From positions 1-38,558 of the IMG/VR virus record IMGVR_UViG_3300019776_001125: a stretch of 38,558 nt of DNA. One strand, written 5' to 3'. Under the pieces are notes generated by a model, which worked only from the letters and a program-made list of their open reading frames with translations, was not told where the DNA came from and did no database searches. Positions 1-38,558 of the stretch are shown here, in pieces (the first letter of the stretch is position 1; each line of letters opens with the position of its first letter). Source of the stretch: a virus. Position numbers and translations under genes: made by a program.

Positions 1-1752
1 TTATTGACCAACAAGATGAATCGCCAGTTCTTTCAATTGTGCATCATCGATTGGGGAAGGGGCATCAATCATTACATCTCTTCCGCTATTGTTTTTCGGG
101 AATGCGATGTAATCACGAATGGAATCTGATCCGTTCATGGTTGCAACCAATCTGTCTAAACCGAAAGCCAATCCGCCATGCGGAGGTGCACCAAATTCGA
201 ATGCATTCATCAGGAATCCGAATTGTTCCTGTGCCTGTTCAGGTGTAAATCCAAGCAATTCGAACATTCTCGCCTGTAAATCTTTGTCGTGGATACGAAT
301 GGAACCACCACCGATTTCAACGCCGTTTAAGGCCAAATCATATGCATTTGCGCGAACCTTTCCTGGTTCAGTTGTAATCAAATCAAAATCTTCCGGTTTC
401 GGTGAAGTGAACGGGTGGTGCATTGCGTGGTAGCGTTCGTTTTCTTCATCCCATTCCAAAAGAGGGAAATCCAATACCCACAATGGCTTGAAAACATCCG
501 GATTTCGAAGACCAAGTTCCGTTCCCATGCGCAAACGCAATTCATTCATTTGCTTACGTGTTTTGTCCAAATCACCACTCAATACGAAGATCAAATCGCC
601 CGCGTTTGCTCCACAAGCTTCTGCCCATGCTTTCAACGTAGCTTCGTCGTAGAACTTGTCTACAGAACTTTTGAATGTCCCGTCAGCGTTACATTTCACG
701 TAAACCAATCCTTTTGCACCAATTTGTGGACGTTTCACCCAATCAGTGATTTCATCCAATTGCTTACGGGTATACTCGGATGCTCCCGGAACAGCAATTC
801 CGATCACCGCTTCTGCGCTATCGAATACTACAAAGTCTTTTCCGGCACTCAGTGCTTTCAAATCGGTGAAGATCATATCAAAACGGATGTCCGGTTTATC
901 GGAACCGTATTTCTCCATGGCTTCCGCATAGTCCATTCTTGGGAAGTTTCCTTCGAATTCAACGCCGCGAACTTCACGGAACAAGTGTTTTACCAGACCT
1001 TCGAACATGTTCAGAATATCTTCTTGTTCTACGAACGCCATTTCGCAGTCAATCTGTGTAAACTCCGGTTGGCGGTCAGCACGCAAATCCTCATCGCGGA
1101 AACACTTCACAATCTGATAGTAGCGGTCGAACCCGGAAACCATCAACAATTGCTTAAACGTCTGTGGCGATTGCGGAAGCGCATAGAATTCACCTTGATT
1201 CATACGGCTTGGCACCACGAAATCGCGGGCGCCTTCCGGTGTTGATTTGATCAAATATGGAGTCTCAACATCCCAGAATCCCTGTGAGTCGAGGTACTTG
1301 CGTGTTTCAAGAGCAACCTGATTGCGCAGGCGCAGTTTGTTTTGTACCGGAGTACGACGCAAGTCCAGGTAGCGGTACTGCGCGCGTAACTCGTCACCAC
1401 CGTCTGTATCGTCTTCGATGGTAAACGGAGGTGTTTTAGCAGCGTTCAAAATGGTCAATTCCGACACTTTGATCTCGATATCTCCAGTTGGAAGATTGGC
1501 ATTTTTGCTAGAACGTTCAATGATTGTTCCTTTTGCCTGAATCACAAATTCACGACCAAGTTTACGCGCCTGCATGCACAAATCGGAGTTGTCGTCCAGG
1601 TTGAATGCCAACTGCGTGATTCCGTAACGGTCGCGCAAATCAACGAAGGTCATTCCACCCAAATCGCGTGAGCGTTGTACCCATCCTGCTAACGTAACTT
1701 CTTGTCCGATGTGCGAAGCTCTTAATTCTCCGCATGTGTGCGTTCTAAACAT
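1..1752 (-). CDS. aspS: Aspartyl-tRNA synthetase
   Basis: Class II synthetase that charges tRNA-Asp in the cytoplasm. The N-terminus ([11 protein letters not shown]) opens an OB-fold anticodon-binding domain ([20 protein letters not shown]). The catalytic core follows, with the class II motif 2 region [18 protein letters not shown], an internal bacterial-type GAD insertion, and motif 3 ([16 protein letters not shown]) near the C-terminus. The product is 583 aa, normal for bacterial AspRS. The frame is open further upstream to 1806, but those 18 extra residues do not look like AspRS and the family N-terminus fits the ATG at 1752. The gene is complete; its stop is the first codon of the window on the minus strand. 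It is a host housekeeping gene. Confidence 0.97.
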
Positions 1753-1811
1753 TGCTAAAATTTGTGAGCGACAAAGATAGCGTTTTAGTGAATAGTAAAT
1801 AGGCAATAGTG

Positions 1812-1845
1812 ATTAGGCAATAGTTTGATTTTCCTATTGCCTAAT
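1812..1845. repeat. Intergenic inverted repeat, 12-bp arms
   Basis: Perfect 12-bp arms ATTAGGCAATAG and CTATTGCCTAAT surround a 10-nt loop between the phoH stop and aspS. The core AGGCAATAG also occurs just to the left (about 1801-1809), and TGCCTATTTT follows to the right. On the minus strand the hairpin lies downstream of phoH but has no clear U-tract. It may be a weak terminator or a short intergenic repeat. Confidence 0.6.
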
Positions 1846-1868
1846 GCTGTTTTCTTTTGCCTATTTTA

Positions 1869-3194
1869 CTATAAAAGTTCATTCGCAAGATTGGCCAATT
1901 CCGAGCGTTCTCCTTTTTCAAGGCGAACATGAGAGAACAATGGCTGACCTTTCAGACGATCGATGAGATATGCCAATCCATTCGAGTATTCGTCAAGATA
2001 TGGTGTATCGATCTGGTGAACGTCGCCAGTGAACACAATTTTGGTTCCTTCTCCGGCGCGGGTAATGATGGTTTTCACTTCGTGCGGAGTAAGGTTCTGG
2101 GCTTCGTCCACGATAAATAGAATGTTCGACAAACTTCTACCACGGATAAATGCAAGTGGAGTAATGAGAATGCGTCCGCTTTCTTCCATTTCCACAATGC
2201 TTTTGTGTTTCTTCTCGTTTTCACCGAATTGAGATTTGATGAACTTGAGATTATCCCACAAAGGTTCCATATACGGACCGATCTTGTCTTTTGCGTCGCC
2301 AGGAAGGTAACCGATTTCCTTATTGGAAAGAGGAACCAGAGGACGCGCAAGAATAATCTGTTGAAACAGTTTGTGTTGTTCCAATGCCGCGGCCAATGCA
2401 AGTAGGGTTTTACCCGTTCCTGCCACTCCCTGCAATGCTACCAGTTTGATGTTGTTGTTCATCAATGCATTCACAGCGAAGGCTTGTTCCGCGTTTTTCG
2501 GTTTGATCCCGGAAGTGTATTCTTTTTCTACGCGCTCCAGATGATCTGTAAGTGGGTTATAGTATGCAAGTGATGAAGATTTACCGTTTTTCAGGATGTA
2601 GTATCCGTTGGCAACCTTCTGATCGCCAAGTACTCCTTCTTCCTCAATATTTCCTTTCAGGAATAACGTTTTAATGACATCGGAATCAACACCTTCAACT
2701 GTATTGGTGGAGGTAGCCTGTAATTCCTGATCGTCGACCTTACCGGTTTCATAGTCTTCAGCGTGCAAGCCCAATGCTTTGGCCTTGATACGGAGGTTAA
2801 TATCTTTGGTAACGAGAACAACTTCTTTCGTTTTTTCCGTTTCGTGAAGATGCAGTGTTGCGTTGATGATTTTGTGATCGTTTTTTCCGACACCATAGGT
2901 CTCCTCAGCATTTGCGGTTTTGGGAGTAGCGTCGAGGACAACCTTGAAACTTCCGTGTTCTGCGCCGAGCGGAATCCATTTTTGCAGTCCTTTTGAAATG
3001 GAAAGCTTATCAATGAATCGAATCACTTCACGGGCACTGAAGTTCTTGGTATCATTACCAATCTTGAATTTATCGAGTTCTTCCAAAACGGTTATGGGGA
3101 TAGCCACATCGTTTTTCCCGAAATGCATAATTGCCTGATGATCGTGTAAGAGAACAGAAGTGTCAAGCACAAAGATTTTCAATTTTTTCACCAT
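1869..3194 (-). CDS. PIN domain-PhoH family ATPase
   Basis: The 441-aa protein has an N-terminal PIN ribonuclease-like domain (KIFVLDTSVLLHD with an acidic residue at the start, then LEELDKFK, and later the acidic VTKDINLRIKA strand). A C-terminal PhoH-type P-loop ATPase follows, with Walker A GVAGTGKT and Walker B ILFIVDEAQNL. This two-domain layout matches the YlaK/PhoH2 type, thought to be an RNA helicase-nuclease. Its exact role in this host is unknown. It lies upstream of aspS on the same strand and is a host gene. Confidence 0.92.
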   Translation of the reverse strand: MVKKLKIFVLDTSVLLHDHQAIMHFGKNDVAIPITVLEELDKFKIGNDTKNFSAREVIRFIDKLSISKGLQKWIPLGAEHGSFKVVLDATPKTANAEETYGVGKNDHKIINATLHLHETEKTKEVVLVTKDINLRIKAKALGLHAEDYETGKVDDQELQATSTNTVEGVDSDVIKTLFLKGNIEEEGVLGDQKVANGYYILKNGKSSSLAYYNPLTDHLERVEKEYTSGIKPKNAEQAFAVNALMNNNIKLVALQGVAGTGKTLLALAAALEQHKLFQQIILARPLVPLSNKEIGYLPGDAKDKIGPYMEPLWDNLKFIKSQFGENEKKHKSIVEMEESGRILITPLAFIRGRSLSNILFIVDEAQNLTPHEVKTIITRAGEGTKIVFTGDVHQIDTPYLDEYSNGLAYLIDRLKGQPLFSHVRLEKGERSELANLANELL

Positions 3195-3278
3195 CGTAAA
3201 GTGTTTTGTTTAAGGTACTCTTATTGCTTCATCTCTTAACGATAGAATACCCAAACTTATTGACAGTTACATGGTTGA

Positions 3279-3311
3279 TAAAAAAAGAAGGGAAGCACTA
3301 ACTTCCCTTCT
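3279..3311 (-). terminator. Intrinsic terminator of the T9SS surface protein gene
   Basis: On the minus strand AGAAGGGAAG pairs perfectly with CTTCCCTTCT (10 bp, 6-nt loop) and is followed by a run of seven T. It begins about 20 bp downstream of the stop codon at 3332. This shows that the 3' end of the interrupted gene is intact. Confidence 0.88.
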
Positions 3312-3331
3312 ATCAATATGATAACGAAATC

Positions 3332-5200
3332 TTATTTCTGAATGACAATTCGATCCGTAACTTTTACTTCATCTTTGCTTAATTCAAGTGTATAAATTCC
3401 GGATTCCAAATGACTCAAATCTACTGTTTCGATGGTTGCCTGAACATCAAATTCAGCTACAATTCTTCCTGCCTGATCGAATACACGAGCAGAAAGAGAC
3501 TGATTTGTACCATTTTCAATTTGAATTTCTCCTGTACTTGGAACTGGGTAAACGGAAGTTGCTGCATCCAGCAATTCTTCTACGCTTTGTGTTCCGCTAC
3601 CATAGGAAGCTTTGTCTTTGTTGGAACGTGTCGTATTGAAATCCTGAGATTTCTCAGCGGTACATAGACTCGGAGCATCAACGGTTACCAAATAAGTCAG
3701 GTCAGTTTCGTCTAAAGGTGTATCCGTATAAGTGAATAAGTTAGTTGGCATCTGTGTCAATGGCACCCAACCGGTTGAAGCGCTGTAGCTCCACAGATTA
3801 AACTCGGAATACGTGAATCCTTCATAACTATCCCATGCAAGGTTGTAATTCTGACCAAGACCCTGACTAATTGTAAGGTGAATGGTTTTGTGGTGGTCAC
3901 TGAGGTCAGATTCTACACCACAACCGTCAACAGACGAAATCTTGTAACGCCATGAACGAACGGATGGTGAAGCAACGACATCGTTGAACAAGGACTCGTC
4001 GGTGTACAATACGGTTCCCGCCAATTGGTACTGACCTGCCTGAGAAGTTTCACGGTAGATGTTGAAATGATCAATCGTAGAACTCACCGGACTTTCCCAA
4101 ACCACAAGGTTGGTATTCGTAGTGGTATCTACAGTTACCAAACAGATTTCTGTGAATTCCGGCTGTGCCGCAGATACATCAACACTGATCAGGGAAACAC
4201 ATCCGTTGTTTCCGGTAGTTTGTAATACGTATGTTCCCGGACCAACATTTGCTAAGTCTTCAGAACCACTACCGTTGCTCCATAAGTAAGACGAAGCATC
4301 CGCAGAGATATTGGTGACGTTTACCGAACCGTTATTCGAACAATCCGAAGCCAATACAGTGTCTACTACCATTACCGGAGCGTTACTATTCTGAATCAGA
4401 ATCAATTCGGAGTGCATACAACCTTCATCATCAGTAACGATAGATTCGTAATATCCAGCGCTCAAGCCGCTTAGGGTAACCGCGTTTGTTCCGATTGGAT
4501 TCCCATTGGAATCTTCCCAGGAATATGTATACGGTTGAGAACCACCAATATAGTTTACGGTAACCGATCCGTTCGAAGACGAACAAGATGCATTGGTAGT
4601 GGTACTTGAATTGAGTGCAATTGCTGCCGGTTGAAGAACAGTGTAGCTTGCTGTTGTGATACAGTCGTTGTTATCGGTAATGCTTACTTCATAAGATCCG
4701 GCTGTTAAGTTCGAAACGTCTTGCGTTGTGGCTCCATTCGACCAGGTGTAGGTAAACGGAGGATTTGCCCCGTTCACTGTGAGGTTAATTCCTCCGGTAT
4801 TATTTCCATTACATGTTACGTCAGTAATGTTCTCTGTGAGCGTAATTCCATTTGTTCCAACAGAAGCTACACCAACTGCCATACATCCGTTTGCATCGGT
4901 AGTATTAAAGTAGTACTGACCGGGCTCTAAATCGGTAATCGAAGTAAATGTTGATCCGTTCGACCAGTAGCTGGTGTAACTTGGTGTTCCACCCGTAATG
5001 GTTACTGAAGCTTCTCCGTTCGCATCGTTACAATCTGCTGGAGTTGTTGTGATGGCAAGATTCGGGATTTGGTTGATGGTAACCAGAATACTGTCTTTAC
5101 CAGTACATCCCTGCTGTGAAGTTTTGGTGTACACCAAATAAGTTGAAATACTTGGTGTTGGATCGAATGAATTAGGATAGGCAAAATTTCCAACAACACC
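3332..5200 (-). pseudogene. 5'-truncated SprB-repeat surface protein with T9SS sorting domain
   Basis: About 623 codons remain of a large secreted cell-surface protein. Several SprB-type repeats are visible, with recurring motifs such as TYTWSNGATTQDVSNLTAGSY and ITDNNDC. A fibronectin-like segment follows (VSSTIDHFNIYRETSQAGQY). The C-terminal sorting domain has the typical VYPVPSTGEIQIEN start and ESGIYTLEL end, used for T9SS export and anchoring. No signal peptide or plausible start exists: the frame is open upstream of the apparent TTG start at 5137 and ends at a stop (5201-5203) exactly where the sequence changes character. The rest of the gene probably lies beyond the right end of the prophage. 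Confidence 0.85.
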
Positions 5201-5247
5201 TTAGCCCCCCCAAAACAAATGATACAAAAGAATAGAGTTATATTTTT

Positions 5248-5286
5248 GCCGGAAATTCAGGATTTATAAGGGTTTTCGGCTTTTTT
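5248..5286 (+). terminator. Terminator-like hairpin near the prophage left end
   Basis: GCCGGAAA pairs with TTTTCGGC (8 bp with one G-T pair, 17-nt loop) and is followed by TTTTTT. Nothing is transcribed toward it from the left inside the window, so it may insulate the interrupted host gene from prophage transcription or simply be structural. Confidence 0.45.
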
Positions 5287-5355
5287 AGTAGGTTTAACGT
5301 ACATTTTCAAATCGTCCAAAAGTACCATTTCACTACCATTTGATTACTTCTTTTG

Positions 5356-5382
5356 AGCGCTATAGTATCACACTGTAGCGCT
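5356..5382. repeat. Inverted repeat with 10-bp arms
   Basis: AGCGCTATAG and CTGTAGCGCT form a 10-bp stem (one G-T pair) around the loop TATCACA. A short T-rich tail follows on the plus strand. It could be a protein-binding dyad or a weak terminator. Confidence 0.5.
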
Positions 5383-5523
5383 TTTCTATTGATCATGGTA
5401 GTATTTCTAATGAAAACTACTATTTGAGCCGTTTTTGGAGCCTTTTTCAGATGGTTTATTAGTGTTTTTTGGCATATAATCCCCTACCTGAGATTAAATG
5501 CCGGTAGATGTCTTAAAAATGAT

Positions 5524-5559
5524 TTGGGCATACAGTTGGGCATACAGTTGGGCATACAA
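5524..5559. repeat. Three tandem 12-bp repeats (TTGGGCATACAG)
   Basis: Two exact copies of TTGGGCATACAG and a third ending in A instead of G lie head to tail, a little over one helical turn apart. A weaker relative (TTTTGGCATATAA) lies near 5466-5478. Iterated short sites close to an element end suggest a binding array for transposase or another DNA-binding protein. Confidence 0.65.
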
Positions 5560-5665
5560 AAAGTGATGTTTTTTCAGTAGATTATTACAGCATTAAAGCC
5601 AAAAAAAATACAAAAAACAGGTTTAAATGGTGTTTTCAGGGGGGGGTAATACCATGTGAAATAAA

Positions 5666-5697
5666 CAAAAAACCCTGATAACACTGGCTTTCAGGGT
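5666..5697 (-). terminator. Intrinsic terminator after the repressor-lipoprotein operon
   Basis: On the minus strand ACCCTGA pairs perfectly with TCAGGGT (7 bp, 12-nt loop) and is followed by a run of T (plus-strand A-run at 5666-5671). It lies about 80 bp past the lipoprotein stop codon and would end leftward transcription from the repressor promoter before it reaches the host gene. Confidence 0.8.
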
Positions 5698-5776
5698 GTA
5701 CTTTGCTTAAAAAACTGTTGGTTCAGTTGTACTGTTTGTATGAATTGCTGTATTTCGTTGGATCGGGGTCAGTTTG

Positions 5777-6322
5777 TTACAGATCTTTCGATTCAACAAC
5801 CTTATAAGCTTCATTTGCGCAAGTTGTGATATCCAGATTTTTGGCAGCGGACTTTTCGGTAATGTAGACTTTACTTTTTACTAGGTAGTACTTGAATTTT
5901 TTATTATCCAGGGAATTTTGTTTTTCCTTCAGGTGATCAATAGCTGATTGAATCATGCTCAGCTTATTTGACTCTTCTTCAAGTTCTGATTCATACACAT
6001 CAATCATGTCTTCGTCGAAATCTAAGGATTTAGAGCTGCTTAACTTGATTTCCTGGTTCTGAACAATATCGCTCTGACGAATATATTCGTTCATCAAGTA
6101 ATTTAGCTTCATTTCCGCGGATCCTTTAGCGGTTAATGTATCAACGTCCAGAACTACAACGCTGTCAATTGTGATCATGTCTTCCGGTGTAGTATTCGCT
6201 TCAAGGTATGCGACAATATTTGTGCGGATCTGTTCTTTTATTTCAGTTTTCGGATTGGATCCAGAGCAAGATGAAATGATTATTGCAGTGAATGCTGCTG
6301 TGAATAGTGTTATTGTTTTCAT
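5777..6322 (-). CDS. Putative lipoprotein, likely lysogenic-conversion gene
   Basis: The 181-aa protein starts with a lipoprotein signal peptide (MKTITLFTAAFTAIIISSC) whose lipobox ends at Cys19. The mature part is hydrophilic, charged and probably helical, with an acidic coiled-coil-like segment (DVYESELEEESNKLSMIQSA). I do not recognise a family. It lies 22 bp downstream of the repressor gene on the same strand and ends at its own terminator, so it should be expressed from the prophage. That placement is typical of genes that change the host envelope or block superinfection; this role is inferred from position only. Confidence 0.8.
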   Translation of the reverse strand: MKTITLFTAAFTAIIISSCSGSNPKTEIKEQIRTNIVAYLEANTTPEDMITIDSVVVLDVDTLTAKGSAEMKLNYLMNEYIRQSDIVQNQEIKLSSSKSLDFDEDMIDVYESELEEESNKLSMIQSAIDHLKEKQNSLDNKKFKYYLVKSKVYITEKSAAKNLDITTCANEAYKVVESKDL

Positions 6323-6344
6323 GATATTGGTTGTTTACTGATTA

Positions 6345-7049
6345 CTAACTCATAGAATTTATTCTGATACTGGCCTTTACCAGGGCGAGTGCTTTTATTT
6401 TTTTCTTGTGTACGTCGAACGGGCTATGGTGCTGATTGTGACTCACCAGTCGGATGTAATCTTCACCTTGATCACTTTTCTGAAGGAACTTTACACCAAC
6501 GTAGTTGTCTCCATCATTATCAAATCCAACGATGTACATTTCTCCCCATAGAAATGTTACGTTCTTCAGATCCTTCATCTGTTTGTAGATTACGATGTCT
6601 CCAGATTTCAGTAATGGATACATTGAATCACCGGTTATGTAGATTGCTCCATCTGATTTCGGTATTCCAGGGATCTGAATGAAATCAATCGGCTTATCAT
6701 CGTGTTGGTTCCTGAATAGCTGAACTATTCCAGCTGCTGCCTCAACGTTGTATAATGGGATTTGCTGCACGTCGCCAACAATCACATCAGCGCGGCTCTT
6801 ATAAACTGCAACTGGTTCCGAATCCTTTTCAGTTAGAGTCATCTCCCCTTTACCGGTCAACAGCCAAGTAGGATTCAAATCCGGAAACGCCCTTAGAATT
6901 TTTTCTATACTATCGGAATTGATTCCAGTACGATTATTCATCGCTTTACCAATCAACCCCACCGAAAGCCCTGCATCTACCGTCAGCTTGTTGGCGCTCA
7001 ACCCGCTGCACTCCATGTATTTAGATAAACGATCTACTAAAATTTCCAT
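6345..7049 (-). CDS. LexA-like phage repressor (HTH plus S24 peptidase)
   Basis: The 234-aa protein has an N-terminal helix-turn-helix (about residues 15-65: LSANKLTVDAGLSVGLIGKAM) and a C-terminal S24 peptidase domain. The catalytic serine is Ser142 in GDSMYPLLKSGD and the likely general base is Lys187 in YVGVKFLQ. A possible Ala-Gly self-cleavage site is Ala106-Gly107 in EAAAGIV. These parts are those of SOS-responsive repressors of the LexA/CI type. It is divergent from the Ner-transposase operon and should hold the prophage silent until DNA damage; its operators are probably the repeats at 7052-7101. Mu's own repressor is not of this type. Confidence 0.92.
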   Translation of the reverse strand: MEILVDRLSKYMECSGLSANKLTVDAGLSVGLIGKAMNNRTGINSDSIEKILRAFPDLNPTWLLTGKGEMTLTEKDSEPVAVYKSRADVIVGDVQQIPLYNVEAAAGIVQLFRNQHDDKPIDFIQIPGIPKSDGAIYITGDSMYPLLKSGDIVIYKQMKDLKNVTFLWGEMYIVGFDNDGDNYVGVKFLQKSDQGEDYIRLVSHNQHHSPFDVHKKKIKALALVKASIRINSMS

Positions 7050-7051
7050 TT

Positions 7052-7101
7052 ATATAGAAAATATTCAATGAATAATTTGTTTCATATAGAAAAAATTCAA
7101 T
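7052..7101. promoter_or_regulatory. Pair of 18-bp operator-like direct repeats
   Basis: ATATAGAAAATATTCAAT (7052-7069) and ATATAGAAAAAATTCAAT (7084-7101) match at 17 of 18 positions and start 32 bp apart, about three helical turns, so they face the same side of the DNA. The first abuts the repressor start codon; the second fills the -33/-7 spacer of the early promoter. They are the best candidates for repressor or Ner operators. Confidence 0.75.
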
Positions 7102-7108
7102 ATGTTTG
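7076..7108 (+). promoter_or_regulatory. Early promoter of the Ner-transposase operon, Bacteroidota type
   Basis: A TTTG at 7076-7079 and TATGTTTG at 7101-7108 are separated by 21 bp. This matches the Bacteroidota housekeeping promoter (TTTG about -33, TAnnTTTG about -7). Transcription would start about 35 bp before the Ner-like ATG at 7150. The operator-like repeat at 7084-7101 lies between the two elements, so a bound repressor would block polymerase. Confidence 0.75.
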
Positions 7109-7149
7109 TCAGAACAAAGACAAAGGACTGACTAAACATTGACAAAAAT

Positions 7150-7383
7150 ATGAATTTAACCATTCAACACGACAAAGTAGTAGAAGCTCACACAAAACGT
7201 CTGGAAGGTTTGAAAAAACTCATTCGTAGAGGTGACTGGCAAAAAGTTTCAGAAAAAACAGGGCTACAGTCTTCCTATGCTCAACATCTTTTCTCTAGAG
7301 TAACTGCTGAAAAACATTTACTGGTTGTTTCAGCTCTTGAAGAAGTGATTGAAGAACGTGTAGCGAAATTTAAAGTTGGTTAA
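7150..7383 (+). CDS. Small HTH-like regulator in the Ner position
   Basis: The 77-aa basic protein is first in the early operon, 11 bp before the transposase gene, exactly where Mu has ner. The middle (WQKVSEKTGLQSSYAQHLFSR, about residues 30-50) can form a helix-turn-helix. By analogy it would lower transcription from the repressor and early promoters during lytic growth. No closer family was recognised and the role comes mainly from position. Confidence 0.75.
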   Translation: MNLTIQHDKVVEAHTKRLEGLKKLIRRGDWQKVSEKTGLQSSYAQHLFSRVTAEKHLLVVSALEEVIEERVAKFKVG

Positions 7384-7394
7384 TAGGTCGAATC

Positions 7395-9449
7395 ATGAGA
7401 ATAGTAACTATTAACCAGAATCATGTTTCGAGAGCGAATCAACCCATCCTGAATTCGCTCGGGAACTCCAACAAATTGCCTGAAGCAACCGCTTATGAGT
7501 ACTTCAATAATATCCTTTGTGTTCAGGTTTCCTGGGTTCTTAATTCAGGTATGCTGAAAAAGCCTTACTACGATCAACTGGTTCGTAGAAAGGTTTTTAA
7601 AGTTGTTCGTAAAGGAGGGAATGGTCGTACGGCTCTGATTGAATACTCTTCCATACGTCAAGACTTTAAAGAACTGATTGTTTCCCTCGCAGGAAATCCT
7701 GAGACAGTTTCAAAAATGGGTGTATTGGAAAAGTACATCACTCCAAACTACGAAGCCGCGTCATTCTTCACCACATATAGAAAGCCAAACGGCAAATCCC
7801 TTGGACAAGAGAAACAAGAAGAATACTTGACGAATGCACTTATCCTGGATGCAATTGATTTATGTGTTCAGAAAGCTAACGAAACCAAGCGTAAAGTGTC
7901 TGGAGCTAAAACTAAGCTTTGGCAAAATATTGCAGACGCGGTAAATGAACTTCCACTCACAAAATACCAGCACTCAATTCCATCAAATCCCAGATCTATC
8001 GAAAGACTCTACAAGAAGTACAAATCTGAAGGTTACGGATCTCTCATTCACGGTCAGGTTGATAACGATAACCGTCGAAAGATTTCCGGATCAGTTGCAG
8101 ATTGGTTGTTGGCCACGTACTGTTTGCCGAATAAGCCACTTGTTTCAATGGTTACACTGCTTTACAATCAGGAGCGCCAGAAACATGGATGGCCTTCTCT
8201 TTCTGAATCAGCTGTAAACCTTTTCCTGGAACGCCCGGAAAACAAACGTATATGGTTTCTAGCTAGACACGGTAAGGAAGCCTACAAAAACAAGTATAGT
8301 CACAAATTGGAACGCGATCGTTCAGAGTGGTTCCCAAATGCATACTGGGCAATTGATGGAACTAAACTTGACTGGATTCATTACTTCGACAATGCTTCCG
8401 GAATGGCAGCTAAATTGAAAATGGATCCTGTTTTTGATGTTTACTCGGAGAAAATCATCGGTTACTCAATCTCGGAAACTGAAGATCACACTGACCACTT
8501 CAGGGCTTTGAAAATGGCGGTTATGAATACCAGTTCCCGACCATTCAAACTTACGTATGATAATCAATCCGGACACAAGTCCAAGCGAATGCAGGAATTG
8601 TACAACGGAATCGTTGCAAGATCCGGAGGGACTCATAATCCAACACGTCCTTATGAATCAAGTAACCCTGCTGAACAAATCTTCAACAGATTCCAACAGC
8701 AAGTTATTGGCCAGTTCTGGTTCTCGGATAAACAAAGCGTTACAGTTCGTGATTTGGACAACAAACCGAATATGGATTTTGTTAAGGCCAACAAACACCG
8801 CCTTCCATCACGTGAAGAGCTGATTAAAGCATGGGAACTTGCGGTTAAACAATGGAATGAAGCAATTCATCCAACTCAGAAGGTTTCCCGAAACGAAGTT
8901 TATGCGCAATCAGCGCCATACTCAGAAGCTATTGACTCAATTGAAATCATGAACCTGTTCTGGGTGAATGAGACACAAGAAATTACGTATAAAGCAGATG
9001 GAATCACCCTGAAAATAGCAGGGATTAAGCACTCTTTCGAGGTGTACGATTCCGAAAATTCGATCGACTTACACTGGAGACGCTATAACGTTGGGCGTAA
9101 GTTCATTGTTCGATACGATCCGGAGGCGCTTGACGATTATGTCCAGCTTCTGGAAATCACCGACAACGGAGATAAAGCACTCGTAGCAATGGCCCAACCG
9201 AAACGTAAACACCAGGAGATTCCTGTTTTGATGAAGGATGGTGATAAGGCACTATGGCATCAAGATTTTAAGGTGAGAGACGAAGAGCTAAAGCGTGATC
9301 AACTGGAACTTGCAGCTCTTTTGGAACGCACTGGAATTACTCCAGAACGCTTGATTGACGAGCAAGAACTTGCAATTAAAATGGGCGGTTACATACCTAA
9401 AGATGAACGCTCCGAATCAGATTCAGAATCCATTTTCTTAAGACTATAA
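7395..9449 (+). CDS. Mu-type DDE transposase (MuA homologue)
   Basis: This 684-aa protein performs the strand transfer that integrates and replicates the phage. The N-terminal part (about 1-290) should bind the element ends. The RNase H-like core carries the acidic triad: Asp321 in YWAIDGTKLDW, Asp389 in LTYDNQSGHKS and Glu427 in ESSNPAEQIFNRF. A Mu-transposase C-terminal beta-barrel and a charged tail that could contact the MuB-like ATPase follow. Length matches MuA (about 660 aa). It forms an operon with the next gene, 10 bp downstream. Confidence 0.95.
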   Translation: MRIVTINQNHVSRANQPILNSLGNSNKLPEATAYEYFNNILCVQVSWVLNSGMLKKPYYDQLVRRKVFKVVRKGGNGRTALIEYSSIRQDFKELIVSLAGNPETVSKMGVLEKYITPNYEAASFFTTYRKPNGKSLGQEKQEEYLTNALILDAIDLCVQKANETKRKVSGAKTKLWQNIADAVNELPLTKYQHSIPSNPRSIERLYKKYKSEGYGSLIHGQVDNDNRRKISGSVADWLLATYCLPNKPLVSMVTLLYNQERQKHGWPSLSESAVNLFLERPENKRIWFLARHGKEAYKNKYSHKLERDRSEWFPNAYWAIDGTKLDWIHYFDNASGMAAKLKMDPVFDVYSEKIIGYSISETEDHTDHFRALKMAVMNTSSRPFKLTYDNQSGHKSKRMQELYNGIVARSGGTHNPTRPYESSNPAEQIFNRFQQQVIGQFWFSDKQSVTVRDLDNKPNMDFVKANKHRLPSREELIKAWELAVKQWNEAIHPTQKVSRNEVYAQSAPYSEAIDSIEIMNLFWVNETQEITYKADGITLKIAGIKHSFEVYDSENSIDLHWRRYNVGRKFIVRYDPEALDDYVQLLEITDNGDKALVAMAQPKRKHQEIPVLMKDGDKALWHQDFKVRDEELKRDQLELAALLERTGITPERLIDEQELAIKMGGYIPKDERSESDSESIFLRL

Positions 9450-9459
9450 CAGTAACACC

Positions 9460-10305
9460 ATGGAACAACTACAAAAACAACAGATTACCAGTGCAATCGT
9501 AGAAATGACAGCACGTATTTCTCAAAACAGAATTGCTTACCGTTCGGGAGTATCTCCTACAACTATCAGCCAAATCGTAAACAACAACTGGTCACTGATC
9601 CGTGACGAATTGTGGCGTAAGATCCAGAACAACCTGAAGATTGACTTGAACTGGAACCATGCAGAAACAAGCAACTTCAAAACGTTGATGATATTTCTTT
9701 CAGCGGCTCAGGAGCGATCACTTTCCATTGCGATATCAGAGCGAGAAGGTCATAGCAAATCACATTCATACAAGTACTATGAACGCGTGAATGAAAATGT
9801 GATTTACGTAGAATGCAAAACGTCCTGGACAAAGAAGCAGTATGTTCAATCATTGCTTCGTTCTTCCGGTCTTCAGAGTGATGGAACGGTTGGTGAACTG
9901 ATTGACAATTTCGTTGATCACGTTAGAGGTTTGCAAAAGCCGATTATCATCATTGATCAAGCGGACAAATTGAAAGATCCTCAATTGGATTTGTTCATGG
10001 ATTTCTACAACGATCTTGAAGGTCATTGTGCCTTTATTCTGTCCGGAGTTCCCGCATTAGAGAAACGTATTTTGAAAGGCGTTCAACGTGATAAGATCGG
10101 TTACCGAGAGATGTACTCCAGAATTGGTAGAAAGTTCGTGAAACTCCATAAAACGACGTTAGAAGATGTACAATCCGTATGTAACGCGAACGGTTGTACA
10201 GATGAAGACTTTCAAATTGAGATCTTCAACAAGTGTGAAGGCGATATGCGCAGGGTTCGTCGAATGATTGATCAATGGTTCCTAACCAATAAGAACGCTG
10301 CATAA
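9460..10305 (+). CDS. MuB-like transposition ATPase (target selection)
   Basis: The 281-aa protein has an N-terminal helix-turn-helix (MTARISQNRIAYRSGVSPTTISQIV) followed by an AAA+ domain, the arrangement of MuB. MuB coats target DNA and activates the transposase. The Walker A is degenerate (SEREGHSKSHS, about 93-103: Lys100-Ser101 kept, the glycine before the lysine replaced). The Walker B is PIIIIDQAD, with Gln167 where Glu is more usual. The stop codon overlaps the next start (TAATG), indicating coupled translation. Confidence 0.88.
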   Translation: MEQLQKQQITSAIVEMTARISQNRIAYRSGVSPTTISQIVNNNWSLIRDELWRKIQNNLKIDLNWNHAETSNFKTLMIFLSAAQERSLSIAISEREGHSKSHSYKYYERVNENVIYVECKTSWTKKQYVQSLLRSSGLQSDGTVGELIDNFVDHVRGLQKPIIIIDQADKLKDPQLDLFMDFYNDLEGHCAFILSGVPALEKRILKGVQRDKIGYREMYSRIGRKFVKLHKTTLEDVQSVCNANGCTDEDFQIEIFNKCEGDMRRVRRMIDQWFLTNKNAA

Positions 10306-10940
10306 TGGAGGAGCTGAAGTTAAAACGAGCCATCTCCTATGATGAGCTGATGAAGAAACGGTTTCCTACCATGAAATTTGACGGTCAATTTGCTAAATCT
10401 ATTGGTGAAATTGTTGAAAGATCAGGAAACTGGATTATTTACGGCGAGTCCGGACATGGCAAAACAGAGTTCTGTCTTCAGTTGTCACGATACTTAACCG
10501 GGTTTGGCAAGGTTCTGTATAATACATGTGAAGAAGGTTGTCGTATGACCTTCAGAACGGCTCTAAGCCGTCACCCATTCACGCCTACTGAAAAACGAAA
10601 GTTCCTCATGGTGTCTGAAAGTATTGAAGAAGTCACTTTCAGGCTTCAGAAGCGAAAATCAGCTGATATCATCTTTATGGATTCCATTCAGCACTCGTTC
10701 ATTACGAAGCGTGAATACCGAAAGCTCAAAGAACAATTTCCCAACAAGCTTTTTATCTGGATATCGCACGCTGAAGGAAAGCGTCCAATTGGTTCTCTCG
10801 CATCTTGGGTTGAATTTGATTCGGATGTGAAGATCCGGGTGGAGTTCTTCCTGGCAATGATCAAATCACGGTACCAGGGAAACGAAGATTTCATCATCAA
10901 CCAGGAACGATACGAACAACATTACAACGAACTATCATGA
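10305..10940 (+). CDS. RecA/RadA-like P-loop ATPase
   Basis: The 211-aa protein contains a Walker A GESGHGKTE (residues 47-55) and a Walker B ADIIFMDS (Asp126), followed by an ISHAEGKRPIGS sensor-like segment typical of RecA-fold ATPases such as RadA, Sak4 and DnaB-type proteins. It follows the MuB-like gene with overlapping stop and start and overlaps the next start too. A role in phage recombination or replication is likely but inferred from fold and position. Confidence 0.8.
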   Translation: MEELKLKRAISYDELMKKRFPTMKFDGQFAKSIGEIVERSGNWIIYGESGHGKTEFCLQLSRYLTGFGKVLYNTCEEGCRMTFRTALSRHPFTPTEKRKFLMVSESIEEVTFRLQKRKSADIIFMDSIQHSFITKREYRKLKEQFPNKLFIWISHAEGKRPIGSLASWVEFDSDVKIRVEFFLAMIKSRYQGNEDFIINQERYEQHYNELS

Positions 10941-11368
10941 AAACAGCAAAAACAACACACATCCAGCAATTCCGAAACGATACGGAAACAAACCAGGAGT
11001 ACATCATGCGCTTATTCGGTTGGACGATGTTGGAGTACAATACTCATGAGTTTGATTTGGGTATGGCGTTTCTTCAGCAGCTGTTCCCAGATGGGAGTGA
11101 CTTTGCTCAATACATGACAATGCACTCCTACAACAAATTGTACTGGAACTGGTTCCGGACGGAGTTTGCACTTGCAGAAAAACAGCTGATTGATCATTGC
11201 ATTGACAACAACAAAACACTCAATGAGAAATCTTATCTGGTATTCTTCAAACTAAGAATCACAATTCCACAGTTCGTCAACGGATTCAATAATTACCTCG
11301 AAACATTTAAGCGCTATGACAAAAGCTCAAATCCAAGCAAAAGAAGAACAGAGTCAGATTCAAGATAA
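10937..11368 (+). CDS. Hypothetical early protein
   Basis: The 143-aa protein has no recognised family. It is predicted helical and rich in aromatic residues (YNKLYWNWFRTEFALAEKQ) with a basic tail. Its ATG overlaps the previous stop (ATGA), so it belongs to the same translated operon. Confidence 0.75.
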   Translation: MKTAKTTHIQQFRNDTETNQEYIMRLFGWTMLEYNTHEFDLGMAFLQQLFPDGSDFAQYMTMHSYNKLYWNWFRTEFALAEKQLIDHCIDNNKTLNEKSYLVFFKLRITIPQFVNGFNNYLETFKRYDKSSNPSKRRTESDSR

Positions 11369-11543
11369 GATTGAAGTTGTAACAAACTGGCTCTTCAACA
11401 ACACGAAACACCCAGATTTCCTGAAAAAGGTTTCCGAAAGAAATGCTCTTCTGGTAGATCTGGAAACCAAAAGACAACAGTCGCTCCGGTCATATTGGGA
11501 GATGCCCCAACCGGTTTTATACTCAGTACCAAATAACATATAG
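11316..11543 (+). CDS. Hypothetical small coiled-coil protein
   Basis: The 75-aa protein has a charged helical N-terminus (KAQIQAKEEQSQIQDKIEVV). It overlaps the previous gene by 53 bp in another frame. The overlap is long for this operon, but the frame continues 175 bp past the earlier gene and ends 5 bp before the next start, which fills what would otherwise be a gap. The true start could be internal. Confidence 0.6.
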   Translation: MTKAQIQAKEEQSQIQDKIEVVTNWLFNNTKHPDFLKKVSERNALLVDLETKRQQSLRSYWEMPQPVLYSVPNNI

Positions 11544-11548
11544 ATAAA

Positions 11549-12202
11549 ATGGAAACAACAACGACAACACCAGAACAGAAACATTCGGCTGCCGAATTGA
11601 AAAAAATGCTTGCTGAAGCAGAAGCAGCAGAAAAAGCTGAACGAGAAAAAGCCCGCCTTGAATATGAACAGAGCAAGGAATCAACAATCAACGCTTTGAT
11701 TTCGGCCGCTACATCAGTTAATCAGATCGTTTCGGACTTCAAGAAAGACGTGCATCTCGAATTTGAAAAGCATGCAGAATTACTTGAACAGTATGGCGGC
11801 ATCAGATCTAATTCAAAAGGCGGTTTTTCATTGATTTCAAAGGATGGAAGCCTTAAAGTTACACGTCACCGATCTACAACACCTCAATGGGATGAACGCT
11901 CGGAAAAAGCCCTTGAGTTGATTTCGGATTTTTTACGTGATACAGTGAAAAAGAGAGATGTAAAGATCTACGACATTCTTCAATCATTCCTTCAGAAGAA
12001 CAAAAAAGGAGATTTGGAATACTCCAAGGTGATGCAGCTACTGACTCACAAAGACAAATATGAAGATCCGCGTTGGATTGAAGGTTTGGATTTACTTCAG
12101 GAGTCTTTCTCTATTCAGCTGAGATGCTATTCCTACTCATTCCATCAAAAGGATGATCAAGGTTCATGGGAACCGATTGATATCAATTTTCACACTGTTT
12201 AA
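11549..12202 (+). CDS. DUF3164 family protein
   Basis: The 217-aa protein has an Ala/Glu-rich N-terminal coiled coil (about 14-45: ELKKMLAEAEAAEKAEREKA) and a domain with GGFSLISKDGSLKVTRHRS and WDERSEKALELISDFL, characteristic of DUF3164. That family is common in the early regions of Mu-like phages; its biochemical role is unknown. Family assignment is from recognised motifs. Confidence 0.8.
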   Translation: METTTTTPEQKHSAAELKKMLAEAEAAEKAEREKARLEYEQSKESTINALISAATSVNQIVSDFKKDVHLEFEKHAELLEQYGGIRSNSKGGFSLISKDGSLKVTRHRSTTPQWDERSEKALELISDFLRDTVKKRDVKIYDILQSFLQKNKKGDLEYSKVMQLLTHKDKYEDPRWIEGLDLLQESFSIQLRCYSYSFHQKDDQGSWEPIDINFHTV

Positions 12203-12213
12203 ACACTATTCAA

Positions 12214-12546
12214 ATGGCAATTAAAAACTTTCTTCCCTGGAACTGGTTCCAGAAAGCAAAAACAGCCGAATTAAAACCTGTAAAAACGGCCCCAATTGGA
12301 CTTAAGCACCGATTAGGAAAGAGTAAAGGACATGATTATATCGCAGAAATGGCAATCGTGTTTGAAGGTAAGCCTATTCGACAGTTTCAGGCGAATGTGA
12401 AAGCTTCATCAAGAGACAATGCAGCTCATAAGATGAACAAAGGAATGTCTGTGAAGCTCCTTTCAGTTCACCAGGTGAAAGCAACCCGGAAATCCAACAG
12501 AGAACGTCAGCGGGAAAGCAACAACAAATCCGGTGATTGGCAATGA
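12214..12546 (+). CDS. Hypothetical basic protein
   Basis: The 110-aa, strongly basic protein has a Lys/Arg-rich C-terminus (KATRKSNRERQRESNNK). The central part (DYIAEMAIVFEGKPIRQFQANVKA) looks like a small beta-sheet domain. It may bind nucleic acid; no family is recognised. Its stop overlaps the start of the next small gene (ATGA). Confidence 0.7.
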   Translation: MAIKNFLPWNWFQKAKTAELKPVKTAPIGLKHRLGKSKGHDYIAEMAIVFEGKPIRQFQANVKASSRDNAAHKMNKGMSVKLLSVHQVKATRKSNRERQRESNNKSGDWQ

Positions 12547-12704
12547 AATCAGCAAAATTTATAGCGTACTCCATTGCGATGCTCATCATCGGGTTCTTTA
12601 TTGGATGGGTGCTTTACCCTCCAAGACCTACGCTAATTCAGCATATCTATCAATTTGATGACTCCGGAGAAACAATCGTTTGGCCGGAGTCTATAAACCC
12701 TTAA
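12543..12704 (+). CDS. Small single-pass membrane protein (53 aa)
   Basis: The reading frame encodes an N-terminal transmembrane helix (FIAYSIAMLIIGFFIGWVLY) and a short tail (DDSGETIVWPESINP). The ATG overlaps the previous stop codon and the frame ends 6 bp before the next gene, filling the gap exactly. Function unknown. Confidence 0.7.
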   Translation: MKSAKFIAYSIAMLIIGFFIGWVLYPPRPTLIQHIYQFDDSGETIVWPESINP

Positions 12705-12710
12705 CGAAGC

Positions 12711-13202
12711 ATGAAAGAAAAGAAATACACTCGCACCATTGAAAACGTTCGAATTTTAAAAGAATGGATCGGATTTGATCATTTTTCAATGCAGGACTTC
12801 TGGTTTGAAGCTGGATTTACACCTGAAGAATTGAAAGAGAAAACTCGACGTTGGGAAATTGTTGAAGTTCGTCAGGTAGGAGTTGCGTGGGCGGTTCTTT
12901 CAGGGCACACACTTAAACAGGCTGCTGATATGTTTGATCAAAACCATTCTACAGCTCTGTACTCTATAGATTCCGTAATGAATACTTTGATTTATCCAGG
13001 AATGTATCCAGATCAATATCAGTTGCTGATGCAGATCTGCCGAAGAAGTCACAGCTCAATGCTCAGTAAAGATCTAAATGTCGGATCACTGAGAATTATG
13101 GACGTGGTAATAGCACCACTTCTGGACATCAAAGATCCGAGTGATAAAGCACGTTCAAATCTCATTCAAAACAGAATCAACCAGCTCAAGATTTCAGCAT
13201 AG
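12711..13202 (+). CDS. DnaA domain IV-like DNA-binding protein
   Basis: In this 163-aa protein, residues about 50-90 match the DnaA C-terminal DNA-binding domain: VEVRQVGVAWAVLSGHTLKQ followed by the signature-like DQNHSTALYSI (compare RDHSTVLHA in DnaA). There is no AAA+ ATPase domain. It probably binds a specific phage or host sequence and could act in replication control, but no target is visible. Confidence 0.78.
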   Translation: MKEKKYTRTIENVRILKEWIGFDHFSMQDFWFEAGFTPEELKEKTRRWEIVEVRQVGVAWAVLSGHTLKQAADMFDQNHSTALYSIDSVMNTLIYPGMYPDQYQLLMQICRRSHSSMLSKDLNVGSLRIMDVVIAPLLDIKDPSDKARSNLIQNRINQLKISA

Positions 13203-13220
13203 GTGACCCGCCTGTCAGGG
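13201..13220. repeat. Leader repeat, copy 1
   Basis: This copy begins inside the stop codon of the DnaA-like gene and lies just before the lipoprotein gene at 13235. It is identical over 20 bp to the sequence at 13463-13482 before the first DGR target, and a short ATAAA follows both. It contains the dyads GGTGACC and CCTGTCAGG, suggesting a protein-binding site or structured leader. Confidence 0.65.
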
Positions 13221-13234
13221 ATAAAATAATAAGA

Positions 13235-13462
13235 ATGAAATCAATTTTATTCATCACAGCTCTTGCTGTAATCTGCTCTTGCACCAAGTACAAATACACG
13301 GCTAAGATAACTTACTGCAATGATCGTATTGCTGATACAGTGACATATGTTGATGTGTGTGAAGATAATCACATCAGCACGCTAAACGAAGCGGTCCCAA
13401 TTTGGAGAGGTAGACTAAATGTATGTAGTGTTAAGACGCTCTCAGAAACAGAGTTAAAATAA
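13235..13462 (+). CDS. Small Cys-rich putative lipoprotein
   Basis: The 75-aa protein starts with a signal peptide (MKSILFITALAVICSC); the lipobox-like ICSC would leave Cys16 lipidated. The mature part has further Cys residues (YCNDR, DVCEDN, NVCSV). The gene lies between two copies of a 20-bp repeat, directly before the DGR targets. No family recognised. Confidence 0.7.
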   Translation: MKSILFITALAVICSCTKYKYTAKITYCNDRIADTVTYVDVCEDNHISTLNEAVPIWRGRLNVCSVKTLSETELK

Positions 13463-13482
13463 AGGTGACCCGCCTGTCAGGG
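13463..13482. repeat. Leader repeat, copy 2
   Basis: Identical to 13201-13220 over 20 bp. It ends 5 bp before the ATG of the first DGR target gene, so it is part of that gene's leader. The spacing to the following ATG differs between copies (14 versus 5 bp). Confidence 0.65.
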
Positions 13483-13487
13483 TATAA

Positions 13488-13970
13488 ATGCTCAACAAAA
13501 TGCATAAAAAAACAGTTGAAATGACGCTTGAAATAGCGGAAAAAATGTACAAAGGATCTGATGAGTCGTTGCGCTCACTAGCTCTTCAAAATTTCCCTGA
13601 ATTAGGGATGAAAATCACCGATCGTGTTAAAACATTTGAAGATGCATGTAAGATGGTTGGTGTAGATTCTGGCTCGGATTTTTTTACGAATAGTTATTTA
13701 CGTCCGCATGAATTAGCCCAGCGTAAAATCGAAACAATTATTCGGGCACTAAATGAGGAATGGGAAGCAAACTGGGATGACTCATCTCAATACAAATATC
13801 GTCCTTGGTTTAAAAGGTCTTCGTCCGGTTCCGGGTTCTCGTACCTCGGCTACGACTTCGCTCTCGCGTTTTCGCTTGTCGGTTCCCGCCTCGTTTTCAA
13901 AAGCAGTGAATTATGTGTTTATGCAGCAAAACAATTCACTGAAATCTACAAAGAAATGTTCACCCTATAA
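13488..13970 (+). CDS. DGR target protein 1 (variable protein)
   Basis: The 160-aa protein carries variable repeat VR1. The N-terminus (about 5-40: KTVEMTLEIAEKMYKGSDES) resembles a short helical module seen in other Bacteroidota proteins. From about residue 50 it is homologous to the next gene: KTFEDACKMVG, EEWEANWDD, SQYKYRPWF, then the invariant SSSGSGFS, the variable stretch 119-132 and the conserved SRLVFKSSEL tail. GSGF and GSR-type motifs around a variable core fit the C-type-lectin-like fold of DGR targets, but the fold is inferred. No signal peptide is present. There is a second possible start at Met5. Confidence 0.88.
   Translation: MLNKMHKKTVEMTLEIAEKMYKGSDESLRSLALQNFPELGMKITDRVKTFEDACKMVGVDSGSDFFTNSYLRPHELAQRKIETIIRALNEEWEANWDDSSQYKYRPWFKRSSSGSGFSYLGYDFALAFSLVGSRLVFKSSELCVYAAKQFTEIYKEMFTL
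13817..13887 (+). repeat. DGR variable repeat VR1
   Basis: This 71-bp repeat aligns without gaps to the template at 14379-14449. It differs at 13 of the 16 template adenines (to C 4 times, T 6, G 3) and at none of the 55 non-adenine positions. It encodes residues 111-133 of target 1; variable codons are 119-128, 130 and 132. The first 26 bp contain no adenine in the template and are identical in all copies apart from the flank. Confidence 0.95.
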
Positions 13971-13981
13971 AATAAAAGATC

Positions 13982-14347
13982 ATGTATACAGATATCAAAA
14001 CATTTGAAAACGCTTGTCAAGTATTGAATATTCAACCATTACTTCCTGATGTTTCCATGCTTCCAGAAGCAAATCAGAAAGCGGTCATTGCTAACTACAA
14101 ACTTGACATCATTCAAGAAGCCATCAATGAAGATTGGAAGCCCGATTGGTCGAATTATAGCCAATACAAATACTATCCTTGGTTCGAACAGTCTTCGTCC
14201 GGTTCCGGGTTCTCGTGCCACGTCTTCGGCTGCGCTTACTCGGATTCGGGTGTCGGTTCCCGCCGCGTTTTCTCTTCATCAGCTATTGCGGAATATGTCG
14301 GAAATCAATTCATCGATTTGTACAACGACGCAATGTGGGTTGAGTAA
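13982..14347 (+). CDS. DGR target protein 2 (variable protein)
   Basis: The 121-aa paralogue of target 1 lies 11 bp downstream. It shares KTFENACQVLN, EDWKPDWSN, SQYKYYPWFEQ, the invariant SSSGSGFS and a C-terminal SSAIAEYVGNQFIDLY, and has VR2 at residues 71-93. It lacks the N-terminal module of target 1. There is no signal peptide or membrane segment, so the protein is probably cytoplasmic or a minor virion component. It belongs to a family common in Bacteroidota phages and plasmids as I recall it; its ligand is unknown. Confidence 0.88.
   Translation: MYTDIKTFENACQVLNIQPLLPDVSMLPEANQKAVIANYKLDIIQEAINEDWKPDWSNYSQYKYYPWFEQSSSGSGFSCHVFGCAYSDSGVGSRRVFSSSAIAEYVGNQFIDLYNDAMWVE
14191..14261 (+). 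repeat. DGR variable repeat VR2
   Basis: This 71-bp repeat aligns without gaps to the template. It also differs at 13 of 16 adenines (G 7, T 4, C 2) and at no other position. Only two of the substituted adenines have the same outcome as in VR1 at every changed base of the codon (GAT to GCT and AGT to GGT), so the two repeats were diversified separately. Both VRs continue with CGCC(T/G)CGTTTTC after the homology ends, a candidate initiation-of-mutagenic-homing (IMH) element. Confidence 0.95.
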
Positions 14348-14378
14348 TTGAAACAGGTGGTGCATGTCAACTGCGTTA

Positions 14379-14449
14379 GTCTTCGTCCGGTTCCGGGTTC
14401 TCGTACAACGACTACGACTACGATAACACGAATTCGAATGTCAGTTCCC
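14379..14449 (+). repeat. DGR template repeat (TR), noncoding
   Basis: This 71-bp template lies between target 2 and the reverse transcriptase gene. Read in the VR phase it would encode SSSGSGFS followed by YNDYDYDNTNSN and VSS. All 16 adenines fall in TAC, GAC/GAT, AAC/AAT, ACG or AGT codons, so adenine mutagenesis cannot create a stop codon. After 14449 it diverges from the VRs (ATCTATGC instead of CGCC), giving the IMH* side. The 108 bp from 14450 to the RT start are noncoding and correspond in place to the spacer needed for cDNA priming in other DGRs; a small TGCCA/TGGCA hairpin is at 14481-14493. Confidence 0.95.
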
Positions 14450-14557
14450 ATCTATGCTATTCATAATGACATGCAGACCCTGCCAACATGGCAAAAAATC
14501 ACTTTAAAAACGGGCGTTAGTAACCAGTATGGCGAAAGTGACCAATAAGCAAAGGCG

Positions 14558-15520
14558 ATGAGACGAATAAACAATTTATACAAATCAATCATAAGTTTGG
14601 ATAATCTGCGTTTGGCCGATAAAAAGGCCCAGCGCGGAAAGTCCAAGCAATACGGAGTTCAGGTACATATTTCACAAGCTGAAACAAATTTGTTTTTGCT
14701 TCACGAAATGCTGTTGAATCAAACTTATTCCACTTCGGAATACGATGTTTTCAAGGTGTACGAACCAAAAGAACGCGAAGTTTATCGTCTTCCATACTTT
14801 CCGGATAGAATCACGCACCATGCTATAATGAACATCCTTGAACCTGTTTTTGTGTCAAGGTTTACCCGAGACACTTACAGTTGCATTAAAGGACGTGGAA
14901 TTCATGCTGCGGCAAGACAAGTACGGAAAGGTTTGAAAGATCGATCAGGAACAACGTATTGTTTGAAATTCGATATTAAAAAGTTCTACCCGAATATTGA
15001 TCACGATGTATTGAAGGGCCTACTACGGCGTAAATTCAAAGATGACAGATTATTGTGGTTGCTAGATGAACTAATTGATAGTGCGCCCGGATTACCAATT
15101 GGTAACTATCTCAGTCAGTACTTTGCAAACTTCTATCTAACCTATTTTGATTACTGGGTTAAGCAGGAACTTAAACTGAAGTACTACTACCGATATGCTG
15201 ATGACATTGTTATTCTATCCAACAACAAACCGCACTTACATTCTGTACTGTCAGAAATCAGAAAATACCTGGAGTGTGAATTAAAATTGAAAATCAAAGA
15301 AAACTACCAGGTATTTCCGGTTGAATCTCGTGGAATTGATTTCGTGGGATATAGAATGTACCACACTCATACGCTTTTAAGAAAACGAATAAAGAAAAGC
15401 TTTGCCCGAATGGTTAAGAAGCGGCCAAATAAGGCTTCAATCGCTTCCTATTCCGGTTGGGCAAAACATGCAAACACAAAACATCTAATTAAAAAACTAT
15501 TGAATGACAACAAGATTTAA
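14558..15520 (+). CDS. DGR reverse transcriptase
   Basis: The 320-aa enzyme copies the TR RNA with adenine-specific errors. Visible RT motifs are CLKFDIKKFYPNI with Asp139, the DGR-type motif 4 LPIGNYLSQ (179-187, where other RTs usually have Q-G), YADD with Asp215 and Asp216, and RGIDFVGYR (258-266). There is no maturase or endonuclease domain and length is within the DGR range. The gene is on the same strand as TR and both targets. A separate Avd-type accessory protein is not obvious nearby. Confidence 0.96.
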   Translation: MRRINNLYKSIISLDNLRLADKKAQRGKSKQYGVQVHISQAETNLFLLHEMLLNQTYSTSEYDVFKVYEPKEREVYRLPYFPDRITHHAIMNILEPVFVSRFTRDTYSCIKGRGIHAAARQVRKGLKDRSGTTYCLKFDIKKFYPNIDHDVLKGLLRRKFKDDRLLWLLDELIDSAPGLPIGNYLSQYFANFYLTYFDYWVKQELKLKYYYRYADDIVILSNNKPHLHSVLSEIRKYLECELKLKIKENYQVFPVESRGIDFVGYRMYHTHTLLRKRIKKSFARMVKKRPNKASIASYSGWAKHANTKHLIKKLLNDNKI

Positions 15521-15797
15521 GGATCTGGGAATAAAGACAGAAACCACACATTTTACAGGTGATAAAATCAAAATTCAGAAGGTCTTGAATAAGGAAATTA
15601 AAATTTTGAACTATACGATTTCACCATCGAAAATCAAGGGTAACTATGTCCAAATGCATGTTGAAGTTTGTGGCTCGAAACACGTGATTTTTACAGGTTC
15701 AACTGTGCTAATGCAAACATTGGAAAAGGTTCCAAAAGACCGATTCCCTTTTTCCTCAACTATCGTTCAGGAAGGAGAACACTTTGAGTTCACTTAA
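15504..15797 (+). CDS. Hypothetical protein, small beta-rich
   Basis: The 97-aa protein overlaps the RT gene by 17 bp and so is probably co-translated with it. The sequence (YTISPSKIKGNYVQMHVEVCG, HVIFTGSTVLMQTLEKVPKD, STIVQEGEHFEFT) looks like a small beta-barrel; the GSTVLMQTLE segment recalls phage single-strand DNA-binding-like proteins. It could be a nucleic-acid-binding DGR accessory factor, but it lacks the helical, basic character of Avd. Function unassigned. Confidence 0.7.
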   Translation: MTTRFKDLGIKTETTHFTGDKIKIQKVLNKEIKILNYTISPSKIKGNYVQMHVEVCGSKHVIFTGSTVLMQTLEKVPKDRFPFSSTIVQEGEHFEFT

Positions 15798-15810
15798 TTC
15801 ATTTTGAACT

Positions 15811-16176
15811 ATGGTTATTGAATCTCAAATCCCAGCGTACACGGAAGCTTTTAATAAACGCATACATTATGTGTTCAATATTCCTGAAGAAGATATCGAA
15901 AAGAAACCGTTTGAATTTGGTGGGCAAGTTTATTATCCAGGACATCGATTTGAAAAGCTTGGGGATAATCCAAGGTCCACATTCAGAATAGAGGGTAAAG
16001 ACCTGATTTACGAAGGCCGGATTGGGTGTAGATTACTGTTCAAAGTAGACGAAAAATGGCCGATTAGATATCATATAGACGTGGTTTACATTTCTCCACG
16101 ATCATTACACATGATGTCGAGTCGCAGTGCAGGTTGGGACATAACATTGAAATATTATAAAAACACAAAATCATGA
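15811..16176 (+). CDS. Hypothetical protein
   Basis: The 121-aa protein is of mixed beta character (YYPGHRFEKLGDNPRSTFRI, DLIYEGRIGCRLLFKVDEKW). No family, signal peptide or membrane segment is recognised. Its stop codon overlaps the start of the next gene (ATGA). Confidence 0.7.
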   Translation: MVIESQIPAYTEAFNKRIHYVFNIPEEDIEKKPFEFGGQVYYPGHRFEKLGDNPRSTFRIEGKDLIYEGRIGCRLLFKVDEKWPIRYHIDVVYISPRSLHMMSSRSAGWDITLKYYKNTKS

Positions 16177-16517
16177 AAAAAATAATCACACTATGCATGC
16201 TGGCAGCATTTGCAATTACGGGATGTAAGAAGCAAGAATGTTCAGCTCAGAACCAATTGAAGCAACACCTTCAGGGATCTTACAAGCAAGTCGGATTCAA
16301 AACCGATCTATTCAGTTCCTGGTCTTACACAAATGCCGGTCCGGAATTCACAATCTCCGGAGACTCAATCAATGGAATTTACAGTACCAGGTTTGATGTG
16401 TTGAACCAGAATACCATACTCCTGCAGGAGCAAAATCAATTGGTTCGGATCTCTTTCTCCGATACCGTTGTTTTTGCTTTTCAGAATGGAGACAGCACTA
16501 AACTGATTCGGTTATGA
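16173..16517 (+). CDS. Putative lipoprotein
   Basis: The 114-aa protein has a clear lipoprotein signal (MKKIITLCMLAAFAITGC, lipobox ending at Cys18). The mature domain (LQGSYKQVGFKTDLFSSW, ISGDSINGIYSTRFDV, LLQEQNQLVRISFSDT) has the pattern of a small lipocalin-like beta-barrel common in Bacteroidota lipoproteins. It may alter the envelope of the lysogen or infected cell. The gene overlaps both neighbours by 4 bp. Confidence 0.75.
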   Translation: MKKIITLCMLAAFAITGCKKQECSAQNQLKQHLQGSYKQVGFKTDLFSSWSYTNAGPEFTISGDSINGIYSTRFDVLNQNTILLQEQNQLVRISFSDTVVFAFQNGDSTKLIRL

Positions 16518-16924
16518 TTCCCTGGAATGAATTAACAACAAATGCGAGGGTTTCCGTTGAGATAACGGACCCTCGTATGTTCTGGACTGGAATAGGTATC
16601 CTCGTTCTTGCTTTATTGATGGCCGTGGCTTATTGGTTGTTTGATAACCTCCGTTCTAAAAAAGAAACAGAACCGCTGAAGCATGGTGATTATACAACCG
16701 GATTGACGGTTGCTGAAGTAAAGATTTTGCTTGAACTGGAGATGTCTTACTATAAATTTCCGGATGAGTGGTTTTCTAAAAAGACGGTAGCCTATGAATC
16801 TCCTTGCGGAATAATACTGTTACATGGAAAGAGCGCGCTTGCATTTGAAGCAAACAACTACCTGGATAAATCAGTGTTCCTGAAGCGTGCGCACAATACC
16901 AAATTCAATAATCGTAGGCGATGA
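16514..16924 (+). CDS. Membrane-anchored hypothetical protein
   Basis: The 136-aa protein has one transmembrane helix at about residues 24-44 (WTGIGILVLALLMAVAYWLF) followed by a soluble domain of about 90 residues ending in a basic tail (NTKFNNRRR). No family recognised. It overlaps both neighbours at ATGA junctions. Confidence 0.72.
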   Translation: MIPWNELTTNARVSVEITDPRMFWTGIGILVLALLMAVAYWLFDNLRSKKETEPLKHGDYTTGLTVAEVKILLELEMSYYKFPDEWFSKKTVAYESPCGIILLHGKSALAFEANNYLDKSVFLKRAHNTKFNNRRR

Positions 16925-17331
16925 GTTATTCAGCGTATTTTGCTATAGAGAACAAGTTGAAAGCTAAAGGTGCTCAGGTCAATAGACGGGATCTGATCCA
17001 TTCGTTTACGGATGGCCGTACTGATTCCTTGCGAGATCTTGACAACCAGGAATACGCTGATTTCATTACTCACATGAACGCCGTTCTGGCGAATTACGGG
17101 AAAAATGTAAACGAAGCAGAGCAGCGCCAGTACAAGAAGATTATTGCTCTATTCTGTAAAATGGGATATACCATTGGTGACAAGCCTGACATGGTTGGCA
17201 TTCATTCCTGGTGTGTCCGATATGGGCATTTGCACTTGAATTTGAATGGATATCATGGTCCGGATCTGACAAAGCTCGTTAGCCAGGCACAGGAAACCTA
17301 TAACACATTTATTCACGGTATTTACAAGTAA
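16921..17331 (+). CDS. GemA/gp16-like early regulatory protein
   Basis: The C-terminal half of this 136-aa protein (QYKKIIALFCKMGYTIGDKP, IHSWCVRYGHLHLNLNGY, LTKLVSQAQETYNTFIHGIY) follows the pattern of the Mu gp16/GemA (DUF1018) C-terminus: a helix, a short Gly turn, a helix with WC.KYG, then LxKLVxQ. The N-terminal half is divergent. GemA affects host gene expression or DNA structure in Mu. The assignment is from memory of the motif pattern and moderately sure. Confidence 0.6.
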   Translation: MSYSAYFAIENKLKAKGAQVNRRDLIHSFTDGRTDSLRDLDNQEYADFITHMNAVLANYGKNVNEAEQRQYKKIIALFCKMGYTIGDKPDMVGIHSWCVRYGHLHLNLNGYHGPDLTKLVSQAQETYNTFIHGIYK

Positions 17332-17337
17332 AACGTT

Positions 17338-17655
17338 ATGAAATTGAAATTTAGCCCTCAGTCATTCCTGTTTCTTATGACGCTTGCAAAAACGTATGAG
17401 TCGCATACGGCAACAGCTTTCCTTGAATCCAGGAGAATAGTTGTTGCGATTTCTAAGGAATTTGAAGCCCGTCACACGCCAAAGGTTGCAATGTGCAAAT
17501 ACATGAACAAATCACACTTTCATGTTAAGTTAACACCGCCACAGATCCTCGCTTTCAACTCGGTTCTCACCAACATGAAGGTGACAGATCCGGAGTGGAT
17601 GGATATATACTCGGAATTTTTAACTCAAATCAATCAGGCATGTCTAAGTATTTAA
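17338..17655 (+). CDS. Hypothetical protein
   Basis: The 105-aa protein is basic in its N-terminal half (FEARHTPKVAMCKYMNKSHFH), with a helical C-terminus. No family recognised. It overlaps the next gene by 16 bp if that gene starts at 17640. Confidence 0.65.
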   Translation: MKLKFSPQSFLFLMTLAKTYESHTATAFLESRRIVVAISKEFEARHTPKVAMCKYMNKSHFHVKLTPPQILAFNSVLTNMKVTDPEWMDIYSEFLTQINQACLSI

Positions 17656-18059
17656 TAGAATTAACTCGACAGAGCTCTTCTTTCATCATTGAATACGATG
17701 AAAACGGTGTTTGTTCGAGTGTCAAAGCAGATTACGGTTCGATATCGCCTGAAGCTTTATGCTTTTTCTGGAGAAATGTACCTTATTCTGAAGCACACAT
17801 ACAAATTTTCAGAACCTATCCGAATACACGCATTACTGAACTTCAGGAAGATCTGAGTTTTGATCGTTTCTGGAGAGAATACAACCACAAGCTTGGAAAA
17901 AAGAAGGTTTGCGAACGGATCTGGGAGAACATGCCGGAGATCGAGCGAGCCAAAGCCATCAAATACATCACACAATACAATCAGTTTCTTATACAGCGCC
18001 CAGGAATAGAAAAAAAGTATCCTGAAACCTACTTGAGAAACGAACAATGGAACAACTAA
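17640..18059 (+). CDS. Hypothetical protein
   Basis: The 139-aa protein is read from the ATG at 17640. The frame is open to 17595, but that start would overlap the previous gene by 61 bp; the internal MSKYLIELTRQSS start is the normal one for this compact operon. The protein is rich in aromatic and charged residues (FFWRNVPYSEAHIQIF, DRFWREYNHKLGKKKVCERIW). No family recognised. Confidence 0.65.
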   Translation: MSKYLIELTRQSSSFIIEYDENGVCSSVKADYGSISPEALCFFWRNVPYSEAHIQIFRTYPNTRITELQEDLSFDRFWREYNHKLGKKKVCERIWENMPEIERAKAIKYITQYNQFLIQRPGIEKKYPETYLRNEQWNN

Positions 18060-18274
18060 ACGAAGACTGGAGAGAAAAAGCCAATGATGAACGTCAGCAA
18101 CGACTTGACCGCCGAAATGCTGATATCCAAAAGCGCTATGAAGAGTTGTCGGAGAAAAAGTTACACAACCGACGCATGTACAGTGTTGAAGCAATGATTG
18201 CAACAGTAGCGTACGAGTTTTACCTATCTGAGCGCACGGTATCTCAGGTCATTTTTGAAAGCAAAACATCATGA
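18047..18274 (+). CDS. Hypothetical small helical protein with HTH-like C-terminus
   Basis: The 75-aa protein starts with a highly charged helix (about 5-40: NEDWREKANDERQQRLDRRN) and ends in AMIATVAYEFYLSERTVSQV, which fits a helix-turn-helix. It may be a regulator of the late or middle genes; this is inferred from the motif and from its place at the end of the early region. It overlaps both neighbours. Confidence 0.65.
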   Translation: MEQLNEDWREKANDERQQRLDRRNADIQKRYEELSEKKLHNRRMYSVEAMIATVAYEFYLSERTVSQVIFESKTS

Positions 18275-18369
18275 AAACAGTGATAATTATACTTGCGATC
18301 GCATTCTGGACAGTGTACTTTACGCTCCATTTGTTTCCAGGGGTTTTTGAAAAAAAGCAAAAACGTTAA
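18271..18369 (+). CDS. Tiny membrane protein (32 aa)
   Basis: The ATG overlaps the previous stop (ATGA). The product is one hydrophobic helix (MKTVIIILAIAFWTVYFTLH) with a Lys/Arg-rich end. Its place as the last gene before the terminator and the ATGA coupling support translation. Possible membrane accessory peptide; function unknown. Confidence 0.5.
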   Translation: MKTVIIILAIAFWTVYFTLHLFPGVFEKKQKR

Positions 18370-18435
18370 CCACGTGGTCGGAGCCCGATGTAACTTTGAT
18401 GTCACAGGGCAAGCTGTTGTATAGTGGATGGGGAG

Positions 18436-18469
18436 ATCCCGCAATTCTTTAGAGTTGCGGGATTTTTTA
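18436..18469 (+). terminator. Strong intrinsic terminator of the early operon
   Basis: ATCCCGCAA pairs perfectly with TTGCGGGAT (9 bp, 10-nt loop), followed by TTTTTTATTT. It ends plus-strand transcription immediately before the convergent stop codon of the packaging block at 18471. The 66 bp before it contain a 10-bp palindrome ACCACGTGGT (18369-18378) but no gene. Confidence 0.9.
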
Positions 18470-18470
18470 T

Positions 18471-18971
18471 TTACTGTTGTAGTGTTGGCTGGATAGTGAA
18501 CGTTGTTTCACCAGGTGCGCCGGTTAAGTTCGGCATCAGGCTAGTATCAATCAGATCAAATTCAAAATCGATGATCACTACTCGCAGATTATTGAATCTT
18601 TTTGGTAATGAACTCGCAACTCTAACCCATTCTGTAGTCAATTGAATCTCTGTACTATCAATGAAAAGCCTTTTGTTTGAGAAGTTCTCCAATACATTCT
18701 GGGATATTGAATGAATTGACTGTTTTGTCCTGGACAATGAATGTGACACTACGTGCATTTTGGATCTAACCCGTGCAGTTTGATAACCATTTCCGGCCTG
18801 AGTCCAGTTAATCGGTTCTAACAGCTCAAAATACAATGCCGGATAACCCTTTGCATCGTCCTTGGTGGTATTCTGATACTGTTCGTTGTAAGGTTCAATC
18901 GTTTTAAAAATTCCGGCTAACTGTGATGCCGACACGGATGTAGAGTCATCCCAATCTTGATATACTTTCAT
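18471..18971 (-). CDS. Tail terminator-like phage protein
   Basis: The 166-aa protein is the last gene of the minus-strand head block and overlaps the gpG-like gene by 4 bp. The central pattern (YPALYFELLEPINWTQAGNG, VRSKMHVVSHSL) and the C-terminal NNLRVVIIDFEFDLID resemble the strand order of small tail-terminator proteins such as Mu gp37 (DUF1834). The similarity is of pattern only; a head-tail connector is the alternative. Confidence 0.5.
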   Translation of the reverse strand: MKVYQDWDDSTSVSASQLAGIFKTIEPYNEQYQNTTKDDAKGYPALYFELLEPINWTQAGNGYQTARVRSKMHVVSHSLSRTKQSIHSISQNVLENFSNKRLFIDSTEIQLTTEWVRVASSLPKRFNNLRVVIIDFEFDLIDTSLMPNLTGAPGETTFTIQPTLQQ

Positions 18972-19495
18972 TTTAGTATGTTTTGAAGATCCAACATGAT
19001 CATTGAAGTGATTCTCTTTCTTAGCACCTCAGATTTTCCCATAAATTGCCGTCTCGGTATGTTTTTAGAGGATCTACCGAATACTTTTACAGTTCCTCCT
19101 TCATTCATCAATTTGGAGTACTCTGTCGTCGCGTAGATCCGTACGCCGTTAGCGGTCTTTTCCCACTTTATGCTATTCAGGAGCTGCTGCGTGGGACCGA
19201 CCAAAATAGGTCGTGCCTCAGCTGCTGGTGAATAGTTCGAAATAGCTCCCTCTTTCCGCTGTTTTCTACCCGGTTTCGGAATATTACTGCCGTATGAAAA
19301 ACCTCTCCAGGGACTTGTGGGTTTGCGTCGTTCAACCTCTTCCCATTTTTCCAATGATTTGTCCGTAAATCCCTGATTTTTGAAAGATTCTTTGAAGTGA
19401 TTTGTCGCTTCAACGCCCATAATTACCTTAGCATCGTTCTGCATGTAACGAATTGCCTTTTCGATTTTTGCTATTGAATTATCAAAATTTCCCAT
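18968..19495 (-). CDS. Phage virion morphogenesis protein (Mu gpG-like)
   Basis: The 175-aa protein has an N-terminal helical segment with MGVEATNHFKESFKNQGFTD, then the family-typical W-EEVERRKPT stretch, ILVGPTQQLLNSIKW and the C-terminal ATTEYSKLMNEGG and IPRRQFMGKSE. These are standard positions of the phage virion morphogenesis / tail completion family that includes Mu gpG. It acts in head-tail joining. Confidence 0.85.
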   Translation of the reverse strand: MGNFDNSIAKIEKAIRYMQNDAKVIMGVEATNHFKESFKNQGFTDKSLEKWEEVERRKPTSPWRGFSYGSNIPKPGRKQRKEGAISNYSPAAEARPILVGPTQQLLNSIKWEKTANGVRIYATTEYSKLMNEGGTVKVFGRSSKNIPRRQFMGKSEVLRKRITSMIMLDLQNILK

Positions 19496-19584
19496 TTCGG
19501 CGTATATTTGTTGTATTAACGGTGTTTAAATACCGTTTAAAGGCATTTTAGACTTTGGAGCGCTGCGGCAATCTGAAAACCAAG

Positions 19585-19614
19585 ACAAGGAGTTGCTTTA
19601 TAGCAGCTCCTTGT
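19585..19614 (-). terminator. Hairpin at the end of the MuF gene
   Basis: ACAAGGAGTTGCT and AGCAGCTCCTTGT form a 13-bp stem (one G-T pair) with a 4-nt loop that contains the MuF stop codon. On the minus strand only a weak U-rich tract follows (CTTGGTTTTC). It may cause partial termination or stabilise the upstream mRNA, lowering expression of gpG relative to portal and MuF. A further dyad, ACGGT/ACCGT, lies at about 19518-19536 in the 102-bp gap before gpG. Confidence 0.55.
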
Positions 19615-20899
19615 TGATTTTATCAAATCCGTTATCATACGTAAGCCCCTTTTTCTGAAGCTTCAATACTTTTTCGCCATTCTTCATGAGCACGAACTGA
19701 ATTCTGCTACTGGTGTTTATTTTACCATTCATGGCATTCCACATTTCCCGGGCATTATCAGTGGTCAATTTCCCTCCGAAATCAAACGCGATGAAGCACT
19801 CATCAAACTGCTTCAGCTGCTTCTGATACTTTCCTTTCCAGTTGGTTTGAATGTAGTTCCCAATGCTTTTAGACTCTTCCCAGGTAGTGAGATCCCCGAC
19901 AACTTTTCCGGATTGCAGCTCTGGTTTTCTACCAACCCCTGAATTGGATCTGATCATGTAATCCTCTTTGTACTTCTTTACAAAAGGCTGAATAAACTGA
20001 AGGTTTTGATCCAGGTCTTTTGTGTCAGCGTTTACATGCACGAAAACAGACTGTTTTCCGACCTTTAACTTCAGTAGTTCAGTATCATTGTCCCTGAACT
20101 CGTTTAATTGATCTCTGAGCTTCGCTTTTGTGGCTTTATCAGCATTTAATACAAACGGAGAAGTCGGTGAAAATATGCGACCTGACTTTCCGGGATTGCC
20201 TTCAATACCTGGAATTGGTTCCGGCGCTTCTACATCGTCTCCCGTCACATCTTCTCTGGTCTGAGAAACACCGCATTGACAACCCCATCTTGACGGCGGC
20301 CAAAGTGTGTCCCAGATTGGATCGTTGATCGGTCTAATGATGCCATAGTACTTCACGTGTTCTTCGCTTGGTTCGGCAGCAAGAGACGGCAAGTACTTGA
20401 CATTCGGATAAACATTTTTGTTCTCGTTGAACTCCTTCCATTGCAGCGCCGCCCGTGCCTGGCGAACTGCCATATTGTATTCTGTTTCTAACCATGTACT
20501 GTTGTACTGTTGATTGATACCAGCAGCTGCTTGCCGGAATTCATTCCAGGTTCTTCGCTTTCCTGTTTCATCAACAAGCGCATCCATGTACTGACCAGCT
20601 TGTGAATGGCTTTTGAATATTGAGAATACCCCAACATTGGATTTCAACTCCATCACCATTTTGATGTCTTGTACATCATACTCGGTTTTGTATCCCTCAC
20701 TCACTCCGTCAGAAAGACGATTGAAAGTTCCTCTATACAATTCCTCCGGAAGATCTTCGTCTCCCTCAAAGAATTTTCTCAAAATCTTGTCGAATTGTTC
20801 CTGGTCAATTGCTTCAGCTGAGAACTGCGGAAGATCTATAGCGCCAGTAACGTGCAAGTAAATTGAGTTTACAGCCCCGACCAGTTCGGGGCTTATGCG
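19598..20899 (-). CDS. MuF-type minor capsid protein, probably read by -1 frameshift from the portal gene
   Basis: The frame is open from 20905 to the stop at 19598 and contains no ATG before the domain; the first conventional alternative start is TTG at 20857 (CTG at 20884). The protein has the Phage_Mu_F signature: GIIRPINDPIWDTLWPPSRW followed by GCQCGVSQ. MuF proteins sit at the portal and help head assembly. The residues encoded between the shift site and the TTG (ISPELVGAVNSIYLHV) look like ordinary protein. The C-terminal ~150 residues (MIRSNSGVGRKPEL, FDECFIAFDFGGKL, IQFVLMKNGEKVLKL) resemble BECR/CdiA-type nuclease modules that are sometimes fused to MuF; that part is inference. Confidence 0.85.
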   Translation of the reverse strand, partial: RISPELVGAVNSIYLHVTGAIDLPQFSAEAIDQEQFDKILRKFFEGDEDLPEELYRGTFNRLSDGVSEGYKTEYDVQDIKMVMELKSNVGVFSIFKSHSQAGQYMDALVDETGKRRTWNEFRQAAAGINQQYNSTWLETEYNMAVRQARAALQWKEFNENKNVYPNVKYLPSLAAEPSEEHVKYYGIIRPINDPIWDTLWPPSRWGCQCGVSQTREDVTGDDVEAPEPIPGIEGNPGKSGRIFSPTSPFVLNADKATKAKLRDQLNEFRDNDTELLKLKVGKQSVFVHVNADTKDLDQNLQFIQPFVKKYKEDYMIRSNSGVGRKPELQSGKVVGDLTTWEESKSIGNYIQTNWKGKYQKQLKQFDECFIAFDFGGKLTTDNAREMWNAMNGKINTSSRIQFVLMKNGEKVLKLQKKGLTYDNGFDKINKELL

Positions 20900-20905
20900 A
20901 AAAAA
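20873..20905 (-). promoter_or_regulatory. Predicted -1 ribosomal frameshift signal (portal to MuF)
   Basis: On the minus strand the portal codons TTT TTC, preceded by T, form the heptamer T TTT TTC (20905-20899) in the exact X XXY YYZ phase. A 5-nt spacer (GCATA) follows, then a perfect 8-bp GC-rich hairpin, AGCCCCGA / TCGGGGCT, with loop ACTGG (20893-20873). The portal stop codon (20895-20893) lies between. After a -1 shift the ribosome enters the MuF frame. Confidence 0.8.
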
Positions 20906-22113
20906 TCATCAGCACGAGCTGTTGTTCCTGGCTTAACGCTTCTTGGATTAGGAACCGCTTTTTTAGTTACCGGGATGTTGAAGTTGTCGGTGATGAAATC
21001 CTCCGGGATATCATACTCTGATAACAACTTGTCAACCACTTCCAGCAGGAACTTCAAATCTCTTTGGCGTTCGAATTGGAACGTTAGATCCTGGAACGGA
21101 TATCCCATTGAAACCAATCTTGGAAGTATGCGCTGATTCATGATCCCTTCGAACCACATCATGTCAGCCATAGTAACAAGGTTCTGGATATCCTGACCTA
21201 CTTCTTCCTTGCTCCGGGAACCTCCCTGTGATGCCTCACCAATTACAGCTCCATTGATCAATTTTGAAAGCTTCGCTGCGCAGGTCTGCATCAACTTGTC
21301 AAACACATTGGATCCATCAGTCTTGGCCGTTTCAACGAACTCCAGAGTTTCGTCCTTGTTCAGAATTGCAAAGCTTGCGGTGCCCATGTCCAGCAACATC
21401 TTTTCCATTTGTCCCAAGTGCGCTTTGTCAGTGGCATTGGTTTTGGCAACGCGGACCGGCATCACGAACTTTTCAGCATATTCTGACCATGCCGAAAGTG
21501 CAAATCGCATGAATAGAATGTATGGAGCTGCTTTCGCCAGGAATCCTAAATCGTTAGGTTCCCCGAACTCAAATAACCATCTGGAGTAACTCTGATCTTC
21601 GCGATACAAGATCCCCTTTTCATCACCCACTTTGTCAATCCACAAACCTAATTCAGGGATAATATGGCGGCGATTTAACAGTTCAACATCATCAATCAAT
21701 CCTTCCGGAGTAAGAGATTTTATTTCAACAACGGAAGTACCCCAAGGCTTTGAATCCAGACCGTAATCCAATAGTTTTTGAAACCATTGCGTTTTTAGCA
21801 TCTTCGTTGCTTCTTCGTCAGCTTTGTTATCTGCATTCAATAAATCGAATGAAGCCCCTTTAATGCGGAGCTTACGTCGCGTTTCCCATTCAGAGGTAAA
21901 ATCCCCATCAATTACCAGGTTGTTATACAAGCGGTACAACAACTCTCTGTTCGGCTTTTGTGGGTTTTCAGCAGCCTGAAGCGCTTTAAGCCAATCGGCA
22001 ATAATCTGTCGGCCTCTTTGTTGCTGTGCAGCAACAAATTTGCGTTCTGAAAGCCGTCCTTTTCTTGTTACCGGTGTTGGTTCTTTTCCGGTTTTGTATC
22101 CAATCTGAGCCAT
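20893..22113 (-). CDS. Portal protein (DUF935, Mu gp29-like)
   Basis: The 406-aa protein forms the dodecameric portal vertex. The DUF935 pattern is visible: an N-terminal basic leader, LLYRLYNNLVIDGDFTSEWE, RRKLRIKGASFDLL, then QWFQKLLDYGLDSKPWGTSV, and later SWAEYAEKF-like and GEASQGGSRSKEEVGQDI segments. It follows the gp36-like gene with a 1-bp overlap. The 3' end carries the frameshift signal, so a small share of ribosomes should make a portal-MuF fusion of about 838 residues. Confidence 0.92.
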   Translation of the reverse strand: MAQIGYKTGKEPTPVTRKGRLSERKFVAAQQQRGRQIIADWLKALQAAENPQKPNRELLYRLYNNLVIDGDFTSEWETRRKLRIKGASFDLLNADNKADEEATKMLKTQWFQKLLDYGLDSKPWGTSVVEIKSLTPEGLIDDVELLNRRHIIPELGLWIDKVGDEKGILYREDQSYSRWLFEFGEPNDLGFLAKAAPYILFMRFALSAWSEYAEKFVMPVRVAKTNATDKAHLGQMEKMLLDMGTASFAILNKDETLEFVETAKTDGSNVFDKLMQTCAAKLSKLINGAVIGEASQGGSRSKEEVGQDIQNLVTMADMMWFEGIMNQRILPRLVSMGYPFQDLTFQFERQRDLKFLLEVVDKLLSEYDIPEDFITDNFNIPVTKKAVPNPRSVKPGTTARADDFFA

Positions 22114-22535
22114 TAAAAATACGGGTTTTGAGGTGTTGATGAATTGCCGAATCTAAGAGGTGTTGTTGGGTCTTCATCCTTCACCGGTAGTTTTGGTGAG
22201 ATGAATCCTGACGAAACTTTCTCCAGCCAGTTAATTGCGTTATTGTATCGCTTCTCTCGAAGTTCCGGCACGTTATGTGGCATTACCTTTGCATGAGCGT
22301 TGAAAAGTGTGATATCCACTAGCTTTTGAATAACTGTGTTGATACCGTTGTAATCTCCAGAGAGATCGCGATCGAAGCATTTTGATGCATCATTTCGAAT
22401 GTCCAGGTAACCTGTCATTTCTCCTATTGCTGCAATTTCAGCTGCATCAAGTACTGTTTCATCGCCTCCTGTAACATCCTCCAGGATGTTTTCCTCAATT
22501 ACTGACAGGAGGTCGTCCATTGTTAAAATATCCAT
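22113..22535 (-). CDS. Mu gp36-like protein (DUF1320)
   Basis: The 140-aa protein has AAEIAAIGEMTGYLDIRNDA, ITLFNAHAKVMPHNVPELR and EKRYNNAINWLEKVSSG, the helical pattern of DUF1320 / gp36 head-completion proteins. In Mu this gene follows the capsid gene; here it sits between TerL and portal. Confidence 0.8.
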   Translation of the reverse strand: MDILTMDDLLSVIEENILEDVTGGDETVLDAAEIAAIGEMTGYLDIRNDASKCFDRDLSGDYNGINTVIQKLVDITLFNAHAKVMPHNVPELREKRYNNAINWLEKVSSGFISPKLPVKDEDPTTPLRFGNSSTPQNPYF

Positions 22536-22538
22536 GCG

Positions 22539-24056
22539 TTAATATTTACGTGATTCCGCTCTCACAATGCGGTGTGGAGCTCTAATGAGTACATCAAATG
22601 AATCCAGGTAATCAAAAGCGTACTTGTCTGCATCCGGAGCATCATCGTGCGATCGATATCCGGGTTCAATTCCTTTGAGTTGTGCCAAACCGACCTGAGT
22701 GTCGTTGTGGGATTTCAGTTTCTCATTGTAGTAGATACGTCCGTTCTGATACTGTGGAAGCATCTCGATCATCGCATCATATTTGTTTCCACTCCTACGA
22801 TCGATTTTTACAAGGTTTAAATGGCCTTTAAACTCTGTTTGAACCTCGTTGATAAGCCGGTAAATTTCATCATTCCAGAACTGTGATTCGAACCCAACCT
22901 GAACTGAAACTCCTTCCGGAAGATTTTTCTGAAAGTCCGCAATCCAGTTCAGCGCATCCTTTACTTTCGATTGCTTAACAAAGCAGTCAATCAGGTACTT
23001 TTTACCGTCCTTAAGCCCCCAGATCCGTATTGCGTTGTAGTCACTCGTTTTAGTTCCTCCGTACGCGACATCCCAACGCCCTACAATCGTTGTCATTGAT
23101 TTTAGCGATGGAAGTTTCGTCCACTGAATGAAGTCATCCAGGAATAGCTTTCCTTCAATGTGCGGTGTGTTGTTGTACTCGGCCAGCGCACGGATGGTTC
23201 CGATTTCCGCTTCAACCTCCTTAAAAAACCACCGATCGTATTTCTGATGCCATGTTGGTTTATGAGTTACGGGATCGTATGCATTCACCAGGTCTACATC
23301 CCAGGAATCATTTTCCTCAATTATTTTCGAGAAGATCATTCGTGGTGTCCAATGGTTCTGAGCAATCAATACACGGCGGCTCTTGTTGTCCATTGCGGGT
23401 ATTACACCCCGCAGGAACCACTCAGCATATTCATCCTGTCTTTTTGGATTCTTAGCCGTTTCTTTACTTTCCCAGTCATCGGCCACCACCATATCAGGTC
23501 GGTCAGCTCCAACGCGAATACCGCGTGGATCTTGCCCCATACCTATGGCTTTTGCTTTGAATCCAGATGCGGTTACAAAGAATCCGGCCTCCCACTGTCC
23601 CTGAACCTTTTGTGCTCCGAAATCGTGGATGAGTAGTTTGTTGTGTTCGAATTCGGCCTGAAGGTCACCAAGTAAGATCTGTGCTTTATCCTCAGTTTGA
23701 CCAACTACAAGCAGGAACTTCGTTTCTCCGTTCATCCATAACCATAGTGGTAGGAGAACAATTGCAACGACTGATTTTGCGTGCCCACGCGCCCACTTCA
23801 ACCATCCTTTGTATTTCTTGGATCTTCGAACCTTCCGTGCCAGGCGAATGTGGAAATCCGGAGTTTCACTTTCTGAGTAATGCTTGAAGTATGTCTCAAC
23901 CATATACTTGAAATCGTTCTTTGCTCTCGCAATACGCTTTTTCTGATCTTCAGGAGTTTCAAACGGATTTATATCCGTATTGTCGGTAATCCGTTGAATC
24001 AACTGAATATACCGTTGTTGGGCTTGTTTGTCCTTCAGTTTGAAAGTATCAGACAT
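22539..24056 (-). CDS. Terminase large subunit (TerL)
   Basis: The 505-aa DNA-packaging motor has an N-terminal ATPase with a Walker A-like WARGHAKS (88-95) and Walker B DMVVADDWE (188-196). The C-terminal RNase H-like nuclease starts at GRWDVAYGGTKTSDY with its first catalytic Asp and ends with DAPDADKYAFDYL. The order and length match Mu gp28-type terminases. Its start overlaps the stop of the small subunit gene. Confidence 0.94.
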   Translation of the reverse strand: MSDTFKLKDKQAQQRYIQLIQRITDNTDINPFETPEDQKKRIARAKNDFKYMVETYFKHYSESETPDFHIRLARKVRRSKKYKGWLKWARGHAKSVVAIVLLPLWLWMNGETKFLLVVGQTEDKAQILLGDLQAEFEHNKLLIHDFGAQKVQGQWEAGFFVTASGFKAKAIGMGQDPRGIRVGADRPDMVVADDWESKETAKNPKRQDEYAEWFLRGVIPAMDNKSRRVLIAQNHWTPRMIFSKIIEENDSWDVDLVNAYDPVTHKPTWHQKYDRWFFKEVEAEIGTIRALAEYNNTPHIEGKLFLDDFIQWTKLPSLKSMTTIVGRWDVAYGGTKTSDYNAIRIWGLKDGKKYLIDCFVKQSKVKDALNWIADFQKNLPEGVSVQVGFESQFWNDEIYRLINEVQTEFKGHLNLVKIDRRSGNKYDAMIEMLPQYQNGRIYYNEKLKSHNDTQVGLAQLKGIEPGYRSHDDAPDADKYAFDYLDSFDVLIRAPHRIVRAESRKY

Positions 24057-24490
24057 TACTTGCGTTTTGAAAGGTGGTTAATGAACTCCATGGATGTTTC
24101 ACCGAATACAGCTAGTTGTGATGGGTGAGTCTTTGACAACCAGTCAACATATTCCTCAAACACTTCAATGTACTGGTGCAGCGGGTTCTTGTCGAACGTT
24201 TCAATTTCCTTCCGGATGACTGCTTTTGAATCACTCAAATGCTTTGGCGGCACTCCGTTGAATTCATCTCGAATTTGTTTGTTGATTGCTGCTAACTGAG
24301 CATAGGCTTCCTGAAGGAGTTGCGGTCGGGTAATTTGTAGTGACTCCTTCTGTTCATCCCACTTTCCTTCTTCAATCCAGTTGTTCAGGGTTTTCGGTGT
24401 GATCTTAACAGCCTCGGCAATTTGTTTTTTGTTCATGCCTGATTTCACGTACAATGCTCTGGCCTGCTCCTTTTTCTGTGCATTACTCAT
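24056..24490 (-). CDS. Terminase small subunit-like protein
   Basis: The 144-aa protein has an N-terminal helix-turn-helix (EQARALYVKSGMNKKQIAEA, then VKITPKTLNNWIEEGKWDEQ) characteristic of small terminase subunits that recognise phage DNA. A helical oligomerisation region follows. It is the first gene of the minus-strand block and directly precedes TerL. Confidence 0.85.
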   Translation of the reverse strand: MSNAQKKEQARALYVKSGMNKKQIAEAVKITPKTLNNWIEEGKWDEQKESLQITRPQLLQEAYAQLAAINKQIRDEFNGVPPKHLSDSKAVIRKEIETFDKNPLHQYIEVFEEYVDWLSKTHPSQLAVFGETSMEFINHLSKRK

Positions 24491-24595
24491 GTAACAAATG
24501 TCCGTTCAAGTGGCCATTGTTCAAAAAAGTAAATCCGTAGTTGAGTTCATAGAATACAGCCACTGTAAAGCTCTAAAACACTGAATGTTTCTGAA

Positions 24596-24627
24596 TTTGG
24601 AATCTGAAAAACGAGCATTGAATTTTG
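24596..24627 (+). promoter_or_regulatory. Candidate late promoter, Bacteroidota type
   Basis: In the 168-bp divergent gap between TerS and the protease, TTTG (24596-24599) and GAATTTTG (24620-24627) are separated by 20 bp. This matches TTTG / TAnnTTTG except for one base in the -7 element. It would start transcription about 25 bp before the protease ATG. No equally good minus-strand promoter was found. Confidence 0.4.
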
Positions 24628-24658
24628 TTACTCAAACAAGCAACGAATTCTCTGGCTT

Positions 24659-25774
24659 ATGATTGCAGAAATCGACGGAAACACGATCAAACTTTACGGA
24701 ACAATTTGGCAAGGTGAAGCGCCCTACATTATCAAACAAATCTCCTCACTGCTAAAATCCAAATCAGATTTAACTATTCACCTACATACACCAGGCGGTT
24801 CTGTAATTGATGGTAATCTAATCTTCAATGAGCTAGCTAAAGCAAAAGCTAACATTACGATTGTTGTAGATGGGTTGGCAGCTTCAATGGGATCAATTTT
24901 GATGTTGTGTGGTCATACAATCAAAATGGCGGAGAACGCCTTTGTTATGATTCATGCTCCATCAGGTTCAGAATATGGAAATGCAAAAGCATTTGAACAA
25001 ACCGCAAAAGTTCTTAGATCCATGGAATCCTCCTTCTTGAAAAAACTTTCAGCCAGAACTGGAAAAAGTGATTCGGAAATCAACGATTGGATGAATGGTG
25101 ACAATTGGTTCAGTGCGGAAGAAGCAAAAGCTGAAGGGCTGATCGATGAAATATTGGATCCAATTATGGATGATCAATCCATTTCAGCCTATGGGGATAA
25201 AGAAGTAGTTGCTCAATTATTCACAGATAAGAAATTCGTTGCTCAATTGTTCGCTGAGTATGATGCGAAGCAAGGAGAAGACGGTGTTTCCAATCGTGAA
25301 GAGCCGAAAGAAAAAAAGGAAAAATTAAAACCAACACCTGATATGAAAATCGAGGCAAAAGCAATCGAAGCATTGGGCTTAAAACCTGATGCAACAGAGG
25401 CTGAAATCAATGCTGCGATCACTAAACAGAGTGAACGCAATGCCGAGTTGACCGCGAAGTTGACTCAAGAAAACGATGCTAAAGCAACCAAGTTGGTTGA
25501 AGAAGCAGTTGCGGCTGGAAAAATTCCAGCAGCTGATAAAGACATGTGGATTTCTGATGCAAAAGCAAACTACGACTCAGTTAAGCGAATGATTGCTCTT
25601 TTACCGGAAAAGAAAAATCTCAGTTCTCGTGAAAAACCCGATACAAACAACACTGTTGCTCAAGGTAGAGAAGGCTGGAAAATGATTGACTGGATGAAAA
25701 AGGACTTGACTGGTCTTCACAAAATGCGTGATGAAGATCCTGAAGCGTACCAGGCACTTGTTGACAAGAAGTAA
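24659..25774 (+). CDS. ClpP-type prohead protease with scaffold-like C-terminus
   Basis: The first ~165 residues of this 371-aa protein are a ClpP/S14-fold serine protease: LHTPGGSVIDG, catalytic Ser76 in GLAASMGS, His99 in MIHAPSG, Asp148 in NGDNWFSAEEA. The remaining ~200 residues are charged and helical (KEKKEKLKPTPDM, then IEALGLKPDATEAEINAA and a coiled coil), typical of the scaffold part, as in the Mu I/Z proteins. It should cleave scaffold and possibly capsid during head maturation; it is directly upstream of the capsid gene. Confidence 0.92.
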   Translation: MIAEIDGNTIKLYGTIWQGEAPYIIKQISSLLKSKSDLTIHLHTPGGSVIDGNLIFNELAKAKANITIVVDGLAASMGSILMLCGHTIKMAENAFVMIHAPSGSEYGNAKAFEQTAKVLRSMESSFLKKLSARTGKSDSEINDWMNGDNWFSAEEAKAEGLIDEILDPIMDDQSISAYGDKEVVAQLFTDKKFVAQLFAEYDAKQGEDGVSNREEPKEKKEKLKPTPDMKIEAKAIEALGLKPDATEAEINAAITKQSERNAELTAKLTQENDAKATKLVEEAVAAGKIPAADKDMWISDAKANYDSVKRMIALLPEKKNLSSREKPDTNNTVAQGREGWKMIDWMKKDLTGLHKMRDEDPEAYQALVDKK

Positions 25775-25804
25775 AAACCAAAACCAAATAACACGTATAT
25801 CATT

Positions 25805-26812
25805 ATGAAACGTTTTTCATTATCTAAAGGGGTTACAGCGCTACTTATGTTCTCGTTTGCCCTGTTTCCGGTGGCAGGATTTGCCGCTCCGGTAATTGCG
25901 ACAGCAATGTCAATTTTCGCACCAGGTGCAATAGCTGCAAGTGGTCTAAACAAAGAGATCTGGTTAGCTGAGATCCTTGAAGGTTTCTATGCCGATGACA
26001 TGTTCTTGACGGAGTGTCGGGATCTTTCACCGTTTGTTGATAACGACATCATCAATCTTGCTGAAGCTGGTATTGATCCCGTAGTGTTGATCAACAATAC
26101 GACTTATCCGATTGATGTAAATACGCGAACGGATACAGCGTTAACGATTAGTATTGACACATTCGATACCGAAAACACAGCGGTATCAAACATTGAGCAG
26201 GCGGAACTTTCGTACGACAAACTTTCATCAGTTACGATGGGACATAAGAATGCTCTTCGTATGGCAATCATGCAGAAAGGAGCTCACGCTATTGCACCTT
26301 CTTCTGATACAGCACTAACACCTATTCTAATGGCAACAGGAGGTGATAATGGTGAAGGTTTAAAACGCCTCAAATGGTCTGACGTCCGTAAGCTTGAAAA
26401 GAAGTTCAATAATGCTGAGATTCCAGCTGAAGGGCGTATTATCATCTTCAACCAACAACACCTTGAGGATCTTGAAGTAGAGGATTCGGAACGCTTCAAT
26501 AAAATGATGGATAAAAAGGAGATTTGTGGGTTTAAAATGTATGCGCTTGCCGATTCTCGCTTGCCTAAATACAATATTGAAACAGGCGATAAAGTAGGTT
26601 TCGATGCCGCTGCTTCTGAAACGGATTCAACCGCAACTATTGCTTTCCATAAAAACGAAGTATGCCGTGCAATGGGATCTCAACAGATGTTCCATTCAAA
26701 GAAAGAAGACGATCCGATTTACCGTCGTGATGTGATTGGTTTCCAACAACGAGCAATCGTTCTTCCAATCCGAAACAAAGGAATCGCCGCAATTTATTCA
26801 CCTGCCGCCTAA
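25805..26812 (+). CDS. Major capsid protein
   Basis: The 335-aa protein follows the protease-scaffold gene, the canonical capsid position. The body has capsid-like features: WLAEILEGFYADDMFL, a long beta region, IDTFDTENTAVSNIEQAELS, SYDKLSSVTMGHKNALRMAI and the C-terminal FHKNEVCRAMGSQQMFHSKK. Residues 1-45 are odd: two Lys/Arg, a hydrophobic run and GFAAPVIATAM, which reads like a secretion signal. The segment may instead be a delta domain removed by the protease. Confidence 0.85.
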   Translation: MKRFSLSKGVTALLMFSFALFPVAGFAAPVIATAMSIFAPGAIAASGLNKEIWLAEILEGFYADDMFLTECRDLSPFVDNDIINLAEAGIDPVVLINNTTYPIDVNTRTDTALTISIDTFDTENTAVSNIEQAELSYDKLSSVTMGHKNALRMAIMQKGAHAIAPSSDTALTPILMATGGDNGEGLKRLKWSDVRKLEKKFNNAEIPAEGRIIIFNQQHLEDLEVEDSERFNKMMDKKEICGFKMYALADSRLPKYNIETGDKVGFDAAASETDSTATIAFHKNEVCRAMGSQQMFHSKKEDDPIYRRDVIGFQQRAIVLPIRNKGIAAIYSPAA

Positions 26813-26834
26813 TATCAAACCTGGTTGAGCATAA

Positions 26835-27464
26835 ATGGAACCGATGAGCAAGAATATTTATATCCTTGATCCAGGACACGGAGGTATCAATCCCTCCACT
26901 GGTAAGTATGTTACTGTTGGAAAACGATCACCGAAGTGGCCTGACGGTTCCATTTACTACGAAGGAGTTGGAAACCGAACAATCGCCAAATTGGTTGGCG
27001 ATAAGTTGAAAACACTCAATATTGACCACCGATTTACCGTAGATCCACACAACTGGCACGATGACGCGTTGGCTGTGAGAACAGCCCGCGCCAACGCCCT
27101 GCATGCCAAAGAACCCGTTGTATACATCTCCATTCACTCGAACGGTGCAACAACGGAGCAAGCGCATGGATATGAGATCTTCACCTCACCAGGTGAGACC
27201 AAATCTGATAAGTATGCAACTGCCATGTTCCAGGAATACGCAGCGATGTTCCCTGAACTCAAAGGACGAAAGGATATGTCGGACGGCGATCCGGATAAGG
27301 AGTCTTGCTTTTGGGTACTCAAGCACACCAATTGCCCAGCAATGTTGATTGAAACGATGTTTCATTCCAATCAGGCTGAATGCAAAATGTTAATGGATCC
27401 GGTTATCCAGGATAAGGTTGCCCAGGCAATTGTCAACGGCATCTTAAAAATTGAGAAGCTGTGA
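26835..27464 (+). CDS. N-acetylmuramoyl-L-alanine amidase (endolysin)
   Basis: The 209-aa Amidase_3 enzyme cleaves the peptide from the glycan in peptidoglycan. Zinc ligands are His15 in LDPGHGG, Glu43 in YYEGVGN and His101 in YISIHSNG; catalytic Glu173 is in AMLIETMFHSN. There is no signal peptide, so it needs a holin or another exit route. An internal start at Met4 would also fit. It lies in the lysis position between capsid and tail genes. Confidence 0.93.
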   Translation: MEPMSKNIYILDPGHGGINPSTGKYVTVGKRSPKWPDGSIYYEGVGNRTIAKLVGDKLKTLNIDHRFTVDPHNWHDDALAVRTARANALHAKEPVVYISIHSNGATTEQAHGYEIFTSPGETKSDKYATAMFQEYAAMFPELKGRKDMSDGDPDKESCFWVLKHTNCPAMLIETMFHSNQAECKMLMDPVIQDKVAQAIVNGILKIEKL

Positions 27465-27838
27465 ATTGGATAGACATCGTTTGGCCATTCCTGAGCGGAT
27501 CTGCTTTAACTCTTTTGCCGTGGTTTCTTACGCGCAGAAAACAACGAGCTGAAGCGAGGGGACAGGAACTAAACAACTACCGGACGGAGATTGAGATTTC
27601 ACAGGAGATCATCAAAACTCTTCGAGAAGAACTGACTGCAAGAGCTGACGAAAGACAGCTGTTGAAACAGCAAATTGAACTACTCCTTAAGCAATCGGGA
27701 TCGATGCAAGAGGAAATCAACAAACTACAAAAGGATTACCGTAGCATCAGCGAATCATACAACGCCCTAAAACGCTCTTACAACAGCCTTGATAGAAAGT
27801 ACCAGGAATTACTAAACGACAAAAAAGATCATGAGTAA
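27461..27838 (+). CDS. Membrane-anchored coiled-coil protein (spanin- or holin-like)
   Basis: The 125-aa protein starts at a GTG that overlaps the amidase stop (GTGA). One N-terminal transmembrane helix (about 3-22, VWPFLSGSALTLLPWFL) is followed by a basic stretch (TRRKQRAEARG) and a long periplasmic coiled coil (IIKTLREELTARADERQLLK and further). This architecture matches inner-membrane spanins; a single-pass holin is the alternative. Role inferred from place next to the endolysin. Confidence 0.65.
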   Translation: MNWIDIVWPFLSGSALTLLPWFLTRRKQRAEARGQELNNYRTEIEISQEIIKTLREELTARADERQLLKQQIELLLKQSGSMQEEINKLQKDYRSISESYNALKRSYNSLDRKYQELLNDKKDHE

Positions 27839-28382
27839 GATTAAGTACAACGCCAAACAGGTTGGTTCCGTTTTTAACGCGAATCCATCACATTCAAGCG
27901 TCTTCATCACCTCAGATGGTAATGTTTTCTACCAGCATTCAAAAAATGCCGTGTTGAATCACTGCCGACTGCTAAAAGCGGAATATGAAGTGTTGACTCG
28001 CGCAGAGTTTGAGAAAGAAAACTCAACTGATAAAAAATCCAAGGATAAGAATTCCGCAACAACCTCAACAGCAACAACTGATGGTTTAACGGATGACAAC
28101 TGGAAAACAGGAAAATTCCAGCAGATAATTGCATTTGCTCAGTCGAAAGGACTTGCTCCAACAACCAAACCGACCCAAGGAACAACTAAGTTGATTCTTG
28201 AGGTAGAAGCTCTTATTGCTGCATCAGTTGCCGCAAAAGAATCTGACTGGAAAGAAGGGACATTTGAAGAGATCCTCGCTTTCGCAACCGAAAAAGGGTT
28301 GAATCCAAAAACTGAATCAAGTCAGGGAATCCCTGCGTTGATTGAAGAAGTTGAAGGTCTTTTAACCAAAACTGCTGAGTAA
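27831..28382 (+). CDS. Structural protein with two HeH/SAP-like repeats
   Basis: In this 183-aa protein, two copies of a ~50-residue helix-extended-helix-like unit are visible in the C-terminal half: DNWKTGKFQQIIAFAQSKGL and DWKEGTFEEILAFATEKGLN, each followed by a TK.TQG/ESSQG loop and a helix. The N-terminal part (KQVGSVFNANPSHSSVFITS) looks like a small virion domain. It is coupled to the sheath gene (TAATG). Function unassigned. Confidence 0.7.
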   Translation: MSKIKYNAKQVGSVFNANPSHSSVFITSDGNVFYQHSKNAVLNHCRLLKAEYEVLTRAEFEKENSTDKKSKDKNSATTSTATTDGLTDDNWKTGKFQQIIAFAQSKGLAPTTKPTQGTTKLILEVEALIAASVAAKESDWKEGTFEEILAFATEKGLNPKTESSQGIPALIEEVEGLLTKTAE

Positions 28383-29587
28383 TGGGAGGGGTAAACATTG
28401 TATACGGCAACGGCGGCATTGGTCGCCGTCCTGCCGTTGATGACGCAATCTCCGGAATGATTGCAAATGCAATCGCAGCTGGCACATTCACACTGGGGAC
28501 AGTATATGGTTTCAGAAGCGCGCAGGACGCAATTGATATCGGGATTGATGCAGATTACGATGCAGATAACGGTATCCTCGTGTATGAACACATCAAGGAG
28601 TTTTTCCGCATGAACTCATCAGGTACGTTGTATTTCATGGGAGTTGCTCAGGCAACAAGCTTTGCTAACCTTGTAGATCCTACGGTGAGCACGTCAGCAA
28701 TCAAATTGTTACGCGCTGCTGAAGGAAAGGTAAAACAGCTCGGTGTTGTATACAATCCTACAGCTGCTGTTACAGATACAACTGCATTGATGGCAGCAAT
28801 TCCGAAGGCTCAGTTGTTGGTGGCTCAATCTCAGCAGGAATTTATGCCTGTTCGAATTATCCTGGAAGGAAAAGGGTTCGACTCTGGAGATATTACAGGC
28901 TTGCGTGATCAGAACGCGAACGGATGCTCAGTCATGGTCGGTCAAACGGGTAATGATGATATCCAGGCGATTGACGCAACCTATGGAGCTGTTGGAACTG
29001 CTCTTGGTGCGCTTTCATTGGCTAAAGTCAACGAGAATATTGGTTGGGTTGGGAAATTCAACCTTTTGGGAGACAATCTCCAATCAATCAAGATTGGTGG
29101 TGTTGCTTACAATACACTTTCTCCAACAGTTATCCAGGACATGGATGATGCAGGATACATCTTTTTCCTGAAGCATCAAAATCAAGCCGGGATCTACATG
29201 AATTTTTCCCATACAGCGGATGTTACCACTTCCGATTACTGCACACTGGAGAACGGCCGAACCATGGATAAAGCAGGTCGCTTGATCCGTTCAGCTATTT
29301 TGCCATACCTGAACTCACCGGTTCTGATTGATCCGTCAACTGGTAAAATCGCTGGTCCAACAGCTGCTGCAATGCAAGCTGCTGGTAACAGAGCAATTCA
29401 ACCGATGTTCCAGGCTAATGAAATCTCAGGGCCTGATCCGGACGGTCCAAATCCACCCTTCACAATTGATCCGGATCAGGACATATTGTCTACATCAGAT
29501 TTGATTGGAAAGCTTGTGATTGTTCCTGTTGGAGTAGCAGCTGAGATCACCCTTGAGATTGGATTTACAAACCCTAATAACGCATAA
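28382..29587 (+). CDS. Tail sheath protein (DUF2586)
   Basis: The 401-aa protein begins VNIVYGNGGIGRRPAVDD, with GTLYFMGVAQAT and LLRAAEGKVKQLGVVYNP, and ends in a C-terminal LNSPVLIDPSTGKIAG and sheath-like domain. It belongs to DUF2586, the sheath family of Mu-like phages in Bacteroidota, and is followed by the tube gene. This shows a contractile (myovirus) tail. Confidence 0.88.
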   Translation: MGGVNIVYGNGGIGRRPAVDDAISGMIANAIAAGTFTLGTVYGFRSAQDAIDIGIDADYDADNGILVYEHIKEFFRMNSSGTLYFMGVAQATSFANLVDPTVSTSAIKLLRAAEGKVKQLGVVYNPTAAVTDTTALMAAIPKAQLLVAQSQQEFMPVRIILEGKGFDSGDITGLRDQNANGCSVMVGQTGNDDIQAIDATYGAVGTALGALSLAKVNENIGWVGKFNLLGDNLQSIKIGGVAYNTLSPTVIQDMDDAGYIFFLKHQNQAGIYMNFSHTADVTTSDYCTLENGRTMDKAGRLIRSAILPYLNSPVLIDPSTGKIAGPTAAAMQAAGNRAIQPMFQANEISGPDPDGPNPPFTIDPDQDILSTSDLIGKLVIVPVGVAAEITLEIGFTNPNNA

Positions 29588-29589
29588 TC

Positions 29590-30015
29590 ATGAGTCAGCC
29601 ATTAATTAACGGAATTCAACATTCATGGGCTTCAATTACAGTAAACCTACTTGGTCGTAATGTGACTGGAATTGTTGCGATCGACTATGATGTTGAGCGA
29701 GAAATCGAGGATGGGTATGGGGCAGGTGACGAGCCCGTATATCGTGCATTTGGAAATCGAAAATACAAAGCAAGTATAACCTTGTATCAATACGAGGTTG
29801 TTGGCTTACAACAAGCCGCTGGAGGGAACCTGGATATGATCCCGCCTTTTGATATTCCGGTTCACTTTGCTCCAGCTGAAGGAGCCGCTGCTGTGGTGGA
29901 TATAATTCGAAACTGTACGATCAGGACAAATGGTCGTAGCTGGAAACAAGGTGATACAAAGCAAGAGATCAAGCTGGATTTACAGCCCGCTGGAATCAAA
30001 TTTCATAACTCTTAA
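29590..30015 (+). CDS. Tail tube protein
   Basis: The 141-aa protein comes right after the sheath gene. The pattern (HSWASITVNLLGRNVTGIVA, YDVEREIEDGYGAGDEPVYR, RKYKASITLYQYEVVGLQQA) matches the small beta-barrel tube proteins of contractile tails (Mu gpM / gp19-like). Confidence 0.82.
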   Translation: MSQPLINGIQHSWASITVNLLGRNVTGIVAIDYDVEREIEDGYGAGDEPVYRAFGNRKYKASITLYQYEVVGLQQAAGGNLDMIPPFDIPVHFAPAEGAAAVVDIIRNCTIRTNGRSWKQGDTKQEIKLDLQPAGIKFHNS

Positions 30016-30025
30016 ATAACTGAAA

Positions 30026-30688
30026 ATGAGCTCAACAACAACATTCAAAACACCTACACCAGTTCAAATCGAATCCTGGAAGAAACAACATGGTGAGATC
30101 CGCCAGCTTAATGTTAACGATGCTACGTGTATCGTTAGAATGCCAAAACTGGAAGATGTCGACATGGCCCAGACGATCGGGAAAGACGACGAGGTGAAAA
30201 CGGGTCTGATTCAATTACGAAATTGCTGGTTAGCTGGTGATGAAAAGATTTTGAATGATCTTGATTACACCCTGAATGCATCCCGAATTATGGGAAGACT
30301 TTTCCCAGTTCTTGAATGTACCTTAGAAGATGTGAAACTGGTCACTGCTCTTAAGAAGCAAGTTCCGGAGGATAAAATCCAAAAGGTTGAAGAGGACGGC
30401 ATCATCAGAAAGATGTCTGTTAAGGTTAAAGTTCTGAAGAGAGATCTAAAAGGGAATCCGATTGAATGGGATGAAGCAGTAGGATATTTCAGAAAACCTG
30501 ACATGGAAATCCGGGACAAGGCAATTGACGCTTCTACTTTCATTCAGGAAGGCAAAGTGTATGTTGATGAATGTTGGTTGTTTGGTGATGAGCGGTTAAG
30601 AACTGGAGCTGATGAAATTCGTTTCCAGGCATACACTCACGGTCATTTTCTTATTAAGAGACACACAGTTGAAGTTGTAAAGCTATAA
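30026..30688 (+). CDS. Tail assembly chaperone, short (0-frame) form
   Basis: The 220-aa protein lies between tube and tape measure, the fixed place of tail assembly chaperones. It contains NVNDATCIVRMPKLEDVDMA and a C-terminal YTHGHFLIKRHTVEVVKL. The stop codon lies between an A AAG slip site and a 16-bp stem-loop, as in a frameshifting G gene. The chaperone coats the tape measure during tail assembly and leaves the finished tail. Confidence 0.8.
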   Translation: MSSTTTFKTPTPVQIESWKKQHGEIRQLNVNDATCIVRMPKLEDVDMAQTIGKDDEVKTGLIQLRNCWLAGDEKILNDLDYTLNASRIMGRLFPVLECTLEDVKLVTALKKQVPEDKIQKVEEDGIIRKMSVKVKVLKRDLKGNPIEWDEAVGYFRKPDMEIRDKAIDASTFIQEGKVYVDECWLFGDERLRTGADEIRFQAYTHGHFLIKRHTVEVVKL

Positions 30689-30743
30689 GCTCCGCTCTTC
30701 TTGATCCGGAAGATGGAAAAGACGAACTCAAGAAGATCGGAGC
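30679..30743 (+). promoter_or_regulatory. Predicted -1 ribosomal frameshift signal (tail chaperone)
   Basis: The lysine codon AAG (30680-30682), preceded by A, allows slippage from AAG to AAA. A 6-nt spacer (CTATAA, containing the stop codon) is followed by GCTCCGCTCTTCTTGA (30689-30704), which pairs with TCAAGAAGATCGGAGC (30728-30743) as a 16-bp stem with one C-A mismatch. The -1 frame is closed by TGA at 30670-30672, so the shift must occur in codons 30671-30688; AAAG is the only good site there. Confidence 0.78.
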
Positions 30744-30906
30744 CCTAATCCAACACCTATTACAAGTTGATCCTTACTCGTTGAGTGAGGATCAGTTTGT
30801 CAAACATGCAGCGCGAGCGCTGTACATCAAAGATTTTAATCGATCAATTCAGGAGACCGCACTGTTTAATGCATTTGCGAAAATCCTACCACACCTAGTC
30901 AAATAA
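30682..30906 (+). CDS. Tail assembly chaperone, -1 frame extension (T part)
   Basis: This is a 74-codon frame with no ATG, GTG or TTG near its beginning. It reads AISSALLDPEDGKDELKKIG, then ALIQHLLQVDPYSLSEDQF, then VKHAARALYIKDFNRSIQET and ends FAKILPHLVK. Its stop overlaps the ATG of the tape measure gene (TAATG), showing it is translated to the end. The fusion made by -1 frameshifting would be 293 aa. Frameshifted tail chaperones (lambda G-GT) are widely conserved; the T part binds the tape measure. Confidence 0.8.
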   Translation, partial: AISSALLDPEDGKDELKKIGALIQHLLQVDPYSLSEDQFVKHAARALYIKDFNRSIQETALFNAFAKILPHLVK

Positions 30907-33071
30907 TGCAAGAGGAACTTCATATAGATGGTTCGGGTAATGTAATCGAGTTTCTGAAGAAAATAAATTCAGAGCTCCATGCTGGCCGTAAATCAACTGA
31001 TGAGTTCCAACAGAATGCGGCTGCTAAGATGGGCAATCTTGAAAAGCAGCTCAGATCATTCAGCCTAACCAACGTACACACCCAAATTCAAAATGTAAAT
31101 CAAGGCCTTCAGGATCTTAATGGTCCGGGTCTTGATTTCAATTCCAGCCTTGCGGAATTATCAGCACTTACCGGAACCACCGGCGCTGAACTGGATGCTC
31201 TGGGAGACAAAGCACGTGCTTCTGCAAAGGAGTTTGGCGGAAACGCAGCATCTTCAATCGAAGTTTATAAAACATTACTTGGTCGTTTGGGGCCTGATAT
31301 CGCGAAGAATCAGAATGCCCTGGCGCTGATGGAGAAGAATGTCCAGACGCTATCTAAAACAATGGGTGGTGATGCCGCTGGCGCTGTTGACGCTCTAACA
31401 ACTGGTATGCTTCAGTATGGAGTGGATCTTTCAGATCCTATCACAGCTCAGAAGCAAATGGCCATGATGATGGACGTAATGGCCAACTCGGCTCAGGCAG
31501 GCGCTGCCGAGGTTCCTCAGATCTCAGCTGCTCTGAAGGTGGCAGGAGTTCAGGCGAAGCTTTCAAAGGTGTCATTCGCTGAAACAAACGCAGCTATACA
31601 GGCATTGGCTCAGGGAGGTAAAGAAGGTTCTGAAGCTGGGGTTGCACTACGTAACGTATTGGGTAAAATGGCTGGTGAGGATGTAATTCCGAAAGAAGCC
31701 GCCGACAAATTGAAAGCTCTTGGTGTAGATATGAATATCGTATCTGACACCTCTTTGCCGTTTACCGATCGACTAAGAGAGCTGAAGAAAGCTCAGGGCG
31801 ATGCTACAATCATGGCTCAGGTATTTGGTACAGAAAACGCAGCTGCTGCGAACATATTACTTTCTTCAGTTGATGCCCAGGATAAAATGACCGCCTCTAT
31901 TCAAAAGACGGGAGGCGCTCAGGCACAGGCTGAAATTGTAATGGAGAGCACTACTGAGCGCATTGCAAGAATGAAAGCTCAGATCGACGATGCTAAACTG
32001 GCGTTCTTTGAAGCAACTGGAGGCGTTACGGCTTATTTGGGGCCTATTACTGAGGTAATGGGTACACTGACTTCATTCGCGCCAATCTATAACGTTGCAC
32101 GTACTGCCATACTTTCGGTTGCAACGGCAACTGGTCGAGCGGCGTTGATGGAAAAGGCGGCCAATGTAGCGCGTATTGCCGGCAGTGTTGCTACGAAAGT
32201 TGTAACAGCTGCTACCTGGTTATGGAATGCAGCGTTGAATGCCAACCCGATTGGTTTGGTAATTGGTGCTTGTGTTGCACTTGGTGCAGCGATTTATGCA
32301 GTGAGCCGTGCATTCTCATCAAGTACAGCAGCTGAACAGGCTAACGCAGCGGTGAAGGAACGTGTCATTGACAAAACCGCAGAGGAAAGCGCCGAAGTAC
32401 ATGCGTTATTCTCACGTCTTCGTGATGCCAAAGTTGGAACCGACGAGTATAAGTCAGCACTTCAGGATCTTGATTCCAAGTATCCAGGAATGATTGAGAA
32501 ATACAATCTTCATAAAGGAGCGGTTTCTGATATCAACCGTGCAGAACAGGAATTGATTCGAACCATTGAAGCTCGTGCTGAAGCTGAGGCGAATATGGAG
32601 CTCTATAAGGAGGCGGTGAAGAATCGTAAAAAAGAACAGGCTGAAGGGCCTGGATTCTGGGATCAAGCGCTAGGAGGAGTGGCGGGAGGGAACCTGACAG
32701 CAAACTACTTGCATAAAAGCCGTGTAAATGATCAGAAAGCGCTGGAAAACGAATACCTGAAACGAGTTGTTGCAGATGAAAAAAAGAAAGCGAAATCCGG
32801 ATCTAAATCAAAAGCTCAAGATGATCTCGGTTCAAGTCCGGCATTAGCAACAACATCTCCTACTACAAAATCAAAAGGTTACTCCGGATCTTCTTCTTCA
32901 GAGACTAGTCAAGGAGCTGGAGGAGTGAAAAGCATATCCGTTCGGATTGAGCAATTGGTTGGATCAATCAACATTACAACACAAAACATTTCTGAATCAG
33001 CAGCAGAAATCCGTAAACAAGTAGCTGAAGCACTTACTGCTGGGGTGCGTGACTTTGAAGTTTCCATCTGA
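30906..33071 (+). CDS. Tail tape measure protein
   Basis: The 721-aa protein has a TP901-type core (ASSIEVYKTLLGRLGPDI, AAGAVDALTTGMLQYGVDLS, TNAAIQALAQGGKEGSEAGV ALRNVL) and a hydrophobic region at about 410-475 (ATWLWNAALNANPIGLVIGA, CVALGAAIYAVSRAF). The C-terminal domain is coiled-coil and Lys/Ser-rich. The length suggests a short contractile tail near 0.1 micrometre (0.15 nm per residue). Confidence 0.92.
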   Translation: MQEELHIDGSGNVIEFLKKINSELHAGRKSTDEFQQNAAAKMGNLEKQLRSFSLTNVHTQIQNVNQGLQDLNGPGLDFNSSLAELSALTGTTGAELDALGDKARASAKEFGGNAASSIEVYKTLLGRLGPDIAKNQNALALMEKNVQTLSKTMGGDAAGAVDALTTGMLQYGVDLSDPITAQKQMAMMMDVMANSAQAGAAEVPQISAALKVAGVQAKLSKVSFAETNAAIQALAQGGKEGSEAGVALRNVLGKMAGEDVIPKEAADKLKALGVDMNIVSDTSLPFTDRLRELKKAQGDATIMAQVFGTENAAAANILLSSVDAQDKMTASIQKTGGAQAQAEIVMESTTERIARMKAQIDDAKLAFFEATGGVTAYLGPITEVMGTLTSFAPIYNVARTAILSVATATGRAALMEKAANVARIAGSVATKVVTAATWLWNAALNANPIGLVIGACVALGAAIYAVSRAFSSSTAAEQANAAVKERVIDKTAEESAEVHALFSRLRDAKVGTDEYKSALQDLDSKYPGMIEKYNLHKGAVSDINRAEQELIRTIEARAEAEANMELYKEAVKNRKKEQAEGPGFWDQALGGVAGGNLTANYLHKSRVNDQKALENEYLKRVVADEKKKAKSGSKSKAQDDLGSSPALATTSPTTKSKGYSGSSSSETSQGAGGVKSISVRIEQLVGSINITTQNISESAAEIRKQVAEALTAGVRDFEVSI

Positions 33072-33715
33072 TGACTGAATTTGTATTACCGGAATTGATT
33101 GTGGCCAACCAAGGGATTAATTACAATCCTGCACTTTCCGTTGCAATAAACAAAGCACTTCGAACTCGTAACGAGGAAGAATACCAGGTTGCCCTGAAAG
33201 AAGCGACAAAGATCGCCATTGGATATGAACGTGTGACGTTATACGATTCGAAAAATTACGGAGAGTCTTCCTTCTTATCCGGAATGCCGTTGTTTCAACC
33301 GCTCAAACTTAACGCTCAGGAAGGTATTGAAGAGCTTGTTTTGGAATCAGCGGTTACAGAATGGGATCGCTCAAAAAACATCGTAAGCACCAACAACCAG
33401 GGGCTAGATGGTTCGGTAGACGAATTCATTAATAACGGTGACTACATGATTAACGTTGCCGGGATCTTATGTTATCCTGGTGCGCGATATCCCCTTGATC
33501 AGGTATTGCACTTTCACAAGTTCATGGATCTGAAAAAGGCTGTAAAAATTACCCATGAAGCGTTAAACGCATTGGGTATTTATGAGATAGTTATGCTTTC
33601 CCACAAGTGTAACAAGACTTCGCACATCAATTGTCAGTCCTATTCATTCACAGCGAAGCAATCGAAGCCAATCGAATTGGTTTCCCAGCAACAACCTAAT
33701 AGTGATTTGTTCTGA
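33071..33715 (+). CDS. Baseplate protein, DUF6046-like
   Basis: The 214-aa protein sits between tape measure and hub. Motifs ILCYPGARYPLDQVLHFHKF and EALNALGIYEIVMLSHKCNK match what I recall of DUF6046 proteins of Bacteroidota Mu-like phages. It occupies the place of Mu gp43. Start and stop overlap both neighbours by 1 bp. Confidence 0.7.
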   Translation: MTEFVLPELIVANQGINYNPALSVAINKALRTRNEEEYQVALKEATKIAIGYERVTLYDSKNYGESSFLSGMPLFQPLKLNAQEGIEELVLESAVTEWDRSKNIVSTNNQGLDGSVDEFINNGDYMINVAGILCYPGARYPLDQVLHFHKFMDLKKAVKITHEALNALGIYEIVMLSHKCNKTSHINCQSYSFTAKQSKPIELVSQQQPNSDLF

Positions 33716-34662
33716 TGTTCGTACTTGAGTCACATATCACCATTGGAAAATATGATTTCGATTTTGTACACGAGGTTACTACTGAGTCAACGTGGTCAAA
33801 TCAAACAGACACGGCAACTATTATGCTTCCGTCATCACTTCTCCTGGATAAAAACAAGATTAAGGACGCTATTCCAAAAGGATCTGAAGTCACCATTCGA
33901 ACAGCATATGATGGGCGTTTAAACACCATTTTTACGGGGTTTGTTTCGGGTATACTTCCAAAGGTTCCGATTGAGTTCAAGTGCGAGGATCTGATGTGGA
34001 AGTTAAAGCAACTTACAATCAATGAGAATGCGAAAAATGAATCAATGCAATCGTATCTCCAGAGAGTTATTCCAGGATACGAAATTGATTGCTTCGACAT
34101 TCATCTCAATAAATTCATTGCACATAACCTAACTGCCGCTCAAGTTCTGAATCAAATCAAAAGCGATTTCGGTTTTCCTTCATTCGTCCGGAATGGAAAG
34201 ATTGTAGTTGGCAAACAATACGATCCGGATAACAACCAGGTTCATCGTTTTGTTATTGATAACATATCCGGATGCAACGTAAAAAGTAATAATCTGGAAT
34301 TCAAGTCTAAGGATGATGTAAAACTTAAGGTAACTGCAATTTCCAACCTCCCATCCGGAGAGAAGATTGAGGTTGAACTGGGAGATAAGGATGGAGAGTC
34401 CCGGACATTGAACTTCTATGACCTGAGCGAAAAGGATTTGCGTGCAGTAGCAGAAAAGGAAATTGAACGAATGAAGTATGATGGTTACCGTGGTGATTTT
34501 ACCGCTTACGGAGAGCCATTTGTAAAACATGGAGACATTGTAGAACTGATCAATGACCAAGGTTCTGACAAGGTTGGAAGATACTGGGTTGACGGCTGCA
34601 ACATCACATTTGGTGTATCAGGATATCAACAGGTAATTAAACTGGGGCCAAGAGTATTATGA
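33715..34662 (+). CDS. Baseplate hub protein (Mu gp44 / gpD-like)
   Basis: The 315-aa protein has hub-type segments: TATIMLPSSLLLDKNKIKDA, GSEVTIRTAYDGRLNTIFTG, FKCEDLMWKLKQLTIN, LTAAQVLNQIKSDFGFPSFV, and a C-terminal FTAYGEPFVKHGDIVELIND. This is the domain order of phage late control D / T4 gp27 hubs, which connect the tube to the spike. Confidence 0.82.
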   Translation: MFVLESHITIGKYDFDFVHEVTTESTWSNQTDTATIMLPSSLLLDKNKIKDAIPKGSEVTIRTAYDGRLNTIFTGFVSGILPKVPIEFKCEDLMWKLKQLTINENAKNESMQSYLQRVIPGYEIDCFDIHLNKFIAHNLTAAQVLNQIKSDFGFPSFVRNGKIVVGKQYDPDNNQVHRFVIDNISGCNVKSNNLEFKSKDDVKLKVTAISNLPSGEKIEVELGDKDGESRTLNFYDLSEKDLRAVAEKEIERMKYDGYRGDFTAYGEPFVKHGDIVELINDQGSDKVGRYWVDGCNITFGVSGYQQVIKLGPRVL

Positions 34663-35204
34663 GTGAAATTGTAGAAACAATCCGAAAAGCTGTTGCAGGA
34701 ATGATTAAGCCTGACATATTGATTGGTCAGGTAATGTCGTTCAATGCTGACAACTATACCATCACGGTAAAGTTGAATCAGGGCCCAACTGTGGAGGATG
34801 TAACTATTCGTTCAGTTATGAATGATGCAACAACCGGGATATTTGTTGAGCCGGTAGTTGGTTCATACGTCTTATGTGGATTGACAGATGGCCGTGTTGA
34901 GAATCTTTCTGTGCTGCTCTATTCGGAAATCAAGTCCATCAAATTTATGCCTTCAGACACACTGCAACTGAAGGGAGACAATTGTGGTGGATTAGTGATC
35001 AATTCAAAAATAGTTGAGAACCTGAATCAATTGAAAACAGCCTTTGACACTTTAAAGACAGCAACGGCAGCCGGTCTTAATGCTGTTGGCGTTGGTTCTG
35101 CTGCAAATGGTCCGGGGGGAGCAGCAACGTTCAATTCCCAGACTACTGGCATCAACATAAATTTCGAGGATATGGAAAACCAAAACGTAAAGCATGGCAA
35201 CTGA
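34659..35204 (+). CDS. Baseplate spike protein (gpV / Mu gp45-like)
   Basis: The 181-aa protein has an OB-fold domain (GQVMSFNADNYTITVKLNQG, FVEPVVGSYVLCGLTDGRVE) and a C-terminal Gly/Ala-rich segment (AAGLNAVGVGSAANGPGGAA). The order hub, spike, wedge fits Mu. The spike pierces the outer membrane. Confidence 0.8.
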   Translation: MSEIVETIRKAVAGMIKPDILIGQVMSFNADNYTITVKLNQGPTVEDVTIRSVMNDATTGIFVEPVVGSYVLCGLTDGRVENLSVLLYSEIKSIKFMPSDTLQLKGDNCGGLVINSKIVENLNQLKTAFDTLKTATAAGLNAVGVGSAANGPGGAATFNSQTTGININFEDMENQNVKHGN

Positions 35205-35484
35205 TATCTTAATTCATGAACCTTTTACCAATGGTGATTTCACTGTTGGATTCAGTGATGAGCAGCACATGAAACACGTATTGTTGTCTTCACCTGGTCA
35301 CTTCAAGAATGCTCCATTGATTGGTGTAGGAATCCGTGAGCAGCTGAACGGTCCTCTAACTCCAAAATTGATTGAGGATCTGGAACGACAAATCAAATTA
35401 CATCTTGAGGCTGATGGCGCGAAGGATGTACGAGCTGTAATAGATCCGGTAACACAAAAAGTATCTATCAATGGTTCGTACTAA
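35194..35484 (+). CDS. Baseplate wedge protein (gpW/gp25, Mu gp46-like)
   Basis: The 96-aa protein has the small lysozyme-unrelated gp25/gp46 pattern: LLSSPGHFKNAPLIGVGIRE, LTPKLIEDLERQIKLHLEAD and a C-terminal strand pair. It overlaps both neighbours by 11-14 bp. Confidence 0.75.
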   Translation: MATDILIHEPFTNGDFTVGFSDEQHMKHVLLSSPGHFKNAPLIGVGIREQLNGPLTPKLIEDLERQIKLHLEADGAKDVRAVIDPVTQKVSINGSY

Positions 35485-36412
35485 ACTCCAAACCGATCAG
35501 TCTGTTTTAGATTTTTGCCTAGTTAATACTGGTGCAATAAGCTCGTTGTTCGATTTGCTCAAACTGAATGGATTGACAAGTCTTGATATCGAACCTGGTA
35601 CCGTACTGATGGTTCCGGAGGTGTTAAAGCCGGAAGTAGTTGAATTCTTTTCGCGTCGTGTCCTGGCAACTGAGCCAATCGTGATACAAACTGTTTCATC
35701 CGACGCTCCTTCCGGAACGATACAGAACTCAGACGAAAGCTTTACTCTGGAGGTGAACAGTGGCGCTGTTGTCACCTTGGATGACATTACTGTCACTTTA
35801 TCAGGCGGCTCTGAAAGTCAAACATTTCCTTCAAATGTAGACATTGATTTATCTGGTTATTATGCTTCTGGAAACCCTGTCGGTGTCTTTTATCCGGATG
35901 TTGTTCCAGGTGAGAATAGGCTGCAATGGATTAATGTTTCTTCCAATTGTGAAGTAGGTCTTGGTGTACTTGAAAAAACTTCAGGGAATAACAGTTATGA
36001 TCAATCAGGAGGATTCCTAATTCCCACAACCGGTGATTTCAAATTATTGTTTACCGTGAACTATAATTTGGCAGCGTGGTGTGGTTTGTCATTCGACCCA
36101 ATGTGGATACCTGGTGGACAATTAGAACAGGCTTTTAGTATGGTTAAAGTTGGTGGAACTGCTTTATCAATATACAGATATGCCACCTATGATGGTGTAA
36201 GTGTTGGTGCCGGATTTAATTCACCTTTTAGGATAGAACGAATTGGAACAGAACTGAGTTTATACCAGGGCGAGGAAACAACACCTTTGATAAGCTATAT
36301 AGTAGCAAATACTGGACAAATGTATTTCGCTACATCAATTTACAGCGATAACACGGAGTATCCTTCAGAAGGGTCAGGAAAAATATACGATATATCTGTT
36401 GAATTTTTATAA
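35471..36412 (+). CDS. Baseplate-associated LysM-like protein with lectin-like C-terminus
   Basis: In this 313-aa protein, residues about 6-55 (SVLDFCLVNTGAISSLFDLL, KLNGLTSLDIEPGTVLMVPE) match a LysM-like unit typical of Bacteroidota phage baseplates. The C-terminal ~200 residues are beta-rich (GVFYPDVVPGENRLQWINVS, AAWCGLSFDPMWIPGG) and could be a jelly-roll or lectin-like surface-binding domain. The DGR does not act here: no VR is present. Confidence 0.72.
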   Translation: MVRTKLQTDQSVLDFCLVNTGAISSLFDLLKLNGLTSLDIEPGTVLMVPEVLKPEVVEFFSRRVLATEPIVIQTVSSDAPSGTIQNSDESFTLEVNSGAVVTLDDITVTLSGGSESQTFPSNVDIDLSGYYASGNPVGVFYPDVVPGENRLQWINVSSNCEVGLGVLEKTSGNNSYDQSGGFLIPTTGDFKLLFTVNYNLAAWCGLSFDPMWIPGGQLEQAFSMVKVGGTALSIYRYATYDGVSVGAGFNSPFRIERIGTELSLYQGEETTPLISYIVANTGQMYFATSIYSDNTEYPSEGSGKIYDISVEFL

Positions 36413-36418
36413 AGAATT

Positions 36419-37291
36419 ATGGCACAATCAATTTTAGAGATCTACAACGAGATGGTCTCAGAGAAGAATACAATGACCACCTTGAATGGATTGCAACCGA
36501 ACATAGATTCGGGACAGACATTCCTCAATGATATTACTTCACCAGCTAAAGTAGCATGTTGGCGTACTACATTTTTCATTGCTGCAATCGTAATGCATTA
36601 CCAGCAGTTACTGTTCGATGATCTGAAAACATGGATTAACAATCGTGCAACCGAAATCACTACCGGAACGCTGCCTTGGATGGTTCGAATGACCTTGGAC
36701 TTTCAATACGGAGATTCATTAACATTCATCAACGATAAATACCAATACGCAACCGTTAATGAGGCTAATAAAATAGTGAAAGTTGCAACGGCTAATGAGG
36801 TTGGTGGAGTTGTGGTAATCAAAACAGCAAAATTCGATGTTGATGGCATTACACCTATTGAATTAGATACTGATGAGCTTGATGCGCTAAAGGTTTACTT
36901 ACAACAAATCAAATTTGCTGGAGTAAGGTTGAATGTTGTATCTCGTCCAGCTGATCTCCTAAAAGTGTCTTACAGAATTTACTTTGATCCGCTTGTTTTA
37001 AGTGATACTGGAGAGCTGCTTTCAACTCCTGGTGTTTATCCTGTGAATGATGCGATAAACAACTACTGTAAAGGCCTGCCATTCAATGGACGTTATACGA
37101 CTACAGAACTCACAGATTTAATTCAACAAGCACCTGGTGTTGTGGATCCAGTGCATCTTTCAACTGAAAGTAAATACGGTGCTTTCCCTTATGTAGCTGT
37201 AGAGGATTACTACAATCCGAATGCCGGATATCTGAAAGTAGATCCATTGTTTCCATTGTCCGACACGATAATTTACGTACCAGCGCCATGA
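36419..37291 (+). CDS. Baseplate J-like protein
   Basis: The 290-aa protein has LKVYLQQIKFAGVRLNVVSR, PADLLKVSYRIYFDPLV and VNDAINNYCKGLPFNGRYTT, followed by LTDLIQQAPGVVDPVHLS. This is the layout of the C-terminal part of baseplate J / Mu gp47 proteins, shortened at the N-terminus. It lies directly before the gp48-like gene. Confidence 0.75.
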   Translation: MAQSILEIYNEMVSEKNTMTTLNGLQPNIDSGQTFLNDITSPAKVACWRTTFFIAAIVMHYQQLLFDDLKTWINNRATEITTGTLPWMVRMTLDFQYGDSLTFINDKYQYATVNEANKIVKVATANEVGGVVVIKTAKFDVDGITPIELDTDELDALKVYLQQIKFAGVRLNVVSRPADLLKVSYRIYFDPLVLSDTGELLSTPGVYPVNDAINNYCKGLPFNGRYTTTELTDLIQQAPGVVDPVHLSTESKYGAFPYVAVEDYYNPNAGYLKVDPLFPLSDTIIYVPAP

Positions 37292-37767
37292 TAGTAATTA
37301 CCGCACTTGAGATCATCATCCAGGCTTTTCCTCCGGAGCAACGTGTGGATTGGTTCATGGATTATGTAAAGGCTGCTTGCAAGCCTTTGGAAACCCTGTT
37401 TACAGATTTTTACGCCTTCTTTGATAAAACGAAGTACGAACTAACGTTCAGTGGTCAGGTAATCTATCTGGAGCATGTTCTGAACGATCAATTTGACCCT
37501 GATGACCGAGGTATTTACATCACGGATAGTGATTTGGTTGAATCAGTGTTCATATTTCGCCAGGAAGAGAATAATGAACCTACGAACATCTTCATTGATT
37601 CGGAGGGTGAACCACCTGTTTACCTGTATATGAACCAGGAATACGATGATGATGTTGATTTTGTCGTCAATGTCCCTGCATCTGTGACATTCAACGAAAA
37701 CGAGCTAAAATATTGGGTTAACAAATATCGCATTGCACCCATGCGATGGAAAATTGAAATAGTATGA
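37288..37767 (+). CDS. Hypothetical tail protein (Mu gp48 position)
   Basis: The 159-aa protein starts IVITALEIIIQAFPPEQRVD and is acidic in the second half (YDDDVDFVVNVPA). By place between the J-like and fibre-like genes it could be a baseplate-fibre connector. No family recognised. It overlaps both neighbours by 4 bp. Confidence 0.65.
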   Translation: MIVITALEIIIQAFPPEQRVDWFMDYVKAACKPLETLFTDFYAFFDKTKYELTFSGQVIYLEHVLNDQFDPDDRGIYITDSDLVESVFIFRQEENNEPTNIFIDSEGEPPVYLYMNQEYDDDVDFVVNVPASVTFNENELKYWVNKYRIAPMRWKIEIV

Positions 37768-38558
37768 ATTTAATTAACAACAGTTATACGGGAGGTTTTC
37801 CGTTTACTCAGAATGATCTACAGTGGATCCAGTCATCTGTACTTGGAGCAATCAAAGGATTGATTTCAGCTTATAACCTTGAAGGCGACCCAGCGGTTAT
37901 ACTTACGGGCTGCGAAAGGTCTTCAGCGTTTGGCACAACAACCGTAACTGAAGGGTTTATTTTCTTTGAAGGCTGTGTTTACCCGGTTCCATCGCATAGT
38001 TATTCAGATCCAACTGGTGGAGACATTGCGTTCTGGCAGGTGGTATTGACTACTGATCCGATTGGGGATAAAGTATTCCAGGATTCGAGCACTCACTCAA
38101 CATACGAGGTTAGAGAAGTGCGTGTATCTGTTGCAGGATCATTGCCAACGGGCTGCACAAACGTTGAAGATGCTATTAACATAGGCGATCGAATCAGAGA
38201 GATTGCAGACACCAAAAGCTGGACTCTGTTCGCTTCACCGAACTCTGACGCATTCTATGGTACAGGAGCTACTCCAGATGCCGTGAAACGCCGTTATTTC
38301 AAAACACTTGATGGAATGGTTCACCTGAAGGGGGAGTACTTCTTTGAAGAAGATGATCCAACAGTTCTGACAATTGGAACTTTGCCTTTAGGATTTCGCC
38401 CACCTCATCAGATGGACTTTGTAGTATTATCTGGACTGTCTTCTCCAGTGTTCTTCAACGTACGTGTGCAAACAAATGGTGATCTTAAGATTATGAATGC
38501 TGAAGGATATCTATTGTTTAAGCTGCATTCAATTCCGCCATTTAGCGTGAAGTCGTAA
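37764..38558 (+). CDS. Tail fibre-like protein
   Basis: The 264-aa protein starts with YTGGFPFTQNDLQWIQSSVL, common at the N-terminus of tail fibre or collar proteins in Bacteroidota phages. It ends in a beta-rich domain (TLPLGFRPPHQMDFVVLSGL). It ends exactly at the window edge with a TAA. No DGR variable repeat is present. Confidence 0.7.
   Translation: MNLINNSYTGGFPFTQNDLQWIQSSVLGAIKGLISAYNLEGDPAVILTGCERSSAFGTTTVTEGFIFFEGCVYPVPSHSYSDPTGGDIAFWQVVLTTDPIGDKVFQDSSTHSTYEVREVRVSVAGSLPTGCTNVEDAINIGDRIREIADTKSWTLFASPNSDAFYGTGATPDAVKRRYFKTLDGMVHLKGEYFFEEDDPTVLTIGTLPLGFRPPHQMDFVVLSGLSSPVFFNVRVQTNGDLKIMNAEGYLLFKLHSIPPFSVKS

Follow-up and report, generated by a model that had tools for sequence, protein, structure and literature searches.

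What does a diversity-generating retroelement (DGR) diversify when its targets are small proteins encoded among the early genes of a Mu-like prophage? The window analysed here, the whole of an IMG/VR record (IMGVR_UViG_3300019776_001125; 38,558 nucleotides), contains such a cassette in the following setting:

1–5137, minus strand: host chromosomal flank encoding AspRS, PhoH and a SprB/T9SS protein (domain search)
7395–10305, plus strand: MuA-like transposase and MuB-like ATPase, transposition genes of the early region (Pfam)
19598–24056, minus strand: Mu F-like protein, Mu-type portal and terminase, packaging genes (domain and PHROG search)

The left 5.1 kb is Bacteroidota chromosome, in which the SprB-repeat protein carries a type IX secretion sorting domain. 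The flank is followed by a Peptidase_S24 repressor, the MuA/MuB-like genes and a long series of small genes, all on one strand, that includes the cassette. On its 3′ side, encoded on the opposite strand, lie the F, portal and terminase genes of Mu type; next come head, sheath, tape-measure and baseplate genes, and the right end of the window is truncated within the tail region. An earlier note on this DNA placed the cassette in the early region of a Mu-like prophage, and both points hold. The Portal_Mu match (E 7e-61) is accompanied by Mu F-like, DUF3164, rve, MuB-like, sheath and terminase matches (the transposase rve match, E 2e-6, is under the curated cut-off, and the ATPase matches AAA/MuB_C), and the cassette is embedded in genes for replication, recombination and transposition, just ahead of those for packaging. 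The claim that fibre genes lie 22 kb away stands in part: tail genes begin with the sheath at 28.4 kb and continue to the truncated right end, with no identifiable fibre gene among them. The cassette itself is organized as follows:

13488–13970, plus strand: target A, 160 aa, first of a tandem pair, with VR1 and an extra N-terminal helical region (phrog_11581)
13817–13887, plus strand: VR1, 71 nt, inside the target A ORF (repeat comparison)
13982–14347, plus strand: target B, 121 aa, the last gene in the tandem pair, with VR2 (phrog_11581)
14191–14261, plus strand: VR2, 71 nt, inside the target B ORF (repeat comparison)
14361–14369, plus strand: 5′ arm of a predicted RNA stem closing the template repeat (TR), TGCATGTCA (folding, covariation)
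14379–14449, plus strand: TR, 71 nt, 16 A and 55 non-A, intergenic (repeat comparison)
14467–14475, plus strand: 3′ arm of the same predicted stem, TGACATGCA (folding, covariation)
14558–15520, plus strand: DGR reverse transcriptase (RT), 320 aa, with LPIGNYLSQ and YADD (Pfam, PHROG, RT tree)
15504–15797, plus strand: ORF97, candidate DGR accessory protein, 97 aa, overlapping the RT 3′ end (RT linkage, RT fusion)

The cassette is a DGR of an active lineage. Gap-free alignment reproduces the repeat structure reported before: each VR differs from the TR at 13 of its 16 adenines and at 0 of the 55 other positions, and 13 randomly placed mismatches would all hit the 16 A among 71 positions with a probability of 1e-11 per VR. 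Ten adenine sites are altered in both VRs, with the same base at only three of them, which indicates that VR1 and VR2 were rewritten independently. Both VRs are situated in the 3′ part of their targets, ending about 28 codons ahead of each stop, and each comprises 12 variable codons that allow about 3e9 protein variants and no stop codon. The repeat is extendable to 14378–14450 in TR coordinates. The 3′ ends of both VRs read on as GTTCCCGCC where the TR has GTTCCCATC, the type of difference expected of IMH versus IMH*. In BPP-1, DNA hairpins have been described downstream of the VR (PMC3240598).

The RT is intact, and its translation bears the SQ motif and YADD as previously read; it matches Pfam RVT_1 (E 4e-19) and the reverse transcriptase PHROG 1423 (E 3e-123). 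An SQ-type RT with YxDD, adenine-only TR/VR pairs and VRs near the 3′ ends of the targets are thus all present, and natural VR polymorphism at template-A sites is found in relatives. The targets do not belong to a tail module of the BPP-1/Hankyphage type and are small early genes amid DNA metabolism and packaging functions. Among the cassette proteins and the neighbours searched, no Pfam match to Avd, HRDC or MSL accessory genes was obtained. Avd is usual in DGRs and not universal, so that its lack does not exclude membership.

Relatives were collected from viral sequences (76 loci from a search with target B and 47 from a search with the RT) and from Bacteroidota genomes (26 loci, found with an alignment of target-B proteins), and were scanned by a script for repeats differing at A only. 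Isolates with target-B loci include Flavobacterium, Elizabethkingia, Yeosuana, Dyadobacter, Emticicia and Paraflavitalea; no target B homologue was found in INPHARED phages or PLSDB plasmids. Where RT identity is at least 55%, nearly all loci consist of two (sometimes three) small tandem targets, a TR and an RT, and roughly 90 relatives, contigs as well as isolate genomes, share the order target A, target B, TR, RT. In the RT tree, a single clade with support 0.95 contains 91 of the 92 RTs that have small targets. That clade also takes in L108, one crAss-like RT whose target is a tail-collar protein, and a truncated contig. For the more distant RTs with a target found, most targets are approximately 500–2,600 aa long.

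The mechanism is taken from known DGRs, and natural polymorphism in relatives is the basis for activity. Two loci, L100 and L101, show 6 differences in 2,257 nt, all six within a VR and opposite a template A; since they differ at such sites only, the lineage is active. In 12 further pairs, whose DNA outside the VRs has diverged by 2–12%, 21–61% of the template-A sites in the VRs differ, with 0–3 non-A VR differences of up to 123 (8/120 in L090/L100). Such homogenized non-A sites show repeated overwriting from the TR in these relatives. The L052/L064 and L062/L064 pairs have one VR identical and the other different at 14 sites, and the two VRs are therefore rewritten independently. The window's own phage is considered active because its parts are intact and non-A mismatches are zero, the polymorphism itself being seen in relatives. 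It is highly improbable that its DGR is an inactive relic: viral and Bacteroidota searches yielded no near-identical relative in which the activity of this phage could be observed, but an intact RT and two VRs with 0/55 non-A mismatches would require recent retrohoming.

The TR RNA is predicted to close on a stem formed by the two arms listed above, with a total energy that is not unusual (z −1.5). For the TR flanks of 52 dissimilar loci, the mean longest helix was 8.96 for a locus's own flanks versus 7.13 for flanks swapped between loci. The observed value was reached in 0 of 2000 permutations, and the set comprises 49 distinct arm pairs. This better pairing of own flanks constitutes covariation evidence for the stem. 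Complementary, covarying arms around the TR (14361–14475 in the window) occupy the equivalent place in about 50 loci. An RNA structure has also been described in BPP-1, in the spacer between TR and RT (PMC12875486).

A homologue of ORF97 was detected by profile search directly 3′ of the RT in 88 of the 92 loci with enough sequence. The same domain, of about 95 aa, is a C-terminal fusion beginning near residue 326 on six more distant DGR RTs (L106, L111, L114, L116, L118 and L120), and it adjoins the RT as a separate gene in the archaeal viruses ANMV-1 (L150, 3453–3749) and vir525 (L151, 3501–3788). Because of this linkage to the RT and the fusion to other DGR RTs, ORF97 is most likely a DGR-specific accessory domain serving the RT where no Avd is seen; nucleic-acid binding is a possible, putative activity. 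A Pfam match to ribosomal L31 was rejected (E 0.0014, under the cut-off, in only 2 of 44 family members). PMC10053308 cites, from an earlier survey, one DGR-associated protein that has no Pfam attribution, and ORF97 may be the same thing. The earlier note, right about the cassette and its DGR nature, had missed ORF97, the TR-closing stem and the separateness of the two target subfamilies.

Both targets, confirmed as small paralogues of 160 and 121 aa that each contain a VR, belong to phrog_11581, a PHROG of unknown function. In a tree built with the VR masked, the best clade contains 80 of 88 first-gene targets and 3 of 89 last-gene targets, and 7 changes of the first/last labels are needed versus about 59 after shuffling. 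This split indicates an old duplication kept as a pair. Judged by the tree, A and B are two subfamilies that arose by ancient duplication and have each been conserved separately; most members of both retain a VR. A 27-nt direct repeat with short self-complementary ends (starting AGGTGACCCGCCTGTCAGGG; 13201–13227 and 13463–13489) precedes two consecutive genes, the second of which is target A, and is possibly a leader element. Further VRs of the same TR were found 3.6–9 kb from the RT in L132/L139 (Dyadobacter sp. Leaf189), L143 and L065; being in extra small target genes, they indicate that remote targets exist. The genome of the isolate Emticicia sp. BO119 carries two DGR cassettes of the lineage (L140 and L145). 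In a more distant version on a 67-kb viral contig (L068, 7665–9869), whose RT has 44% identity, a target homologue is located on either side of the RT, and the script detected no TR/VR there.

No known domain was found for the targets in Pfam, NCBIfam, PADLOC or PDB sequences. The predicted structures consist largely of helices, and the VR loop is poorly defined in them (pLDDT <50). A fold search, in which the VR loop was not modelled reliably, retrieved no C-type lectin or other PDB match, and the matches in BFVD are unnamed phage proteins, several of them crAss-like. A signal peptide or membrane segment is absent in 213 of 216 targets; the other three have a hydrophobic segment resembling a membrane helix that probably reflects mis-called starts. 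No lipoprotein-like N-termini are present in the target alignments. PADLOC analysis of the targets and their neighbours gave no defence link beyond generic RT and ATPase matches.

The genomic position of the cassette was compared across the lineage. A lineage that is always Mu-like is rejected, MuA/MuB being detectable in only 23 of the 50 loci with 8 kb upstream; several loci without them have primase-helicase, RecT, AAA or methylase genes there. Of the named PHROGs to which larger neighbours belong, the most frequent upstream are ATPase, hydrolase, RecT, primase, transposition protein, DnaB and methyltransferases; downstream they are minor head protein, portal, terminase, helicase and methyltransferases. 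The 25 commonest families of either side include no tail family. Target homologues without a nearby RT or TR occur in L075 (7662–8282), L076 (7722–8345) and L146 (9824–10363). These lie within or next to the recombination modules of Bacteroides-type prophages, with genes for an SMC-like ATPase and an MBL-fold hydrolase as neighbours; the targets of L040 are in a similar place, beside AAA, RecT and MBL-fold genes.

The best explanation, to which we assign a probability of roughly 0.55, is that a DGR of an active lineage diversifies two intracellular binding proteins for conflict. The RT would copy the structured TR RNA, inserting random bases opposite adenines, and the copies would overwrite the VR of either target gene via mutagenic retrohoming. 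With no Avd present, ORF97 would serve the RT as accessory domain, as its linkage and fusion suggest. The targets may be soluble, probably cytoplasmic binding proteins encoded together with early DNA-metabolism genes, a view based on their location, the 213 of 216 sequences without a membrane segment, the non-DGR homologues and the structure models. A and B probably act together or on two partners, since they are separate, co-inherited subfamilies. A hypervariable loop would enable the phage population to keep pace with a changing intracellular partner. That partner would most likely be a competing phage, or a defence or nuclease factor of the host, rather than a receptor at the surface; the likeliest reason for diversification appears to be counter-defence or competition against other mobile elements. 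The intracellular role proposed earlier gains indirect support from the location in about 90 relatives, the lack of membrane segments and the non-DGR homologues, a support that does not extend to function or to absence from the virion. The composite picture of a temperate-phage DGR lineage evolving paired intracellular binders for counter-defence or against competitors, with a fold other than the C-type lectin, a non-Avd accessory domain and a TR stem, is tentative, and we regard it as possible rather than probable.

The main rival is virion association, in which the targets are small adsorption proteins (tip or accessory) encoded outside the tail operon and the DGR serves host tropism, as it does in BPP-1 and Hankyphage. 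Most annotated viral DGR targets are indeed tail proteins (PMC8144416), the nearest named RTs, those of crAss-like phages, either diversify a tail-collar gene or have a tail protein as neighbour, and the GSRLxF segment 3′ of the VR resembles that of the tail targets found here. This reading is nevertheless unlikely given that Mu-like and other phages alike keep the cassette among genes for replication and recombination, that the targets are small and have neither a structural domain nor a PDB fold match, and that non-DGR homologues reside in recombination modules.

The recurrence of a compact unit in unrelated phage backbones and the co-inheritance of RT and targets would also suit a mainly selfish passenger, in which targets, TR, RT and ORF97 move together with little benefit to the phage. 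The conserved rather than scattered genomic place, the conservation of the target A and B cores outside the VR and the persistence of homologues without a DGR make this improbable. Display of lysogen-expressed targets on the host surface, where they would alter adhesion or block superinfection, has even less in its favour: the absence of a signal peptide or membrane segment from 213 of the 216 targets and of lipoprotein-like N-termini argues against it, although the cassette is near the lysogeny region of the prophage and many cellular DGR targets are membrane-anchored (PMC8144416).

Among described systems, the Hankyphage DGR also resides in a transposable phage of Bacteroidota (Bacteroides/Phocaeicola) and acts by template-adenine mutagenesis of a VR, but it has Avd and one large target, with the VR at residues 2188–2225 of a large ORF (PMC6199706) named as a tail fibre gene in PMC12135933. 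The contrast that the earlier note drew with the small early targets of 160 and 121 aa holds; no Avd is seen here. The closest named RTs (48–55% identity) are those of crAss-like phages such as CrAssphage LMMB and cr52_1, and in the tree the LMMB RT is a member or immediate neighbour of the small-target RT clade; unlike the present cassette, these DGRs have a single large target (a tail-collar fibre gene in LMMB, a tail protein beside the RT in cr52_1) and no ORF97 match with the profile used here. ANMV-1 and vir525 share an ORF97 homologue directly after the RT, whereas their RTs are distant (37–41% identity) and their targets are adtA or a tail protein of about 390–450 aa. BPP-1, a Bordetella phage, shares the TR–RT mechanism and a structured TR RNA context, and differs in having Avd and a tail-fibre target, Mtd, with a C-type lectin fold. 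Two targets with one TR are likewise found in tentaclin DGRs (PMC10743442) and Bacuni phages (PMC8143477), but there the targets are C-type-lectin tail adhesion proteins and Avd is present. The conflict-system DGRs of multicellular bacteria have a proposed anti-phage conflict role and often two targets, but are bacterial, with large NTPase-linked targets containing C-type lectin domains (PMC10907252).

DGRs of Mu-like Bacteroides phages, multi-target DGRs and conflict-system DGRs are thus already known (PMC6199706, PMC12135933, PMC3521204, PMC10743442, PMC10907252). A global survey, in which the targets of viral DGR clades were mostly annotated as tail proteins, may include the small-target family without naming it (PMC8144416). 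In the literature searched, phage DGR lineages whose conserved pair of targets is small and lies in the early module are not described, nor are the RT-linked accessory domain or the TR-closing stem.

The ORF97 domain, separate or fused, and the TR-closing stem provide handles on the working of DGRs without Avd. The sequenced isolates that carry the lineage (Flavobacterium, Emticicia, Dyadobacter, Yeosuana and Elizabethkingia) make the idea of conflict testable. Phage DGRs are generally understood as changers of host tropism; an active lineage that rewrites small non-tail early proteins would extend targeted hypermutation to intracellular conflict.
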